64,000 nucleotides of DNA, from contig JAHEFF010000001.1 in NCBI GenBank assembly GCA_024640315.1, forward strand, positions 1 to 64,000, read 5' to 3'. The translations under genes were made by a program, and so were the position numbers. Numbering within the stretch: the stretch's first letter is position 1; the number at the start of each line of letters is the position of its first letter. Below, one piece after another: positions 1-64,000 of this stretch. The notes beneath the pieces are model-generated. The model did not search any database, was not told the origin of the DNA, and worked only from the letters and a program-made list of their open reading frames with translations. This DNA comes from Woeseiaceae bacterium. Lineage in GTDB: Bacteria > Pseudomonadota > Gammaproteobacteria > Steroidobacterales > Woeseiaceae.

Positions 1-208
1 GTTAGTCAGTATCAGCCTCGGTGTGCTCAATCTCTTGCCAATACCGGTATTGGATGGCGGACAAATTGTTTACCACGGTATCGAAGGGCTTAAGGGCAGC
101 CCATTGTCAGAACGCGCACAACTGATCGGCCAGCAAGTCGGTATTGCAGCGCTGCTGCTCCTGATGAGTTTCGCCTTTTACAATGACATTGCACGGATCC
201 TCAATTAG
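1..208 (+). CDS. rseP: RseP site-2 intramembrane protease, C-terminal end (partial)
   Basis: Only the last 68 or so codons are present; the reading frame is open from base 2 and ends in TAG at 206-208. The peptide carries the C-terminal hallmark of site-2 zinc metalloproteases: a hydrophobic segment leading into NLLPIPVLDGG, where the Asp is the third zinc ligand of the family. RseP in the inner membrane cuts the anti-sigma factor RseA after DegS, releasing sigma E. The HExxH motif and the PDZ domains would lie upstream of the window. The neighbour bamA starts within about 60 bases, the usual rseP-bamA-skp-lpxD order, and rseA itself lies at 39963-40583 of this window. Identity is supported by both motif and context. 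Confidence 0.9.
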   Translation, partial: LVSISLGVLNLLPIPVLDGGQIVYHGIEGLKGSPLSERAQLIGQQVGIAALLLLMSFAFYNDIARILN

Positions 209-265
209 ATGGACCGCCTACATATTTATCCTGAGATGAATGAATTTGCACGATTGGCAGCAAAT

Positions 266-2650
266 ATGAGGCGGAAGCTGATCCTGCTGATCTGTCTTTT
301 ACTGGTTGTTCCAGCCTGGGTGTCAGCACAAAGTTCATTTGTCGTGCGCGATATGCGCGTGGAAGGTCTGCAGCGTATTTCCGAGGGTACTGTATTCAAT
401 TACGTGCCGATCAATATTGGTGACACCGTTGACGAGGTTCGAATCCAGGAGGCGATCAGGGCGCTTTATTCGCAGGCCTTGTTCGATGATATCGAAGTAC
501 GACGCGATGGTGACACGCTGGTAATCGCCGTTCGCGAACGTCCCTCAATTGAGAGTTTTACGATTGATGGCAACAAGGACATCAAGACGGAAGATCTGAT
601 GGAGTCCTTGCGGAGCGTTGGTCTTTCCCGGGGAAGAACTTTCGACCGCTCCGTGCTGGATAACGTGCAGATGTTCCTGACCGAGCAATACTACGATCGC
701 GGGAAATACGGCGTATCGGTTAAGACCACAGTGACTGACAGGCCGAACAATACAGTAGCCATCAAGGTTGACGTGAAAGAAGGCGATCGGGCGAAGATAC
801 GTCAGGTCAACGTTGTTGGTAACCATAGTTTTGATGAAGAAGAAATTCGCGCAGGCTTTGAATTGGATACGGCCAACTGGCTCTCCTGGTTTCGGCAGGA
901 TGACCGTTATGCGAAAGAAGCGCTCAGTGGCGACCTCGAAAAATTGCGTTCCTTTTACATGGATCGCGGTTATGCAGACTTCCGTGTCGAATCCACGCAG
1001 GTAGCGATTTCGCCGAACCGTCAGGACATTTACGTCACGATCAGCATTCACGAAGGTGAAATGTATACGATCTCTGAAATCAAGATGGTTGGCGAGATGG
1101 TCGTGCCGGAAGAGGTGATGCGCTCGATGCTGCTGACCCAGCCGGGATCTATTTTCAACCTCCGTCTGCTGACGTCCTCATCCGAATTCATGTCCTTCCG
1201 ACTCGGTGAGGAAGGCTATGCGAACGCCGAGATCGAGCCTGTTCCGCAGCTCAATTACGACGACAAGACGGTCGAAGTCACCTTCTTTATTAACCCGAAC
1301 AGCCGGGTCTATGTTCGCCGTATTAATTTCAATGATGTTGACCAGATCGATGATGAGGTCTTGCGGCGCGAAATGCGTCAGACGGAAGGCGCCTATCTTT
1401 CTAATCGACTGATTGATCGTTCAAAGGTTCGCTTGCAACGCTTGCCTTACATCGAAGCTGTCGAAGTGGATACGTCGCCTGTCGATGGAAGCCCCGATAT
1501 GGTTGATGTCGATTTCGATATTCAATATCGAATGCCCGGCCAATTCAGTGGCGGCCTCGGTTATTCTGACGCACAGAAACTAATGCTGAACGCAAGTATT
1601 GTGCACACGAACTTCCTGGGCTCCGGGCAACGTGTCGCATTGAATGCGAACTCCGGACGTTTTTCGACATTCTATTCCTTGTCGCATACAGAACCGTATA
1701 CGACGAGAAACGGTGTAAGTCGCACCGTTGGTGTCAACTTCAGGGACGTTACGCAATTTACGTCGGCGTCTTCGGACTTTTCGACGACGAGCTATGGTGC
1801 TTCACTCGAGTATGGCATACCAATCACCGAGCTTCAGAGTCTGAGTCTCGGGCTCGCCTTCAACAGCGCCGAGTTGTTGTCGTCGACAAACAGTACCCAG
1901 CAGGCTCAGGAGTGGGTCGCCAACAATGGCAATCCATTCGTGACTGACATCGCCAACGGTGTTGCATTCTTTGGTACGGAATTTTATGCAACCGAGTTGA
2001 TTGTGGGCTGGATTTATGACAGCCGGAACCGTGCGCTGTTTGCCGATCGCGGCTCCCGACAGCAGATGTTCCTCGGATATACAATTCCAACACTCAGCGA
2101 AGTCGAGTATCTGACGGCCCGTTACAACTATACAAAATACATCCCGCTGATCGATCAGTGGACATTCCGGATCAATGCGGAAATCGGCTACGGCCAGGCT
2201 TTAGGCGATACGACAGCGCTGCCGCCCTACAAGCAGATGTATGGCGGCGGTCCTGAGTCAATTCGCGGCTATAAAGAGTCCTATATGGGGCCCAAAGACA
2301 GCTTTGGAAACCCATATGGCGGCAATGTGTTGGTTGCCAGTCAACTAGAGCTTATAATCCCCCTCCCGGAAAAGTTCCGGAGTCAGGCGAGGGCCAGCCT
2401 CTTTTACGATATTGGCAACGTATTTAATACCGGCGAGGTGACTTTCACCGACAAATTGGGCAGTCCGGTAGAATACAAGCCGGAGTTCGATGAGCTAAGG
2501 ACATCGGTTGGTGTTGCCGTACAGTGGCTTGCGCCACTGGGGTTGTTCCGCTTTAGTTACGCGTATCCGTTGAATGAATATAGCGGTAACGACAGATATT
2601 ACGGAGACCGAATCGAAAGATTTCAGTTTTCCATTGGGCAGGCATTTTGA
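266..2650 (+). CDS. bamA: BamA, outer membrane protein assembly factor
   Basis: BamA is the core of the BAM complex that folds beta-barrel proteins into the outer membrane. I chose the ATG at 266 (794 aa) because a signal peptide begins there, MRRKLILLICLLLVVP, with likely cleavage near VSA/QSS. The frame is open upstream to an ATG at 209, which would add 19 mostly polar residues. Five POTRA domains fill roughly residues 25-420, including GNKDIK and VVGNHSF POTRA starts and RREMRQTEGAYL in POTRA5. The 16-strand barrel follows, with the conserved SIRGY (VRGF-type) loop motif near residue 690 and a terminal Phe (IGQAF). Length and domain order match the E. coli protein (810 aa). It lies between rseP and skp. 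Barrel conservation is high and I see no truncation. Confidence 0.97.
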   Translation: MRRKLILLICLLLVVPAWVSAQSSFVVRDMRVEGLQRISEGTVFNYVPINIGDTVDEVRIQEAIRALYSQALFDDIEVRRDGDTLVIAVRERPSIESFTIDGNKDIKTEDLMESLRSVGLSRGRTFDRSVLDNVQMFLTEQYYDRGKYGVSVKTTVTDRPNNTVAIKVDVKEGDRAKIRQVNVVGNHSFDEEEIRAGFELDTANWLSWFRQDDRYAKEALSGDLEKLRSFYMDRGYADFRVESTQVAISPNRQDIYVTISIHEGEMYTISEIKMVGEMVVPEEVMRSMLLTQPGSIFNLRLLTSSSEFMSFRLGEEGYANAEIEPVPQLNYDDKTVEVTFFINPNSRVYVRRINFNDVDQIDDEVLRREMRQTEGAYLSNRLIDRSKVRLQRLPYIEAVEVDTSPVDGSPDMVDVDFDIQYRMPGQFSGGLGYSDAQKLMLNASIVHTNFLGSGQRVALNANSGRFSTFYSLSHTEPYTTRNGVSRTVGVNFRDVTQFTSASSDFSTTSYGASLEYGIPITELQSLSLGLAFNSAELLSSTNSTQQAQEWVANNGNPFVTDIANGVAFFGTEFYATELIVGWIYDSRNRALFADRGSRQQMFLGYTIPTLSEVEYLTARYNYTKYIPLIDQWTFRINAEIGYGQALGDTTALPPYKQMYGGGPESIRGYKESYMGPKDSFGNPYGGNVLVASQLELIIPLPEKFRSQARASLFYDIGNVFNTGEVTFTDKLGSPVEYKPEFDELRTSVGVAVQWLAPLGLFRFSYAYPLNEYSGNDRYYGDRIERFQFSIGQAF

Positions 2651-2664
2651 GGATTGGATTTTAT

Positions 2665-3201
2665 ATGAACGTTGTTAAACCATACCTGGTTAAGGCAGTT
2701 GCGGTCATTGCGCTGATTTTTTCCCTTGGCATTTCCGCGCAGGCTCAGGAGGTTAAGATCGGAGTCGTCAACATTCCACAGCTAATGGAGCAGGCCCCAC
2801 AGGCGCGTGTTGCTATGGAAGCCCTCGACGAGGAATTCAAACCGCGGCAACGCGAAATTATAGCGCGCCAGACAGAATTCCAGGAGATGTCCGAACGAGT
2901 TCAGCGGGATCTCGCCGTTATGGGCGAAACGGAACGTCGCAATGCTGAAAAAGAAATGCGTGACCTGCAGCGTGAAGTGACTCGTCTGCAAACCGAATTT
3001 CGGGAAGATCTAAATCTTCGTCGCAACGAAGAGCTCGGCAATCTGCAACGATCCTTGTTGAAAGAAGTTCAGGATTTCGCGCAGTCAGCGGGATATGACC
3101 TGGTCGTTGGCGATGGGGTCTTGTTTGCAAGTACGGCGGTCAATATTACCGAAAACGTACTTAGAGCTATGGAAGCGAATTTCCAGGCAGCTGGCAACTA
3201 G
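2665..3201 (+). CDS. skp: Skp/OmpH periplasmic chaperone
   Basis: Skp is a trimeric periplasmic chaperone that carries unfolded outer membrane proteins towards BamA. The ATG at 2665 gives 178 aa. A signal peptide (a KAVAVIALIFSLGIS core, cleavage near AQA/QEV) is followed by the short beta segment VKIGVVNI that starts the family's trimerisation body. A long charged alpha-helical arm spans residues 50-130, rich in Arg, Glu and Gln and with coiled-coil character, and a C-terminal beta segment YDLVVGDGVLFAS closes the body. An in-frame TTG at 2647 overlaps the bamA stop codon, but starting there would place extra residues before the signal peptide. GAGG at 2649-2652 could serve as a ribosome site. 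The gene follows bamA immediately, as in most Gammaproteobacteria. Confidence 0.93.
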   Translation: MNVVKPYLVKAVAVIALIFSLGISAQAQEVKIGVVNIPQLMEQAPQARVAMEALDEEFKPRQREIIARQTEFQEMSERVQRDLAVMGETERRNAEKEMRDLQREVTRLQTEFREDLNLRRNEELGNLQRSLLKEVQDFAQSAGYDLVVGDGVLFASTAVNITENVLRAMEANFQAAGN

Positions 3202-3257
3202 CGGTCAAAAAAACTGGGCTGGCACAATACGTCGTCAAAGATAGCTGAAACATGCTC

Positions 3258-3274
3258 ATTTACCTTGTGTAAAT
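3258..3274. repeat. 17-bp inverted repeat ATTTAC-N5-GTAAAT between skp and lpxD
   Basis: Two perfect 6-bp arms (3258-3263 and 3269-3274) flank five bases. It is AT-rich and operator-like in size, and too weak for a convincing terminator although a short T run follows at 3280-3284. I do not recognise the binding protein. It sits 57 bases after the skp stop. Confidence 0.35.
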
Positions 3275-3316
3275 TCCGCTTTTTCGGCCAACTTTTCCTC
3301 GTCTTGCACGCACCTC

Positions 3317-3341
3317 AACTTTTTTTGGCGCGCAATTCAAA
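3317..3341 (+). promoter_or_regulatory. Possible sigma-E-type promoter upstream of lpxD
   Basis: AACTT at 3317-3321 and TCAAA at 3337-3341 are separated by 15 bases, which fits the core of the sigma-E consensus (AACTT, 15 to 19 bases, TC then A-rich). The two Gs normally preceding AACTT are absent. Sigma E is known to drive the lpxD-fabZ-lpxA region in E. coli, so the position makes sense. The match is weaker than the one in front of rpoE. Confidence 0.3.
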
Positions 3342-3372
3342 TGCATGCTGGCGACGCCCGTCGTGTACGAGT

Positions 3373-3381
3373 TGCTATAAA
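3373..3381 (+). promoter_or_regulatory. Possible extended -10 promoter element for lpxD
   Basis: TGCTATAAA matches the extended -10 form TGnTATAAT at eight of its nine positions (the n is free), 53 bases before the lpxD start. No -35 box is recognisable at 16 to 18 bases upstream, which extended -10 promoters can tolerate. Confidence 0.3.
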
Positions 3382-3434
3382 TGACTGAATTTTAATGGGT
3401 CGTTCGAATCAAGTTGATATAGGGGGATTCCAAA

Positions 3435-4478
3435 TTGGCCAGAAGCCTCGGAGAACTGGCCGCCGAGTTCGGTTGTGAACTGATCGGTGAGCCGTCTGCC
3501 ACGGTGAGTCGTGTTGCGACTTTGGCAGACGCCGGAGACGGTCATCTGAGTTTCTGTGCAGACAGTGCCTACCTCGAGCTATTGCGGAATACCCGGGCAA
3601 CTGCCGTAATTTTGAGGTCGACCGACGTCGAACAATGCCCGGTTGCGGCCCTGATTACGGACAATCCGTACCTTGTTTACGCACGAATCGCAGTTGCGTT
3701 GCATCCGGAGCCGGCCCCTGTTGTTGGCGTGCATGAGACTGCAGCCGTCTCTGCGTCCGCGACGATTTCATCCAGCGCCGAGATTTCGAGAAACGCTGTT
3801 ATTTGTGATGACGCGTTGATCGGTGATGATGTGGTCGTCGGGCCTGGCGCCGTGGTTGGTCCTCGCTGCAAACTTGGCAAAGGGACGCGCATCCTGGCCA
3901 ATGCCACTCTCGTTCAGGATGTGACGGTGGGAGAACGCTGCCTTATTCATCCGGGTGCAATCGTCGGCTCGGACGGATTCGGCAACGTACAGGGTGAAAA
4001 TGGCTGGGAAAAGTTGCCGCAGATTGGCGGTGTACGAATTGGAGACGATGTCGAGATTGGTGCCAATACAACGATTGACCGCGGGGCGCTCGCCGACACC
4101 GTCATTGGGAAAGGCGTCCGGATCGACAATCTGGTGCAGATCGCGCACAACGTTCAAATTGGCGATCACACCGCCATCGCGGCCCAGGTTGGAATTGCCG
4201 GGAGCACGGTGGTTGGCAAGCGATGCAAGTTTGCCGGGCAGGCTGGTATCGTAGGACACATTAATATCTGCGACGACGTGATCGTTGCCGGCAAAACGGT
4301 GATTTCCAAGCATGTGACTGAACCCGGCTTCTATGCCGGCAGTATTCCAGGTGAACCACATAAAGATTGGAAACGTAAGGTGGCCAGGTTCAGGCGCCTG
4401 GGTGACCTGACAGATCGTGTCACCGCGCTGGAACAGCGCGACAAGTCAACAAAAACGGCGAGCAGCGATGACGAATGA
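3435..4478 (+). CDS. lpxD: LpxD, UDP-3-O-acylglucosamine N-acyltransferase
   Basis: LpxD adds the second (N-linked) hydroxyacyl chain from acyl-ACP to UDP-3-O-acylglucosamine, the third step of lipid A synthesis, in the cytoplasm. The 347-aa product has the N-terminal uridine-binding domain (residues 1-100) and then a left-handed beta helix of hexapeptide repeats (about 105-310) with the catalytic His238 in QIAHNVQIGDH. A C-terminal helix carries KVARFRRLGDL. The start is TTG at 3435, supported by AGGGGGA at 3421-3427. Length equals the family norm (about 341). It heads the lpxD-fabZ-lpxA-lpxB set and overlaps fabZ by 11 bases. Two candidate promoters lie upstream. Confidence 0.96.
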   Translation: MARSLGELAAEFGCELIGEPSATVSRVATLADAGDGHLSFCADSAYLELLRNTRATAVILRSTDVEQCPVAALITDNPYLVYARIAVALHPEPAPVVGVHETAAVSASATISSSAEISRNAVICDDALIGDDVVVGPGAVVGPRCKLGKGTRILANATLVQDVTVGERCLIHPGAIVGSDGFGNVQGENGWEKLPQIGGVRIGDDVEIGANTTIDRGALADTVIGKGVRIDNLVQIAHNVQIGDHTAIAAQVGIAGSTVVGKRCKFAGQAGIVGHINICDDVIVAGKTVISKHVTEPGFYAGSIPGEPHKDWKRKVARFRRLGDLTDRVTALEQRDKSTKTASSDDE

Positions 4479-4923
4479 AATAGGGGCCATGGACTCGTTA
4501 CAGATCAGGGAGGCGTTACCGCACCGGTATCCGTTTCTTCTGATTGACAGGGTCACGACGGGAACCATTGGCGAATCGATTACGGCGCTCAAAAACGTCT
4601 CCAACAATGAGCCATTCTTTCAGGGACACTTTCCAGGCAAGCCTGTGATGCCAGGTGTCCTCGTCATTGAAGCGATGGCACAAGCGGGTGGCGTGCTTTC
4701 ACATGTCACGATGATCGACCTCGAACCGAAACCGCTGTTCTTTCTTGCAGGCGTAGATAATGCCCGCTTCCGCCGCACTGTGTTGCCGGGTGATCAGCTT
4801 GTCATCCAGGTCGATGTCGAACGCGTCAAACGCGGGATCTGGTTTTACAAATGCAATGCAACCGTCGACGGAAAGATCGCCGTGGCTGCAGATATTATGT
4901 GCGCACCGGGAGGTGAACGATGA
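4468..4923 (+). CDS. fabZ: FabZ, 3-hydroxyacyl-ACP dehydratase
   Basis: FabZ removes water from 3-hydroxyacyl-ACP in fatty acid elongation and competes with LpxA and LpxD for the same substrate. The ATG at 4468 gives 151 aa; the frame is open upstream inside lpxD, but the first well-placed ATG is here. An ATG eight codons... at residue 8 (MDSLQIREALPHRYP) is an alternative. The hot-dog fold signature HFPGKPVMPGVLVIEAMAQ contains the catalytic His54 and Glu68. LPHRYPFLLIDRV is the typical N-terminal motif. The stop overlaps the lpxA ATG (ATGA), so translation of fabZ and lpxA is probably coupled. Confidence 0.95.
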   Translation: MTNEIGAMDSLQIREALPHRYPFLLIDRVTTGTIGESITALKNVSNNEPFFQGHFPGKPVMPGVLVIEAMAQAGGVLSHVTMIDLEPKPLFFLAGVDNARFRRTVLPGDQLVIQVDVERVKRGIWFYKCNATVDGKIAVAADIMCAPGGER

Positions 4924-5693
4924 ACGTTCATCCGACCGCCATTATTGCCGATTCTGCAAAGCTGGCGGATGACATCGAGATCGGGCCATATTCAATCATT
5001 GGCGACAACGTAGAGATAGGCAGCGGCTGCAAGATTGATGGTCATGTCGTTATCAATGGTCCGACCACAATCGGCAGTAATAATCGCATATACCAGTTCT
5101 GCTCAGTCGGTGATGACCCGCAGGACAAGAAATACAGGGACGAGCCCACGAGGCTTGAAATTGGAGACGGCAATACCATTCGCGAGTTCTGCACAATCAG
5201 TCGCGGTACAGTGCAGGATGAAAGCCTGACCTCGATTGGCAACGACAATTGGATCATGGCATACGTACATATAGCTCACGATTGCCGTGTCGGCGATCAT
5301 TGCATCTTCGCCAACAATGCGACGCTGGCCGGGCATGTGTACGTCGGCGACTGGGCGATATTTGCGGGCTTTACGGGTGCGCATCAGTTTTGTCGAGTTG
5401 GCGCGCACGCGTTTCTTGGCATGTATGCCGGCACCGGTCGGGATGTTCCCGCGTACACGATGATCGGCGGCCAACCTCCATCGCCGAAGGGCATCAACGC
5501 GGAAGGCCTCAAGCGCCGCGACTTTTCGGTTGACCAAATTCGCAATATCCGCAATGCCTATCGTGTGGTCTATCGCAGTGGACTGAAACTGGCTGAGGCG
5601 ATTACCGAACTTGAGGGCCTGGTACCTGAGCAGCCAGAACTCGGAATATTCGTCGAATCATTGAGATCGGCGGAACGCGGAATTATTCGATAG
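4920..5693 (+). CDS. lpxA: LpxA, UDP-N-acetylglucosamine acyltransferase
   Basis: LpxA catalyses the first step of lipid A synthesis, transfer of a 3-hydroxyacyl chain from ACP to the 3-OH of UDP-GlcNAc. The 257-aa protein has ten or so hexapeptide turns forming a left-handed beta helix (residues 1-185). MAYVHIAHDC holds His117 and the catalytic His120, and ANNATLAGHV and HQFCRVGAHAFLG follow. A C-terminal helical bundle is present (LKRRDFSVDQIRNIRNAYR). Length matches E. coli LpxA (262). The start ATG overlaps the fabZ stop by four bases, and lpxB follows after two bases. Confidence 0.96.
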   Translation: MNVHPTAIIADSAKLADDIEIGPYSIIGDNVEIGSGCKIDGHVVINGPTTIGSNNRIYQFCSVGDDPQDKKYRDEPTRLEIGDGNTIREFCTISRGTVQDESLTSIGNDNWIMAYVHIAHDCRVGDHCIFANNATLAGHVYVGDWAIFAGFTGAHQFCRVGAHAFLGMYAGTGRDVPAYTMIGGQPPSPKGINAEGLKRRDFSVDQIRNIRNAYRVVYRSGLKLAEAITELEGLVPEQPELGIFVESLRSAERGIIR

Positions 5694-5695
5694 CC

Positions 5696-6835
5696 ATGCG
5701 TGTTGCCCTGGTCGCTGGCGAGGCATCCGGCGATCTGCTGGGTGCAGGGCTGATCAAGGCGCTTCACGCACAGCGTGAAGACATTCACTTCGAAGGTGTT
5801 GCAGGCCCGGCCATGGCAGCTGCGGGTTGTCATGTACTCGAGGACGCAGAAGCGCTGGCGGTGATGGGGCTGATCGAGCCGCTTAAGGAGATTCCTCGTT
5901 TATTGCGACTGCGGCGTTCGCTGGTCGACCGATGGACCGAGAATCCGCCCGACGTCATGGTTGGTATTGACGCGCCGGACTTTAACCTGGGACTTGAGAA
6001 GAAACTTCGGAAGCGCGGCGTCCGGACCGTTCATTACGTCAGCCCGTCGGTGTGGGCCTGGCGTCAGGGCCGAATCAGGAAGATCGCTGCTGCTGTGGAC
6101 AAGGTGCTATGCCTGTTGCCGTTCGAAAAAGCCTTTTACGACAAGCACGGCGTTGCTGCAGATTTTGTTGGCCACCCGCTCGCCGATAGCAGCCCTGTCA
6201 ACCCTGACATGACTGCAGCCCGGGCGAAGCTTGGACTGGGAGACGGGCAGGTGGTTGCAGTACTTCCGGGAAGCCGTCACAGCGAGGTGTCCCGGCTCGG
6301 TCCGGTGTTTGCTGCAGCGTGCGCTATGCTGCTGTCTGAGAATCCGCACATCTCCTTTGTTGCGCCGATGGCCAGCCGAAGTATCCGGGCGTTGTTTGTC
6401 CAACATATTCAGGCTGAAAACGTCACTGACCGATTCGTCCTGGTCGACGGCGACGCCGAAACCGTGATTTCATCGGCAGATGTGGTCTTGCTCGCCTCGG
6501 GTACAGCCTCGCTCCAGGCCGCGTTGCTTGGCAAGCCAATGGTCGCGGCCTACCGATTTTCCCCGTTGACCTATGCAATTGGGACTGCACTGAAGCTCGT
6601 CGATGTGCCGTATTTTTCATTGCCCAATTTACTGACCGAAAAACCGATGGTCCCGGAGTTTCTCCAGTCTGAGGCCAGTCCGGCGGCGTTGTCGGCAGCT
6701 GTTGCCGAACTTCTGGGTGACGAAGACCGCCGTATTCGAATCGCAAAAGTATTTCGCTCGTTACGAACCGAATTGGCACAAGGCGCCGATAATCGGGCAG
6801 CCGACGCAGTGCTGTCTGTTGCGGCAGGGGGCTGA
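5696..6835 (+). CDS. lpxB: LpxB, lipid A disaccharide synthase
   Basis: LpxB is a GT-B fold glycosyltransferase (family 19) that joins UDP-2,3-diacylglucosamine and lipid X into the lipid A disaccharide at the inner membrane surface. The 379-aa product begins MRVALVAGEASGD, the family N-terminal motif. PSVWAWRQGRIRKI, VGHPLAD, LPGSRHSEV and ASGTASLQAAL follow, the last near the UDP site. Length matches E. coli (382). The gene is packed two bases after lpxA and three before rnhB. The middle of the gene has higher GC than lpxA but nothing suggests transfer. Confidence 0.95.
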   Translation: MRVALVAGEASGDLLGAGLIKALHAQREDIHFEGVAGPAMAAAGCHVLEDAEALAVMGLIEPLKEIPRLLRLRRSLVDRWTENPPDVMVGIDAPDFNLGLEKKLRKRGVRTVHYVSPSVWAWRQGRIRKIAAAVDKVLCLLPFEKAFYDKHGVAADFVGHPLADSSPVNPDMTAARAKLGLGDGQVVAVLPGSRHSEVSRLGPVFAAACAMLLSENPHISFVAPMASRSIRALFVQHIQAENVTDRFVLVDGDAETVISSADVVLLASGTASLQAALLGKPMVAAYRFSPLTYAIGTALKLVDVPYFSLPNLLTEKPMVPEFLQSEASPAALSAAVAELLGDEDRRIRIAKVFRSLRTELAQGADNRAADAVLSVAAGG

Positions 6836-6838
6836 CCC

Positions 6839-7438
6839 GTGCAGCAGGTTCTGTTCTCAATCGCTGAGGGATTCGTTGCCGGTGTGGATGAGGCTGGTCG
6901 CGGGCCCCTGGCCGGTCCGGTCGTTGCGGGCGCGGTGATCCTCGACCCTGCACAACCCATCGAAGATCTGGCTGATTCCAAAGTGTTGTCCGAAAAGCGT
7001 CGTGAGGCGCTGGCGGCAGAAATCATGTCGAAGGCACTTGCCTGGTCGGTTTCCTGGGCGGATGCCAGGGAAATCGACAGCCTGAATATTCTTCAGGCCA
7101 CTTACCTGGCGATGCGCCGTGCCATTATCGGGCTACGCATTCGCCCTGTACTGGTAGAAGTGGATGGCAATCGTCTGCCAAACCTGGTGTTCAGCGGGCA
7201 ACGGATCGAGGGTAACGCTGTCGTCGGTGGAGATGCGCAAATTCCGGCAATTAGTGCCGCCTCGATTATCGCCAAAGTGCATCGTGATGATTTTATGCGG
7301 CGAATGGATTCGATCTACCCTGGCTACGGCTTCGCGCGGCACAAAGGGTATGGCACTGAACAGCATCGCGATTCAATCAGCCGCTTGGGGCCGTGCCAGC
7401 AACACAGGCGCTCTTTTCGACCGATTTCTTTAATATGA
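6839..7438 (+). CDS. rnhB: RNase HII
   Basis: RNase HII nicks DNA at embedded ribonucleotides and degrades RNA-DNA hybrids. The 199-aa product, read from GTG at 6839, has the signature AGVDEAGRGPLAGPV with Asp17 and Glu18. DSKVLSEKRRE, VEVDG (Asp109) and GGDAQIP (Asp132) follow, completing the four acidic active-site residues. ISAASIIAKVHRD and HKGYGTEQH are also typical. The GTG start is two bases past the lpxB stop region and needs no upstream alternative. The lpxB-rnhB-dnaE order is standard for the class. Confidence 0.95.
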   Translation: MQQVLFSIAEGFVAGVDEAGRGPLAGPVVAGAVILDPAQPIEDLADSKVLSEKRREALAAEIMSKALAWSVSWADAREIDSLNILQATYLAMRRAIIGLRIRPVLVEVDGNRLPNLVFSGQRIEGNAVVGGDAQIPAISAASIIAKVHRDDFMRRMDSIYPGYGFARHKGYGTEQHRDSISRLGPCQQHRRSFRPISLI

Positions 7439-7527
7439 CACGTTGAAATTGAACGTCCGTCAGCCGATCATTCGACTATGCTGATGTGCGCGCTCCGCCA
7501 TCAAAACAAAAGAAACCCGATATTTCC

Positions 7528-10500
7528 GTGAACAAAGCTTTCGTCCACCTTCACCTGCACACCGAGTTTTCGATAGTCGACAGCACGGTGCGCATTCCCC
7601 GGCTGATGGAGCGAGCGACGTCTATCGGCATGCCTGCAGTCGCAATGACCGACCAGTGCAACCTGTTCGGCCTGGTCAAATTTTACAAGCAGGCATTTGC
7701 GGCGGGTGTCAAACCACTGATCGGTGTGGATCTGAAAATCCGGAATCCGGAGGAGGACGATCGGCCATTCAGCCTCGTTCTGCTTTGTCAGGACCTTGCG
7801 GGCTACCGGAACCTGACCCGGCTGGTGAGTCGTTCATATCTCGAGGGACAGCAGCGTGGTATCCCAATGGTCAGCCCCGATTGGCTGGGCGCGGAAAATA
7901 CTGCTGGACTGATTGCGCTGTCGGGCGGTCTGAATGGTGATATTGGCCGGGCAATAATTGCCGATCAGGCTAACCTGGCACGGAAGCGGCTGGATTATTG
8001 GCACAAGCTATTCGGCGACAGGTTTTACATAGAGGTCACGCGCCTGGGTCGACCAGGCGAGGAGGCCTGTCTGCAGAGAGCCATCAAACTTGCCGCAGAC
8101 AAGTCGGTGCCGGTTGTTGCCACCAATGATGTTCGGTTTATCGACGCTGAAGACTTCAACGCGCACGAGGCACGGGTATGCATTCAGGAAGGCCGCACAC
8201 TCACAGATGCTGAGCGTCCCAAGCTATACAGCGAGCAGCAATACCTGAGAAGTGCCGGGGAAATGGTCGCACTTTTCGACGATATTCCGGAAGCGATTGA
8301 CAATACCGTTGAAGTTGCTCGCCGCTGCAATCTCGACCTGCGACTGGGCGAGTCATTTCTACCCGCGTTTCCCGTGCCGGATGGCCAGAACACTGACGGT
8401 TTCCTCAGGGCCGAGGCGGAAAAGGGTCTGAATGCGTTTTTGCAGCGAAAAGCAGGACCGGAAGGCGCCGCTGTTGAGCAATTCGATGTGATGGCTGCAC
8501 CTTACCGGGCACGACTCTCAGACGAACTCGACGTCATCTGTGACATGGGTTTTCCCGGGTACTTTCTCATTGTTGCCGACTTTATTCGTTGGGCGAAAGA
8601 GCACGATATTCCGGTCGGCCCCGGGCGTGGCTCCGGTGCCGGATCGCTGGTTGCCTACGTGCTGGGCATTACCGACCTGGATCCGTTGCAGTACGACCTG
8701 CTGTTCGAGCGATTTTTGAATCCTGAACGCGTCTCGATGCCCGACTTCGACATCGACTTCTGCATGGAAGGTCGTGACCGCGTGATTGACTACGTCGCAG
8801 AGCGATATGGCCGGGACCGCGTCTCGCAAATCATTACCTATGGCACGATGGCCGCCAAAGCAGTCATCCGCGATGTGGGCAGGGTGCTGGGCCATCCGTA
8901 CGGTTTTGTTGATCGAATCGCGAAACAGGTGCCCTTCGAAGTTGGCATGACCCTCGACAAGGCGCTTGAGGACGACGATGAACTGGCGCGGATGTATCGC
9001 GACGATGAAGAAGTTACTTCACTGATTGATCTGGCCAGGGCTCTGGAGGGCCTTGCACGAAACGCCGGCAAACACGCAGGGGGCGTGGTTATTGCGCCGT
9101 CTGAGTTAACTGACTTCACGCCACTCTACTGCGAAGACGGCGGGGCGAACCTTGTTACACAGCTTGACAAGGATGACGTCGAGGCGGCCGGCCTGGTGAA
9201 GTTCGACTTCTTGGGCCTGAAAACTCTCACAATCATTGCCTGGGCTGTTCAAACCATCAACGCGAGGGATCCGCAACGCCATCTCGACATTGCGACGATC
9301 CCGATGGACGATCAAAAAACTTTTGCGCTTTTGCAGGCCTGCAAGACACGCGCAGTATTCCAGCTCGAGTCACGCGGAATGCGGGATCTTGTGAAACGTC
9401 TGCGCCCCGACCAGTTCGATGACCTGGTTGCACTGGTCGCGCTATTCAGGCCCGGTCCATTGCAGTCCGGCATGGTTGATGATTTCGTCAACCGGAAACA
9501 CGACGTCAACAAAGCGGACATCGACTACCTGCATCCCGACCTGAAGTCGGTACTTGAGCCAACTTATGGCGTAATCCTTTACCAGGAACAGGTAATGCAG
9601 ATCGCCCAGGTCCTTGCAGGCTATACGCTTGGCGGCGCTGATCTACTGCGTCGTGCCATGGGCAAGAAGAAGCCGGAGGAAATGGCAAAGCAGCGAGAAG
9701 TCTTTGTGACCGGTGCGACCGGACGAGGCGTTGCCGAGCGAACGGCGACGCGAATATTCGACCTCATGGAGAAATTTGCGGGCTACGGGTTCAACAAGTC
9801 GCACTCGGCGGCCTACGCTTTACTCTCATACCAGACAGCCTTTCTCAAAGCACATTATCCGGCGGCCTTCATGGCAGCCGCCATGAGTGCTGATCTCGAT
9901 CACACTGATCGCCTCGTCATGGTCAAGGATGATTGCCGGAAGCTCGGCCTGGGAATTCTCGTGCCGAGCGTCAATCGGTCCGCCTACCAGTTCAGTGTTC
10001 CGGACGATCATTCGATTCTCTATGGTCTTGGGGCGATCAAGGGCGTTGGTCGTGGAGCCGTCGAAGCGTTGATCGAGGAACGGGATAAAAACGGTGAATT
10101 CTCGAGCCTCAAGGAGTTTTGTCGCCGTATCGACCTGGAAAAGGTGAACCGGCGGGCGCTTGAAGCAATGATCAAGTCCGGCGCAATGGATGATTTTGGT
10201 CTGTCGAGGCGTCAGCTCGTGCAGGAGCTTCCCGAGGCGCTCAAGAGCGCTGACCAGGAAGCGAAGGCGAAAGCGGCCGGGCAAAACGACATGTTCGGCC
10301 TCGCTGAACCGGAGCCGGCGAAGGAGGAGGTAACCCAGGCTCGCCTCGAGGAATGGACCGAACACGAATTACTCGCAAATGAGAAGGAGGCGCTTGGTCT
10401 CTATCTCACCGGACATCCATTCGATGCGGTCCGGCGGGACGCCCGCTACCTCGTTGATGGAAAGCTGGCGGATATCGCGTCGGAACCGCCGCCGCAATCG

Positions 10501-11046
10501 AGTGGTGGCGAGCGGAATTATGCTCAGCCTCGCCGCGAGGCAACAGTGGCCGGGTTGATCATGGACATACGCAAACGTGGCAACCGCGTGACCGTCGTGC
10601 TCGACGACGACTCCGGTCGGCTGGAGGTTAGCCTTTTCAGCGAGGCCTTCCAGGAGTTTCGCCATCTGCTCAGCAAGGACGAAATAGTGGTTGTCAGCGG
10701 CGCATTGCGGTATGACGACTTCATCGGCGGCTGGCAGGTCAACGCCAAGACCGTGCTGCATATTGACCGGGTCATAGAATCCAGGGCAAAAAGTATGATC
10801 CTGAGCCTCGCGCCAAACGGGCAGGGCCAGAACCTCCTGCATCGGTTGCACGATGTGCTGTTGCCATACCGGGAGGGTAGCTGCGACGTGGCAGTGCAGT
10901 ATGTCGGCAGCAATGCCGCGGCCCGGCTAAATCTCGGTCCGGAATGGGCCGTCCGCCCAAGTCGGGAGTTACGGGACAAGCTGACAGAGCTCCTGGGCCG
11001 CAACAGTGTACGATTGCTCTACGCACCAGGCCGGGAAATGAGGTAG
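7528..11046 (+). CDS. dnaE: DnaE, DNA polymerase III alpha subunit
   Basis: This is the replicative polymerase of the chromosome. I placed the start at GTG 7528 (1172 aa) because [15 protein letters not shown] matches the usual N-terminus; a GTG at 7486 would add 14 residues, and neither has a clear ribosome site. Domains in order are: an N-terminal PHP domain (1-270); the palm with [17 protein letters not shown] and the catalytic pair in [14 protein letters not shown] near residue 405; the third Asp in [13 protein letters not shown] near 555; the fingers with [15 protein letters not shown]; helix-hairpin-helix; and an OB fold around 975-1060. The PHP metal motif reads TDQCN instead of TDH, so the domain is probably a degenerate, non-catalytic form as in other Gammaproteobacteria. 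Confidence 0.97.
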
Positions 11047-11116
11047 AGTTCGAGACCTGCGCCACTGTCCTTACTTGGGGACAATGGCGAATTTGTTTGG
11101 ATGGCAGCTGATAGTT

Positions 11117-12076
11117 ATGGACCTCAAGTTTCTTGATTTCGAACAACCGATCGCAGAGCTGGAAGCGAAAATTGATGAGCTCCGCTATGTGGGTGACGAT
11201 TCCGAAATTAACATCAGTGAAGAAGTCTCGCGACTCAAGTCCAAAAGCGAGTCGCTGACCAAAAGCATCTTTTCCAAACTGAGCGCCTGGCAAATCGCCC
11301 AGGTAGCCCGTCATCCCATGCGCCCTTACACAGCCGACTACCTGGCTGAAATCGCTCCGGACTTTCAGGAGTTGCATGGCGATCGTATGTACGCGGATGA
11401 CCCGGCCATCATCGGTGGTATCGGCCGCCTCGACGGGCGCCCTGTGATGTTTATTGGGCACCAGAAAGGGCGAGATACGAAAGAACGCGTGCGGCGAAAC
11501 TACGGGATGCCGAAACCGGAAGGCTATCGCAAGGCGCAGCGGTTGATGAGGATGGCCGAGAAGTTCTCGATGCCCATTGTGACTTTTATTGATACGCCCG
11601 GCGCATATCCCGGCGTTGGTGCGGAAGAGCGTGGGCAGAGCGAGGCAATCGCCTATAGTTTGTTCCTTATGGCCAAGTTGCGTACGCCCATCATCAGCGT
11701 GGTCATTGGCGAGGGCGGCTCGGGCGGTGCCCTGGCAATCGGCGTGGGCGATCGATTGCTGATGCTTCAATACAGTGTCTATTCGGTGATTTCTCCCGAG
11801 GGATGCGCGTCGATCCTGTGGAAGAGTGCTGAAAAAGCTGAAGAGGCAGCGGAAGCGATGCGGATCACAGCCAGCAGCCTGAACGAATTCGGCCTGGTCG
11901 ACGAAGTCCTTCCCGAGCCGCTGGGCGCGGCACATCGTGATCCGGGCGCTATGGCAGAGGTTGTCCGCAATGCGCTTGAGAAGCACCTGGCCGATATGGA
12001 CAAGCTGGACACCGACCAGTTGCTCGAGCAACGTCAGCGGCGCCTCGCCGGTTTCGGACGCTACAAGGAAGGCTGA
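11117..12076 (+). CDS. accA: AccA, acetyl-CoA carboxylase carboxyltransferase alpha subunit
   Basis: With AccD it transfers the carboxyl group from biotin to acetyl-CoA, giving malonyl-CoA for fatty acid synthesis. The ATG at 11117 gives exactly 319 aa, the E. coli length, and begins [19 protein letters not shown], a highly conserved N-terminus. The frame is open to a GTG at 11075, but those residues are not conserved. [46 protein letters not shown] and [13 protein letters not shown] form the crotonase-type active-site half. It follows dnaE as in E. coli and precedes tilS. Confidence 0.97.
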
Positions 12077-12103
12077 TCCCGGCGGCGCAATTCGGACGAG
12101 CGA

Positions 12104-13432
12104 ATGAGCCTTAATCCAGAAGATCTGCTTGAACGGCTGCAGGCGCTGACGGTGGAATTCCCGACGTCGCGATGGGTCGTTGCCTTTTCGGGTGGAATCG
12201 ACTCCACGGTTTTGCTCCATGCGCTGGTAAGCTCGCGCACAGCTCTCCCGATTATCGCCGTGCACATTGATCATGGAATGAACGCCGAATCGGCAGCCTG
12301 GGCCGCCCATTGCGAGGCCGTGGCCGGCAACCTCGGCGTGATCTTCGAAAGTCACAACGTCACGGTCCCCGAAAATTGCGAAAACGGTCCCGAAGCTGCT
12401 GCCCGGCAGGCCCGCTATGCTGCGCTCCTGAAAATGCTGCGTGACGGTGATTGCCTGCTCAGCGGGCATCACGAAAACGACCAGGCCGAGACTTTGCTGT
12501 TGAACCTCATGCGCGGCAGTGGTCCCGCGGGCCTCGCCGGGATTGGTGCCAAACAATCATTTGGCCGGGGACTGTTACTGAGACCTTTGTTGGGTGTTCC
12601 GGAGAGTGACATCAGGGACTATGCAGAAAGTCGCGAGGTTTCCTGGATAGACGATCCGTCCAATGTCGACACCCGCTTTGACCGGAATTTTCTGCGCCGG
12701 GAAATCGTGCCGAAACTGGCATCCCGCTGGCCGGCAGTCAGCAATCGCCTGCGTCGCAGTGCCGAACTGGTCGGCGAGGCCAGCGAGTTGCTGAATGATC
12801 TGGCCGATATCGACCTGCAGGCCTGTGGTGATCGAAATTGTCTTGATCTTGGCGCGCTCACCGGCCTGTCTCAGCCGCGGCAGCGGAATCTGCTGCGGCG
12901 CGCCGTTCGGCTTTGTGGCCTGCCGCCGCCACCGGCAACCCGGCTTTACCAGGCTATCAATGAACTCATCCCGGCCCGAACGGATGCGCAGCCACTGGTG
13001 AGCTGGCCCGGTGCCGAAATGCGCCGTTATCGGCATCACCTCTATGTAATGGCGGCGCTGGCGGACAAGACCGAACCGCCCTCCGGGAGGCTTCGGGTCG
13101 ACGGGGCGCCGCTGGCACTTGGCCAGGGCCTCGGCTCTTTGGCGTTGTCTGAAAGTGAGGTTGGCGGGATCGACCGCGCGCTGGCCGAAAAGGGTCTCGA
13201 AGTCCGCTATCGGGGCGGCGGCGAGGAGATTCGCATTACGGCTCAGGGTTCCACGAGAAAACTCAAGAAGCTGTTGCAGGAGACCGGAGTCGTGCCTTGG
13301 ATGAGAGACAGGGTGCCGCTGATATTCGCCGGATCAGCGCTGGTCGCTGTCGGAGATCTCTGGGTTTCTTCGGATTACCTGAGCGCCGACGGGCTGGTGG
13401 TCACCTGGCAGGACAAACCGCCTCTCCTTTAG
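12104..13432 (+). CDS. tilS: TilS, tRNA(Ile)-lysidine synthase
   Basis: TilS converts the wobble cytidine of tRNA-Ile(CAU) to lysidine using ATP and lysine, switching both codon and amino acid identity; it is essential. The 442-aa product has the N-type ATP pyrophosphatase P-loop FSGGIDSTVLLHAL near residue 30 and SGHHENDQAETLLLNLMRG near 125. A substrate-binding middle domain is followed by the C-terminal TilS domain (about 360-430: LEVRYRGGGEEIRI, LKKLLQETGVVPWMRDRVPL). Length matches E. coli (432). The start ATG at 12104 is 27 bases after accA. A long structured gap follows before pyrG. Confidence 0.93.
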   Translation: MSLNPEDLLERLQALTVEFPTSRWVVAFSGGIDSTVLLHALVSSRTALPIIAVHIDHGMNAESAAWAAHCEAVAGNLGVIFESHNVTVPENCENGPEAAARQARYAALLKMLRDGDCLLSGHHENDQAETLLLNLMRGSGPAGLAGIGAKQSFGRGLLLRPLLGVPESDIRDYAESREVSWIDDPSNVDTRFDRNFLRREIVPKLASRWPAVSNRLRRSAELVGEASELLNDLADIDLQACGDRNCLDLGALTGLSQPRQRNLLRRAVRLCGLPPPPATRLYQAINELIPARTDAQPLVSWPGAEMRRYRHHLYVMAALADKTEPPSGRLRVDGAPLALGQGLGSLALSESEVGGIDRALAEKGLEVRYRGGGEEIRITAQGSTRKLKKLLQETGVVPWMRDRVPLIFAGSALVAVGDLWVSSDYLSADGLVVTWQDKPPLL

Positions 13433-16139
<2,707 letters not shown>

Positions 16140-16185
16140 AGGAAGTTGCCGCCAGCGTTGCTCCCCACGAATTCAGTTTCAGGCT

Positions 16186-17510
<1,325 letters not shown>

Positions 17511-17549
17511 CGTTCGACAACGGCATGGGCTGCCTGGGGTATAAGAATT

Positions 17550-17861
17550 TTGAGTGTGCGCTGGATTTTTCTGGTGTTGGCAATTGCCGGTCTGGCCTTG
17601 CAGGGCCAGCTTTGGCTGTCTGACTCGGGATTTCGCAAGACTCGCAATCTCCGCGACGCCGTTCAGGAGCAGCTGGAACAGAATGAGCAATTGCAGAGTC
17701 GCAACCTGGCCCTTGAGGCCGAAGTCGTCAATCTGAAAAATGGCAGGGCTGCAGCAGAAGAACGGGCGAGGACGGATCTCGGCATGATCGGTAAGTCGGA
17801 GACGTTCTACCAGGTGGTCCCTGCAAGCGGTGACAGACTGGTCGCCGATGCCAAGCACTAG
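17550..17861 (+). CDS. ftsB: FtsB, cell division protein
   Basis: FtsB is a bitopic inner membrane protein of the divisome that forms the FtsQLB complex and helps activate FtsWI septal synthesis. The 103-aa product has a short cytoplasmic start, one membrane segment (residues 4-20, WIFLVLAIAGLALQGQLWL) and a leucine and glutamine rich coiled coil at 30-75 with LRDAVQEQLEQNEQLQSRN. It ends with the conserved ARTDLGMIGKSETFYQV motif. The start is TTG at 17550; a GTG two codons later is equally possible. The position just after eno is diagnostic. The last codons overlap truD by 14 bases. Confidence 0.92.
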   Translation: MSVRWIFLVLAIAGLALQGQLWLSDSGFRKTRNLRDAVQEQLEQNEQLQSRNLALEAEVVNLKNGRAAAEERARTDLGMIGKSETFYQVVPASGDRLVADAKH

Positions 17862-18885
17862 CCACCCTCTTCCGGACTGGCAGCGAGCGCACGGAAGTCC
17901 CTTACTTCAAGGGCTTATCAAACAGAGTACAAGTGAATTCATTGTCACGGAGTCGCTGGCATACGACTTCACAGGCGATGGCGAGCATGATTACCTGTGG
18001 ATTGAGAAAGAAGGCGCTAATACCACCTGGGTCGCGAGGGGGCTTGCGCGGCATGCTGGCATCGCGTTGCGGGACGTTGGCTACGCGGGACTCAAAGATC
18101 GCCATGCGATAACCCGCCAATGGTTCAGTGCGCGGCGACCAAGCGGCGTTGGTACCAATTGGGACACTTTCGATCTTGAAGGTGTCCGGATTCTCGAGAC
18201 GGGCAGACACCAGCGAAAACTCAAGAGAGGTGCACATTCGGGCAATCGATTCAGGATTGCTGTCCGTGAAGTAAAAGGGTCCGAAGAAACTTTTATCTCC
18301 GACCGGCTGACGGTGATTCGGGAAAAGGGTGTACCGAATTACTTCGGTGCTCAGCGATTCGGTCGCGACGGATCCAACCTGTCACTTGCGGAAGATGTGT
18401 TTGCCGGCAAACGACTAAAGCGCGAGCTGCGGAGCATGGCGTTATCTGCGGCAAGGTCGTTTTTGTTCAACGAAATCCTGAGCTCACGCGTGACAGATGG
18501 AAGCTGGGACCAGGCGCTGCCCGGTGACGCCTTAAATCTCAATGGCACGGGCAGTTTTTTTATTGCTGAAGAAATTGATGATGAGGTGAATACAAGGTTG
18601 CGGTCACTCGATGTACATCCTACCGGCGCGTTGTGGGGGAGGGGGGATATTCAAGGCGGTCGTCAGTCAGCAACGAACGAACGCCGCATTGCCGATCGCT
18701 ATCCCGATATCCGGGATGGTCTCGAGCGGGCAGGTCTCGACATGGCACGCCGGGCGCTTCGACTGGCCGTCACTGATCTGCAATGGGAAATTGACGCCAA
18801 CAAGTTGTGGCTGGAATTTTCGCTGGGCCGCGGAAGTTTTGCGACTGCGGTTCTTCGCGAAATAGTAAGCTTACCGGGTGAGTAA
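17848..18885 (+). CDS. truD: TruD, tRNA pseudouridine(13) synthase
   Basis: TruD makes pseudouridine at position 13 of some tRNAs. I chose the ATG at 17848 (345 aa), which overlaps ftsB by 14 bases; a GTG at 17830 would add six residues. The motif YAGLKDRHAITRQWFS near residue 75 includes the catalytic Asp of the TruD family. HSGNRFRIAVRE and VPNYFGAQRFGRDGSNL follow and are characteristic, and the TRUD insertion domain lies in the middle. Length matches E. coli (349). In many Gammaproteobacteria ispD and ispF stand between ftsB and this region; here they are absent. Confidence 0.93.
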   Translation: MPSTSHPLPDWQRAHGSPLLQGLIKQSTSEFIVTESLAYDFTGDGEHDYLWIEKEGANTTWVARGLARHAGIALRDVGYAGLKDRHAITRQWFSARRPSGVGTNWDTFDLEGVRILETGRHQRKLKRGAHSGNRFRIAVREVKGSEETFISDRLTVIREKGVPNYFGAQRFGRDGSNLSLAEDVFAGKRLKRELRSMALSAARSFLFNEILSSRVTDGSWDQALPGDALNLNGTGSFFIAEEIDDEVNTRLRSLDVHPTGALWGRGDIQGGRQSATNERRIADRYPDIRDGLERAGLDMARRALRLAVTDLQWEIDANKLWLEFSLGRGSFATAVLREIVSLPGE

Positions 18886-19792
18886 TCGACTACCGAAGAT
18901 TGTTGGCGCCGCTGTCCTGTTGATCGGATTTGTTGCGGCTGGACACCTGCTTCCCGGACTGGATAGTTCGCATGTTGAGGCGTCTCTACGCAACTCCCTT
19001 CATTTTATTGGTTTCGCTGTCGTTGCCGCAACTTTGTTCGAAGTCATCCCAGGCAGCAATCTTCGCAAATCCGTCGCAACGCTCGTCGTTGTGGCTTCGC
19101 TGGGTTTTCTGTCCGAGGTGACCCAGCAATATGCGGGCAAAATATTTGACCTGATGGATGTTGCCCGCGACGTCGCAGGTGCGGCTGTTTTCCTGCTGGC
19201 ACGAATGCTCTGGGGCAAATCTCGTGAGTACGGGCGGAGCTCCGGCATGCGAGCGTCTTTTGTGGTTGCCGCTGTGGTGGTCGCTTTGCTGCTGTTTGTG
19301 CCGTTGGCTTATTGGTCGGCTACCCTAAATTCATATCACAGCAGAATGCCGGTCATTGCGGATTTCAGCACGGCGGAAGACAGCAGGATGCTGATACCGA
19401 TCGAATCCCGAGTCTCTGTCGACCTTGACGCCGGTTTCGCGGAGATCGAGCAAGCGCGCCGACGCTGGAGCGGGGTCATCATAGATACTGTTGTTCCGGA
19501 CTGGTCTGAATACCGCAACCTGGTGATTCGAGTCAGAATGACCGGGGCGCCTGAAACAAAAATTGATGTTGAGCTTGTCGATGGCGATCACCCGGGTTAC
19601 AGGTCGCAACACCTGCTCGGCGGCGAAAGCGTTGGATCTGAATTCCAGAATATCCGATTTGCCTTGAGTGAGGCAGAAGTGGTTCCTGGCCGCCCCGGCC
19701 TGGACACAACGGACATCGACCGGATCTATGTCATCGGAAAGCACAAAGGTACGACTGCGACAATCTTCATCGACTCGATCTGGCTGGAGTGA
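18878..19792 (+). CDS. VanZ-like membrane protein with a C-terminal soluble domain
   Basis: The 304-aa product starts at GTG 18878, overlapping the truD stop by eight bases. Residues 1-145 contain about five hydrophobic segments (around 8-26, 40-58, 66-84, 100-115 and 126-146). The first four, with LHFIGFAVVAATLFE, LGFLSEVTQQYAGKIFDLMDVARDVAGA, resemble VanZ-family proteins, a family with poorly known envelope roles (VanZ itself confers low-level teicoplanin resistance). Residues 150-304 are a beta-rich soluble domain, probably extracytoplasmic, with a pattern reminiscent of carbohydrate-binding beta sandwiches (SEYRNLVIRVRMTG, IDRIYVIGKHKGTTATIFIDSIWLE). The fusion is inferred, not matched to a characterised protein. 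Function is unknown. Confidence 0.55.
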   Translation: MSNRLPKIVGAAVLLIGFVAAGHLLPGLDSSHVEASLRNSLHFIGFAVVAATLFEVIPGSNLRKSVATLVVVASLGFLSEVTQQYAGKIFDLMDVARDVAGAAVFLLARMLWGKSREYGRSSGMRASFVVAAVVVALLLFVPLAYWSATLNSYHSRMPVIADFSTAEDSRMLIPIESRVSVDLDAGFAEIEQARRRWSGVIIDTVVPDWSEYRNLVIRVRMTGAPETKIDVELVDGDHPGYRSQHLLGGESVGSEFQNIRFALSEAEVVPGRPGLDTTDIDRIYVIGKHKGTTATIFIDSIWLE

Positions 19793-19865
19793 CAGTCGAC
19801 ATCATCGCCATGCTTGCGGCACAGGATCCGGGCGCGGTCATCGATATTAGGTAAAAACGGACCTC

Positions 19866-19886
19866 GACCAGCGCGCACGTCTGGTC
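19866..19886. repeat. Inverted repeat GACCAG-N9-CTGGTC
   Basis: Perfect 6-bp arms lie at 19866-19871 and 19881-19886, in the 247-base gap between the VanZ-like gene and the unknown gene at 20040. No T run follows. The gap also holds a 5-bp hairpin CCGCG-N5-CGCGG at 19969-19983 and one directly before the next gene (19993-20022). Confidence 0.3.
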
Positions 19887-19992
19887 ACTCACGATACGGG
19901 GCTCGTAGCAGGCAAGTACCAGTGACCCTTGTTGTTATTGTTTTTGTTAAACTCGGGGATACAACAAACCGCGGTCCACGCGGTCAAAACTT

Positions 19993-20022
19993 CACGGCAC
20001 ATTATCAAAATTATTAGCCGTG
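19993..20022 (+). promoter_or_regulatory. Inverted repeat CACGGC-N18-GCCGTG just upstream of a ribosome site
   Basis: The arms lie at 19993-19998 and 20017-20022 with an AT-rich 18-base loop. The strong ribosome site AGGAGGG (20029-20035) of the gene starting at 20040 begins seven bases after the second arm, so the hairpin could tune access to it. No promoter is clear. Confidence 0.3.
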
Positions 20023-20039
20023 GAATGAAGGAGGGAAAA

Positions 20040-20495
20040 ATGGAAACTGCCTGGATTCAGGTGTTCGTGCTGACCCTGACTCAATGTATAGCCCCTGCCG
20101 GAAAGATTGTTTGTCAGGAAGAGTCTGTTGAATACTACTTTACAAATGAAGATGATTGCGCGAGTGCGCTGGTGACGATGGTGGATCTCGCCGCACGTGC
20201 TGAGAATATCCTCGTCGATCGACAGAAATCGAACTGCAAGCCGGCTGCCAAGGAATCGATTGTGTACGCGGATGCTGAAGCTGCCAAAGCATCCCTTGCC
20301 AATACGGACGATTTCGTGCTGATTGACGGCAAGTCGCCGCCTGCAGATTTCATGCAGGTCGCACACAACGAGCGTCTCGAGAACATGAAGACCTGCGAGG
20401 ACACCAATGGTGTGGCGCCATGCAGGATTGGTGAGATTATCGTCGAGGCCGCGGAGGAGAGCCGCAAGACGGAAGTCTGGCAACGCCAGAAATAG
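20040..20495 (+). CDS. Unrecognised 151-aa protein with six cysteines
   Basis: I do not recognise this protein. The ATG at 20040 has an excellent ribosome site (AGGAGGG, five bases upstream), which is why I prefer it over the open frame reaching 19929. The N-terminus has a short hydrophobic stretch (WIQVFVLTLTQC) that is too brief for a typical signal peptide. The first Cys is not in a good lipobox because Gln occupies position -1. Six Cys residues are spread through the chain (LTQC, KIVC, DDCAS, SNCKP, KTCED, APCRI), which would suit disulfides if it is exported. The rest is charged, with an Ala-rich acidic middle. It stands between the VanZ-like gene and the TolB/TPR gene. Confidence 0.6.
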   Translation: METAWIQVFVLTLTQCIAPAGKIVCQEESVEYYFTNEDDCASALVTMVDLAARAENILVDRQKSNCKPAAKESIVYADAEAAKASLANTDDFVLIDGKSPPADFMQVAHNERLENMKTCEDTNGVAPCRIGEIIVEAAEESRKTEVWQRQK

Positions 20496-20579
20496 AACGT
20501 CGAACGTCCGTTGTTTAAAAGGTCCCATTTTTCAGTCACTAATGCTATGTTCACGGTCGCGTTAGAGGGAGAGTGACGC

Positions 20580-22772
20580 GTGGGTGATTTCCTGCAGGAA
20601 CTGAAAAGACGAAACGTATTTCGCGTTGGCGTAGCCTATGCCGTCGTTAGCTGGCTGATCATTCAAATCATCGAGACGATCAGCGAGCCTCTGGCGCTCC
20701 CTGACTGGACGGAAGCGTTTTTTATTGTGCTGGTTCTGGCGGGCCTGCCACTCGTTCTCATCTTTGCCTGGGCATTCGAACTGACGCCGGAAGGCCTCAA
20801 GAAAACCGAAGAGGTCGCCAAGGAAGAATCAGTCACATCGGTCACCGGGCGGAAACTCAACTACACGATCATTGCCGTTCTCGTCGTCGCGCTCGGCTAT
20901 GCTGTCTGGGATCGGCAGGGCATGGTCGAGCAAAGTGAGACCACCGCGGCGTCACAAGAAATCCCTGATGAAGTTGTTCGGACGTCCGCCGCATCCATCG
21001 CCGTTTTGCCGTTCGTCAATATGTCGGCCGATCCGGAGCAGGATTATTTTTCGGATGGCATTTCCGAAGAGCTCCTGAACCTGCTGGCCAAGATTCCCGA
21101 CCTGCGCGTCCCGGCGCGTACCTCGAGTTTCCAGTTCAAAGGACAGAATCTCGACATTGCCGATGTCGCAGAGCAACTAAACGTCAAGCACGTTCTCGAA
21201 GGCAGCGTTAGAAGAGCCGACGTTCGTATCCGGGTTACGGCACAGCTCATTGAGGCTGAATCGGGTTATCACCTGTGGTCGGAAACCTACGATCGCGAGC
21301 TTACTGATATTTTCCTGATTCAGGACGAGATTTCTGCCGCCATTGTCGAGGCGCTTTCGGCGACGCTGGGCATCAATGCCGATGCTGCACCGCAAGTCAA
21401 AGCAGCTGCCAATCCGGAGGCCTATAACGCGTTTCTTTTCGGTCAACACCTCGTTCAAAAACGGACCAAGTCAGATATCGAAGCTGCAATCCCTAACTTT
21501 GAACGGGCCATCGAACTCGATTCCACCTATGCGCCCGCCCATGCAAATCTTGGTCTGGCCTGGTATCTGCTCACCGCCAGCCGGCCAACGTACGGGACAC
21601 TGACGCTGGAAGAATCCCTCGGTAAAGCGCTGCCCTACATTGAAATGGCGCTGCAATTGGACCCGGAACTCGCCGATGCACATGGGGTGATGGGGCTGAC
21701 GTTGGATGCTCGCCAGCGTTATGAAGAGGCGCTGCCGTACTTTGCGGAAGCGCTGCGCCTCAATCCTTCCTATATCGAAGTGCGCAACTGGTACTCCCAG
21801 ACGCTGGATGCGCTTGGTCGGGAGGCGGAAGCTCTCGAACAGATGGAGATGGCTTACGAATTTGATCCGTTGTCCGTGCTGACGCTGCACAACTACACCA
21901 ACGAGCTGGTCATGCGCCGGCGGCACGACCAGGTAAGACCGGTTCTGGACAGACTGGAGCAGCTCGATTCCTCCAGAGGCGCTATGTTCCGGTCTTTCAT
22001 TTTGTCGGCGGAAGGCAAGCAGGGGGAGGCAGTAGAGGTGCTGTTTCGTGGTGCGGACAGTAACCCGGGAGATCTGCAGACGCGAAGCAACGCGGCGTTC
22101 GCATTGTTGAACTTCGGCCTTGAGGAGGATGCGCTGCAGGTCTGGCCCTATCCAAATTTGCTGCCCATCGTCTCGAATGGATTCGACAATGACTACGCTT
22201 TGCAACTTGCCAAGCAGCAGTTTGAAGGCGACCCGACCAATCCGAGTAATGTTGAATCGCTCGCCTGGAGTTACTGGAATATCGGGGACAAGGAACAGGC
22301 ATTGAAGATGGCCCGCCGATACCGCGACTCGCTCGGTGAGATACGCGCACCTATCGACGGTATCAACAGGATGTTTGCGCTCGACGCGTGGCAAAGAGGC
22401 GATCGCGATGAAATGCTTTCGTATCTGGAACCGCTCGACGAGGACATCGGCCGGGCGATGGCTTCCGGCGTCGATATGTTCTTTACCAACTATGGCAAAG
22501 CGACCTTTGAGTACATGAAAGGAGACGTGGAAAGCACCTACCGGTACCTGCAGAAGGCAATGTCAATCGGCCTTGTACTGCCTTCAGGGGTTGCGTATTC
22601 CTACGACGTCTTCGGCTGGAACGAGCTTCCGGAATTCGTCGCGCTGCGAGAGGACCACGAAACGTACCGACAACGCGAGAAGGCCAAATTCCTGAAGATC
22701 GCCTGCGGACCCGATGGCTTTTCGACCTGGCAGCCAGCACCCGAGACCTGCGCGGAAATCGAAGCGATTTAA
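20580..22772 (+). CDS. TolB-like/TPR membrane protein (family often called adenylate cyclase-like TPR protein)
   Basis: The 730-aa product starts at GTG 20580 with GGGAGAG upstream. It begins with the motif ELKRRNVFRVGVAYAVVSWL and three hydrophobic segments (about 14-34, 46-66 and 92-112). A TolB N-terminal-like domain follows (140-270: SIAVLPFVNMSADPEQDYFSDGISEELLNLL, then LEGSVRRADVRIRVTAQLIEA and LWSETYDRELTDIFLIQDEI). From about 285 on there are tetratricopeptide repeats (FERAIELDSTYAPAHANLGLAW, IEMALQLDPELADAHGVMG, FAEALRLNPSYIEVRNWY). This architecture is common in some gammaproteobacterial lineages, often with a cyclase or DNA-binding domain; neither is present here. The function is unknown; a periplasmic TPR scaffold anchored in the inner membrane is a guess. 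It ends directly against smrA. Confidence 0.75.
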   Translation: MGDFLQELKRRNVFRVGVAYAVVSWLIIQIIETISEPLALPDWTEAFFIVLVLAGLPLVLIFAWAFELTPEGLKKTEEVAKEESVTSVTGRKLNYTIIAVLVVALGYAVWDRQGMVEQSETTAASQEIPDEVVRTSAASIAVLPFVNMSADPEQDYFSDGISEELLNLLAKIPDLRVPARTSSFQFKGQNLDIADVAEQLNVKHVLEGSVRRADVRIRVTAQLIEAESGYHLWSETYDRELTDIFLIQDEISAAIVEALSATLGINADAAPQVKAAANPEAYNAFLFGQHLVQKRTKSDIEAAIPNFERAIELDSTYAPAHANLGLAWYLLTASRPTYGTLTLEESLGKALPYIEMALQLDPELADAHGVMGLTLDARQRYEEALPYFAEALRLNPSYIEVRNWYSQTLDALGREAEALEQMEMAYEFDPLSVLTLHNYTNELVMRRRHDQVRPVLDRLEQLDSSRGAMFRSFILSAEGKQGEAVEVLFRGADSNPGDLQTRSNAAFALLNFGLEEDALQVWPYPNLLPIVSNGFDNDYALQLAKQQFEGDPTNPSNVESLAWSYWNIGDKEQALKMARRYRDSLGEIRAPIDGINRMFALDAWQRGDRDEMLSYLEPLDEDIGRAMASGVDMFFTNYGKATFEYMKGDVESTYRYLQKAMSIGLVLPSGVAYSYDVFGWNELPEFVALREDHETYRQREKAKFLKIACGPDGFSTWQPAPETCAEIEAI

Positions 22773-23324
22773 TCAGTCCTTTCTGATCAGCACGTAAACA
22801 GCACCGGTGCCGCCATGAACCTGGCGCGTCGAAACAAATGCCAGCACGTCGTTCCAGCGCCGCAGCCAGTTGTTTACTTTCCCTTTCAGAACTGGACCAC
22901 GGTCACCCGATCCAAGTCCCTTGCCGTGCACTATGCGAACACAAGTGTGACCACGAAAGACAGACTCGCTGATGAAGTCCCGCAATTGGCCTTTCGCCTC
23001 CGGCACCGTCATGCCATGCAGGTCGATTTCGTTTTGCACGGCAAAATTGCCGCGAGCAAGCTTACGCATCGTTCTGCGCCCCACCGATGCGCGGTGAAAG
23101 CGCAGCGCCTCACCAGCGCCGGTTTCGATTTCATCGATTTCGCCTTCGAGACTTTCCCTGAGAACTGACCGTTCGTCGTCGCGCCGGAAACGTGCCCTGG
23201 GCTTGGGTTTCGGTTTGTAATCCGGCGCACGAATGTCGGGGTCGATCGGGCGGGCATCTCCCATCAGCTCGCGGAACAAAGCGACGTCTTCGTCAATAGT
23301 GGGCTTGTCGTCTTCCTTCGACAC
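22773..23324 (-). CDS. smrA: Smr-domain protein (SmrA/YdaL type)
   Basis: The 183-aa product begins at GTG (23324, minus strand). Residues 95-183 are an Smr domain with IDLHGMTVPEAKGQL, VRIVHGKGLGSGDRGPVLKG and FVSTRQVHGGTGAVYVLIRK, the motifs of small MutS-related endonucleases. The N-terminus has DEDVALFRELMGDARPI, a typical start for the gammaproteobacterial YdaL/SmrA proteins that cleave DNA or, in some lineages, RNA. Its stop abuts the stop of the convergent TolB/TPR gene with no base between. It is divergent from surE, 82 bases away. Confidence 0.88.
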   Translation of the reverse strand: MSKEDDKPTIDEDVALFRELMGDARPIDPDIRAPDYKPKPKPRARFRRDDERSVLRESLEGEIDEIETGAGEALRFHRASVGRRTMRKLARGNFAVQNEIDLHGMTVPEAKGQLRDFISESVFRGHTCVRIVHGKGLGSGDRGPVLKGKVNNWLRRWNDVLAFVSTRQVHGGTGAVYVLIRKD

Positions 23325-23406
23325 GGGATATCGGCACTTTTACGCTATGGTGAGGGTGAAACATTGAGTATAGTGAGCGCGCACTCATATTCGAACAACA
23401 ATCTCA

Positions 23407-24150
23407 GTGAAAATTCTGGTTAGTAATGACGACGGCTACCTGGCAAGGGGCATTAATACGCTTGCGGCTGCACTCTCGGAAATCGCCGAAGTCATTGTTG
23501 TCGCGCCAGACCGGAATCACAGCGGCGCCAGTAATTCGCTGACGCTGCACTCTCCGCTGCGCGTACACAAGGTGGAGGAAAGGCGCTTTTTCGTGACCGG
23601 CACACCATCGGATTGCGTGCATCTCGCCTTGTCCGGTTTTCTGGATGAGGACCCGGATATTGTGGTTTCGGGCATCAATCACGGCGCCAACCTTGGAGAC
23701 GATGTCATCTATTCCGGAACGGTTGCGGCGGCAATGGAAGGTCGCTTCCTCGGCCTGCCGGCAATCGCCGTATCCCTGGTTGGCCGGCATGCGGAGCATT
23801 TCGATACTGCCGCCCGGGTAGCAACAGACCTCGTCCGCAAACTGCAGGACAATCCCTTGCCCGGGGATATTATGTTGAATGTGAATGTACCGGACCTGCC
23901 ATACGAGGAGCTCAGCGGCGTGGAGTCAGCCAGGCTGGGCTTCAGACATCGGTCCGAGCCGCTGGTGCCTATGCAGGATCCGCAAGGAAAGACGATCTAC
24001 TGGATAGGTCCGGCCGGCGAAGGCGCGGACGCCGGTCCCGGTACTGATTTCGCGGCAATCGAACGGGGTGCGGTCGCGGTCACGCCGTTGAAGGTAGACC
24101 TGACCCGCCATGAAGCGCTCCCGCAGCTCAAGGGCTGGCTGGCGGACTGA
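23407..24150 (+). CDS. surE: SurE, 5'/3'-nucleotidase
   Basis: SurE is a metal-dependent phosphatase of nucleoside mono- and some polyphosphates linked to stationary-phase survival. The 247-aa product starts at GTG 23407. [16 protein letters not shown] carries the metal ligands Asp8 and Asp9. [33 protein letters not shown] and [27 protein letters not shown] complete the active site. Length matches E. coli (253). Its stop overlaps the pcm ATG by one base (TGATG), the standard surE-pcm pair before nlpD and rpoS. Confidence 0.95.
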
Positions 24151-24812
24151 TGCAGCATAAAACGGACATCCGTGGTATCGGCATGACCAGTGCGCGTACG
24201 CGGGACCGGCTCGTGCAACGCTTGCGCGATAACGGCATCAAATCAAACGCTGTACTTGAACAGATTCGCAACGTGCCGCGGCACTTGTTTGTCGATGAGG
24301 CACTTGCCAGTCGAGCGTATGAAGATACGGCCCTGCCAATAGGCCTCGGGCAGACGATCAGTCAACCGTATGTTGTTGCCCGCATGACCGAGGCACTGCT
24401 GGACGGATTCGAGGGTGAGAAGGTGCTTGAGATTGGTACGGGTTGTGGCTACCAGACGGCCGTCCTGGCGCCACTCGTCAAACAGATTTATACGGTTGAA
24501 CGAATCCGGGAGCTGCAGCGCAAGGCGAAACAACGGCTGCGAGATCTCGATATTTACAACGTCCAATTCCGGCCGGGTGACGGCTGGGAGGGTTGGGCCA
24601 AGTACGCGCCATACGACGGCATCCTCGTGGCGGCGGCGGCTCCGGAGCTGCCCGAGAAGCTCCTCGAGCAACTGGCGCCCGGTGGCCGCCTGATAATGCC
24701 CGTAGGCCCGGCCGGTCGTCAGGATCTGGTAATGATTACGAGGAAGGATGACCACTACGAGCAGGTTTCCTTAGGCGCGGTCAGTTTCGTTCCGCTCGTG
24801 AAAGGCAAGTAA
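24150..24812 (+). CDS. pcm: Pcm, protein-L-isoaspartate O-methyltransferase
   Basis: Pcm methylates isoaspartyl residues with S-adenosylmethionine and so starts repair of aged proteins. The 220-aa product has the family motif [21 protein letters not shown] near residue 60, the SAM-binding motif [16 protein letters not shown] near 90, and [26 protein letters not shown]. It ends in FVPLVKGK, like the E. coli protein (208 aa). The ATG at 24150 overlaps surE. An in-frame ATG at residue 12 is an alternative start. A 141-base gap follows. Confidence 0.95.
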
Positions 24813-24840
24813 GTCAGGAATTCACCCTTGATTTGGCATC

Positions 24841-24886
24841 GCTGTTGAAAGATTAACAGCAAACAAAACAATATCTTGTTTATACT
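24841..24886 (+). promoter_or_regulatory. Inverted repeat GCTGTT-N8-AACAGC and TATACT box before yqaA
   Basis: Perfect 6-bp arms lie at 24841-24846 and 24855-24860, followed by an A-rich stretch and the -10-like TATACT at 24881-24886, 67 bases before the yqaA start. No good -35 box stands at 16 to 18 bases. It may start a transcript running into nlpD and rpoS. Confidence 0.25.
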
Positions 24887-24953
24887 ATTTCAACTTGATT
24901 CTTCCGGTCAGGGCGCTGGCGTGCACTGACTGGACCGGCTTGGGCAGATTGTA

Positions 24954-25538
24954 ATGAAACTTTTCGGACCTTTGTATGAGAGGGTGATCGGCTGGGCGCG
25001 TCATCCGCACGCGGAGCTTTATCTCGGGGGCTTGAGTTTCGCCGAGTCTTCGTTCTTCCCGATACCGCCGGACGTCATGCTCGCTCCTATGTGTCTGGCC
25101 GATCGCTCAAAGGCCTGGCGGTACGCGACCGTCACGACGTTGACCTCTCTTGCAGGTGGTATCGCAGGTTATGCGATCGGCTACTTTCTGTTCGAAGCGA
25201 TTGAGCCCTGGCTTCATGACATGGGTTACTGGCCTGCATACCTGAAGGGCAAGGAGTGGTTCGCTGCCTGGGGCATATGGGCGGTCTTTGTCGCCGGTTT
25301 TTCGCCAATTCCATATAAGATTTTCACCATTACGGCCGGTGTGGTCGTGCTCAATTTTCCGGGGTTCGTCATCGCCTCATTCATCGGTCGAGGTGCCAGG
25401 TTCTTCCTGGTTGCCGGGCTCGTTGTCGCCGGAGGTGAACGAATGGAAGCAATGATTCCGCAGTACGTTGAGCGGATCGGTTGGGCGGTGGTCGGCCTGG
25501 TTGTAGCCATTGGTGTTTTCCTGACCCTGAGAGGCTGA
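24954..25538 (+). CDS. yqaA: YqaA-type DedA/VTT-domain membrane protein
   Basis: The 194-aa inner membrane protein has a VTT (SNARE-associated) fold. FAESSFFPIPPDVMLAPMCL is the conserved re-entrant motif near residue 30. Hydrophobic segments lie around 60-82, 100-120, 120-140, 145-160 and 172-192, with GFSPIPYKIFTITAGV as the second proline motif. DedA-superfamily members include lipid (undecaprenyl phosphate) translocases; the exact substrate of the YqaA branch is not established. It lies between pcm and nlpD, a position shared with Pseudomonas and relatives. Confidence 0.88.
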   Translation: MKLFGPLYERVIGWARHPHAELYLGGLSFAESSFFPIPPDVMLAPMCLADRSKAWRYATVTTLTSLAGGIAGYAIGYFLFEAIEPWLHDMGYWPAYLKGKEWFAAWGIWAVFVAGFSPIPYKIFTITAGVVVLNFPGFVIASFIGRGARFFLVAGLVVAGGERMEAMIPQYVERIGWAVVGLVVAIGVFLTLRG

Positions 25539-25545
25539 CCGTGCG

Positions 25546-26229
25546 ATGACCCGGATGCGATCAGTTCTGTTGGTGTTGGTCGCCGCCACGTTGACTGCCT
25601 GTGGCAGCTCCGGCTGGAACTACACCCCCGGGGAAAGTCATGTCGTTCGATCCGGTGAAACGCTGTCATCGATTGCATTTCGATATGGCAAAGACTATCG
25701 CGACCTGGCGCGCTGGAACCGGCTCGGGGACGGATCGCTTATCTACCCAGGCCAGGTCATCCGGCTGACGCCACCACCGGGCGGTTCGGTTGCCAGGTCG
25801 CAAACACGGTCTCAGCCAGCACCAAAACGCACGGTACCGCCACCGCCCACGGATCCGCCACCGAAGTGGAGCTGGCCCACCGATGGCCGGATTGTTGCGG
25901 ATTTTGATGGTGATTCAGGCGTGAATACCGGTCTTTTGATTGCCGGCAGGGCAGGCCAGCCGGTGCGAGCGGCGGCGCCTGGCCGTGTGGTTTACTCCGG
26001 CGGTGGACTAATCGGCTATGGCCAGCTTATTATCGTCAAGCACAACGACACCTACCTTAGTGCCTACGGGTACAACGCGTCGCTGCTGGTGAAAGAAGGT
26101 GACAACATAAAAAAAGGCCAGCGCATAGCGACCATGGGTGAGGGGCCGGGTAAAAAGCCGCGACTGCATTTCGAAATCAGGCGCAACGGTAAGCCGGTTA
26201 ACCCGCGACAGTTTCTGCCTGCGAGATAA
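25546..26229 (+). CDS. nlpD: NlpD, LysM/LytM lipoprotein, amidase activator
   Basis: NlpD activates the cell-wall amidase AmiC at the septum. The 227-aa product has a lipoprotein signal with lipobox LTAC (Cys19), a LysM domain at about 32-75 (HVVRSGETLSSIAFRYGKDYRDLARWN) and a Pro-rich linker at 78-110. A LytM (M23) domain at about 112-225 follows. The M23 metal ligands are missing: the first His-Asp site reads LLIAGRAGQPV and the last reads RLHFEIR instead of HxH, as in the non-enzymatic E. coli NlpD. rpoS follows after 64 bases; in E. coli the main rpoS promoter lies inside nlpD, which may hold here. Confidence 0.93.
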   Translation: MTRMRSVLLVLVAATLTACGSSGWNYTPGESHVVRSGETLSSIAFRYGKDYRDLARWNRLGDGSLIYPGQVIRLTPPPGGSVARSQTRSQPAPKRTVPPPPTDPPPKWSWPTDGRIVADFDGDSGVNTGLLIAGRAGQPVRAAAPGRVVYSGGGLIGYGQLIIVKHNDTYLSAYGYNASLLVKEGDNIKKGQRIATMGEGPGKKPRLHFEIRRNGKPVNPRQFLPAR

Positions 26230-26293
26230 CCCGACTCCAATAGCTTAGTACGCAGTCGTCCAACAATATTCCCGGTTAAAACGAGGAGTAAGT

Positions 26294-27256
26294 GTGGGCG
26301 AGATATTATTCTCAGAAGATCCACCCGAACGCCAGACTTCATCTGGCGCTGACTCACCACTGCGGCCCACAATTCTGAAGTCGACTGTACGGAACAACGG
26401 CAGTTCTCGCTCCAGGTCAAATTCACGCGACGCGACATCGCTCTACCTGAGCGACATCCGTGTGTCAAAACTGTTGACCGCTGATGAAGAAAAAGAATAC
26501 GCGAGGCGCATTCAAAAGGGCGATGAGGCAGCACGCCACAAGATGATTGAGAGTAATCTCAGGCTTGTTGTGAAAATTTCACGTCGCTACCTTAATCGCG
26601 GTCTGCCGCTGCTCGATCTGATCGAGGAAGGCAACCTGGGCCTCATTCATGCGGTGAAGAAGTTCGACCCGGAACGAGGATTCAGGTTTTCGACCTATGC
26701 TACGTGGTGGATTCGGCAGACAATTGAGCGAGGGATCATGAACCAGTCCCGTACCGTGCGTCTGCCGATTCATATCGTCAAGGATATTAATACCGTTCTT
26801 CGGGCTGCGCGGCGTTTACGACAAACCCAGGAGACGCAGCCGACAGCGGCAGAGATTGCGGCGTCTATGGGCAAAGATGTAGCAGATGTCGAAAGATTAC
26901 TCGGCCTGCATAATCGCGTCACCATTGGCACGACCGCGCCCTCGAATTCAGACGACGAGCGGGGGTTTCTTGATGGCCTGCCTGCTGCCCGGGCTGAGGA
27001 GCCGGCGGCCTGCGCGCAAAATGATGACGTCAACGAGATTCTTGATCATTGGGTCTGGGAGCTTGGTGACAAGCAGCGCGAAGTCGTCGAACGCCGTTTC
27101 GGCCTGCATGGTTATCGACGCCTGACGCTGGAGCAGATTGGCGCGGAACTCGGCGTGACCCGGGAGCGGGTACGGCAGATTCAGATTGAAGCCTTGAGAA
27201 ACCTGAAGGACATGCTGGAAAGTCACGGGGTGGACTCACGCGCCTTGCTCGATTAG
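26294..27256 (+). CDS. rpoS: RpoS, stationary-phase sigma factor (sigma 38)
   Basis: RpoS is the general stress sigma factor. The 320-aa product starts at GTG 26294 with the ribosome site GAGGAG nine bases upstream. Region 1.2 ([27 protein letters not shown]) starts near residue 46. Region 2 has [34 protein letters not shown] and [21 protein letters not shown]. Region 3 and region 4.2 ([28 protein letters not shown]) follow. The nlpD-rpoS order and the lack of a long region 1.1 distinguish it from RpoD. Length is close to E. coli (330). Confidence 0.96.
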
Positions 27257-27259
27257 CGA

Positions 27260-27628
27260 CTAGTCGATAAGCAGTACGGCGGCGACATCACGACCTTCGC
27301 TCACCAGGATGTTGAAAGTCCTGCAGGCAGCAGGCGTATCCATTATCTCGAAACCAATGCCTTTTCGGGCCAGGGCGAAGACCAGGTCGCGGGGCGGGAG
27401 CAACGACTGCCAGCCACTGCCGAAGAGGAGAATTTCCGGCTCCTCGGCAATCAGCTCTGCCAGATCTTCCTCTTTGAGGTTCGCGACATCGTCTGGTTTC
27501 CAACCGCGACGAATGGTGTCACGAAACAAAATGACGTTTTCCGTCACTATTTCGCTGCCAACCCTGATCAAGCCCCTCTCGACTTGACGGACGGTGACAG
27601 CTGAACCGGGCTCCCGAACAAATTTCAT
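27260..27628 (-). CDS. Mth938-like domain protein (DUF498 family)
   Basis: The open frame extends to 27796, but the conserved protein begins at the ATG at 27628 (122 aa, MKFVREPGSAVTVRQVERG). The core VGSEIVTENVILFRDTIRRGWKPDDVANLKEEDLAELIAEEPEILLFGSG and the end GFEIMDTPAACRTFNILVSEGRDVAAVLLI are typical of the Mth938/NDUFAF3-like fold. The human relative NDUFAF3 assists complex I assembly; the bacterial role is not settled. It is convergent with rpoS (three bases apart) and divergent from the RpfE-like gene with only 56 bases between, which should hold both promoters. Confidence 0.85.
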   Translation of the reverse strand: MKFVREPGSAVTVRQVERGLIRVGSEIVTENVILFRDTIRRGWKPDDVANLKEEDLAELIAEEPEILLFGSGWQSLLPPRDLVFALARKGIGFEIMDTPAACRTFNILVSEGRDVAAVLLID

Positions 27629-27684
27629 CAGTCGATTATCGCTGACTTCAGTAAACTGTCCACTTTTCGTGATCCGGGACGGCA

Positions 27685-28656
27685 ATGAAAGATGCTCATG
27701 CGGTAGTGGTTCTGCCGCCAGGCGCGCATGGCAGGCTGGCCGACAGCTCACAACGGCAATGGCTGTCACGCGGCAGTGTGTCTTTTCTGCAGCCACGTAC
27801 GGAAATGTTGACGGCCGTTTTGCAGGTCATTGGCTTGCCGGTTCCCGAAAGCGGGCTTGCGGCATTGAGATTCTGGGGGCAGACGGGAGGGCGTTCCGAA
27901 ACCTGGATGGCAGCAGCTGATCCGGTGCACTTTGAATCCAGGTTGCGCCACATTGTCGTTCGGGCCTTGTTGCCGGGCGACCTGCCCGTCAGGGATTTGC
28001 GCAGCCTGTTCGAAATGTTCCAAGACCAGCTTGGTGTTGATGGCCAGTATGAGTTCGCAAGAATTGGCGCTTACGGATATCTCCGCTGTGAAAGCCCCAT
28101 GGATACGCCGGGGGTATCCGCTGCAGTCGCAAACGGGCGGGTACCGGATGAATTCACGCCGGCGGGGGAGTCAGCCCGCACATATCATCAGCTGCAGGGC
28201 GAGTCGCAGATGTTGCTGCATGAGCACGACGTCAATCTTCGGCGAGTGGAGACCGGGCTGCTGCCGGTTAGCGCGCTTTGGTTCTGGGGTGGCGGTATCG
28301 CTCCTGAAAAAACGGTTTGCCCGATGCCGGCATTGTTCGCCAACGATCCACTGTTTGCGGGTTATTGGGAAAGCCGTACAGGCATTGCTGAGCCGTGGAA
28401 GGGCGACTTCGATGCATGTCTTGCATTGTCGCCCGAACAGTTCGTCGCGGTGATACCGGAGGTCGCGGCACAGGACGGCAAACAGGTTCTGAATGATTGC
28501 ATCGACCGACTGCGCCGTTTTTTGCGGCAGGGCGACCTTCGGCGGCTGACCTTGTTATTTCGCGACGGGCTGTGTGTCGATATGAAACGCAGTGACATCA
28601 TCAAATTCTGGAGCGGCATTTCTCCGTTCCTTGTGGAGCCGACGGCCGATGAGTGA
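27685..28656 (+). CDS. RpfE-like protein (cofactor-independent phosphoglycerate mutase-like)
   Basis: The 323-aa product resembles the proteins annotated as regulatory protein RpfE type, found beside recJ in Xanthomonas and relatives. Supporting points are the N-terminal VVVLPPGAHGRLA, the block FWGGGIAPEK near residue 198 (LWFWGGG type), YWESRTG and the length. Its biochemical role is uncertain; the family has been linked by sequence to phosphoglycerate mutases. It overlaps recJ by eight bases, so the two are probably co-transcribed. It has no membrane segment or signal peptide. Confidence 0.6.
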   Translation: MKDAHAVVVLPPGAHGRLADSSQRQWLSRGSVSFLQPRTEMLTAVLQVIGLPVPESGLAALRFWGQTGGRSETWMAAADPVHFESRLRHIVVRALLPGDLPVRDLRSLFEMFQDQLGVDGQYEFARIGAYGYLRCESPMDTPGVSAAVANGRVPDEFTPAGESARTYHQLQGESQMLLHEHDVNLRRVETGLLPVSALWFWGGGIAPEKTVCPMPALFANDPLFAGYWESRTGIAEPWKGDFDACLALSPEQFVAVIPEVAAQDGKQVLNDCIDRLRRFLRQGDLRRLTLLFRDGLCVDMKRSDIIKFWSGISPFLVEPTADE

Positions 28657-30370
28657 CACACGATTACGGCCGATAGTTTTGCGGACCATTCCTTCCGGCA
28701 ATATGCTGAAGGACTCCGGCGATATCGATTCGGTGTTGTGCCGGATCTATGCGGCCCGCGGCATCAGGGACGTTTCTGATCTCGACTATGCATTGCGCGG
28801 CATGCTGCCGGTCGGTTCATTGTCGGGAATCGATCAGGCGGTCGAGCTGATTGTTGCGCACGCTGACAAGCGGATAACCATTGTTGGCGACTTTGACGCC
28901 GACGGCGCGACGAGCACGGCGCTCGTCATTCGTTGCCTGCGGGAATTCGGCATCGCCAATGTTGACTACATCGTTCCGAATCGTTTCAAGTTCGGCTACG
29001 GGTTGACGCCGGAGATCGTCCGGGTTGCGGCGCAGGCCTCGCCCGATCTGCTGATTACAGTAGACAACGGTGTTTCGAGTATTGACGGCGTCCGGGAAGC
29101 GCACGCTCTCGGCATGAAGGTGATTGTTACGGATCATCATCTGCCCGGCGCGGAACTCCCTGATGCAGATGCGATGGTCAATCCAAATCTTCCGGACAAT
29201 AAGTTTGAGAGCCCAAATCTCGCCGGCGTGGGCGTTGCCTTCTACCTGATGGCCGCACTTGGCCGTGAGCTGGAATCGCGCGGACAGCAGGGAGCGGCGA
29301 AGGTCCCGGCGAAATACCTCGACCTGGTCGCACTGGGTACTGTCGCCGATGTCGTGCGCCTGGATCGAAATAATCGCATCCTCGTCCGCCAGGGCATTGA
29401 TCGGATCCGGGCAGGTCACGCGGTTCCAGGTATTGCTGCTCTTTTTCGGCAAGCGGGTCGTTCGGTCAGTCGTGCAGTGAGCATTGATCTCGGGTTTGTT
29501 GTCGGGCCGAGATTGAACGCTGCGGGTCGACTGGAGGACATGGCCGTCGGCATCGAATGCCTCCTTGCCGACGACCCGTCAGTAGCGGCCCGGTTCGCCG
29601 CCATGCTGGATGAAATAAACAAAGAACGAAAATCTATCGAGGCGAAGATGCGGCAGGAAGCGTTTGCGTATGTCGATGCAATCGACGCCAATCGTTTGCC
29701 AACCTGTGTCTGTCTTTACGACAAGGGCTGGCACCAGGGAGTCGTCGGCCTGATCGCTTCGCGCGTGAGGGAGCGTTGCGACCGGCCGGTCATTGCATTC
29801 GCCAGGGAAGACGACGGCATATTGAAAGGATCGGCCAGATCGGTCCCGGGCGTGCATGTGCGCGATTTGCTCGAGGCCGTGTCATCAGCAGAACCCGGGC
29901 TTATCACACGCTTCGGCGGACATGCGATGGCCGCAGGACTAAGTCTCGAGGAAAGGAACTTTGATCGATTTTCTGCTCTGGCCAACGCCCGGCTTCGCGA
30001 GTTGTATCCGGAGGCTGACTTCAGCGGGGCGATTCTGACGGATGGTAGCCTGCCGGCTGAGTCTATGAACCTGCGGTTCGCGAAACTGCTGCGTGAAGCC
30101 GGGCCATGGGGTGCGGGGTTTCCGGAACCTGTCTTCAGCGGCGACTTCACGATTGACGATCAGCGCACTGTGGGTGAAAGCCACCTCAAGCTGCGGGTTC
30201 GGCCGGCAACGGGTGGTAACGCAGTCGAGGCGATCGCGTTCGGCCAGGCCGGGCCGGCCTACCGGGGTGTCGTGCAGCTCACGTACCGGCTTGACGTCAA
30301 TGAGTTTCGTGGCATCGAGTCTCCACAACTGATCGTCGAGCAAATCGTTAATATCAGCGGAGCGCCGTGA
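28649..30370 (+). CDS. recJ: RecJ, single-stranded-DNA-specific 5'-3' exonuclease
   Basis: RecJ degrades single-stranded DNA 5' to 3' in RecF-pathway recombination, mismatch repair and base excision repair. I chose the ATG at 28649 (573 aa), overlapping the RpfE-like gene by eight bases; the frame is open to 28592. DHH-family motifs are in order: VGDFDADGATSTA near residue 82, TVDNG, VTDHHLPGAELP near 160, LGTVADVV, GPRLNAAGRLED near 290. The DHHA1 domain with KGSARS and RFGGHAMAAGLSL near 415 and a C-terminal OB-like domain follow. Length matches E. coli (577). Confidence 0.95.
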   Translation: MSDTRLRPIVLRTIPSGNMLKDSGDIDSVLCRIYAARGIRDVSDLDYALRGMLPVGSLSGIDQAVELIVAHADKRITIVGDFDADGATSTALVIRCLREFGIANVDYIVPNRFKFGYGLTPEIVRVAAQASPDLLITVDNGVSSIDGVREAHALGMKVIVTDHHLPGAELPDADAMVNPNLPDNKFESPNLAGVGVAFYLMAALGRELESRGQQGAAKVPAKYLDLVALGTVADVVRLDRNNRILVRQGIDRIRAGHAVPGIAALFRQAGRSVSRAVSIDLGFVVGPRLNAAGRLEDMAVGIECLLADDPSVAARFAAMLDEINKERKSIEAKMRQEAFAYVDAIDANRLPTCVCLYDKGWHQGVVGLIASRVRERCDRPVIAFAREDDGILKGSARSVPGVHVRDLLEAVSSAEPGLITRFGGHAMAAGLSLEERNFDRFSALANARLRELYPEADFSGAILTDGSLPAESMNLRFAKLLREAGPWGAGFPEPVFSGDFTIDDQRTVGESHLKLRVRPATGGNAVEAIAFGQAGPAYRGVVQLTYRLDVNEFRGIESPQLIVEQIVNISGAP

Positions 30371-30409
30371 TAACATCGCGCGTCTTTTGCATAACTGACC
30401 AGCAGCACC

Positions 30410-31505
30410 ATGGAAACCAGTCAAATCAGGCAGCGCATCTCGGATCTCACGGAACGCACCAATGCGTTAAGGGGGTATCTTTGACTATGAGGGCAAGTCG
30501 GAGCGCCTGACCGAAGTTCAGCGCGAGCTTGAACAGCCTGATGTCTGGAACGAACCTGATCGTGCTCAGGCGCTGGGGCAGGAGCGGGCGCAACTCGAGA
30601 ACGTCGTCCTCGGGCTCGACAAGCTGAGTACCGGCCTCACAGATGCCGATGAACTCCTTGAACTTGCCGCCGAAGAAGACGACCAGGATACGGCTAACGG
30701 ATTAACCACTGATCTCGATGCGTATGAGCAGCAGATCGGTGTGCTCGAATTCCGCCGCATGTTTTCCGGAGATCTCGATGCCAATGATGCGTTTCTCGAT
30801 ATACAGTCGGGCGCTGGCGGGACCGAGGCGCAGGATTGGGCTGAAATGCTGCTGCGCATGTATTTACGTTGGGCCGAAACTCACGAATTCAAAACAGAAA
30901 TTATCGAGGCATCTGCAGGTGAAGTCGCGGGCCTAAAAAGTGCAACCGTAAGAATCAGTGGCGAATACGCTTACGGTTGGCTAAGGACGGAAACAGGCGT
31001 GCACCGACTGGTACGCAAGTCGCCATTCGACTCTGGTAATCGCCGGCACACCTCGTTTGCGTCGGTTTTCGTTTCACCCGAGGTCGATGATGACATCGAC
31101 ATTGAAGTGGACCCGTCAGATTTACGCATCGACGTTTACCGGGCGAGCGGGGCAGGTGGTCAGCACGTCAACCGGACCGAGTCGGCGGTACGAATCACGC
31201 ACCTGCCCACCAATCTCGTAGTGCAGTGCCAAAACGATCGCTCGCAGCACAAGAACAAAGCGACTGCAATGAAACAGCTTAAAGCAAAGCTTTATGAGCT
31301 GGAGTTGCAGACGCGCAGGGCCAAGGCGTCCGAAGTGGAAGACTCGAAAGCCGACGTGGGCTGGGGCAGCCAGATCCGCTCGTATGTGCTCGATCAGAGT
31401 CGCATCAAAGATTTGCGCACTGGCGTCGAAACCGGTAACACTCAGGCAGTGCTCGACGGATCACTGGATAATTTCATTGAGGCAAGCCTCAAACAGGGAC
31501 TTTAA
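30410..31505 (+). CDS. prfB: PrfB, peptide chain release factor 2, with programmed +1 frameshift
   Basis: RF2 terminates translation at UGA and UAA. The gene is read as 30410-30481 joined to 30483-31505, 364 aa in all. The first 24 codons ([18 protein letters not shown]...) end at CTT, then an in-frame TGA at 30482-30484, and the ribosome slips +1 to read GAC. The main frame has [15 protein letters not shown]-type residues (here [11 protein letters not shown]), [14 protein letters not shown] with the SPF stop-recognition tripeptide, and [19 protein letters not shown] with GGQ. The residue before SGAGGQ is Ala, the common and more active form, not Thr as in E. coli K-12. recJ-prfB-lysS is the standard order. 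Confidence 0.97.
30470..30485 (+). other. RF2 autoregulatory frameshift site
   Basis: The sequence AGG GGG TAT CTT TGA C reproduces the E. coli prfB site exactly: an internal Shine-Dalgarno-like AGGGGG three bases before the slippery CTT, then a TGA stop followed by C, a weak termination context. Low RF2 leads to frameshifting and full-length product, a well-established feedback loop. Confidence 0.97.
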
Positions 31506-33008
31506 GTGAGCGAAGAAGAAAAGAAGGACGAGAACGCACTGATCGCAGAGCGGCGGCGTAAACTCGACGTATTGCGCGAGGATGGCAACCCGTATCCGAA
31601 TGACTTTCGGCGCAATGCACTTGCCGAAGAGTTGCACCAGAGTTACGGCAAGCACGAAGACGAGCATCTGCGCGAGGAGGATGTGCACGCCAGCGTCTCC
31701 GGCCGCATGATGGTCAAGCGAGTCATGGGCAAGGCCAGTTTTATCAAGCTGCAGGATCGCACCGGTCAGATTCAGGTTCGTTTGGAGCGTGATCGCCTTC
31801 CCGAAGGTGTTTATCAATCATTCAAAAAATGGGATGTCGGCGATATCGTCGGCGCATCGGGCAGCCTGTTTAAAACAAGAACAGGCGAGCTGACCGTCAT
31901 GGCCGATGAGATTCGGTTGCTGACCAAATCTTTGCGCCCGCTGCCGGAAAAATTTCATGGCCTTCACGATCAGGAAACCCGGTATCGACGACGCTATGTA
32001 GACCTGATCATGAACGAGGACAGCCGGTCTGTCTTTCGCGCGCGCTCTGCAATCATTGCCTACATTCGTGCCTTTCTCGATTCGCAGGATTACCTCGAAG
32101 TCGAAACACCAATGATGCAGACGACACCTGGTGGTGCGATTGCCCGGCCTTTCAAAACACACCATAACGCCCTTGATATGGAGCTCTATTTGCGCGTTGC
32201 ACCCGAACTCAATCTGAAGCGCCTGACCGTGGGTGGATTCGAGCGCGTCTACGAGATTAATCGCAACTTTCGGAACGAGGGCGTCTCGACGCAGCATAAT
32301 CCTGAGTTCACGATGCTCGAGCTGTACCGGGCATACGCCGACTATGAAGATCTCATCGTCATGATCGAGGCGCTACTGAAGGGTATGTCGGAATCGGTCC
32401 TTGGCGATACGATTGTGACTTACCAGGAAGAGACTTACGACTTCGCGAAACCGTTTGACCGTATGACGGTCGAAGATGTTATTGAAAAATACAACCCTGA
32501 CTTCGACATGACGAAGATCCGGGACTTCGATTACCTGGTCGACTTTGCGAAGAAACTTGGTATCAAGGTCGAAAACAACTACGGTGCAGGCAAGCTGCAA
32601 ATAGAAATATTCGAAAAGACCGGCGAGGACCAGTTGCGCCAACCAACGTTTGTCACCCGTTACCCAACGGAGGTTTCACCGCTTTCAAGGAAAAACGACG
32701 CCGACCCGTTCGTGACCGACCGCTTCGAGTTGTTCATTGGCGGTCGTGAGATTGCAAATGGATTCTCCGAGCTTAACGATCCCGAGGACCAGGAAGAGCG
32801 CTTTCGGGCGCAGGCGGAAAATCGTACTGCCGGCGACGACGAGGCACTCGTCTACGATGCCGACTACATCCGCGCGCTTGAATACGGTTTGCCGCCGACC
32901 GCAGGTCTCGGCCTCGGCATCGACAGACTGGTGATGCTGTTTACTGACTCGCCATCTATTCGCGACGTGCTGCTGTTCCCGCATATGCGCCCGGAAGTTC
33001 TCGACTAG
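31506..33008 (+). CDS. lysS: LysS, lysyl-tRNA synthetase (class II)
   Basis: LysS charges tRNA-Lys. The 500-aa product starts at GTG 31506 immediately after the prfB stop. An N-terminal OB fold (about 55-155) has [26 protein letters not shown]. The class II core follows with motif 1 ([16 protein letters not shown]), motif 2 ([28 protein letters not shown]) and motif 3 ([12 protein letters not shown]). [11 protein letters not shown] is typical. Length matches E. coli (505). No class I lysyl-tRNA synthetase features are present. Confidence 0.97.
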
Positions 33009-33153
33009 GATACGCATTCGAATTTGCCGATCACTGGCGAGCCGGCACGGCAGTTGCTGCGCGCGTCACTTTTTCTGCATCCAAATTCATTTTTCGAGTC
33101 ATCTGTACAGGTAATAACCGTTTTGCCGGTATCAGCCGGGCAGGGAGAGGAAG

Positions 33154-34017
33154 GTGATCCGACACTGGTTCAGAAGTCCGCTGGACAATCGCCTGCGGGC
33201 CGGTTGGCGCATACTGGCGTTAGTGATGATGCTTGCCGCACTCTCTGCGGCCGGGCAGATCGGTGTTCGCACATTGCTCGGCAGCCTCCGGGCGGGGTCC
33301 ACGCTGGTCCTGTTAATCATCGCGATAGCCGCGACCATTGCCGTTTTCGTCGCACGACGCTACCTGGACAAGAAGTCGTTTTCTTCGCTTGGCTTCGAAG
33401 ATACCTCGGTCGCCTGGAAGGACCTCTTGTTTGGCTTCCTGCTCAGCGCCGTAATGGCCGCCTGTGTATTTGCCATGATGAGGTCATTTGGCCTGGTTGG
33501 AGATGTGCGGTGGAATTGGGGCGCTGGTGGCATGACATTCGGCGCACTGCTCTTATTGTTACTACCGACGATCCTGATTGGTTACTGGGAAGAACTGGTT
33601 AACCGTGGTTACCTTTTTCAGAACATGCGAGAAGGGCTTGGCGGTCCCGTCGCAGTAGTCATTTCGTGTCTGTTATATGGGCTTTTGCATGCGGCAAATC
33701 CGAATGCAAACATACTCTCGTCGGCCATTATTGTGCTTTTCGGCGCTCTGCGCCTGTACGGCTACCTTGCGACTGGTCTGCTTTGGCTTTCCATAGGGAT
33801 GCACATCGGCTGGAATTTCTTCCAGGGACCGGTGTTCGGCTATGCCGCCAGCGGTCAGGCGGAAGTCCATACGCTAATCACCCATACACCGAATGGTCCG
33901 CAGTGGCTATCGGGCGGAGACTTCGGCCCGGAAGCCAGCCTGCTTGTTTTGCCGGTACTGCTGCTTGCAGCGATTGCGATGCGAATTTGGTCTCGATCAC
34001 AGGTAAGGAGTCATTGA
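33154..34017 (+). CDS. CPBP-family intramembrane metalloprotease (Abi/CAAX type)
   Basis: The 287-aa membrane protein starts at GTG 33154 with a strong purine-rich ribosome site (GGAGAGGAAG). About eight hydrophobic segments are visible, starting with ILALVMMLAALSAAG. The CPBP motifs are present: EE then R in YWEELVNRGYLFQ near residue 150, SCLLYGLLHAANPN near 175, and SIGMHIGWNFFQG near 215. These Glu and His residues form the putative metal site of the family, which includes Rce1. Substrates are unknown. A 145-base gap separates it from lysS; it is convergent with ygfZ across a 159-base gap that shows only a weak GAAACC/GGTTTC inverted repeat (34119-34145). Confidence 0.85.
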   Translation: MIRHWFRSPLDNRLRAGWRILALVMMLAALSAAGQIGVRTLLGSLRAGSTLVLLIIAIAATIAVFVARRYLDKKSFSSLGFEDTSVAWKDLLFGFLLSAVMAACVFAMMRSFGLVGDVRWNWGAGGMTFGALLLLLLPTILIGYWEELVNRGYLFQNMREGLGGPVAVVISCLLYGLLHAANPNANILSSAIIVLFGALRLYGYLATGLLWLSIGMHIGWNFFQGPVFGYAASGQAEVHTLITHTPNGPQWLSGGDFGPEASLLVLPVLLLAAIAMRIWSRSQVRSH

Positions 34018-34176
34018 CTTGAGACGATGACTTGGAAGCATGCATTGAGCCGATGGAACGCAGCGACCGGCGGCCTTTTTCTGACTTTCCGCCAGAGGCC
34101 CGACCTCCGCTTGTGACCGAAACCAGCCAGCGCGAATCAGGTTTCTGCGGGGCTTTTCCGGAAACGGTATGCGGAA

Positions 34177-34866
34177 CTACAACGAGTAGGGCAAGGGCTG
34201 TGGTGTGACCGTTATGTCGCCATTCGTGAGCGGGCGATCGTGCAGTTCGACCGGTGTGACGGCCAGCAGGTCACGGCCTGAGACATTCACTACCTCGCCA
34301 ACATTGCGTTCGCTGTCTGACAGCTTGTCGCCGACTGCCATTCCGTCGGCGTCGGCTGTGTATCGCATCATGCGCCGCTTGCTTTTACCAAGGTGCTCGG
34401 TTCGGGCTACCACTTCCTGACCCGTGTAGCATCCTTTGGAAAAACTAATGGCGCCGAGCTTGTCCAGATTCAGCATATGCGGCGTGAATGCCTCAGTGTT
34501 GGAGTCGTCAATAAGCGCGACGCCCGATCTGATCAGCGTCAGAGGATCGGCTTCGTCATCGCCGATGATCCCCCGCCAATCGTCGGACACTTCAAACGTG
34601 ACGTCCGCACGAAGCCGGTACATCGTCAGCCGGCGAACCAGATCGTCAGCCAGACTTTCAGGCACCAGCAATCCAATGGAATCACCCTGATCAATCAGCC
34701 GGATCGTCACGATCACCCGGCCCTTTGGATTGCACCAGGCGGCCCACAGGCGTCCCGCATCAGCAAGCAGGCTGATGTCCTGTGTCAGCTGCCCCTGCAG
34801 GAAAATCTCTCTATCCGTGCCGCTTACTGTGATCAGTTTGTACAACTCGCAACCTACCTCTGGCAT
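34177..34866 (-). CDS. ygfZ: YgfZ/GcvT-family folate-binding protein, compact form
   Basis: YgfZ is a folate-dependent protein that helps maintain certain iron-sulfur enzymes. The ATG at 34866 (minus strand) gives 229 aa starting MPEVGCELYKLITVSG. The signature KGCYTGQEVVARTEHLGKSKRR with its essential Cys lies near residue 150, preceded by LDKLGAISF. The C-terminus ends TPQPLPYSL, as in E. coli, which has 326 aa. Roughly 70 to 90 residues of the middle domain are missing. The open frame extends to 35100, but that part overlaps the divergent gene at 34876-35055 and is not conserved. The start codons of the two genes are only nine bases apart. Confidence 0.85.
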   Translation of the reverse strand: MPEVGCELYKLITVSGTDREIFLQGQLTQDISLLADAGRLWAAWCNPKGRVIVTIRLIDQGDSIGLLVPESLADDLVRRLTMYRLRADVTFEVSDDWRGIIGDDEADPLTLIRSGVALIDDSNTEAFTPHMLNLDKLGAISFSKGCYTGQEVVARTEHLGKSKRRMMRYTADADGMAVGDKLSDSERNVGEVVNVSGRDLLAVTPVELHDRPLTNGDITVTPQPLPYSL

Positions 34867-34875
34867 ACTTCGCGA

Positions 34876-35055
34876 ATGGCCGACAATACCAGCAAAGTTC
34901 AGGAATCCAAGGATTCCCCGGCCACACCGGATGATAATAGTGCGGGGCAGGATTCCGCCAGTATCGTTCGGCAAAAGGAAATTGGGGGTCGGGATGGCCC
35001 CGACCCGACCCGCTACGGGGACTGGGAGAAGAACGGACGTTGCATCGATTTCTGA
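34876..35055 (+). CDS. SDHAF4-type succinate dehydrogenase assembly factor (DUF1674)
   Basis: The 59-aa product starts at ATG 34876. Its second half, IGGRDGPDPTRYGDWEKNGRCIDF (residues 36-59), is the DUF1674 signature. The eukaryotic SDHAF4 binds flavinylated SdhA and promotes SdhA-SdhB assembly; the first half is low-complexity and polar. It sits 43 bases before sdhC, in the position expected for this role. No clear ribosome site precedes it. It is easily missed because a longer open frame in the same register begins inside ygfZ at 34393, of which only this end is real. Confidence 0.85.
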   Translation: MADNTSKVQESKDSPATPDDNSAGQDSASIVRQKEIGGRDGPDPTRYGDWEKNGRCIDF

Positions 35056-35098
35056 ACGCCGATTCACGTAGTAAACAAAACCAGGAATAAGGCAGGAC

Positions 35099-35482
35099 AT
35101 GAGTACAGAAGAGCGCCCGCTCTCACCGCACCTGACAATCTACCGTTGGCCGATCACAATGACCCTGTCCATTCTTCATCGAATGACGGGTGTCGCCCTG
35201 TCGGTCGGGCTGATTGCATTCGTAATCTGGCTCGAGGCGATCGCGTATGACGCGGTTCCGTATGATGCCGTGAGGGGTTTCATGGACAGTGTTGCCGGCC
35301 AGATATTGCTGCTCGGCTGGTGCTTCTCTTTTTTCTTCCACCTGTCAAACGGCGTGCGACATCTGATCTGGGATACCGGCAGGATGTTTGATAAAAGGCA
35401 GGCCGAAACCTCGTCCTGGTTCGTAATTGTCGCCTCGGTCGCATTGACCGCAGGTTACTGGCTTACGGTTCAGGGGGTATAG
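35099..35482 (+). CDS. sdhC: SdhC, succinate dehydrogenase cytochrome b556 subunit
   Basis: SdhC anchors complex II in the inner membrane and binds heme b and ubiquinone with SdhD. The 127-aa product has the signature RPLSPHLTIYRWPITMTLSILHRMTGV near residue 6, including the Ser and Arg near the quinone site. Three membrane segments follow, around 30-50, 65-85 and 105-125, with HLSNGVRHLIWD carrying the conserved heme-ligand-region His residues. GGCAGGA upstream serves as ribosome site. sdhD follows after two bases. Confidence 0.94.
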   Translation: MSTEERPLSPHLTIYRWPITMTLSILHRMTGVALSVGLIAFVIWLEAIAYDAVPYDAVRGFMDSVAGQILLLGWCFSFFFHLSNGVRHLIWDTGRMFDKRQAETSSWFVIVASVALTAGYWLTVQGV

Positions 35483-35484
35483 CG

Positions 35485-35871
35485 ATGTCGTTACGATCCC
35501 CCTTGTCGCGGGTGCTGGGTTCCGGTTCCGCAAAAGAAGGCACGAATCACTGGTGGATGCAGCGGGTGACTGCGATCGGCCTGCTGATTCTCGGTGCGTG
35601 GTTCCTGATATCAATCGCGCAGATGGAAAGTTACGGACACAACGACCTGGCAGCATGGGTTGGCGATCCGTTTAACGCGGTGATGCTCTTGCTGGCGAGC
35701 ATTACGCTCGCCTGGCATTCATCTCTGGGTATCCAGATTGTCATCGAAGATTACGTGCACGGCCCGGCGCTCAAAGTTGCGTCGATTATTCTTAACAAGT
35801 TTGCACATTTGTTCCTGGGCGCGGCAGCGGTGCTGGCGGTCCTGAGCGTTGCACTGGGCGGTTCCGTATGA
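35485..35871 (+). CDS. sdhD: SdhD, succinate dehydrogenase membrane anchor subunit
   Basis: The 128-aa product has three membrane segments (around 30-47, 64-80 and 100-122). [17 protein letters not shown] near residue 78 contains the heme-region His and the family motif. The N-terminus [22 protein letters not shown] is typical of the alphaproteobacterial and mitochondrial-like SdhD branch. Its stop overlaps the sdhA ATG (ATGA), so translation is likely coupled. Confidence 0.93.
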
Positions 35872-37652
35872 GCGACTACGAATTCATCGATCACAGCTAC
35901 GATGTGGTCGTAATCGGCGCTGGCGGCGCCGGTTTGCGCGCCACCTTCGGACTTGCTGAGGCCGGTTTTCGTACGGCCTGTGTCACCAAGGTTTTTCCGA
36001 CGCGAAGTCATACTGTGGCGGCACAGGGCGGTATCAGCGCCGCGCTAGGCAACATGGGTGAGGATGACTGGCGTTGGCACATGTACGACACAATCAAGGG
36101 CTCCGACTGGCTCGGTGACCAGGATGCGATCGAATACATGTGCAAAGAGGCGCCGGACGCGGTCATAGAGCTCGAACACTATGGCGTACCCTTTTCCCGC
36201 ACTGAGGACGGCCGTATTTACCAACGCCCGTTCGGTGGCATGACCACACGGTATGGCGAGGGAACAGCGCAGCGGACTTGTGCCGCGGCCGACCGAACGG
36301 GTCATGCGATGCTGCATACGCTCTACCAGCAATCGTTAAAGCATGACGCCGAATTCTTTATTGAGTATTTCGCCGTCGACCTGATTATGGAAGACGGCGC
36401 CTGTCGTGGCGTTGTCGCAATCGATCTTGCGACCGGTCGACTGCATCGGTTCCGTTCGCACCGGGTCATTCTTGCAACCGGCGGTTACGGTCGCTCGTAT
36501 TTTTCCTGCACATCTGCGCATACCTGTACTGGTGACGGGAATGCTATGGTGCTGCGCGCCGGGCTACCGCTGCAGGACATGGAGTTTGTCCAGTTTCACC
36601 CGACCGGCATATACGGCGCTGGCTGCCTGATCACAGAAGGTGTCAGGGGCGAGGGTGGCTACCTGACGAATTCCGATGGTGAGCGATTCATGGAGCGCTA
36701 TGCGCCGAATGCCAAAGACCTGGCTTCACGTGATGTCGTGAGTCGTTCGATGACCGTTGAAATTCGCGAAGGTCGGGGCGTCGGTGCGGAAAAGGATCAT
36801 ATTCACCTGCACCTCGAGCATTTGGGACCGGAAGTCATTGAAGAACGCCTGCCGGGTATCGCGGAGTCGGCGCGCATTTTTGCCGGCGTTGACGTGACAA
36901 AAGAGCCCATTCCGGTGCTACCGACGGTGCACTACAACATGGGCGGAATTCCAACAAATTACAGCGGCGAAGTCGTGACGCTCAAAGACGGTGATCCCGA
37001 GTCGGTGGTTCCCGGCCTGATGGCGGTTGGCGAAGCGGCCTGCGTTTCGGTGCATGGTGCCAATCGCCTCGGATCAAATTCATTGCTCGACCTCGTCGTA
37101 TTCGGCAGGTCTGCGGCGCATCACTGTGCCGACACGATGAAACCCGGCACGCGACATCGCAACCTGCCGACAGATGCCGGGCAGAACAGTGTTTCCCGAA
37201 TCGATAAACTGCGCAATGCAAAAGGTTCCAGGCCGACGGCCGAAATTCGGCTGGAGATGCAGCGAATCATGCAGAATCATGCGGCGGTTTTCCGGACGGG
37301 TGACTCGCTTGACGAGGGAGTGAGATTGCTCGGAGAAACCTATGCCACGTTCCCGGACGTACGCGTGTCAGATCGTTCGATGATCTGGAACACCGACCTG
37401 ATCGAAACCATGGAGCTCGAAAACCTGCTGCAGAATGCCAAGGTGACCATCGAGTCAGCAGCTAATCGGCTCGAAAGTCGTGGCGCGCACGCACGAGAAG
37501 ATTATCCGGATCGAGACGATGTCAATTGGATGAAACACTCGCTGATCTGGCTCGACGGAGAAGGTACTGTGTCGTTCGAGTACCGGCCGGTACACCGCGA
37601 AACCCTGACAGACGAAGTCGAAGCCGTACCGCCCAAAGCCCGCGTTTATTGA
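35868..37652 (+). CDS. sdhA: SdhA, succinate dehydrogenase flavoprotein subunit
   Basis: SdhA oxidises succinate to fumarate with covalently bound FAD. The 594-aa product has the dinucleotide motif [12 protein letters not shown] near residue 15 and [17 protein letters not shown] near 45 with the His that carries [26 protein letters not shown] near 245 has the active-site residues, and [31 protein letters not shown] and the C-terminal domain follow. Length matches E. coli (588). Two assembly factors for this subunit, SDHAF4-type and SdhE, flank the operon. Confidence 0.97.
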
Positions 37653-37664
37653 GGAGAACCCCTG

Positions 37665-38447
37665 TTGGCTGAGTTCACGCTCCCACCGAATTCGAAGATT
37701 AAGAAAGGCAGGCATTTTGCCGCTGAAAAAGGCTCAGCTAACCTGCGGCAATTTGTTGTGTATCGCTATGATCCGTCAAGCGGCGAAAACCCGCGCATGG
37801 ATACCTACGAGATCGATATGGATAGCTGCGGTCCGATGGTTCTCGACGCGTTAATCAAGATCAAGAACGAAATCGATCCAACCCTGACGTTCCGCCGTTC
37901 CTGCCGTGAAGGCATTTGCGGTTCCTGTGCAATGAATGTCGATGGACGCAATACGCTCGCCTGTACGGTGCCAGCCGACAGCATCCGGGGCGACGTCAAA
38001 ATATATCCGTTGCCGCACATGGGTATCGTGAAGGACCTCGTGCCGGACCTCACCAACTTCTATGCGCAATACGCATCGATCAAGCCGTGGTTGCAGACGC
38101 GGACACCGGCTCCACCTGATCATGAGCGTCTGCAAAGCAAGGAAGATCAGGAGAAGATCGACGATCCTGCCGCCTGCATACTTTGCGCTTGTTGTTCGAC
38201 CAGTTGCCCGAGTTACTGGTGGAACAGCGATCGTTATCTCGGACCTGCCGCACTGCTGGCCGCCTATCGCTGGCTCGTGGACAGCCGCGACGAGGCAACG
38301 GGCGAGCGCCTGGACGACCTCGAGGACCCGTTCCGGCTGTATCGATGTCATACCATCATGAATTGCACGAATACTTGCCCCAAGAATCTCAATCCGGCCA
38401 AAGCGATCGCGGAAACGAAAAAAATGCTCGCTGAAAGACGGCATTGA
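37665..38447 (+). CDS. sdhB: SdhB, succinate dehydrogenase iron-sulfur subunit
   Basis: SdhB passes electrons from FAD to quinone through three clusters. The 260-aa product starts at TTG 37665 with GAGGAG upstream. The 2Fe-2S ligands are Cys80, Cys85, Cys88 and Cys100 ([10 protein letters not shown]). The ferredoxin-type clusters use Cys171, Cys174, Cys177 and Cys181 ([12 protein letters not shown]) together with Cys228, Cys234 and Cys238 ([13 protein letters not shown]). All cluster cysteines are present. Length is like the alphaproteobacterial type, slightly longer than E. coli (238). The stop overlaps the TTG of sdhE. Confidence 0.97.
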
Positions 38448-38683
38448 GCGAGGCGCGACTCAGATGGCAGTGCAGGCGGGGAATGCGCGAGCTTGATGTC
38501 TTGCTGACGAACTATCTCGAGGAACAGTACCCGGAGTCCGCGGAGCCTGATAAGGAGGCGTTTCGCCGGGTTTTGGCGCTACCAGACCCGGATCTGATGA
38601 GTTACATGTTGGGCGGAGAGACGCCGACAGATCCGGAGATTGCCAGTGTCGTTACCCGTATTCGAGGTAAAGCTTCAAGCTGA
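38444..38683 (+). CDS. sdhE: SdhE, FAD assembly factor
   Basis: SdhE promotes covalent attachment of FAD to SdhA. The 79-aa product starts at TTG 38444, overlapping the sdhB stop (TTGA). The defining RGxxE motif is present in [18 protein letters not shown] near residue 12, followed by [16 protein letters not shown], as in E. coli SdhE (88 aa). It is inside the sdh operon, whereas in E. coli it lies elsewhere beside ygfX. It overlaps the following YgfX-like gene by 44 bases. Confidence 0.93.
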
Positions 38684-39104
38684 CCCCGGTCTGCGCCGGG
38701 TCGTTCTTATTTCGGGCGTGCTGGCAATGATAGCCGGCCTCGTGTTACTCATGGATCTCGATATTGCGTTTGGCTGGCGCGCCGCTTTCTGCGCTGTGTG
38801 GATCGCGGATTGCCTGCGAGAGTTGAAAAACCTGGCAAACGGCTCGCGGCGGGTCGCTGCCATAGGGTTCGATGCCGGCGGCGCAATGAAGTTGGTCAAT
38901 CAGGACGGGCGAACAGAGCCGGTAAGGCTATTGAGCGGCAGCCTGATCCTGCCAAAAATAGCGTGGCTGAGGATGCGCCTGCCTGACGGCAGCAGACACG
39001 CTGAGTTGCTGATTGCCGGCCGGTGTGAAACCGACGCCTGGCACGGTTTTCAACTGATCTGGCAGCAATGTCGCGAAGCTTTTGGTCATACGCTCAGGGC
39101 TTGA
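38640..39104 (+). CDS. YgfX/CptA-like inner membrane protein
   Basis: The 154-aa product starts at TTG 38640 (GTG at 38646 is an alternative). Its N-terminal half has two adjacent hydrophobic segments (about 20-40 and 45-60: VVLISGVLAMIAGLVLLMDLDIAFGWRAAFCAVW), and the rest is a small soluble domain. This matches the E. coli YgfX (CptA) layout, and the pairing with sdhE is the same as there. YgfX was proposed as the toxin of a YgfX-SdhE pair acting on FtsZ and MreB; that role is disputed. The sequence is divergent and the family call rests partly on context. Confidence 0.65.
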   Translation: MPVSLPVFEVKLQADPGLRRVVLISGVLAMIAGLVLLMDLDIAFGWRAAFCAVWIADCLRELKNLANGSRRVAAIGFDAGGAMKLVNQDGRTEPVRLLSGSLILPKIAWLRMRLPDGSRHAELLIAGRCETDAWHGFQLIWQQCREAFGHTLRA

Positions 39105-39224
39105 TACCATTTGCCGCTTCGTCCGATGACGTGATTATCCGATTACTCGTTATAACGGGCCTGAAACGGGGTCCGCTCAAGGTCACATTTTGGTGAAAAT
39201 GCCCATAAACAGAGCCATATGCAG

Positions 39225-39252
39225 CGAACTTTCGCTGGCAGCCCCGGTCTAT
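39225..39252 (+). promoter_or_regulatory. Sigma-E-type promoter of rpoE
   Basis: GAACTT at 39226-39231 and TCTAT at 39248-39252 are separated by exactly 16 bases. This fits the sigma-E consensus GGAACTT, 16 bases, TCTAA with one mismatch in each box. It lies 55 bases before the rpoE ATG, so RpoE probably drives its own operon as in E. coli and Pseudomonas. The rest of the 203-base gap from 39105 shows nothing else that I can support. Confidence 0.8.
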
Positions 39253-39307
39253 GCTGGAGTTGGCGGAGTTGGTTGGCTGAGCCGCTCTCATTGTGGAGCC
39301 CTGATGT

Positions 39308-39883
39308 ATGGCCACTGAGTCCACCGATGCCCAACTGGTCCGGCGCGTCCAGAAAGGTGACAAAGGTGCTTTTGATCTGCTGGTCCTGAAGTACCAGCAT
39401 AAAATCGTTAATCTGGTGATGCGTTATGTGCGTGATCCCGACCTTGCTTTGGATATTACCCAGGAGGCTTTTATCAAGGCCTACCGGGCGTTGCCGCGGT
39501 TTCGCGGTGACAGTGCTTTCTACACGTGGCTGTACAGGATTGCGGTGAATACAGCGAAGAATCATCTTGCTGCAGCTCGCAGACGTCCAATGGACGTCGA
39601 GCTGGATTTGCAGGACCCGGAGCAATATGACCTGCATGCGAAGCTCAAAGAGACGGATACGCCGGAAGGCGTGAATCTCAGCAGGGAGCTTCAGGAGCTG
39701 GTTGAAAAAGCGATCGAGGCGCTGCCGGAAGACCTGCGGACGGCGATAGTCCTGCGCGAGCTGGACGGAATGAGTTACGAAGAGATAGCACAAACAATGG
39801 ATTGCCCGGTAGGTACGGTGCGGTCGAGAATTTTCAGGGCCAGGGACGCAATCGGCAAGAAGATTGGGAGTCTGGTCGCATAG
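39308..39883 (+). CDS. rpoE: RpoE/AlgU, extracytoplasmic stress sigma factor
   Basis: The 191-aa ECF sigma factor begins ATESTDAQLVRRVQKGDKGAFDLLVLKYQ. Region 2 has DPDLALDITQEAFIKAYRALPRFRGDSAFYTWLYRIAVN. Region 4 has LPEDLRTAIVLRELDGMSYEEIAQTMDCPVGTVRSRIFRAR. Length matches E. coli RpoE exactly (191). It is followed by rseA, rseB and rseC. An upstream promoter of its own recognition type is present. Its release depends on RseP, whose C-terminus opens this window. Confidence 0.97.
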   Translation: MATESTDAQLVRRVQKGDKGAFDLLVLKYQHKIVNLVMRYVRDPDLALDITQEAFIKAYRALPRFRGDSAFYTWLYRIAVNTAKNHLAAARRRPMDVELDLQDPEQYDLHAKLKETDTPEGVNLSRELQELVEKAIEALPEDLRTAIVLRELDGMSYEEIAQTMDCPVGTVRSRIFRARDAIGKKIGSLVA

Positions 39884-39962
39884 TTGAACAAGTGGTGGGC
39901 TGGAAAACGGTTGACCCCTTGGGAACGAAGAAATGACGGGCACTTTGCCCGGGCGGGGAGTT

Positions 39963-40583
39963 ATGAACGAAGCACTTAGAATGCAAATCTCGGCGTTTGT
40001 CGACGGTGAGTTGCCGGACAATGAGTCGGAGTTGTTGTTGCGCCGGCTAAGCCAGGATGCGGCGATGCGCCAGCAGGTAGCGGCTTACCTGGATATTGGC
40101 AGGTATATGCGTCAGGACCGGGACGTGCCGGGCATTGACAAGCTGCGCTGGCGAATCGCGGCTGCCCTGGGTGACGAGGTAGTTGCGGAGCCTGTCGAGG
40201 AAGAAGTGGTTGGCATGAAATTCATGACGCCCGCCAGCGGCATCGCCGTCGCAGCCGCTGTGGCGGCTATCGCACTGGTTGGGTTGAGCCAGCTAAGCGC
40301 ACCGGTCGATGCCGGACTTCAGGACGGTGCCGTTGCGATTGACCTTGCGCCGGCGTATACAGAGCCGACAGCCGAGCAGGTCTTGCTGAACTCACCGAGT
40401 GAGCAACAGCTGGACTATATGCGGCGTCACGGTGAGAGTGATATTCTTTACCGGATGGCTAACTTTGAAGTCAGCGAGAGTCTTGAGGTCATCGAGCCCG
40501 ACGGACACCTGGTAACAGGCGATGATCGGTCCGCAACACCTGAAGATGGCAACCCTGCGGAAGCAGGGACTGAGATGCGGTAG
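39963..40583 (+). CDS. rseA: RseA/MucA, anti-sigma-E factor
   Basis: RseA holds RpoE at the inner membrane until DegS and RseP cut it. I chose the ATG at 39963 (206 aa) with GGGGAG seven bases or so upstream; an open frame begins at 39933. The N-terminal domain has the anti-sigma motif MQISAFVDGELPDNESELLLRRL and DIGRYMRQD. One membrane segment follows near residue 86-104 (ASGIAVAAAVAAIALVGLS), then a periplasmic tail (105-206) with the conserved LNSPSEQQLDYMRRHGE. The 79-base gap after rpoE is longer than in E. coli. Confidence 0.92.
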   Translation: MNEALRMQISAFVDGELPDNESELLLRRLSQDAAMRQQVAAYLDIGRYMRQDRDVPGIDKLRWRIAAALGDEVVAEPVEEEVVGMKFMTPASGIAVAAAVAAIALVGLSQLSAPVDAGLQDGAVAIDLAPAYTEPTAEQVLLNSPSEQQLDYMRRHGESDILYRMANFEVSESLEVIEPDGHLVTGDDRSATPEDGNPAEAGTEMR

Positions 40584-40595
40584 ATCGGGCAATCC

Positions 40596-41576
40596 ATGTC
40601 ACTGATGTCGGCTTTCAAAAACAAAACCCTGTTACTTGCTGTTGCGATAGTCGCCAGTGCGGTGGCTGGCTATTCATCCAGAGCCATGGCTCAGCAAAAT
40701 CCGGGTGACTGGTTGAAACTCATGGAAAACGCGGTCGGCTCGACCAGCTATCAGGGTACCGTGATCCGCCGCAAACGGGGCGAGTCAGAAGCGCTCAAGG
40801 TCGTTCACAAGATTGTCGATGGTGTCGTCAATGAGCGCGTGACGTCGCAGGAAGGCAATGGGCTCGAAATCATTCGTATCGGCAATGACGTCCATTGCAT
40901 TCTGCCTGAAAAGCAATCCGTATTGGTTGAGGGCTGGAACAACCAGAGCGCGCTCTTTTCGCCGTTGCCGCAAGCAACGGTGGTTGATACACCGCAGTAC
41001 GATTTGTCCGTGTTGCGCGAAGGAAGAATCGCGGGTCGCAAGGCCGTGTTGCTTTCAGTACGCCCGCACGATTCGTACCGTTACGCGCACAGGATCTGGC
41101 TGGATAAGGATTCCGGATTTCCGTTGCAGACCGAAGTTCTCGACGTGGATGGTGAACTGATCGAAGAGGTCAAGTTTGCTGACATTTCATTCAGCGAAGA
41201 TATCTCTGAAGAAGCGTTGGATCCGTCGATCAGTCTTGACGGCTTCACGTGGTACAAGGAACCCGCACGCTACCAGGCAGTCGACATCAAGACAGACTGG
41301 GCCTGCGATGACCTGCCAGCCGGTTTTCGTGCGATATCAACGAAAACCGAGGAAGGCGGTGCCGGTGAAATAATGACCCGTATTGTCTATAGCGACGGCG
41401 TTGCCAAAGTCTCCGTTTTTATTGAGACCTCCGGCAGCGAAGAGAAATCAGGATGGGCGGTTCTTGGGGCGTCCAGTTCGTTTAGCGTGGCATCGGACGG
41501 ATATCAGATAACTGCTGTGGGCGAGGTGCCCGGTATCACCGTACAACGCATTGCGTCGTCAATGCGGAGGCAATAA
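40596..41576 (+). CDS. rseB: RseB/MucB, periplasmic regulator of sigma E
   Basis: RseB binds the periplasmic part of RseA and protects it from DegS; it senses mislocalised LPS and lipoproteins. The 326-aa product has a signal peptide (LLLAVAIVASAVAG, cleavage near AMA/QQN). A large lipoprotein-binding-like domain has DWLKLMENAVGSTSYQGTVIRR and HRIWLDKDSGFPLQTEVLD, and a C-terminal domain begins near 225. Length matches E. coli (318). It follows rseA after 12 bases. Confidence 0.94.
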   Translation: MSLMSAFKNKTLLLAVAIVASAVAGYSSRAMAQQNPGDWLKLMENAVGSTSYQGTVIRRKRGESEALKVVHKIVDGVVNERVTSQEGNGLEIIRIGNDVHCILPEKQSVLVEGWNNQSALFSPLPQATVVDTPQYDLSVLREGRIAGRKAVLLSVRPHDSYRYAHRIWLDKDSGFPLQTEVLDVDGELIEEVKFADISFSEDISEEALDPSISLDGFTWYKEPARYQAVDIKTDWACDDLPAGFRAISTKTEEGGAGEIMTRIVYSDGVAKVSVFIETSGSEEKSGWAVLGASSSFSVASDGYQITAVGEVPGITVQRIASSMRRQ

Positions 41577-41638
41577 GCGCAACGCTTCCCGGGAATCAGC
41601 CCTTACTGCGCCCGCAATGACTCTGCTATAAAGACCCC

Positions 41639-42088
41639 ATGGAATCCGTCGTTGGCAAAGTCAGTTCGGTTCGCGATCGCGTCGCGACAATCGTCGTCGA
41701 TTCGCCTATTGGTTGTCACCGGTGTGCAACGGGGAAGGGTTGTGGCGCCGGTTTGCTCACAGGTACCGAAAAACCGCGGCAGATCGAGATTTTTGTACCT
41801 GCTGGAATGAATTTGCCTGTCGGCTCAGGTGTCAGACTTGCCGTGGCACCGCGTGACCTGCTGCGCGCTGCGTCGATCGCATACGGGTTGCCACTGGTCA
41901 CGATGCTCGCCTTCATCGGCCTTGCGCGGGCATGGCTTGGCGCTCTGGATGATCTCCCGGCAATCCTTGTTGCGGCTGTCGGCTTGCTCGCCGGGCTCGT
42001 GGCGGGACGGCAGCTCCTGAAGACCGAAGCAGCCTGCCGGCACCTTGTACCGGTCATCGACGGTTTCGTTGGCCTCAGCGATGACTGA
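41639..42088 (+). CDS. rseC: RseC/MucC family membrane protein
   Basis: The 149-aa product has an N-terminal soluble part with a Cys cluster (GCHRCATGKGCGAGLL, residues 25-40). Two adjacent membrane segments follow, around 78-98 and 105-122 (LPLVTMLAFIGLA and ILVAAVGLLAGLVAG). RseC is a positive modulator of sigma E in E. coli and its family is also linked to redox (SoxR reduction) functions. TGCTATAAA at 41624-41632 ends six bases before the ATG, so a leaderless internal transcript is possible. It overlaps the next gene by eight bases. Confidence 0.9.
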   Translation: MESVVGKVSSVRDRVATIVVDSPIGCHRCATGKGCGAGLLTGTEKPRQIEIFVPAGMNLPVGSGVRLAVAPRDLLRAASIAYGLPLVTMLAFIGLARAWLGALDDLPAILVAAVGLLAGLVAGRQLLKTEAACRHLVPVIDGFVGLSDD

Positions 42089-42341
42089 TCCGGAAGTCGC
42101 CTCGCTGCGCGTATATAGCCGGCCTGGCTGCCATTTGTGTGAGCAGTTGATCGAGCAACTCTTGCCCATGATTCGTGGGCGGCTCGAGCTGGACGTCGTC
42201 GATATCGACACCCGGCCGGAATGGCAGGAGGAATTCGGTACCCGGGTCCCTGTCGTCGAATTCGCGGGCCAATTCGTTTGCCAGTACTCGCTGGATAAGG
42301 TGGAAATCCGCAGGATATTGGCGGATCTGATCGCGTCATAG
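42081..42341 (+). CDS. Glutaredoxin-family protein (DUF836 type)
   Basis: The 86-aa product starts at ATG 42081, eight bases inside rseC. It has a thioredoxin fold with the redox pair in RPGCHLCEQL (Cys17 and Cys20), the cis-Pro motif GTRVPVVEFAGQ near 55 and VDIDTRPEWQEEFG. The same kind of gene stands between the muc genes and lepA in Pseudomonas and relatives. Its partners are unknown. Linkage to RseC, which has its own Cys cluster, hints at a shared redox role (inference). Confidence 0.87.
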   Translation: MTDPEVASLRVYSRPGCHLCEQLIEQLLPMIRGRLELDVVDIDTRPEWQEEFGTRVPVVEFAGQFVCQYSLDKVEIRRILADLIAS

Positions 42342-42391
42342 CCCTCGCAGAACGTATATACTTCGCTGTTGGTTCACCGGACCCACCCTGA

Positions 42392-44182
42392 ATGAAAAAC
42401 ATCCGCAACTTCTCGATCATTGCGCATATCGACCATGGCAAGTCGACGCTGGCGGATCGCTTTATTCAGCACTGCGGCGGCCTGCAAGACCGTGAAATGC
42501 TGGAGCAGGTTCTCGATTCCATGGACCTCGAGCGTGAACGCGGCATCACGATCAAGGCGCAAAGCGTTTCGCTCGACTATTCTGCGCCGGACGGCCAGGT
42601 CTATCAGCTGAATTTCATTGATACGCCGGGCCACGTTGACTTTTCGTACGAAGTTTCCCGCTCGCTGGCGGCATGTGAGGGCGCATTGCTCGTCGTCGAT
42701 GCGGCGCAAGGCGTCGAGGCCCAAAGCGTCGCCAATTGCATTACCGCGATCGACCAGGGACTGGAAGTGCTACCGGTTCTCAACAAGATCGATCTGCCGG
42801 CAGCAGAGCCCGAAAAGGTGATCACTGAAATCGAGGAGATCATTGGTATCGATGCCTCTGAGTCGGTACGTGTCAGTGCAAAAACCGGCGAGGGCGTGCC
42901 GGAATTGCTTGAAAAACTGGTGAAGGTGATTCCGCCACCGGTCGGTAACCCGCAAGGCCCGCTGCAGGCACTGATCATCGATTCCTGGTTCGACAATTAC
43001 GTCGGCGTCGTCTCACTCGTGCGAATCGTCAATGGCGAGCTTCCAAAAGGGAGCAAGATGACAGTAATGTCCACAGGGCGTTCCTACGTAGCAGATCGGG
43101 TCGGTTCGTTTACCCCGAAGATGGAGGACCGCACTCGACTTTCCACCGGCGAGGTGGGATTCGTTATTGCCGGAATCAAGGATATTTTTGGTGCGCCCGT
43201 CGGCGATACTCTGACGTTGACCAGCAGTCCGTGTGACAAGCCATTGCCTGGTTTCAAGCAGGTGCAGCCACGAGTCTTCGCCGGACTTTTCCCGATCCAG
43301 TCTGATGACTATGAAAACTTCCGGGAAGCGCTGCAGAAACTTCGGCTGAATGATGCGGCTTTACACTTTGAACCGGAAACTTCCGCAGCGCTGGGGTTCG
43401 GTTTCCGCTGCGGATTTCTTGGCATGTTGCACATGGAAATCGTTCAGGAGCGGCTTGAGCGTGAATATGACCTCGACCTGATCACGACGGCTCCCACTGT
43501 CATCTTTGAGGTGCAAAAGGTCAATGGCGAATTGGAATACATAGACAATCCGTCGAAACTGCCGCCAGCCAACGAGCTTGCAGAGATTCGTGAGCCGATC
43601 ATTACGGCGAATATTCTCGTGCCGGAAAAACACGTTGGTGCCGTGATGAAGCTTTGCATCGAAAAGCGCGGAGTACAGAAACAAATGCGCTACCTGGGAG
43701 GACAGGTGGCGCTTGAATATGAGCTTCCTTTGGCTGAAGTCGTGCTCGACTTTTTTGACAAGCTTAAGTCGGTGAGTCGGGGATTCGCATCGTTTGACTA
43801 TCATTTCGAACGATTTGAGTTAGCGCCGCTTGTGCGGCTGGATGTGTTGATCAACAAGGAGCGAGTTGACGCGCTTTCCATAATTGTGCACCGTGCGAAA
43901 TCGAACTTACGCGGTCGTGATCTGGTCGAAAAAATGCGTAAGCTGATCCCGCGTCAAATGTTCGACGTTGCAATCCAGTCAGCGATAGGAGGCCAGGTCA
44001 TTGCGCGAAGTACGGTGAAAGCTCTGCGCAAGAATGTGACTGCGAAATGTTACGGCGGCGACGTTTCGCGTAAACGGAAACTGCTCGAAAAACAGAAAGC
44101 TGGTAAAAAGCGCATGAAGCAAATCGGATCCGTGGAAATTCCCCAGGAAGCATTTCTCGCGGTCTTGCGCGTCGACAAATAA
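42392..44182 (+). CDS. lepA: LepA (EF4), ribosome-associated translation GTPase
   Basis: LepA acts on ribosomes in initiation and biogenesis. The 596-aa product has G1 [14 protein letters not shown]2 [10 protein letters not shown]3 [22 protein letters not shown]4 NKIDLP and G5 [11 protein letters not shown]-like domains II, III and V follow, and the LepA-specific C-terminal domain has [21 protein letters not shown] and ending [19 protein letters not shown]. Length matches E. coli (599). It precedes lepB as usual. Confidence 0.97.
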
Positions 44183-44193
44183 GAGATTCAAAC

Positions 44194-44973
44194 TTGAGTA
44201 TTAACCTCGCACTAGTTCTGACAATCCTGACGGCGGTCACCGGCGTTGTGGTCCTGTTCAACCGGCTCTATTACATGAAAAAAGTGCCGCCGGGGGGCGC
44301 TGGCAACGTTGTTATCGACACCGTAATTGAATACTCGAGGTCGTTTTTCCCGGTGCTGTTGTTTGTGCTGGTCGTCCGCTCATTTGTGTTTGAACCGTTT
44401 CGCATTCCGTCTGGTTCGATGATGCCGACGCTCGTGAACGGTGATTACATATTTGTTAAAAAATACTCATACGGATTACGCTGGCCCGTGATTGAGAAGA
44501 AGTTTCTTGAGACAGGCGACCCGGAGCGGGGCGACGTCGTTGTTTTTCGATTGCCATCCGATCCCAGTGTCAACTATATAAAGCGGGTGGTTGGGCTGCC
44601 CGGTGATGTCATCGTTTATGACGGTGCGCGATTGACGATAAACGGCGAGTTGATGCCTCTGTCCGGGTACCCGGACATTGAAACAGACGTGAAAGGATTC
44701 TTTTACGAAGAGCGCCTCGATGAGCGCGAGCACGCCATCCGGCACAGTGTCGACATTCTCGGCAAAACAGGTAGCAACCCGCGTTTGCAGATTTTCGAAG
44801 TGCCTGACGGGAATTACTTCATGATGGGTGACAACCGGGATAACAGTCAGGACAGCCGCTATATCGGCACCATTCCGGAGACCCATTTGGTGGGCGAGGC
44901 GGTTCGGATCTGGATGCACATGGAGGGGCTCGAATGGCCAGACTGGGGTCGTATTGGCACGAAGATTCAATAA
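44194..44973 (+). CDS. lepB: LepB, signal peptidase I
   Basis: LepB removes signal peptides from exported proteins. The 259-aa product starts at TTG 44194. Two membrane segments lie at about 4-24 and 48-66. The periplasmic catalytic domain has Ser75 in FRIPSGSMMPTL and Lys130 in VNYIKRVVGLPGD, with GDNRDNSQDSRYIG as box E. It is shorter than the E. coli enzyme (324) but within the Pseudomonas range. It immediately follows lepA. Confidence 0.95.
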   Translation: MSINLALVLTILTAVTGVVVLFNRLYYMKKVPPGGAGNVVIDTVIEYSRSFFPVLLFVLVVRSFVFEPFRIPSGSMMPTLVNGDYIFVKKYSYGLRWPVIEKKFLETGDPERGDVVVFRLPSDPSVNYIKRVVGLPGDVIVYDGARLTINGELMPLSGYPDIETDVKGFFYEERLDEREHAIRHSVDILGKTGSNPRLQIFEVPDGNYFMMGDNRDNSQDSRYIGTIPETHLVGEAVRIWMHMEGLEWPDWGRIGTKIQ

Positions 44974-45069
44974 TGTGGTGCAAGTCACTGATTTTGCCGC
45001 TAAAATCGCGTCTAATTTGATAAATTATTGCGGTTTTTCAGTTACTTATTGAATTTCGGAGTGCGACAA

Positions 45070-45462
45070 ATGAACGCTTCCACGATGCAGAACCCGGGTC
45101 CGTCCCAGGAAAGAGGCATGACGACGGTTGGATTTCTGATCCTGGTCGCATTTGTCGGCTTGTTCGCTTTCGCAGCCTTGCGTTTAACCACCGTCTACCT
45201 GAATTACATCAAGGTTGCCGGCGTGCTCGATGGCGTCTACGAAGAATTCGATAGTCAGAACCCGTCAAGGGCGGCAATTCGTACGTCGATCGGCCGGCGT
45301 TTTGATGTGGAAAGTGTCAGCGAAATCACTGAGCGTGATATTGTCGTGACGGCTGATAGCGGTGGTTTTCTGGTCAAGGCCAACTATGAACACACCACGC
45401 CGTTCATTGGCAACGTCTACTTCACCGTTATTTTCGATAAAGAAGTTCTGGTTCGCCGCTGA
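45070..45462 (+). CDS. DUF4845 single-pass membrane protein
   Basis: The 130-aa product starts at ATG 45070 with GGAG eight bases upstream; the frame is open to 45028. The pattern RGMTTVGFLILVAFVGLFAFAALRLTTVYLNYIKV gives one N-terminal membrane segment (about 18-38). A small soluble domain follows that ends VKANYEHTTPFIGNVYFTVIFDKEV, which is typical of DUF4845. The family recurs between lepB and rnc in many Gammaproteobacteria. Function is unknown. The N-terminus somewhat resembles a pilin-like signal (G then MTTVGFLIL), but Glu at position 5 is lacking. Confidence 0.87.
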   Translation: MNASTMQNPGPSQERGMTTVGFLILVAFVGLFAFAALRLTTVYLNYIKVAGVLDGVYEEFDSQNPSRAAIRTSIGRRFDVESVSEITERDIVVTADSGGFLVKANYEHTTPFIGNVYFTVIFDKEVLVRR

Positions 45463-45473
45463 TCACAACCCTT

Positions 45474-45516
45474 CGGTTCGGAGCCTTTTCCCTGATACGG
45501 GCCTGTTGCCGAACCG
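45474..45516 (+). promoter_or_regulatory. Inverted repeat CGGTTCGG-N27-CCGAACCG upstream of rnc
   Basis: Perfect 8-bp arms lie at 45474-45481 and 45509-45516 with a 27-base loop, which itself has a CCC/GGG pair. In E. coli an upstream hairpin in the rnc leader is cut by RNase III for autoregulation. This one could act likewise on transcripts from lepB, but the stem is short for RNase III. Confidence 0.35.
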
Positions 45517-45525
45517 TAAACCGAC

Positions 45526-45531
45526 TATAAT
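45526..45531 (+). promoter_or_regulatory. Perfect -10 box TATAAT before rnc
   Basis: TATAAT at 45526-45531 lies 42 bases before the rnc TTG. No -35 box is recognisable at 16 to 18 bases upstream (CTGTTG at 17). It partly follows the inverted repeat at 45474-45516. Confidence 0.3.
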
Positions 45532-45573
45532 TGCGCCGGATTCTGTTCCTTCCGACAAACCGGGCGTATCAAC

Positions 45574-46257
45574 TTGCGAAAAGCCGCCGCGTGGCTTAAA
45601 CAATCTCTGGACTGTGAATTTGCGAATGAAGACCTGCTTCAGCGGGCTCTGACGCATCGCAGTGCTGCCGGTGAAAACAACGAGCGCCTCGAGTTTCTCG
45701 GTGACTCTATTTTGCAGGTTGTCGTATCGGAGTACTTGTTTCACGAGCGGCCGGGTGCCAGTGAAGGTCGCCTCAGCAGGTTGCGGTCATCGCTGGTCAA
45801 GGACACTACGTTGGCCGAAATTGGGGAAGGAATCGGAATCGGGGAGCACCTGATACTCGGCGCCGGTGAAAAGAAGTCAGGTGGCCACAGGCGTGCATCG
45901 ATATTGGCGGATGCCGTGGAGGCAATATTCGGCGCGTTCTACCTGGATGCCGGATTTCAAGCTGCCAGGCAACTGATCTTCAGAGCCTATGGCGAACGCA
46001 TGACGAATTTGCCGAAATCCGGTGAGCTTCGGGATCCGAAGTCCCGGCTCCAGGAATACCTGCAGGGACGGAAGATTCCACTACCTGACTACAACCTGGA
46101 CAATGTCACCGGAAAAGCGCACCGGCAGACTTTCGCGGTGAGTTGCACAATTAGTGACTCAGACCTTAAGTCCACTGGCAAGGGTATGACTCGCCGTGAC
46201 GCCGAGCAGGAAGCCGCAGCCGCAATGCTCGCAATGTTGGAAGACGAAAATGAGTGA
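45574..46257 (+). CDS. rnc: RNase III
   Basis: RNase III cuts double-stranded RNA in rRNA processing and mRNA decay. The 227-aa product starts at TTG 45574. The catalytic site residues Glu40 and Asp44 (ERLEFLGDSIL) and Asp112 and Glu115 (DAVEAIFGAFYLD) match the family. A double-stranded RNA-binding domain lies at about 155-222 (DPKSRLQEYLQGRKIPLPDY, TGKGMTRRDAEQEAA). Length matches E. coli (226). It overlaps era by eight bases. Confidence 0.97.
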   Translation: MRKAAAWLKQSLDCEFANEDLLQRALTHRSAAGENNERLEFLGDSILQVVVSEYLFHERPGASEGRLSRLRSSLVKDTTLAEIGEGIGIGEHLILGAGEKKSGGHRRASILADAVEAIFGAFYLDAGFQAARQLIFRAYGERMTNLPKSGELRDPKSRLQEYLQGRKIPLPDYNLDNVTGKAHRQTFAVSCTISDSDLKSTGKGMTRRDAEQEAAAAMLAMLEDENE

Positions 46258-47149
46258 GCGCGCCTATCGCTGCGGATTTATCGCAGTCGTCGGACGTCCG
46301 AATGTGGGCAAGTCGACACTAATCAACACGATTCTCGGTAGCAAGGTCAGCATCGTGACACCGAAACCGCAGACAACCAGGCATCGAATACTGGGCGTGG
46401 ATTCTCATTCAGACTACCAGGCCATCTATGTTGATACGCCGGGAATTCATCGCAAGGCAACCAAGGCGATGAATCGACTTATGAACCGCACCGCGGCGCA
46501 CGCGCTTATCGATGCGGACCTTGTATTGTTCATGACTGAGGCGAATCGCTGGACGCCGGAGGATCAGGATGTATTGGAGCGCCTGGAATCGATCGAGGCG
46601 CCGGTGGTCGCTTTGCTCAACAAGGTCGACCGGGTGCACCCAAAAGAGGCGCTTCTCGGCGCGTTGGCGGAAATGTCGGCACGACGCGACTTCGCAGAGG
46701 TTATTCCGATTTCTGCAAAGCGGCGCGAAGGCATAGAAAGCTTATGCAAGCTGGTCCCCCGATTTCTTCCGGAGTCAGAGCCGTTATTTCCCGAAGAAAT
46801 GATTACCGACCGCGGCGAGAGTTTTCGCATTGCGGAAGTCGTTCGTGAAAAACTGACCTTGGCGCTGCGCCAGGAGATTCCCTACGGATTGACGGTTCAG
46901 ATAGAACGGCTGGAGCGTGACGAGCACGGTGTCGCCATAAACGCCGTCATCTGGGTCGAAAAAGACAGCCAGAAGGGCATCGTGGTGGGGAAAGGTGGCA
47001 GCCTCCTGAAGAAAATCGGGCGAGCAGCTCGTCTCGAACTCAAACAGCAGTTTGGCGTGCCAGTGCATCTCGAGCTGTGGGTCAAGGTCAAGGACAATTG
47101 GGCCGATAGCGAAAAGGACCTGTTACAGCTTGGCTATGAATCGCCGTGA
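46250..47149 (+). CDS. era: Era, GTPase for 30S ribosome assembly
   Basis: Era binds the 3' end of 16S rRNA and aids 30S maturation. I chose the ATG at 46250 (299 aa); the frame is open upstream inside rnc. G1 is VGRPNVGKSTL, G2 TTRHRI, G3 DTPGIH, G4 NKVDRV and G5 SAKRREG. The KH domain (about 200-290) has IVVGKGGSLLKKIGRAARLELKQQF. Length matches E. coli (301). It overlaps rnc and recO. Confidence 0.97.
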   Translation: MSERAYRCGFIAVVGRPNVGKSTLINTILGSKVSIVTPKPQTTRHRILGVDSHSDYQAIYVDTPGIHRKATKAMNRLMNRTAAHALIDADLVLFMTEANRWTPEDQDVLERLESIEAPVVALLNKVDRVHPKEALLGALAEMSARRDFAEVIPISAKRREGIESLCKLVPRFLPESEPLFPEEMITDRGESFRIAEVVREKLTLALRQEIPYGLTVQIERLERDEHGVAINAVIWVEKDSQKGIVVGKGGSLLKKIGRAARLELKQQFGVPVHLELWVKVKDNWADSEKDLLQLGYESP

Positions 47150-47880
47150 GCCAAAGCAAACGGGTTGAGAACGAGCCGGCCTGGCTGCTTCATCACAGAC
47201 CCTTTCGGGATTCCAGCCGTATTCTTGATATCCTGAGTCGCGATCATGGCAGGTTGGCGCTTGTTGCCCGCGGCAGCCGCTCAGCGAATTCCAAGCTCAA
47301 GGGTATACTTCGGCCGTTTCTTCCGTTGCAGCTGTCCTGGGTCATCCGGTCAGACCTTGGGACGCTGATCGGTGCCGAAATGCACGGGGCGCCGATTTCG
47401 CTTACAGGGGACGCTCTCCTCTCCGGTTACTACGTGAATGAGCTTATCCTCCACCTCTTGCATCGTCATGATCCGCAGCCGGAGATTTACTCTGTCTATC
47501 GTGCGACCATCAACGACCTCAAAAATGCGGCAGACGTAGCTGCTTCATTGCGCCGATTTGAAATTGAAACACTGAGCTTGCTTGGCTATGCGCTCAATCT
47601 GGATCATGATACGCAATCCGGAGAGGAGCTCAGCCCTGATTTGCGTTATGAATATCGCGTTGAACAAGGCCCGGTATTGATTGGCGAGCGAGACGGACCG
47701 ATGATATTCACCGGACGAGAGCTCCGCGCCATTGCGCGACAGGAGTTTACTGATCCGGTTACATTGAAGAATGCCGGGGTCTTGCTGCGCAATGTTATTG
47801 CCTGGCATCTTGACGGCAAGGAGCTGAAGAGCCGCAAGGTATTGCAGGAGATGCGCCGAACTGCGCACAAACAAGGTTAG
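47146..47880 (+). CDS. recO: RecO, DNA repair protein
   Basis: RecO loads RecA with RecR on SSB-coated DNA. The 244-aa product starts at GTG 47146, overlapping the era stop by four bases. The N-terminal OB fold (1-80) has [34 protein letters not shown]. An alpha-helical middle has [24 protein letters not shown], and [16 protein letters not shown] begins the C-terminal part. No zinc-finger Cys cluster is visible, as in E. coli RecO. Confidence 0.94.
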
Positions 47881-47884
47881 GACA

Positions 47885-48625
47885 TTGCAGGAAGTGAAAC
47901 CACTACATCTGGGCGTGAACATCGATCATGTAGCGACGCTACGGCAGGCGCGCGGTACCGATTACCCTGATCCGGTTGAGGCAGCATTGCTGGCCGAGAC
48001 GGCGGGCGCTGACAGCATTACGTTGCACCTGCGGGAAGACCGCCGTCATATTCAGGATCACGATCTCCGGCGCCTCAGGGACGTCATGAAGACCCACATG
48101 AACCTGGAAATGGCGGTTACCGATGAGATGGTCAGTATTGCTACCGGGATCAAGCCTCAGGATTGCTGCCTGGTTCCGGAGAAACGCGAGGAGCTGACGA
48201 CCGAGGGTGGACTGGACGTTGCCGGCCAACTGGATAAAGTAGGCGACGCTTGTGCCCGACTCGCAAAGCACAATATTCGGGTCTCTCTCTTCATCGATCC
48301 TGAGCCGGCGCAGTTGGACGCCGCGAAGCAGGTTGGTGCACCGGTCGTGGAGTTGCATACCGGGGCCTACGCGGATGCCAGCGGCGGAGAGCGGTCGCGA
48401 GAGCTTGATCGTGTCGTCAAGGCGGCTGCCTATGGCGATGCCATCGGCCTGATCATCAACGCGGGCCACGGCCTGCATTATGAGAATGTCGGACCCATCG
48501 CCGTGATTCCGCAGATTGTCGAACTCAATATAGGTCATGCGATCGTGGCACAAGCGGTCTTTGACGGCTTCCGGGTTGCGGTCAGCGAAATGAAACGCCT
48601 GATGACCGAAGCACGGTCTGCATAG
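47885..48625 (+). CDS. pdxJ: PdxJ, pyridoxine 5'-phosphate synthase
   Basis: PdxJ joins 3-amino-1-hydroxyacetone phosphate with deoxyxylulose phosphate to make vitamin B6 phosphate. The 246-aa TIM barrel starts at TTG 47885 (GTG at 47894 is possible). [63 protein letters not shown] and [10 protein letters not shown] are family motifs, the last with [15 protein letters not shown] before the C-terminus. The recO-pdxJ-acpS order is standard. Confidence 0.96.
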
Positions 48626-48635
48626 CGTTGCGCAG

Positions 48636-49022
48636 ATGATTTACGGGGTCGGAACTGACATCGTGGAGCTTGTGCGCATACAGGAGACGTACAATCGATT
48701 CGGCGAACATTTTGTCCGTCGACTGTTGATGGACGAGGAGCGCGAGCTTTTCGAGAAAAACAAATGGCCGGTGCGCTTCCTTGCGATGCGATTTGCCGCC
48801 AAGGAAGCGACAGTCAAGGCGATGGGCACCGGTTTCGCCCACGGCGTCTGGATTCGTGATGTCGGCATCGTCAATAGCCCATGGGGCCGCCCGGAGATCA
48901 TCTGGTCTGAGCGGGGCCGGCGGCGTTGTGACGAACTTGGTATCGGCGGTGGTCACGTGAGCCTGTCCGATGACGCCGGGCTAATCCTGGCGTTTGCGGT
49001 AGTGATGCAGGCCGGTTCCTAA
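48636..49022 (+). CDS. acpS: AcpS, holo-ACP synthase
   Basis: AcpS transfers phosphopantetheine from CoA to apo-ACP. The 128-aa product starts at ATG 48636. IYGVGTDIVELVRI holds the metal ligand Asp8 and FLAMRFAAKEATVKAMGTG holds Glu57. GRPEIIW and HVSLSDDAGLILAFAV are typical. Length matches E. coli (126). Confidence 0.95.
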   Translation: MIYGVGTDIVELVRIQETYNRFGEHFVRRLLMDEERELFEKNKWPVRFLAMRFAAKEATVKAMGTGFAHGVWIRDVGIVNSPWGRPEIIWSERGRRRCDELGIGGGHVSLSDDAGLILAFAVVMQAGS

Positions 49023-49049
49023 TAATATTTAATTTAAGAAAGTCACATA

Positions 49050-49823
49050 ATGCATTGTTTTTCCTTCGATATTGAGACAATTCCTGACGTTGAGTTTGGC
49101 CGGCACATGTGGAATCTCGACGGCTTGTCCGACGAGGATGTGGGTACGGCCATGACCTTTATGCAACAGCAGAAAACAGGCTCGGATTTTCTGCCCCTGC
49201 ACGTGCAGCGCGTTGTTGCCATCTCCGTGGCGTTTCGGACAGCTGACAGCTTCCGGGTGTGGACACTTGGGGACCGGGAAGCGGATGAGGCGGAGATCAT
49301 TCGTCGTTTTTTCGAAGGAATCGAACGCTATTCACCGGAACTCGTATCCTGGAACGGTAGCGGGTTCGATTTGCCGGTATTGCATTACCGCGCCTTGAAA
49401 CACGGTATCCAGGCGCCGCGTTACTGGGAAATGGGCGATAACGACCGTGAATTTCGTTACAACAACTACCTGAGCCGGTTTCACTGGCGGCATCTTGATC
49501 TGATGGATGTGCTGGCCGGATTCCAGATGCGTGGACGCGCCAGTCTCGACCAAATGGCAGTCATGCTGGGCTTCCCCGGGAAACTCGGGATGAGCGGTGA
49601 CAAGGTTTGGCAATGCTGGCTCGATGGCGGCATAGATGAAATCCGCAACTATTGCGAAACAGATGTTCTCAATACTTACCTGGTCTACCTTCGATTCGAG
49701 TTCATGCGCGGTAACCTGGATGAGGCGCGGCTCCGAAAGGAATATGAGCTGGTGCGCAGCACGATTCGCTCAATGGACGTACCCCATTTGAATGAGTTTC
49801 TTCAGGCCTGGCACGAAGACTGA
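49050..49823 (+). CDS. Predicted DEDDy 3'-5' exonuclease (PolB-exonuclease-like)
   Basis: The 257-aa product carries three exonuclease motifs: Exo I in CFSFDIETIPDV near residue 8, Exo II in VSWNGSGFDLPVLHYRAL near 108, and Exo III in IRNYCETDVLNTYLVYLR near 205, of the DEDDy class. It corresponds to the predicted exonuclease family related to the B-family polymerase proofreading domain. There is no polymerase domain. Substrate is unknown. It stands between acpS and rlmD, as in Pseudomonas. Confidence 0.85.
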   Translation: MHCFSFDIETIPDVEFGRHMWNLDGLSDEDVGTAMTFMQQQKTGSDFLPLHVQRVVAISVAFRTADSFRVWTLGDREADEAEIIRRFFEGIERYSPELVSWNGSGFDLPVLHYRALKHGIQAPRYWEMGDNDREFRYNNYLSRFHWRHLDLMDVLAGFQMRGRASLDQMAVMLGFPGKLGMSGDKVWQCWLDGGIDEIRNYCETDVLNTYLVYLRFEFMRGNLDEARLRKEYELVRSTIRSMDVPHLNEFLQAWHED

Positions 49824-49829
49824 ATATTC

Positions 49830-51164
49830 ATGGCACGCAAGAAACGTGAAGCCGAAACGGCGGTCATCCGATCAGTAACCCATGACGGCCGAGGTATCGC
49901 GGCGGTCACCGGAAAGAAGGTATTTGTTGCGGGTGCGCTCGAGGGCGAAACAGTCCGCTTTCAGCGGCGCAAACGACGGAGAAACTTCGATGAGGCACAA
50001 CTTCTAGAGGTGCTGGAGCCGTCGCCGCAGCGCATCGAGCCGCGCTGCGCCGTTTTTGGCACCTGCGGTGGATGTTCGCTGCAACATGTCAGTGCCGGGT
50101 TTCAGCGTTCGATCAAGCAACGCGCTGTTGCCGATAGTTTGCAACGCATCGGCCAGGTCGAACCTGACACATGGCTGGAGCCCTTGTATGACGATTCTCA
50201 GGAAGGTGGATGGTACTACCGCCGCAGGGCGAGGCTCGCAGTCAAGGATGTGGTCGCCAAAGGTCGCGTTCTGGTCGGTTTCCGCGAGGCGCACGCGCCG
50301 TATGTGTGTGACATGCACCGATGCGAGGTTCTGGCCCATCCGGTGGGCAGCCTGATCGATCCCCTGAGTGAATTGATCGCAGGAATGAGCATCAGGAGCA
50401 GGGTGCCGCAAATCGAAGTGGCGGTGGCGGACAATGTGACGACGCTTGTGTTTCGTGTTCTCGATCCGCCTGCCGATGAAGACGTGCGGGCCCTGGTCGA
50501 TTTTGCGCGACAGCACGGGATCCAGATTTCCTTGCAGACAGGTGGGCCTGACACTGTCATCCCACTGGAAACCGGCACGGCCCAGGTTCCTCTGCAATAC
50601 TCGCTGCCTGAATTCTCGGTCGACATCGAATTTGGCGCGACGGATTTCGTCCAGGTAAACGGACCGGTTAATCGGCTCATGGTGTCTCGCGCCATCGGGC
50701 TACTGAAAGTTGCCGCGGAACACCGGGTGCTGGATCTTTACTGCGGTATAGGTAATTTCTCGCTGCCACTGGCAACGAAAGCCAGCTATGTACTCGGCGT
50801 GGAGGGCGAAGCCCACCAGGTTGGCCGCGGTCGGCACAATGCAGCGCTGAACGGGATCAAAAACTGCGAATTCCGCCAGGCCGACCTTGCCGCGATCGAC
50901 GGCAATGAAAACTGGCTGCAGGAAGGATGGGATAGGCTGTTGCTGGACCCCGCGCGAAGCGGGGCGCAGGAGATCATCGCCAACATCGAGGCAATTGGCG
51001 CGTCAAGAATCGTATACGTGTCCTGTCACCCCGGCACGCTGGCCCGGGACGCAGGCATCCTCGTTAATGAGAAGGGTTATTCGCTCGAAGCGGCCGGGAT
51101 CATCGACATGTTCCCCCATACCGGCCACGTCGAATCCGTGGCAGTTTTCCAGAAAGACCAATAG
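49830..51164 (+). CDS. rlmD: RlmD, 23S rRNA m5U1939 methyltransferase
   Basis: RlmD methylates U1939 of 23S rRNA. The 444-aa product has an N-terminal TRAM domain (about 8-65) and a 4Fe-4S motif in RCAVFGTCGGCSLQH near residue 75. A SAM-dependent methyltransferase domain follows, with VLDLYCGIGNFSLPLA near 305, LLLDPARSGAQE and VSCHPGTLARD near 395, where the Cys is the catalytic nucleophile. Length matches E. coli RumA (433). Confidence 0.95.
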   Translation: MARKKREAETAVIRSVTHDGRGIAAVTGKKVFVAGALEGETVRFQRRKRRRNFDEAQLLEVLEPSPQRIEPRCAVFGTCGGCSLQHVSAGFQRSIKQRAVADSLQRIGQVEPDTWLEPLYDDSQEGGWYYRRRARLAVKDVVAKGRVLVGFREAHAPYVCDMHRCEVLAHPVGSLIDPLSELIAGMSIRSRVPQIEVAVADNVTTLVFRVLDPPADEDVRALVDFARQHGIQISLQTGGPDTVIPLETGTAQVPLQYSLPEFSVDIEFGATDFVQVNGPVNRLMVSRAIGLLKVAAEHRVLDLYCGIGNFSLPLATKASYVLGVEGEAHQVGRGRHNAALNGIKNCEFRQADLAAIDGNENWLQEGWDRLLLDPARSGAQEIIANIEAIGASRIVYVSCHPGTLARDAGILVNEKGYSLEAAGIIDMFPHTGHVESVAVFQKDQ

Positions 51165-51175
51165 AAATAGATATT

Positions 51176-51202
51176 TACGCTATTTTTTACTAGTCTAGCG
51201 TA
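51176..51202 (+). promoter_or_regulatory. Inverted repeat TACGCTA-N13-TAGCGTA abutting the nagZ start codon
   Basis: Perfect 7-bp arms lie at 51176-51182 and 51196-51202, the second ending on the base before the nagZ ATG. The arms are 20 bases apart start to start, about two helical turns. No Shine-Dalgarno sequence is visible before nagZ, so the repeat occupies the whole region that should control its translation. Confidence 0.5.
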
Positions 51203-52249
51203 ATGGCTCTGGGACCTGTAATGCTTGATATCGAGGGCTTGACCCTCACACCGGCGGATCGCGCGCTGTTGCGCGAGCCCGCGGTCGGCGGCGTCATCCT
51301 TTTTACCCGAAACTACGAGTCGCCAGCGCAGCTTGCAGACCTGGTTGCCGCTATTCGCGCCGTTCGCAGCCCACCGCTACTCATTGCCGCGGATCATGAG
51401 GGAGGGAGGGTGCAGCGATTCCGCGAAGGCTTTACCGCTGTACCACCCATGCGGCAAATTGGTCGGCAGTACGACAGTGACCCGGGCGCCGCGGTGTCAC
51501 TCGCCAGAACGGCAGGATGGGTCGTGGCGTCCGAATTGAGGGCAATGGATATCGATCTCGCGTTCACCCCCTGCGTTGATCTCGACTGGGGTGTCAGTGA
51601 GATCATCGGTAACAGGGCGTTTCATCGCAACGCGAGTGTTGTAGGGGATCTTGCTGCCGCCTATTGCCGCGGTATGCGGGATGCCGGTATGGCCGCGGTT
51701 GCCAAACATTTTCCGGGTCACGGGGCTGTGGTTGCGGATTCGCACGAAAGGCTACCGGTTGACCGGCGAAAATTTGGTGAATTGCTGGACGACATGCGGC
51801 CTTACGAAAAGCTTGTCGCAAATCGCCAGCTTGCAGGCGTAATGCTGGCCCACATCGTGTATTCGGATGTAGATGCGATGCCAGCGGGTTTTTCCGCCTA
51901 CTGGATACAGAATCAACTTCGTTCGCAGCTCGGTTTTGACGGTGCTGTTTTTTGCGACGACCTGAGTATGAAGGCGACGAAACAATACGGGTCGATGTCA
52001 GTTCGCGCGAAACTTGCGCTGGATGCCGGTTGCGACATGATCCTCGTCTGCAACGATCGTGCAGCAGCAAGCGCTACGGTTGCTGCGCTGCGAGAGTATT
52101 CGAATCCATTGTCCCTCGTCAGGCTGGCGCGTCTGCACGGAACGGGCCACATGCTCCGTGAAACGTTGCTGGCCAGTGATGAATGGCGGGCCGCAACCGA
52201 GCAGTTGCACCATGGTCTTGACGTTCCTCAGCTCACCCTGGATTCCTGA
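51203..52249 (+). CDS. nagZ: NagZ, beta-N-acetylhexosaminidase
   Basis: NagZ removes GlcNAc from anhydromuropeptides in cell-wall recycling, in the cytoplasm, and so also influences AmpC induction. The 348-aa glycoside hydrolase family 3 protein has IAADHEGGRVQRF near residue 62, VAKHFPGHG near 167 with the catalytic His loop, and the nucleophile Asp in FCDDLSMKA near 252. No signal peptide is present, as expected. Length matches E. coli (341). Its start codon touches an inverted repeat and lacks a ribosome site. Confidence 0.95.
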   Translation: MALGPVMLDIEGLTLTPADRALLREPAVGGVILFTRNYESPAQLADLVAAIRAVRSPPLLIAADHEGGRVQRFREGFTAVPPMRQIGRQYDSDPGAAVSLARTAGWVVASELRAMDIDLAFTPCVDLDWGVSEIIGNRAFHRNASVVGDLAAAYCRGMRDAGMAAVAKHFPGHGAVVADSHERLPVDRRKFGELLDDMRPYEKLVANRQLAGVMLAHIVYSDVDAMPAGFSAYWIQNQLRSQLGFDGAVFCDDLSMKATKQYGSMSVRAKLALDAGCDMILVCNDRAAASATVAALREYSNPLSLVRLARLHGTGHMLRETLLASDEWRAATEQLHHGLDVPQLTLDS

Positions 52250-52254
52250 GTCCA

Positions 52255-53001
52255 GTGGCGGTTTCCGGAAAGCAATACGCGATTCTCGCCGGCAGCGGAT
52301 TCAAGTCCTTTGGCAGTGATTCAGAGGGTATGTCAATCAGCACTTGCTTTGGCGATCCGTCAGGCCCGGTTCGCGAGCTTCGCTACGATGATCACACGGT
52401 ATATCTGCTGGCGAGGCACGGCGAAGACATGCTGATTCCGCCGCATGCGATTAATTACCGCGCCAACCTGAAAGCGTTACAACAACTCGAGACTGACTGT
52501 GTCATTGCAATGAATACGGTTGGTGTCATCGGCAGCAATGTTCACCCGGGCGAGATTGCCGTGCCGGACCAGCTTGTCGACTATACCTGGGGACGTGCCC
52601 ACAGCATTTACGAAGGCCTCGGTGAGCTCGATCACGTTGACCTGACAATGCCGTTCGCGGAACACCTGCGGCGCGAACTCATTGAGGCTGCCCGAATTGC
52701 AGAAATCAACGTCCATGACGGTGGTGTTTATGCAGTCACCCAGGGTCCGAGGCTCGAAACGGCCGCTGAGGTAGACAGACTGGAACGCGACGGTGCCGAT
52801 TATGTCGGGATGACGGCCATGCCGGAAGCGGCACTGGCCCGCGAGTTGGGAATGGACTATGCGTGCCTGTCGCTGGCCGTAAACTATGCGGCAGGACGGG
52901 GCGTGAATTCGATTCATGCCGATATTGAAGCGAGTACGATGACCGCCAAGATTCAGGCCATGAAAATATTGAGAGTGTTTTTCGGAGTCATGGACGAATG
53001 A
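52255..53001 (+). CDS. S-methyl-5'-thioinosine (or thioadenosine) phosphorylase
   Basis: The 248-aa product starts at GTG 52255. It belongs to the MTAP/PNP family 2: LLARHGEDMLIPPHAINYRANLKAL near residue 50, VYAVTQGPRLETAAEVDRLERDGADYVGMTAMPEAALARELGM near 165, and SLAVNYAAG. In Pseudomonas aeruginosa the neighbour of nagZ is a methylthioinosine phosphorylase, and this position makes that activity likely. Without the substrate-specific residues compared, thioadenosine is also possible. Its last bases overlap the next gene (ATGA). Confidence 0.85.
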   Translation: MAVSGKQYAILAGSGFKSFGSDSEGMSISTCFGDPSGPVRELRYDDHTVYLLARHGEDMLIPPHAINYRANLKALQQLETDCVIAMNTVGVIGSNVHPGEIAVPDQLVDYTWGRAHSIYEGLGELDHVDLTMPFAEHLRRELIEAARIAEINVHDGGVYAVTQGPRLETAAEVDRLERDGADYVGMTAMPEAALARELGMDYACLSLAVNYAAGRGVNSIHADIEASTMTAKIQAMKILRVFFGVMDE

Positions 53002-53879
53002 CAGAATTAAATCGGGAATTGCTGGAGCAATTGATCGAGGGGTCGGCAGAGCCCGTGTTCGTGGCGCGAATCGATCATCCGGATTGGCCGGTCGTCCTGT
53101 GTAACCCGGCATTCAGTTCACTATCGGACAACGCGCCAGTGATCGACAAGCCAATGGCGGATGTTTTCGAACACCTGGTCGGGCGAGACCTGGCTCTGGA
53201 AATCAGTGAGACTGTGCGTGGCGGCCACGAGACGACCATAGCTGTCGAGCTGGGCAGCCGCGAATATTTGCTGGTGTTAAGACCCCTGGGCCCAGTCGGA
53301 GGCGAGACGAAATATTACGCCGCGTACTGGCGCGGTGCGGCAGGTGGCTCCCTGGCCGTCGATACAGAAATTCAACAGGCCTTGTTGAAGGCCAAGCGCC
53401 GTATTCGCGACCTTTCGAGGGACGATGCGGTCACCGGTTTGTTGAACTCGACAACATTCCTCGAAGTGCTGAATCATGATTGGGCGGTTGCGTCGCGAGA
53501 GAATTCAAGCCTTGCGCTGGTCGCATTTACGCTCAACGATTTCGAGGCGTATGTGGATGTTTTTGGCCGGCATGCCTCGGACTCCTGCATGCGCCGTGTG
53601 GCACAGGCTATTCGCCGGTGCCTGCGCCGGGCCAGCGATGTTGCCGCGCGAATTGAAACGGCCGATGGAGACCGCCTCCTTGTGTTGTCCCATTCGTCAG
53701 ATGAAAATGCCGTCAACGATTTTGCTGCACGAATTTCGGCAGCGGTCCGTGAACTCGGGCTGCACCATCCACGTTCGCGGGAATCCAGGTTTGTGACGGT
53801 AACGTACAGGACGAATGTCATGGCCGCCGGAAAAGGCAAAGTGACGGCGGAGGATTTTCTTTCGACCGTGGTCAGTTGA
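52998..53879 (+). CDS. PAS-like and degenerate GGDEF domain protein
   Basis: The 293-aa product has an N-terminal PAS-like region (1-115: VARIDHPDWPVVLCNPAFSSLSD, with LLVLRPLGPVGGETKYYAAYW at its end). A linker helix follows, then a GGDEF-like domain (141-293) starting DDAVTGLLNSTTFLEVL, the classic DxLTGLxNR entry. The A-site reads DGDRL at 223-227 where GGDEF should stand, and IETADG carries an insertion. Both the Gly-Gly and the catalytic Glu are changed, so diguanylate cyclase activity is unlikely; a binding or scaffold role is inferred. It overlaps the upstream gene by four bases and the convergent CsiV-like gene by eight. Confidence 0.75.
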   Translation: MTELNRELLEQLIEGSAEPVFVARIDHPDWPVVLCNPAFSSLSDNAPVIDKPMADVFEHLVGRDLALEISETVRGGHETTIAVELGSREYLLVLRPLGPVGGETKYYAAYWRGAAGGSLAVDTEIQQALLKAKRRIRDLSRDDAVTGLLNSTTFLEVLNHDWAVASRENSSLALVAFTLNDFEAYVDVFGRHASDSCMRRVAQAIRRCLRRASDVAARIETADGDRLLVLSHSSDENAVNDFAARISAAVRELGLHHPRSRESRFVTVTYRTNVMAAGKGKVTAEDFLSTVVS

Positions 53880-54789
53880 TGCCGGGGAGGAGATCTTCGG
53901 TCATATCCAGATCATCCTCAGGTCCTTCTTCCTCGACTCTGGTAATCTTCGCGATAACGCCAAATTTCGGGTGATCGTAGTACCGCAGTTCGCCATTGCG
54001 AACGATCCTGTCTTCCTGAATTCGATAGAAAGTTGATGGCGTTACGAATTCGGGATCAAAACTAAACGCAGCACGGGACTGATTGTCGCCGTAGTAGCGA
54101 ACCCTTTCCTCCGTGCCGGTCATGCGCTGCGGCGCTTTCTGCTCAAGCGCCAGATCGACAACCAGGTGCAGGAATCGACTCAGGTAGAGCGATACAGTGC
54201 CATCCAGCCTGAGTGGAGGGTTGCCTAATCTTCGCAACGGCAACACGATCGTATCTTCTTTCTCGACAGTCGGTTGCGTCCAGGCGGTATGCATCAGTGG
54301 CTCATAAGCATCAAGGTTAACCAGTTTCTGGTAGACGTTACCAAGCACGTAATCTTCAGGATTAAGCAGAACAAGGCCCGCCTGTTCGTAGGTAAAGATC
54401 TCCTCAAGCTTCGCGTTCGGATCAATCGGCACTGGCAGCTCGGGTTCTTCTTCCGCCGGTACGTCGATCGCCATAGGCAGGTCTGCCTCGGGGGCCTGCT
54501 GGTCCACGAGCATCTCCGCCGATACTTCGTCAATGAATTCCCCGCCCGCAACCGGCTCCTCTGGCTGGTCAGGCTGGAAGTTCTCTGTGGTTCCGGCTGC
54601 AGTGCCAACGTACTGGAAGACGATCATTTCGACCGAATAACGCCGAACTTCCTTCGCCTCGGCCTCGAGAACGGCAGAATTGGGCACGGCCTGCTGCTGA
54701 CCGCTCGCCACGACCGCGTAAAATACGCAGCATGCGGCCAGCGCCAGGCTCAGTGGGGGGATTGATCTCGATTTCGTCATATCGGGCAT
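53872..54789 (-). CDS. CsiV-like periplasmic protein
   Basis: The 305-aa product (ATG 54789, minus; ATG 54780 is an alternative) has a signal peptide with a hydrophobic core LALAACCVFYAVV. RRYSVEMIVFQYVG near residue 48 and the C-terminal block RNGELRYYDHPKFGVIAKITRVE are typical of the CsiV family, described in Vibrio as a peptidoglycan-binding partner of an insertion complex. A long acidic, Pro-rich linker fills about 70-125. It is five bases downstream of mfd, a linkage seen in other Gammaproteobacteria. Confidence 0.75.
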   Translation of the reverse strand: MPDMTKSRSIPPLSLALAACCVFYAVVASGQQQAVPNSAVLEAEAKEVRRYSVEMIVFQYVGTAAGTTENFQPDQPEEPVAGGEFIDEVSAEMLVDQQAPEADLPMAIDVPAEEEPELPVPIDPNAKLEEIFTYEQAGLVLLNPEDYVLGNVYQKLVNLDAYEPLMHTAWTQPTVEKEDTIVLPLRRLGNPPLRLDGTVSLYLSRFLHLVVDLALEQKAPQRMTGTEERVRYYGDNQSRAAFSFDPEFVTPSTFYRIQEDRIVRNGELRYYDHPKFGVIAKITRVEEEGPEDDLDMTEDLLPGIN

Positions 54790-54793
54790 AGCT

Positions 54794-57700
54794 TCAACAG
54801 GCCTCGTCTACGGATTGGACATCATTCACGGCCAGTGTTTCCAGTAATTTCTCGGTTTGCGCGAATCGTTTTTCCGGATTCGTCAGATCCAGTCGGAACT
54901 GTAGTCGATGCGCACCGCTTAATCGATAGATGTCGCCCTGATTCTGTACAAGTTTGACGATCGCAACCGGGTCGGATCTTGTCTGTTCGCCGAATACCAG
55001 GTATCCGCCCTGGTCAGACGCGTCGATTTTCTCAATGCCGAGAGCGATTGCGTCGAGCTTGATGGCTGCAATTCGCATGTGATTCTTCGCGGGGTCCGGC
55101 AATAGACCAAACCTGTCAATCAGTTCAACCTGCATATCGCGTAGTTCGGTCCGGGATCTGGCGCTTGCGATTCGCTTGTACAGTATCAGCCTCAGGTGTA
55201 CGTCGGGTACATAGTCTTCAGGAAGCAGTGCCGGCACGTGTAGATTGATCTCGACGCCAGCATTCAATGGCTTGTCCAGGTCGGCGACCTCGCCGCGCTT
55301 CAGCGCGTCAACGGCACGGCCAAGCAATTCCATATAGAGCGAGAAGCCGATTTCCTGTATTTGCCCGCTCTGCGTTTCGCCGAGCAACTCGCCAGCGCCC
55401 CGAATTTCCAGATCGTGCGTCGCAAGCGTGAAGCCGGAACCGAGATCTTCCAGCGAGTCGATAGCCTCCAGTCGTTTTATCGCGTCAGCCGTCATCGATG
55501 CCCTTGGCGGCGCGACCATAAATGCGTAGGCACGATGGTGTGATCGCCCGACGCGACCACGGAGCTGATGCAGTTGGGCCAGGCCGAAGCGGTCAGCGCG
55601 ATTGATGATGATCGTGTTGGCTGTTGGCACATCGAGTCCAGACTCCACAATCGTCGTGCAGAGAAGCACGTTGAATCGCCGATGGTAGAAATCGAGCATC
55701 ACCTGCTCAAGTTCGCGTTCAGGCATTTGCCCGTGGCCAATGCGAATTTTCGCTTCCGGTACCAGTCTTTGTATGCGCTGTTCCATGCTTGCGATGTCTT
55801 CGACGCGATTATGGATAAAGTAAACCTGCCCGCCGCGCTTGATTTCGCGGAGGCAGGCTTCGCGAATAACGACGTCGTTCCATTCACTGACGAAAGTCCT
55901 GACAGACAGGCGTTCGGCGGGCGGTGTCGTGATTAGAGATATTTCACGCAGGCCGCCGAGCGACATATTCAGCGTCCGTGGTATCGGAGTGGCGGTCAGT
56001 GTCAGGATATCGATCTCGCTTCGCAGCGACTTGATGGCCTCTTTCTGGCGGACGCCGAATCGATGCTCTTCGTCAACAATGACGAGGCCGACATCCTTGA
56101 AGTCCTTCGTGTGTTGTAGCAAGCGATGCGTGCCAATGACGATGTCGACACTGCCCGATCGCAGGCCGGCAATAATATCTTTGGCCTGTTTCGCCGAACA
56201 AAATCGAGATAGCACTTCAACACGCACCGGCCAGTCGGCGAAACGGTCGCGGAAGGTTTGGCCGTGTTGTTGCGCGAGCAATGTCGTCGGCACGAGGATC
56301 GCGACCTGCTTGCCTCCGTGAACTGCTGCGAAGCTTGCCCTGAGTGCCACCTCTGTCTTGCCGAAGCCCACATCACCGCAGACCACTCGATCCATTGGCT
56401 GATCTGATTCCAGGTCGGCAAGCACCTCTTTGATGGTCCGGTCCTGATCATCTGTCAGTTCAAACGGGAAGCCACCTTCGAATGCCCGGTAGTCAGACTC
56501 CGTCCAGCGAAAACGATGACCCGGCCTGGCAGCACGTCTGGCATAGACGTCCAGAAGTTCCGCCGCGACATCCCGGATTCGCTTGATTGCCCGTTTTTTG
56601 GCTTTTGCCCACTGGTCACTGCCAAGACGGTGCAGGGGAGCGTTTTCCGGTGAAGCGCCGGTATACCGGGATATCAGGTCGAGCGCGTGGACCGGCACGT
56701 AAAGCTTGTCACCGTCTGCATACTCGAGATGGAGAAACTCGGCGCCGACGCCGCCAACCTCGAGACTGGTCAGGCCAAGATAGCGTCCGACGCCGTATTC
56801 AGAGTGGACGACCGGCGAACCCGGTTCGAGATCATTCAGCTGGCGGATTATGGTTTCCGGATCACGTTCAGCGCGTCGGCGGCGATTTCTTTGTCGCGGC
56901 TTGTCACCAAATAACTGGTGTTCACTGACAATCGCCAGGCCGTTTTCCGGCAGGAGCACACCGTCCTCGATGGGTGCCACGGCCACGCCAATTCGCTGCT
57001 CGCTGGCGACAAATGACGACCAGCCGTCATACCGGGAAACACTGATGCCTCGACCGGCAAGCAGCTCGAAAACGCTTTCACGCCGGCCCGGGGAGTCGGC
57101 GGTAAACATCACGCGACCGTCAAACGAATCGAGAAACTGCATCAGGGAAGAAGCGGCATCTTCGTAGCGTGCTTCGATTCTGATTGCCGGGGGGAGTCGC
57201 GTCGGCATATTGACTGTCGTGCCGTCCTCCGCAAGCGATTGCCCGCTGTAGGTAATTTGCCGGAATGTCGAGAGTTTCTGTGTGACTTCGTCAACGTCGG
57301 AAAAACTCTCGCCCGGCTTCAGGATGGGTCGTTCAGTATCGTGTCGGCAAAGTTCGTAGCGCTCGCCAATTTCCAGCCAGGTCTGCTCGAGAACCGGGCG
57401 GAGATCGACGGGAGCAAGAATGACTGAATCGGCCGGCAGGTAATCGACAAAATTGGCAGTCGATTCGAAGAACAGGGGCAGGTAGTACTCGATACCGCCA
57501 TGTGCGATGCCATCAGACACCTCTCGATAAACACGTGACGCCGACGGCCTGCCCTCAAAACGTTCGCGGTAGCGATGCCGGAAGAAGCGTATGTCGTCCG
57601 CATCGAGTGGAATTTCGCGAGCCGGAAGAATGCGAATCGAATCGACTTTATCCCCCGAAAGCTGCGTGTCCGGATCGAAACACCGAAGGCTTTCGAGCTC

Positions 57701-58285
57701 ATCATCGAAAAAGTCGATGCGCAGTGGTTGATCCGAACCCATTGGAAAAATGTCGAGCAAGGAGCCCCGGACAGCGAATTCACCATGTTCATCCACCTGG
57801 GGAACACGGAGGTATCCGCAGGCATTTAATGAGTCGATGAACTCCTGCCGATTCAGCGTTTGCCCCTCACTGAGTTGCAGGGTCCGTGCCGCAACGTAGT
57901 CGACCGGCGGCAGGCGCTGCAGCAGTGCCGGGCCTGACACAATAACGATGCCTCGCGTTTGTTGTGCCAGTGAGCCGAGCACACGAAGGCGTTGGGAAAC
58001 GATGTCCTGGTGTGGTGAGAAACTGTCGTAGGGCAAGGTTTCCCACTCGACAAAATGCTCGACCGGAAGATCGGGTCCTGCGAACCAGCGAGTTTCTGCC
58101 TCGAGCTGGTCTGCGTGGCGGGGATCGTTGGCAAGCAGGACGAGTGGCTTATCCAGATTTCGGGCCAGCTCGACGACTGACAGGGACGCGCTGGCGCCGA
58201 TCAGGCGGCCAAGGCCGGCACCGGTGGACGAGCCGCTCAGCAGACGATCGACAGTCGCCGGATTGAAGAGTAAATCATTCGGCAC
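54794..58285 (-). CDS. mfd: Mfd, transcription-repair coupling factor
   Basis: Mfd removes stalled RNA polymerase and recruits UvrA. The 1163-aa product starts at GTG 58285 (minus). Domains in order: a UvrB-like region (about 1-350), a CarD-like RNA-polymerase-interacting domain (about 490-560: LEPGSPVVHSEYGVGRYLGL), and the translocase with Walker A VVCGDVGFGKTEVALRASFAA near 650. The DEEH box in VIVDEEHRFGVRQKE near 750, TATPIPRTLNM and QLHQLRGRVGRSHHRAYAF follow, and then the C-terminal TRCF domain. Length matches E. coli (1148). Confidence 0.97.
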   Translation of the reverse strand: MPNDLLFNPATVDRLLSGSSTGAGLGRLIGASASLSVVELARNLDKPLVLLANDPRHADQLEAETRWFAGPDLPVEHFVEWETLPYDSFSPHQDIVSQRLRVLGSLAQQTRGIVIVSGPALLQRLPPVDYVAARTLQLSEGQTLNRQEFIDSLNACGYLRVPQVDEHGEFAVRGSLLDIFPMGSDQPLRIDFFDDELESLRCFDPDTQLSGDKVDSIRILPAREIPLDADDIRFFRHRYRERFEGRPSASRVYREVSDGIAHGGIEYYLPLFFESTANFVDYLPADSVILAPVDLRPVLEQTWLEIGERYELCRHDTERPILKPGESFSDVDEVTQKLSTFRQITYSGQSLAEDGTTVNMPTRLPPAIRIEARYEDAASSLMQFLDSFDGRVMFTADSPGRRESVFELLAGRGISVSRYDGWSSFVASEQRIGVAVAPIEDGVLLPENGLAIVSEHQLFGDKPRQRNRRRRAERDPETIIRQLNDLEPGSPVVHSEYGVGRYLGLTSLEVGGVGAEFLHLEYADGDKLYVPVHALDLISRYTGASPENAPLHRLGSDQWAKAKKRAIKRIRDVAAELLDVYARRAARPGHRFRWTESDYRAFEGGFPFELTDDQDRTIKEVLADLESDQPMDRVVCGDVGFGKTEVALRASFAAVHGGKQVAILVPTTLLAQQHGQTFRDRFADWPVRVEVLSRFCSAKQAKDIIAGLRSGSVDIVIGTHRLLQHTKDFKDVGLVIVDEEHRFGVRQKEAIKSLRSEIDILTLTATPIPRTLNMSLGGLREISLITTPPAERLSVRTFVSEWNDVVIREACLREIKRGGQVYFIHNRVEDIASMEQRIQRLVPEAKIRIGHGQMPERELEQVMLDFYHRRFNVLLCTTIVESGLDVPTANTIIINRADRFGLAQLHQLRGRVGRSHHRAYAFMVAPPRASMTADAIKRLEAIDSLEDLGSGFTLATHDLEIRGAGELLGETQSGQIQEIGFSLYMELLGRAVDALKRGEVADLDKPLNAGVEINLHVPALLPEDYVPDVHLRLILYKRIASARSRTELRDMQVELIDRFGLLPDPAKNHMRIAAIKLDAIALGIEKIDASDQGGYLVFGEQTRSDPVAIVKLVQNQGDIYRLSGAHRLQFRLDLTNPEKRFAQTEKLLETLAVNDVQSVDEAC

Positions 58286-58354
58286 GGGTAGTTTGACGCG
58301 CAGGGAAATTCGAGCCGTAAATTATGGCACAGACCGGCGACCACTTGCGCTCAA

Positions 58355-58383
58355 CAAAAAACGCGCGGCAGGGCCGCGCGTTT
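58355..58383 (-). terminator. Rho-independent terminator for the BamE-like gene
   Basis: Arms AAACGCGCGGC (58359-58369) and GCCGCGCGTTT (58373-58383) pair over 11 bp with a 3-base loop. Read on the minus strand the GC-rich stem is followed by a run of T (complement of AACAAAAA, 58353-58360). It lies between the stop of the gene at 58407-58688 and the mfd start. Confidence 0.9.
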
Positions 58384-58406
58384 CGAAAAACTGCAGAAAT
58401 TCCCGT

Positions 58407-58688
58407 TTACTTTGAAACGGCGTGGATTACCTTGTCAAATTCGAAGAAGACGACGAAATTTGCATATTCCCAACGGGTGATCGGTGGGTCGCCGATAGCC
58501 TCACGCGCAGACTGCGGCGCGCCGAAGTTCGCCTCAACGCTGGCCTGGGTCATGCCCCGAGTTGGCTTGCCCGGCTGTTCGAACGTTGATGACCGGTCAC
58601 CGGCGCTGACGTCGAGATTCTGAGCTCCTGCTCCCATCGCAAAAGCGAGGGAAAGAGCGAAAACGAATTTTGTAATGACCTTTGCCAT
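58407..58688 (-). CDS. Small secreted protein, BamE/SmpA-like
   Basis: The 93-aa product (ATG 58688, minus) has GGAGG five bases upstream. A signal peptide (FVFALSLAFAMGAGA, cleavage near AQ/NLD) is followed by KPTRGMTQASVEANFGAPQSAREAIGDPPITRWEYANFVVFFEFDKVIHAV. The TRGMTQ, VEANFGAP and RWEY pattern resembles the SmpA/OmlA fold of BamE-like proteins. There is no lipobox Cys, so it is not a lipoprotein. Such small conserved proteins are common in Gammaproteobacteria; the role is unknown. A strong terminator follows it. Confidence 0.75.
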   Translation of the reverse strand: MAKVITKFVFALSLAFAMGAGAQNLDVSAGDRSSTFEQPGKPTRGMTQASVEANFGAPQSAREAIGDPPITRWEYANFVVFFEFDKVIHAVSK

Positions 58689-58860
58689 CTGTGCCTCCGG
58701 AGCTAGTCCCTGGCGACTATAACACCGCCTACAGGGCCAAAAAACAGTTGATTTGACAGGATTTTTACACTTTCAGCCCGCAAATCACGCTGACCTGGTT
58801 CTCAATATTGTTTCGATCGCCAGATTGAACTCACGGTAGCGCCCGGAGCTGCAGGTCGGA

Positions 58861-58876
58861 TGTGATCGCAGTCACA
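58861..58876. promoter_or_regulatory. CRP/Vfr/Clp-type binding site upstream of lolC
   Basis: TGTGA-TCGCAG-TCACA has both half-sites of the CRP consensus TGTGA-N6-TCACA without a mismatch. It lies 70 bases before the lolC ATG in the 258-base gap between divergent genes. The same gap holds a 12-bp perfect palindrome TGGCAGCTGCCA at 58913-58924 and, for the minus-strand gene, a TATAGT -10-like box at 58721-58716 (minus). Confidence 0.6.
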
Positions 58877-58946
58877 GTTTTGCAGCCACGCCGTCCGTTG
58901 GGATAGCAGCAGTGGCAGCTGCCATTTATGTGGTTTAATTCGCCGC

Positions 58947-60191
58947 ATGATCAATGCTGCCGAACTCTTCGTCGGGCTCAGGTACCTGCGGGCCAAAAGA
59001 AAGACGAGGTTCGTATCCTTTATTACTTTCATCTCGCTGGCCGGCATTGCGCTGGGCGTTGCCGCGTTGATCGTCATTTTATCCGTCATGAACGGTTTCG
59101 AAGGGGAATTACGCGACCGCCTGCTGAGTATGACGGCGCATGGCTACGTAACAGGTGATGATGGTTCCCTGGGCGACTGGCGTCGGCTGCGAGATGATGT
59201 CAGTAATGACCCCGGGGTCGTTGCAGCGGCGCCGTTCGTGGAAATGGAGGGCATGATTCGAACCGGTCGGTCACTGACCGGCGTGATGGTGCATGGCATT
59301 CTTCCCGAGGCTGAGAAAGAGGTGTCTGGCAGGACCGTCAATTTTGTCGAAGGATCTCTCGATTTACTGGTGCCTGGCGAGCGCAGTATTGTGCTGGGAC
59401 GTTTCCTGGCGATCGACCTCGGCGTCCGGATCGGCGACGGCGTCGTGCTGCTCATTCCGCGACCTGTAGGCGATGGAACGCTCGAGCCTGTGCTTGAAAG
59501 ATTCGTGGTTCGGGGCGTGTTCGAAGCCGGAGTACAGGATCACGATGCAACGCTTGCTCTGGTACACATCGATGATGCAGCACGGCTGCTTTCCCTTCGA
59601 GACCGGGTCACCGCGATCCGGTTCCTCACCAGCGAGGTCATGTCGGCACCGGAAGTTTCTGGACGCCTCGCCGCTCGGCTTGGTGCAGGTTATGTGACGA
59701 GTGACTGGACGATCGAAAATGCAAGTTACTTTCGGGCTATTCGCCTGGAAAAAATGATGATGTCGTTGTTGTTGTCGCTGATCATCGGGGTCGCTGCATT
59801 CAATATTGTTGCGAGTCTCGTGATGGTCGTGACTGATAAAACCACCGATATCGCAATACTGCGAACGCTGGGTATGAGCCCGGCTGACGTCGTTCGAGTC
59901 TTTTTTATTCAAGGTGCGGTGATAGGCTGGCTCGGCGTTTTCCTCGGGGTGGCAGCGGGAGTTGTGCTGGCGATCAATGTGCCTGTCGTGGTGCCGTTTC
60001 TTGAACAGCTGTTTGGTTTTCAGATAATGCCGGGCGACGTCTATTACGTGACGGCAATTCCATCCGTACTCGAAGTGGAGGATGTGATGGTCATATCGGT
60101 TGCCGCTTTCGTGCTGACGTCGTTAGCGACGCTCTATCCTGCGCGTCGTGCTGCGCACGTCAATCCGGCTATCGCGCTGAGGTATGAATAG
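58947..60191 (+). CDS. lolC: LolC/LolE-family lipoprotein-releasing permease (first copy)
   Basis: LolC and LolE with the ATPase LolD lift lipoproteins out of the inner membrane to LolA. The 414-aa product has an N-terminal membrane segment (about 24-46: FVSFITFISLAGIALGVAALIVILSVMNGF), a large periplasmic MacB-like domain (about 48-265) and three C-terminal membrane segments around 275, 325 and 375. MSLLLSLIIGVAAFNIVASLVMVVTDKTTDIAILRTLGMSP is the conserved FtsX-type motif. Which of the two permeases is LolC and which LolE is assigned by order only. Confidence 0.9.
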   Translation: MINAAELFVGLRYLRAKRKTRFVSFITFISLAGIALGVAALIVILSVMNGFEGELRDRLLSMTAHGYVTGDDGSLGDWRRLRDDVSNDPGVVAAAPFVEMEGMIRTGRSLTGVMVHGILPEAEKEVSGRTVNFVEGSLDLLVPGERSIVLGRFLAIDLGVRIGDGVVLLIPRPVGDGTLEPVLERFVVRGVFEAGVQDHDATLALVHIDDAARLLSLRDRVTAIRFLTSEVMSAPEVSGRLAARLGAGYVTSDWTIENASYFRAIRLEKMMMSLLLSLIIGVAAFNIVASLVMVVTDKTTDIAILRTLGMSPADVVRVFFIQGAVIGWLGVFLGVAAGVVLAINVPVVVPFLEQLFGFQIMPGDVYYVTAIPSVLEVEDVMVISVAAFVLTSLATLYPARRAAHVNPAIALRYE

Positions 60192-60194
60192 GCA

Positions 60195-61442
60195 ATGACC
60201 AGCAGATACGAATACTGGATCGGACGCCGATATGTGAAGTCCCGCAGCGCCAATGGATTCATTTCGCTGATTTCGGCGATTTCCATGCTTGGAATAGCGA
60301 TTGCCGTGGCGGTTTTGATTGTCGTCTTGTCAGTTGTTAACGGGTTTGAACGAGAACTGCAGGACCGGCTTCTTGCGATGTCGGCGCATGCCAGCATCGA
60401 GAGTTCCGACGGCCGCTTGTCAGATTGGCAGGCATGGGTGGAAATTGCCGAGCGGCAGCCGGATGTGACAGCTGCGGCACCATTCGTCAATGGCCAGGGA
60501 CTCCTGGTATTTGGTAACAATCTGAGCGGCGCGGAATTACGTGGTATCGATCCGACCCTTGAAGCCAGAGTATCCGGGGTAGGAGGTACGGTGCTTGAGG
60601 GCGATCTGGAGAGCCTGACCGCCGGTCAGTTTAATATCGTGCTTGGGATAGAACTGGCGAAGGAGCTGCAGGCGTCAATAGGGGACAAGTTAACGTTGAC
60701 GCTTGCCGAAGGCACGGTTACGCCTGCCGGCTTGATGCCGCGCTACCGCCGATTCACCGTAAGCGGAATTTATCGCGTCGGGATGTACGAGTTCGATCGT
60801 CGCTTGGCGTTTGTCAATATCGAGGATTCCCAGAAACTGTTTCGAAAGGGTGACGACGTGAGCGGCATTCGCCTCGCGGTTGCCGATATCTTTAATGCGC
60901 CAAATACCGTTCGGGAAGCGGCACTCGCCGGAGGCGGCGGAGTGCTGGTTAGCGATTGGACTCGCCGACACGTCAATTTCTTTCGCTCAATTCAAATCAC
61001 GAAATCGATCCTGTTTGTGATTCTCCTGATGGTGATTGCTGTTGCGGCGTTCAATATCGTTTCGACGCTCGTAATGGTCGTCAGGGACAAGCAGGCCGAC
61101 ATCGCCATACTGCGCACGGCCGGTGCGACACCCGGCGATATATTGCGGGTATTTGTAACCCAAGGAACCGTGATCGGCGTACTGGGTACGTTTTCCGGCA
61201 TGGTTCTCGGTGTTTTGTTGTCATTGAATCTGGAAGGTATCGTTCATTTCATGGAAGCGAGTTTTGGCGTTAAATTCCTGGCGGCGGATGTGTATTTCAT
61301 CAGCGACTTGCCAGCTGACCTGAGAATTCCGGACGTTGTTCGGATTTGTTCCATCGCGCTCGTGCTTGCGCTGTTATCGACGCTTTACCCGGCATGGCGG
61401 GGCGCGAAGACTTCACCCGCGGAGGCACTTCGCTATGACTGA
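60195..61442 (+). CDS. lolE: LolC/LolE-family lipoprotein-releasing permease (second copy)
   Basis: The 415-aa product has the same layout as its neighbour: YWIGRRYVKSRSANGFISLISAISMLGIAIAVAVLIVVLSVVNGFERELQDR at the start, a periplasmic domain, and FVILLMVIAVAAFNIVSTLVMVVRDKQADIAILRTAGATPG near residue 275. LLSTLYPAWRGAKTSPAEALRYD ends it. It is three bases downstream of the first permease and overlaps lolD by eight bases. Both permeases precede the ATPase, unlike the C-D-E order of E. coli. Confidence 0.9.
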   Translation: MTSRYEYWIGRRYVKSRSANGFISLISAISMLGIAIAVAVLIVVLSVVNGFERELQDRLLAMSAHASIESSDGRLSDWQAWVEIAERQPDVTAAAPFVNGQGLLVFGNNLSGAELRGIDPTLEARVSGVGGTVLEGDLESLTAGQFNIVLGIELAKELQASIGDKLTLTLAEGTVTPAGLMPRYRRFTVSGIYRVGMYEFDRRLAFVNIEDSQKLFRKGDDVSGIRLAVADIFNAPNTVREAALAGGGGVLVSDWTRRHVNFFRSIQITKSILFVILLMVIAVAAFNIVSTLVMVVRDKQADIAILRTAGATPGDILRVFVTQGTVIGVLGTFSGMVLGVLLSLNLEGIVHFMEASFGVKFLAADVYFISDLPADLRIPDVVRICSIALVLALLSTLYPAWRGAKTSPAEALRYD

Positions 61443-62118
61443 TGCAGTGCTTGAGTGTCGCTCGGTTGTCAGGCGTTTTCGAGAGGGTGATTCCATGCTC
61501 GAGGTGCTGAGCGGAATCGATCTGGCGGTGAATGCGGCCGAGAGGCTGGCCATCATTGGTTCGTCCGGCTCGGGCAAGACAACCTTGCTGCAGATCATGG
61601 GTGGCCTCGATGATCCGACCTCGGGAGACGTCTTCGTCAATGGTCAGTCGATGGCCAATACCGATGAGAAAGCCAAGGCAGCACTGCGGAATCAGTACAT
61701 CGGCTTTGTTTACCAGTTCCATCATCTGCTTCCGGAGTTCACGGCGCAGGAAAACGTCGCGATGCCACTGATGATCCGCCGGGTGAAAAAAGACGACGCG
61801 CTTGGCCAGGCGGCGGAACTGCTGGACCGTGTTGGCCTGGGAAGCAGACTTGATCACAAACCTGGTGAATTGTCTGGAGGCGAGCGGCAGCGGGCAGCGG
61901 TTGCCCGGGCGTTGATCACCCGTCCCAAGCTGGTATTGGCGGACGAGCCGACGGGTAACCTTGACGCAGGGAATGGCGAGCATGTCTTACGGCTGATGCT
62001 TGAACTGAACAACGAGTTGCAGACCAGCCTGGTCGTCGTGACACACGATCATTCCATTGCCAGGCAAATGGACCGCATTCTCGTTCTCGAGAACGGCCTG
62101 CTCAAGAACGCAGACTAG
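61435..62118 (+). CDS. lolD: LolD, lipoprotein-releasing ABC transporter ATPase
   Basis: LolD powers the Lol release complex. I chose the ATG at 61435 (227 aa); the frame is open upstream inside lolE. Walker A is IIGSSGSGKTTLLQ near residue 42, the Q-loop YQFHHLLPEFTAQENVAMP, the ABC signature LSGGERQRAAVARAL near 145 and Walker B KLVLADEPTGNLD near 162. The H-loop is VVTHDHS near 202. MGGLDDPTSGDVFVNG is typical of LolD. Length matches E. coli (233). Confidence 0.96.
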   Translation: MTDAVLECRSVVRRFREGDSMLEVLSGIDLAVNAAERLAIIGSSGSGKTTLLQIMGGLDDPTSGDVFVNGQSMANTDEKAKAALRNQYIGFVYQFHHLLPEFTAQENVAMPLMIRRVKKDDALGQAAELLDRVGLGSRLDHKPGELSGGERQRAAVARALITRPKLVLADEPTGNLDAGNGEHVLRLMLELNNELQTSLVVVTHDHSIARQMDRILVLENGLLKNAD

Positions 62119-62139
62119 CGGACTGCTTGCAGCAAGCTG

Positions 62140-62658
62140 TTAGTCCTGGCGCCTTGCTCGCCGTTCTGCCTGGTAATCAGAGATGGACGATCGCCAGAGA
62201 AGATCCAGCCCGATATAGCCCAGCAAAGAAAGGATCGCGCCCAGCAGGACACACCCGAGCAGCATCGGCTGCCAGATGTAAGCAAATCTCTCTCCCAGCC
62301 ACGCGAATGACATTTCGAATTCGAAGTCCTGTGGCGGCAAGCCCAGGAGCACGCGTCCGACCTCGAAACCAGCGTAGAACATCGGACCCATCGTAACCGG
62401 GTTGCACACCCAGACACTCGCTGCTGCGACGGGAATGTTGACTCTCAGCGCAAGCGCCAGGAGAGCGGCGGTCAGCATGTGGGCGGGAAAGGGCAGGTAA
62501 GCGACGAACAGACCCAGCGCAAAGGCAGGCACCACGGTGCGGCGGCGGATCCCCCAGAGTTGCGGATCGTGCAGCAGATGATCAAAGGGTTCCAGCCACC
62601 ACTTTCCCCGAAGATGTTCGCGTTTCAGGGCAAATTTTCTAAAAAAGCGTCTTGGCAT
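62140..62658 (-). CDS. DUF2062 membrane protein
   Basis: The 172-aa product (ATG 62658, minus) has basic residues at the start (PRRFFRKFALKREHLRGKWW), then RRTVVPAFALGLFVAYLPFPAHMLTAALLALALRVNIPVAAASVWVCNPVTMGPMFYAGFEVGRVLLG, the DUF2062 core. There are three or four hydrophobic segments. The motif NPVT is the family hallmark. Function is unknown; it stands between lolD and comEC in several Gammaproteobacteria. It is convergent with lolD (21 bases apart). Confidence 0.88.
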   Translation of the reverse strand: MPRRFFRKFALKREHLRGKWWLEPFDHLLHDPQLWGIRRRTVVPAFALGLFVAYLPFPAHMLTAALLALALRVNIPVAAASVWVCNPVTMGPMFYAGFEVGRVLLGLPPQDFEFEMSFAWLGERFAYIWQPMLLGCVLLGAILSLLGYIGLDLLWRSSISDYQAERRARRQD

Positions 62659-62736
62659 GTCTGCGTGGAGTCGTTTCCATGGATGGAGCGGAATTCGTGA
62701 ACGGCATCATAACGACAAACCGCACGGAAGCGGAAA

Positions 62737-64000
62737 ATGATGATCAACTGCCTTTGCCTGCTGGCCGGCGCCTATTCCCTCGAGTTGTTTCAGCAGTTGC
62801 CTTCGGCGAATGACTTCTTCGCCATTTTCCTCGTCGTGGCCATGCTTGGTTACCGGGCGCGAACATGGGCACCGCTTTCTGCTTTTGCCGGACTTGTCGT
62901 TATGGCGCTCGCGGCCCATAGCCAAATAAGCAATCGGCTCGACAGCGATTTGCATGGCGAGCAGCTGATTCTGAATGTGCGAATCGGCGATTTCCCTGAA
63001 CGAAACGGGGATTCGCTGCGGCTTATTGTTCGCCCGCTTGGGCAGCATGCATTGCCGGAAAAAATCCGCCTGACCTGGTTGCGAACTGAGGCGCAGCCAA
63101 AAATTGGCGAGGTGTGGCACCTGAGCGTTCGACTCCGGCGTCCGCGAGGATATGCGAATCCAGGTGGTTTCGACTACGAGGGCTGGTTGTTCCGGCAACG
63201 AATTGGGGCAACGGGATACGTCGTCGCGGAAGAGCACAACTACCAGCTAAAAGGAGAATCGGGTGCAAGAATCAATCGTTTGCGCCATCAGGTTGTAGAA
63301 AGGATTTCCGCTATCGTCCCCCGGGATGACGCAGGGGCTGTCCTGATGGCGATTGCCGTAGGTGCTCGTCACGCGATCAGCAGAGAACAATGGGACTTGT
63401 ATGCCGCAACCGGCACCAGCCACCTGATGGCGATTTCGGGTTTGCATATCGGTCTGGCGGGAGGTGGCGCATATCTGATTTGCTGGGCGATTTTCGCACC
63501 GTTCTTCAAACGCAGGAATCTTCGGGACACAGCCATAGTTGGCGCGATTATCGCGGCAGGTGCCTATGCAACGGTATCGGGATTTGCAGTGCCGGCACAA
63601 CGCGCGATGTTGATGGCAATCATTGCAGGTTTTGCCCTCATATTTCGACGTAAAGTTGCGCCGTCCGAACTACTCGGCATAACGGCAACCCTGGTCTTCC
63701 TCGCCGAACCGCTGGCCATTCTTGCACCGGGTTTCAAGCTGTCTTTTGCGGCGGTCGCCATTCTGTTCTTTGTCGCCAGGCAACACGTCAGCATCGATGG
63801 CAACCATTTTCAGCGCCTCCCCTGCATAGTGCTGACTAACGGCAAGCGCCTGCTGCTCTTGCAGCTGGCATTGCTCACCGGCCTGTTTCCGCTGTCGGTA
63901 ATGGTTTTCGAACGATTTACGCTGGTCGCGCCGGCAGCCAACCTGGTGGTAATGCCCGTATTCAATTTCGTCACCGTGCCGCTGTCACTCGCGGGCATGG
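62737..64000 (+). CDS. comEC: ComEC/Rec2 DNA uptake channel (partial, N-terminal part)
   Basis: The reading frame from ATG 62737 stays open to the window end (421 codons). ComEC is the inner membrane channel for transforming DNA. Membrane segments open the protein, then a DUF4131/OB-fold-type region (about 70-200: LNVRIGDFPERNGDSLRLIVRP, GGFDYEGWLFRQRIGATGYV). The competence domain has TGTSHLMAISGLHIGLAGGGAYL near residue 225 and VPAQRAMLMAIIAG near 285. The metallo-beta-lactamase domain would lie downstream. Two adjacent ATG codons (62737 and 62740) are possible starts; AAGCGGAA precedes them. Confidence 0.93.
   Translation, partial: MMINCLCLLAGAYSLELFQQLPSANDFFAIFLVVAMLGYRARTWAPLSAFAGLVVMALAAHSQISNRLDSDLHGEQLILNVRIGDFPERNGDSLRLIVRPLGQHALPEKIRLTWLRTEAQPKIGEVWHLSVRLRRPRGYANPGGFDYEGWLFRQRIGATGYVVAEEHNYQLKGESGARINRLRHQVVERISAIVPRDDAGAVLMAIAVGARHAISREQWDLYAATGTSHLMAISGLHIGLAGGGAYLICWAIFAPFFKRRNLRDTAIVGAIIAAGAYATVSGFAVPAQRAMLMAIIAGFALIFRRKVAPSELLGITATLVFLAEPLAILAPGFKLSFAAVAILFFVARQHVSIDGNHFQRLPCIVLTNGKRLLLLQLALLTGLFPLSVMVFERFTLVAPAANLVVMPVFNFVTVPLSLAGM

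What the first reader, a model, noticed from the sequence alone, without database searches (positions are those of the whole stretch)
58861..58876. Perfect CRP-type half-site pair in front of lolC-lolE-lolD
TGTGA-N6-TCACA matches the CRP consensus at all ten fixed positions. By base count alone, ten fixed positions are expected about 0.06 times in 64 kb. It is intergenic, between a minus-strand gene and lolC, and nearer to lolC (70 bases). Control of lipoprotein export by a CRP, Vfr or Clp homologue is not something I know to be described; it would tie envelope traffic to a second-messenger signal.
Basis: partly seen in the sequence, partly recalled or inferred. Interest (0 to 1): 0.5.

Follow-up and report, generated by a model that had tools for sequence, protein, structure and literature searches.

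The report
Shared CRP site between divergent genes
A near-certain binding site for the well-known cAMP-responsive regulator CRP sits between the lipoprotein-export operon and a small exported-protein gene read the other way in marine Woeseiaceae bacteria; it is conserved across the family, but spacing suggests it serves the small gene at least as much as lipoprotein export.

Summary
The site is real: TGTGATCGCAGTCACA at 58861-58876 is the only perfect match in the window (0.02 expected). The genome encodes a clear CRP orthologue. The intergenic region keeps a site with at most one mismatch in 68 of 80 Woeseiaceae regions (0.4 expected). In nine genomes of the window's genus both half-sites persist while the six spacer bases vary, the signature of CRP binding. 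So binding is very likely. Control of lolCDE is not shown. The site is shared with a divergent gene for a 93-residue exported protein. On a LolC tree its distance to that gene's -10 box changes 13 times, to the lolC -10 box 20 times; in one group the former is 68 bp in all 14 members while the latter runs from 20 to 255. In the window the site lies at about -77.5 from the predicted lolC start, where E. coli CRP barely activates (PMC6301791). Against this, 52-54 bp to lolC recurs in several lineages. Best reading: a family-specific CRP target whose main customer is probably the divergent gene; any effect on lolC is open. New member of a known kind.

The parts
58861..58876 (.). CRP-type site TGTGA-TCGCAG-TCACA (perfect)
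   Evidence: half-sites kept and spacer variable in 9 same-genus genomes
58931..58939 (+). predicted extended -10 of lolC, TG-G-TTTAAT; predicted start about 58946, so the lolC mRNA would be leaderless or nearly so
   Evidence: kept in nearly all Woeseiaceae and in many order-level relatives, nearly invariant in 9 same-genus genomes; start site inferred
58947..60191 (+). lolC
   Evidence: NCBIfam TIGR02212 (lolCE), 433.6 bits, cut-off 362.45
60195..61442 (+). lolE
   Evidence: NCBIfam TIGR02212, 476.1 bits
61435..62118 (+). lolD (start chosen by eye from the translation)
   Evidence: NCBIfam TIGR02211, 310.7 bits, cut-off 307.75
58716..58721 (-). predicted extended -10 of the divergent gene (TG-T-TATAGT on the minus strand), predicted start about 58709
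   Evidence: start site inferred
58407..58688 (-). divergent gene: 93-residue protein with a signal-peptide-like N-terminus (by eye) and a small alpha-beta domain, weakly like OsmE/BamE; no Pfam or NCBIfam hit
58789..58804 (.). element B, GCTGACCTGGTTCTCA: conserved, 3 mismatches to the CRP consensus, centred 75 bp from the divergent -10
58739..58770 (.). element A, AAAAAACAGTTGATTTGACAGGATTTTTACAC: conserved in the genus, unexplained

Best explanation
The site is a genuine operator for the cell's CRP (Vfr-like) protein, placed between two divergent extended -10 promoters. CRP, probably with cAMP, binds the two TGTGA half-sites. The most likely main target is the divergent gene for the small exported protein, which CRP would activate. 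The lolCDE promoter next door is a conserved, probably leaderless core promoter that CRP affects weakly, or represses in those relatives where the site overlaps its -35 or -10 region. Shown: the site, its conservation, the regulator gene, the spacing patterns. Inferred: binding, ligand, direction of control and target.
For: Site unique in the window. CRP orthologue: NF008732 at 317.8 bits (cut-off 266), aligned to E. coli CRP with the SRE..GR recognition residues kept; found in 78 of 99 genomes. Perfect sites are rare (0-3) in 20 of the 21 genomes without a CRP hit (the exception, G007 with 6, is a 71% complete assembly). In 80 Woeseiaceae intergenic regions 68 hold a site with at most one mismatch, 0.38 expected. 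Half-sites conserved, spacer variable. Distance to the divergent -10: 31 bp in 24 genomes, 68 in 14, 72-74 in 7, 80-81 in 5, while the lolC distance varies inside most of these groups. Tree with 65 scored tips: 13 changes for the divergent distance, 20 for lolC. In the window's genus the site also keeps helical phase with element B (72, 71, 50, and 82-83 in neighbouring genera; p about 0.06). In 9 genomes of the 31 bp group no TTTAAT remains because the site overlaps the lolC -10 region. Predicted centre at lolC -77.5; E. coli activation factors are 1.27 at -76.5 and 0.99 at -66.5, against 105 at -71.5 (PMC6301791, passages).
Against: Overall spread does not single out the divergent gene: median absolute deviation is 12 bp for lolC and 24 bp for the divergent gene over 57 regions. 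A lolC distance of 52-54 bp recurs in 16 genomes across seven divergent distances. In the window's genus the lolC distance is only 61-65 bp, as steady as the other side. Phase coherence is better on the lolC side (p 0.004 to 0.05) than on the divergent side (p 0.12 to 0.15), though centred on a phase unlike E. coli class I (post hoc, hand-made event lists). For the window itself the site is 159.5 bp from the predicted divergent start, far for direct contact. Start sites are predictions. No adenylate cyclase was found in this 85% complete genome, though 79 of 99 genomes have a class III cyclase domain.
Confidence: 0.58

Rival explanations
1. CRP directly controls lolCDE, by activation from about -74 to -78, tying lipoprotein export to cAMP; the divergent gene is co-regulated or unaffected.
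For: In 9 of 10 same-genus genomes with a readable upstream region the site is 61-65 bp from the lolC -10. A 52-54 bp spacing recurs in 16 genomes of other lineages. Phase coherence on the lolC side p 0.004-0.05.
Against: Positions -77.5 (window) and -64.5 to -66.5 (many relatives) are weak or dead for E. coli class I activation. lolC spacing runs from 20 to 255 bp in a group where the other spacing is fixed at 68. None of 21 order-level relatives, 19 with CRP, has a site with 2 or fewer mismatches before lolC. E. coli K-12 lolC has none (best 4 mismatches).
Confidence: 0.2
2. One site serves both promoters: CRP activates the small gene and represses or fine-tunes lolC.
For: Both spacings cluster; the site overlaps the lolC -10 region in 9 genomes and lies 20-23 bp from it in 14, where binding should hinder RNA polymerase.
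Against: No expression data; in the window the site is too far upstream to block lolC.
Confidence: 0.17
3. Chance match with no function.
For: One perfect site somewhere among many motifs a reader might notice is not very surprising; 11 occur in this genome.
Against: 68 of 80 orthologous regions keep a site, 0.38 expected; half-sites are conserved amid diverged flanks.
Confidence: 0.03

Closest known systems
E. coli CRP (CAP) operators and the CRP regulon
   Same: Same ten-base consensus TGTGA-N6-TCACA; regulator passes the NCBIfam CRP equivalog cut-off and keeps the recognition-helix residues.
   Different: E. coli lolC has no such site; here the target region is shared by lolC and a gene with no Pfam family.
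Vfr of Pseudomonas aeruginosa
   Same: Regulator about as similar to Vfr (about 261 bits) as to E. coli CRP (about 265 bits); other perfect sites in this genome flank pilin and FimV genes, reminiscent of Vfr control of twitching (recalled).
   Different: No lol target found: the P. protegens Vfr ChIP-seq paper PMC8160232 holds no 'lol' or 'lipoprotein' in its main text.
Clp of Xanthomonas
   Same: Same family and DNA consensus (recalled).
   Different: More distant (211 bits, 3iwz; that 3iwz is Xanthomonas Clp is recalled, the table says 'Catabolite activation-like protein'). Of the two Xanthomonas lol papers searched, the 12 (of 17) passages shown for PMC8739992 and all 10 for PMC6341742 describe no Clp control of lol genes.

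Membership tests
CRP operator | TGTGA-N6-TCACA or close to it | tested here: met
   10 of 10 fixed positions
CRP operator | half-sites under selection, spacer free | tested here: met
   alignment of 9 same-genus genomes
CRP operator | CRP-family regulator with matching recognition helix in the same genome | tested here: met
CRP operator | cAMP made in the cell | tested here: inconclusive
   no class I or III cyclase found in this 85% complete genome; class III domain in 79 of 99 genomes
CRP operator | protein binds the DNA | not testable with these tools
   needs EMSA or ChIP
class I CRP-activated promoter (lolC) | site centred near -61.5, -71.5/-72.5 or -82.5 | tested here: not met
   predicted -77.5 in the window, -73.5 to -75.5 in the other same-genus genomes with a site (rule from PMC6301791); start site is a prediction
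class I/II CRP-activated promoter (divergent gene) | site centred near -41.5, -61.5, -72, -82 or -92.5 | tested here: inconclusive
   relatives -43.5, -80.5, -84.5 to -86.5, -92.5/-93.5 (computed); window -159.5, with the weak element B at -87.5

The most novel reading that the evidence does not exclude
A CRP site in a shared divergent region that is held in place for a cAMP-controlled envelope gene while being kept off the activating face of, or over, the essential lipoprotein-export promoter: a one-way switch that couples a small OsmE/BamE-like exported protein to cAMP and either spares or restrains lolCDE, in a family abundant in marine sediment.
Probability: 0.2. Interest if true: 0.45.

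Novelty: new member of a known kind. Interest (0 to 1): 0.3.

Why it matters
If CRP controls either gene, cAMP status would reach the outer-membrane assembly machinery in a family common in marine sediment (PMC7082342, abstract start in listing). No such link was found in the searches, nor for the terms searched in the E. coli genomic-SELEX paper PMC3105977. It also shows how a site noticed before a famous operon can belong to its obscure neighbour.

Tried and rejected
Looking for a sigma-70 promoter with a -35 box found none in 58650-58980; the -10 boxes are argued from conservation. Rfam gave no match in 58300-59100. The idea that Xanthomonas Clp is known to control lol genes was checked and not found in the passages shown. 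A PDB profile search for the divergent protein gave one hit, E 0.66. The Foldseek OsmE hit has E 0.3, so it is a lead only. Reading the divergent gene as the sole target was weakened by the recurrent 52-54 bp lolC spacing and by the phase test.

Rows dropped: 2 of 80 loci for short upstream sequence (L115, L153) and 42 as duplicates, 22 order-level rows were left out, and of 84 Woeseiaceae rows 4 without a divergent-gene match were not scored (G048, G025, G015, and L130, whose contig holds only 155 upstream bases), 5 of 80 for short LolC (G017, G018, G059, G049, L144), and 10 of the 75 tree tips carry no site or no divergent distance. Expected counts come from sequences regenerated by a first-order Markov chain, not exact shuffles. 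G048 has no CRP hit and no divergent gene yet keeps a one-mismatch site before lolC (site row); this is against a simple CRP-loss rule.

Full report
Observation. The sequence TGTGATCGCAGTCACA is at 58861-58876. It is the only perfect match in the window and nothing else matches with one mismatch. Shuffles give 0.02 expected perfect matches. The genome has 11 perfect sites in 3.55 Mb against about 2.5 from base composition, and none for the reversed pattern. Of the other ten sites, two lie inside larger reading frames by my rough gene calls (one within ribonucleotide reductase, one near the start of a 324-residue frame) and two in short doubtful frames. Neighbours include two pilin genes, a FimV-domain gene and an HD-domain/DUF3391 gene.

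Setting. The site lies between lolC-lolE-lolD and a minus-strand gene for a 93-residue protein. lolC starts at 58947. Seven bases before it is TTTAAT preceded by TGG, an extended -10 box with no ribosome-binding site, so the transcript is probably leaderless. The motif recurs across the family and in many order-level relatives. The minus-strand gene has its own extended -10 (58716-58721) and, by eye, a GGAGG before its ATG. Its product is conserved next to lolC: 80 of 84 Woeseiaceae regions have it (one of the four misses is a contig end). It has a signal-peptide-like N-terminus and a small alpha-beta domain (AlphaFold, pLDDT mostly over 90 from residue 41 on). The best structural neighbour is OsmE, at an insignificant E of 0.3. 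Close loci belong to Woeseiaceae metagenome assemblies.

Regulator. A 217-residue protein on contig C7 passes the NCBIfam CRP equivalog cut-off (317.8 against 266 bits). It aligns with E. coli CRP along its length, with SRE..GR of the recognition helix kept (that these residues read TGTGA is recalled). Orthologues occur in 78 of 99 genomes. Of the 21 genomes without a hit, 20 have 0-3 perfect sites; G007, 71% complete, has 6. Genomes with CRP have 1 to 24. No class I or class III adenylate cyclase was found in the window's own genome, which is 85% complete; 79 of 99 genomes have a class III domain.

Conservation. In nine same-genus genomes the intergenic region has diverged except for five blocks: the two -10 boxes, elements A and B, and this site. 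In the site the ten fixed positions hold (one change, the last base, in three genomes) and the six spacer bases vary. The tenth readable same-genus genome, G006, has no site. Across 80 Woeseiaceae regions 68 have a site with at most one mismatch, 10 of them perfect; 0.38 and 0.04 are expected. Of the 12 without, 8 have an element-B-like motif. None of 21 order-level relatives has a site with two or fewer mismatches, although 19 have CRP. E. coli K-12 has none before lolC. So this is a family-specific CRP target.

Which gene. Distances were measured from the site centre to each -10 box. To the divergent gene: 31 bp (24 genomes), 68 (14), 72-74 (7), 80-81 (5), 92 (2), 143-147 (8, the window's genus) and singles. 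Inside the 68 group the lolC distance takes eight values from 20 to 255. Inside the 31 group it is 23, 52, 53 or 72, or undefined in nine genomes where the site overlaps the lolC -10 region. On a LolC tree with 65 scored tips, binned lolC distances change 20 times and divergent distances 13. That favours the divergent gene. Against it: 52-54 bp to lolC recurs in 16 genomes across seven divergent distances; the overall spread is smaller for lolC (median absolute deviation 12 against 24 bp); and a post hoc phase test gives p 0.004-0.05 for lolC and 0.12-0.15 for the divergent gene. The preferred lolC phase is roughly opposite to E. coli class I positions, and the divergent phase is within about 2 bp of them. 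I read this as CRP being kept from activating lolC, but the numbers are weak.

In the window. The site centre is at -77.5 from the predicted lolC start and -159.5 from the predicted divergent start. In E. coli the CRP-RNA polymerase factor is 105 at -71.5, 83 at -72.5, 1.27 at -76.5 and 19 at -82.5 (PMC6301791, passages seen). The other same-genus genomes with a site are at -73.5 to -75.5. Element B, a three-mismatch CRP-like sequence, is centred at -87.5 of the divergent gene. Its spacing to the strong site is 72 in seven same-genus genomes, 71 and 50 in two more, and 82-83 in three from neighbouring genera: near whole helical turns apart (p about 0.06). This suggests the two work together for the divergent gene, but it is not proof.

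Literature. Searches combining lolC or lolCDE with CRP, Vfr, Clp, cAMP, regulon or catabolite repression found no report of CRP control of lolC (listings; passages seen in PMC8739992, PMC6341742, PMC12802237; term searches without hits in PMC8160232 and PMC3105977). The library holds open-licence papers only.

Verdict. A real, conserved CRP operator, and an ordinary kind of element. The regulatory claim about lolCDE is unproven and, on spacing, less likely than control of the divergent gene.

Noticed in passing
58929-58949: lolC seems to be transcribed as a leaderless mRNA: TGTGGTTTAAT seven bases before the ATG, no Shine-Dalgarno, pattern kept across the family and in many order-level relatives.
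   Followed up: partly
58739-58770: Element A, AAAAAACAGTTGATTTGACAGGATTTTTACAC, is strongly conserved upstream of the divergent gene in the genus and does not match the CRP consensus; unidentified.
   Followed up: partly
58407-58688: Uncharacterised family of roughly 87-100 residue exported proteins next to lolC (15 invariant columns among 40 sequences), no Pfam or NCBIfam model; weak OsmE/BamE resemblance.
   Followed up: partly
L103:2383 and L096:67: Other perfect CRP sites of this genome lie between two pilin genes and before a FimV-domain gene.
   Followed up: partly
L185 (G048): A reduced 1.5 Mb relative with no CRP hit and no divergent gene still keeps a one-mismatch site starting 45 bases before lolC.
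   Followed up: partly
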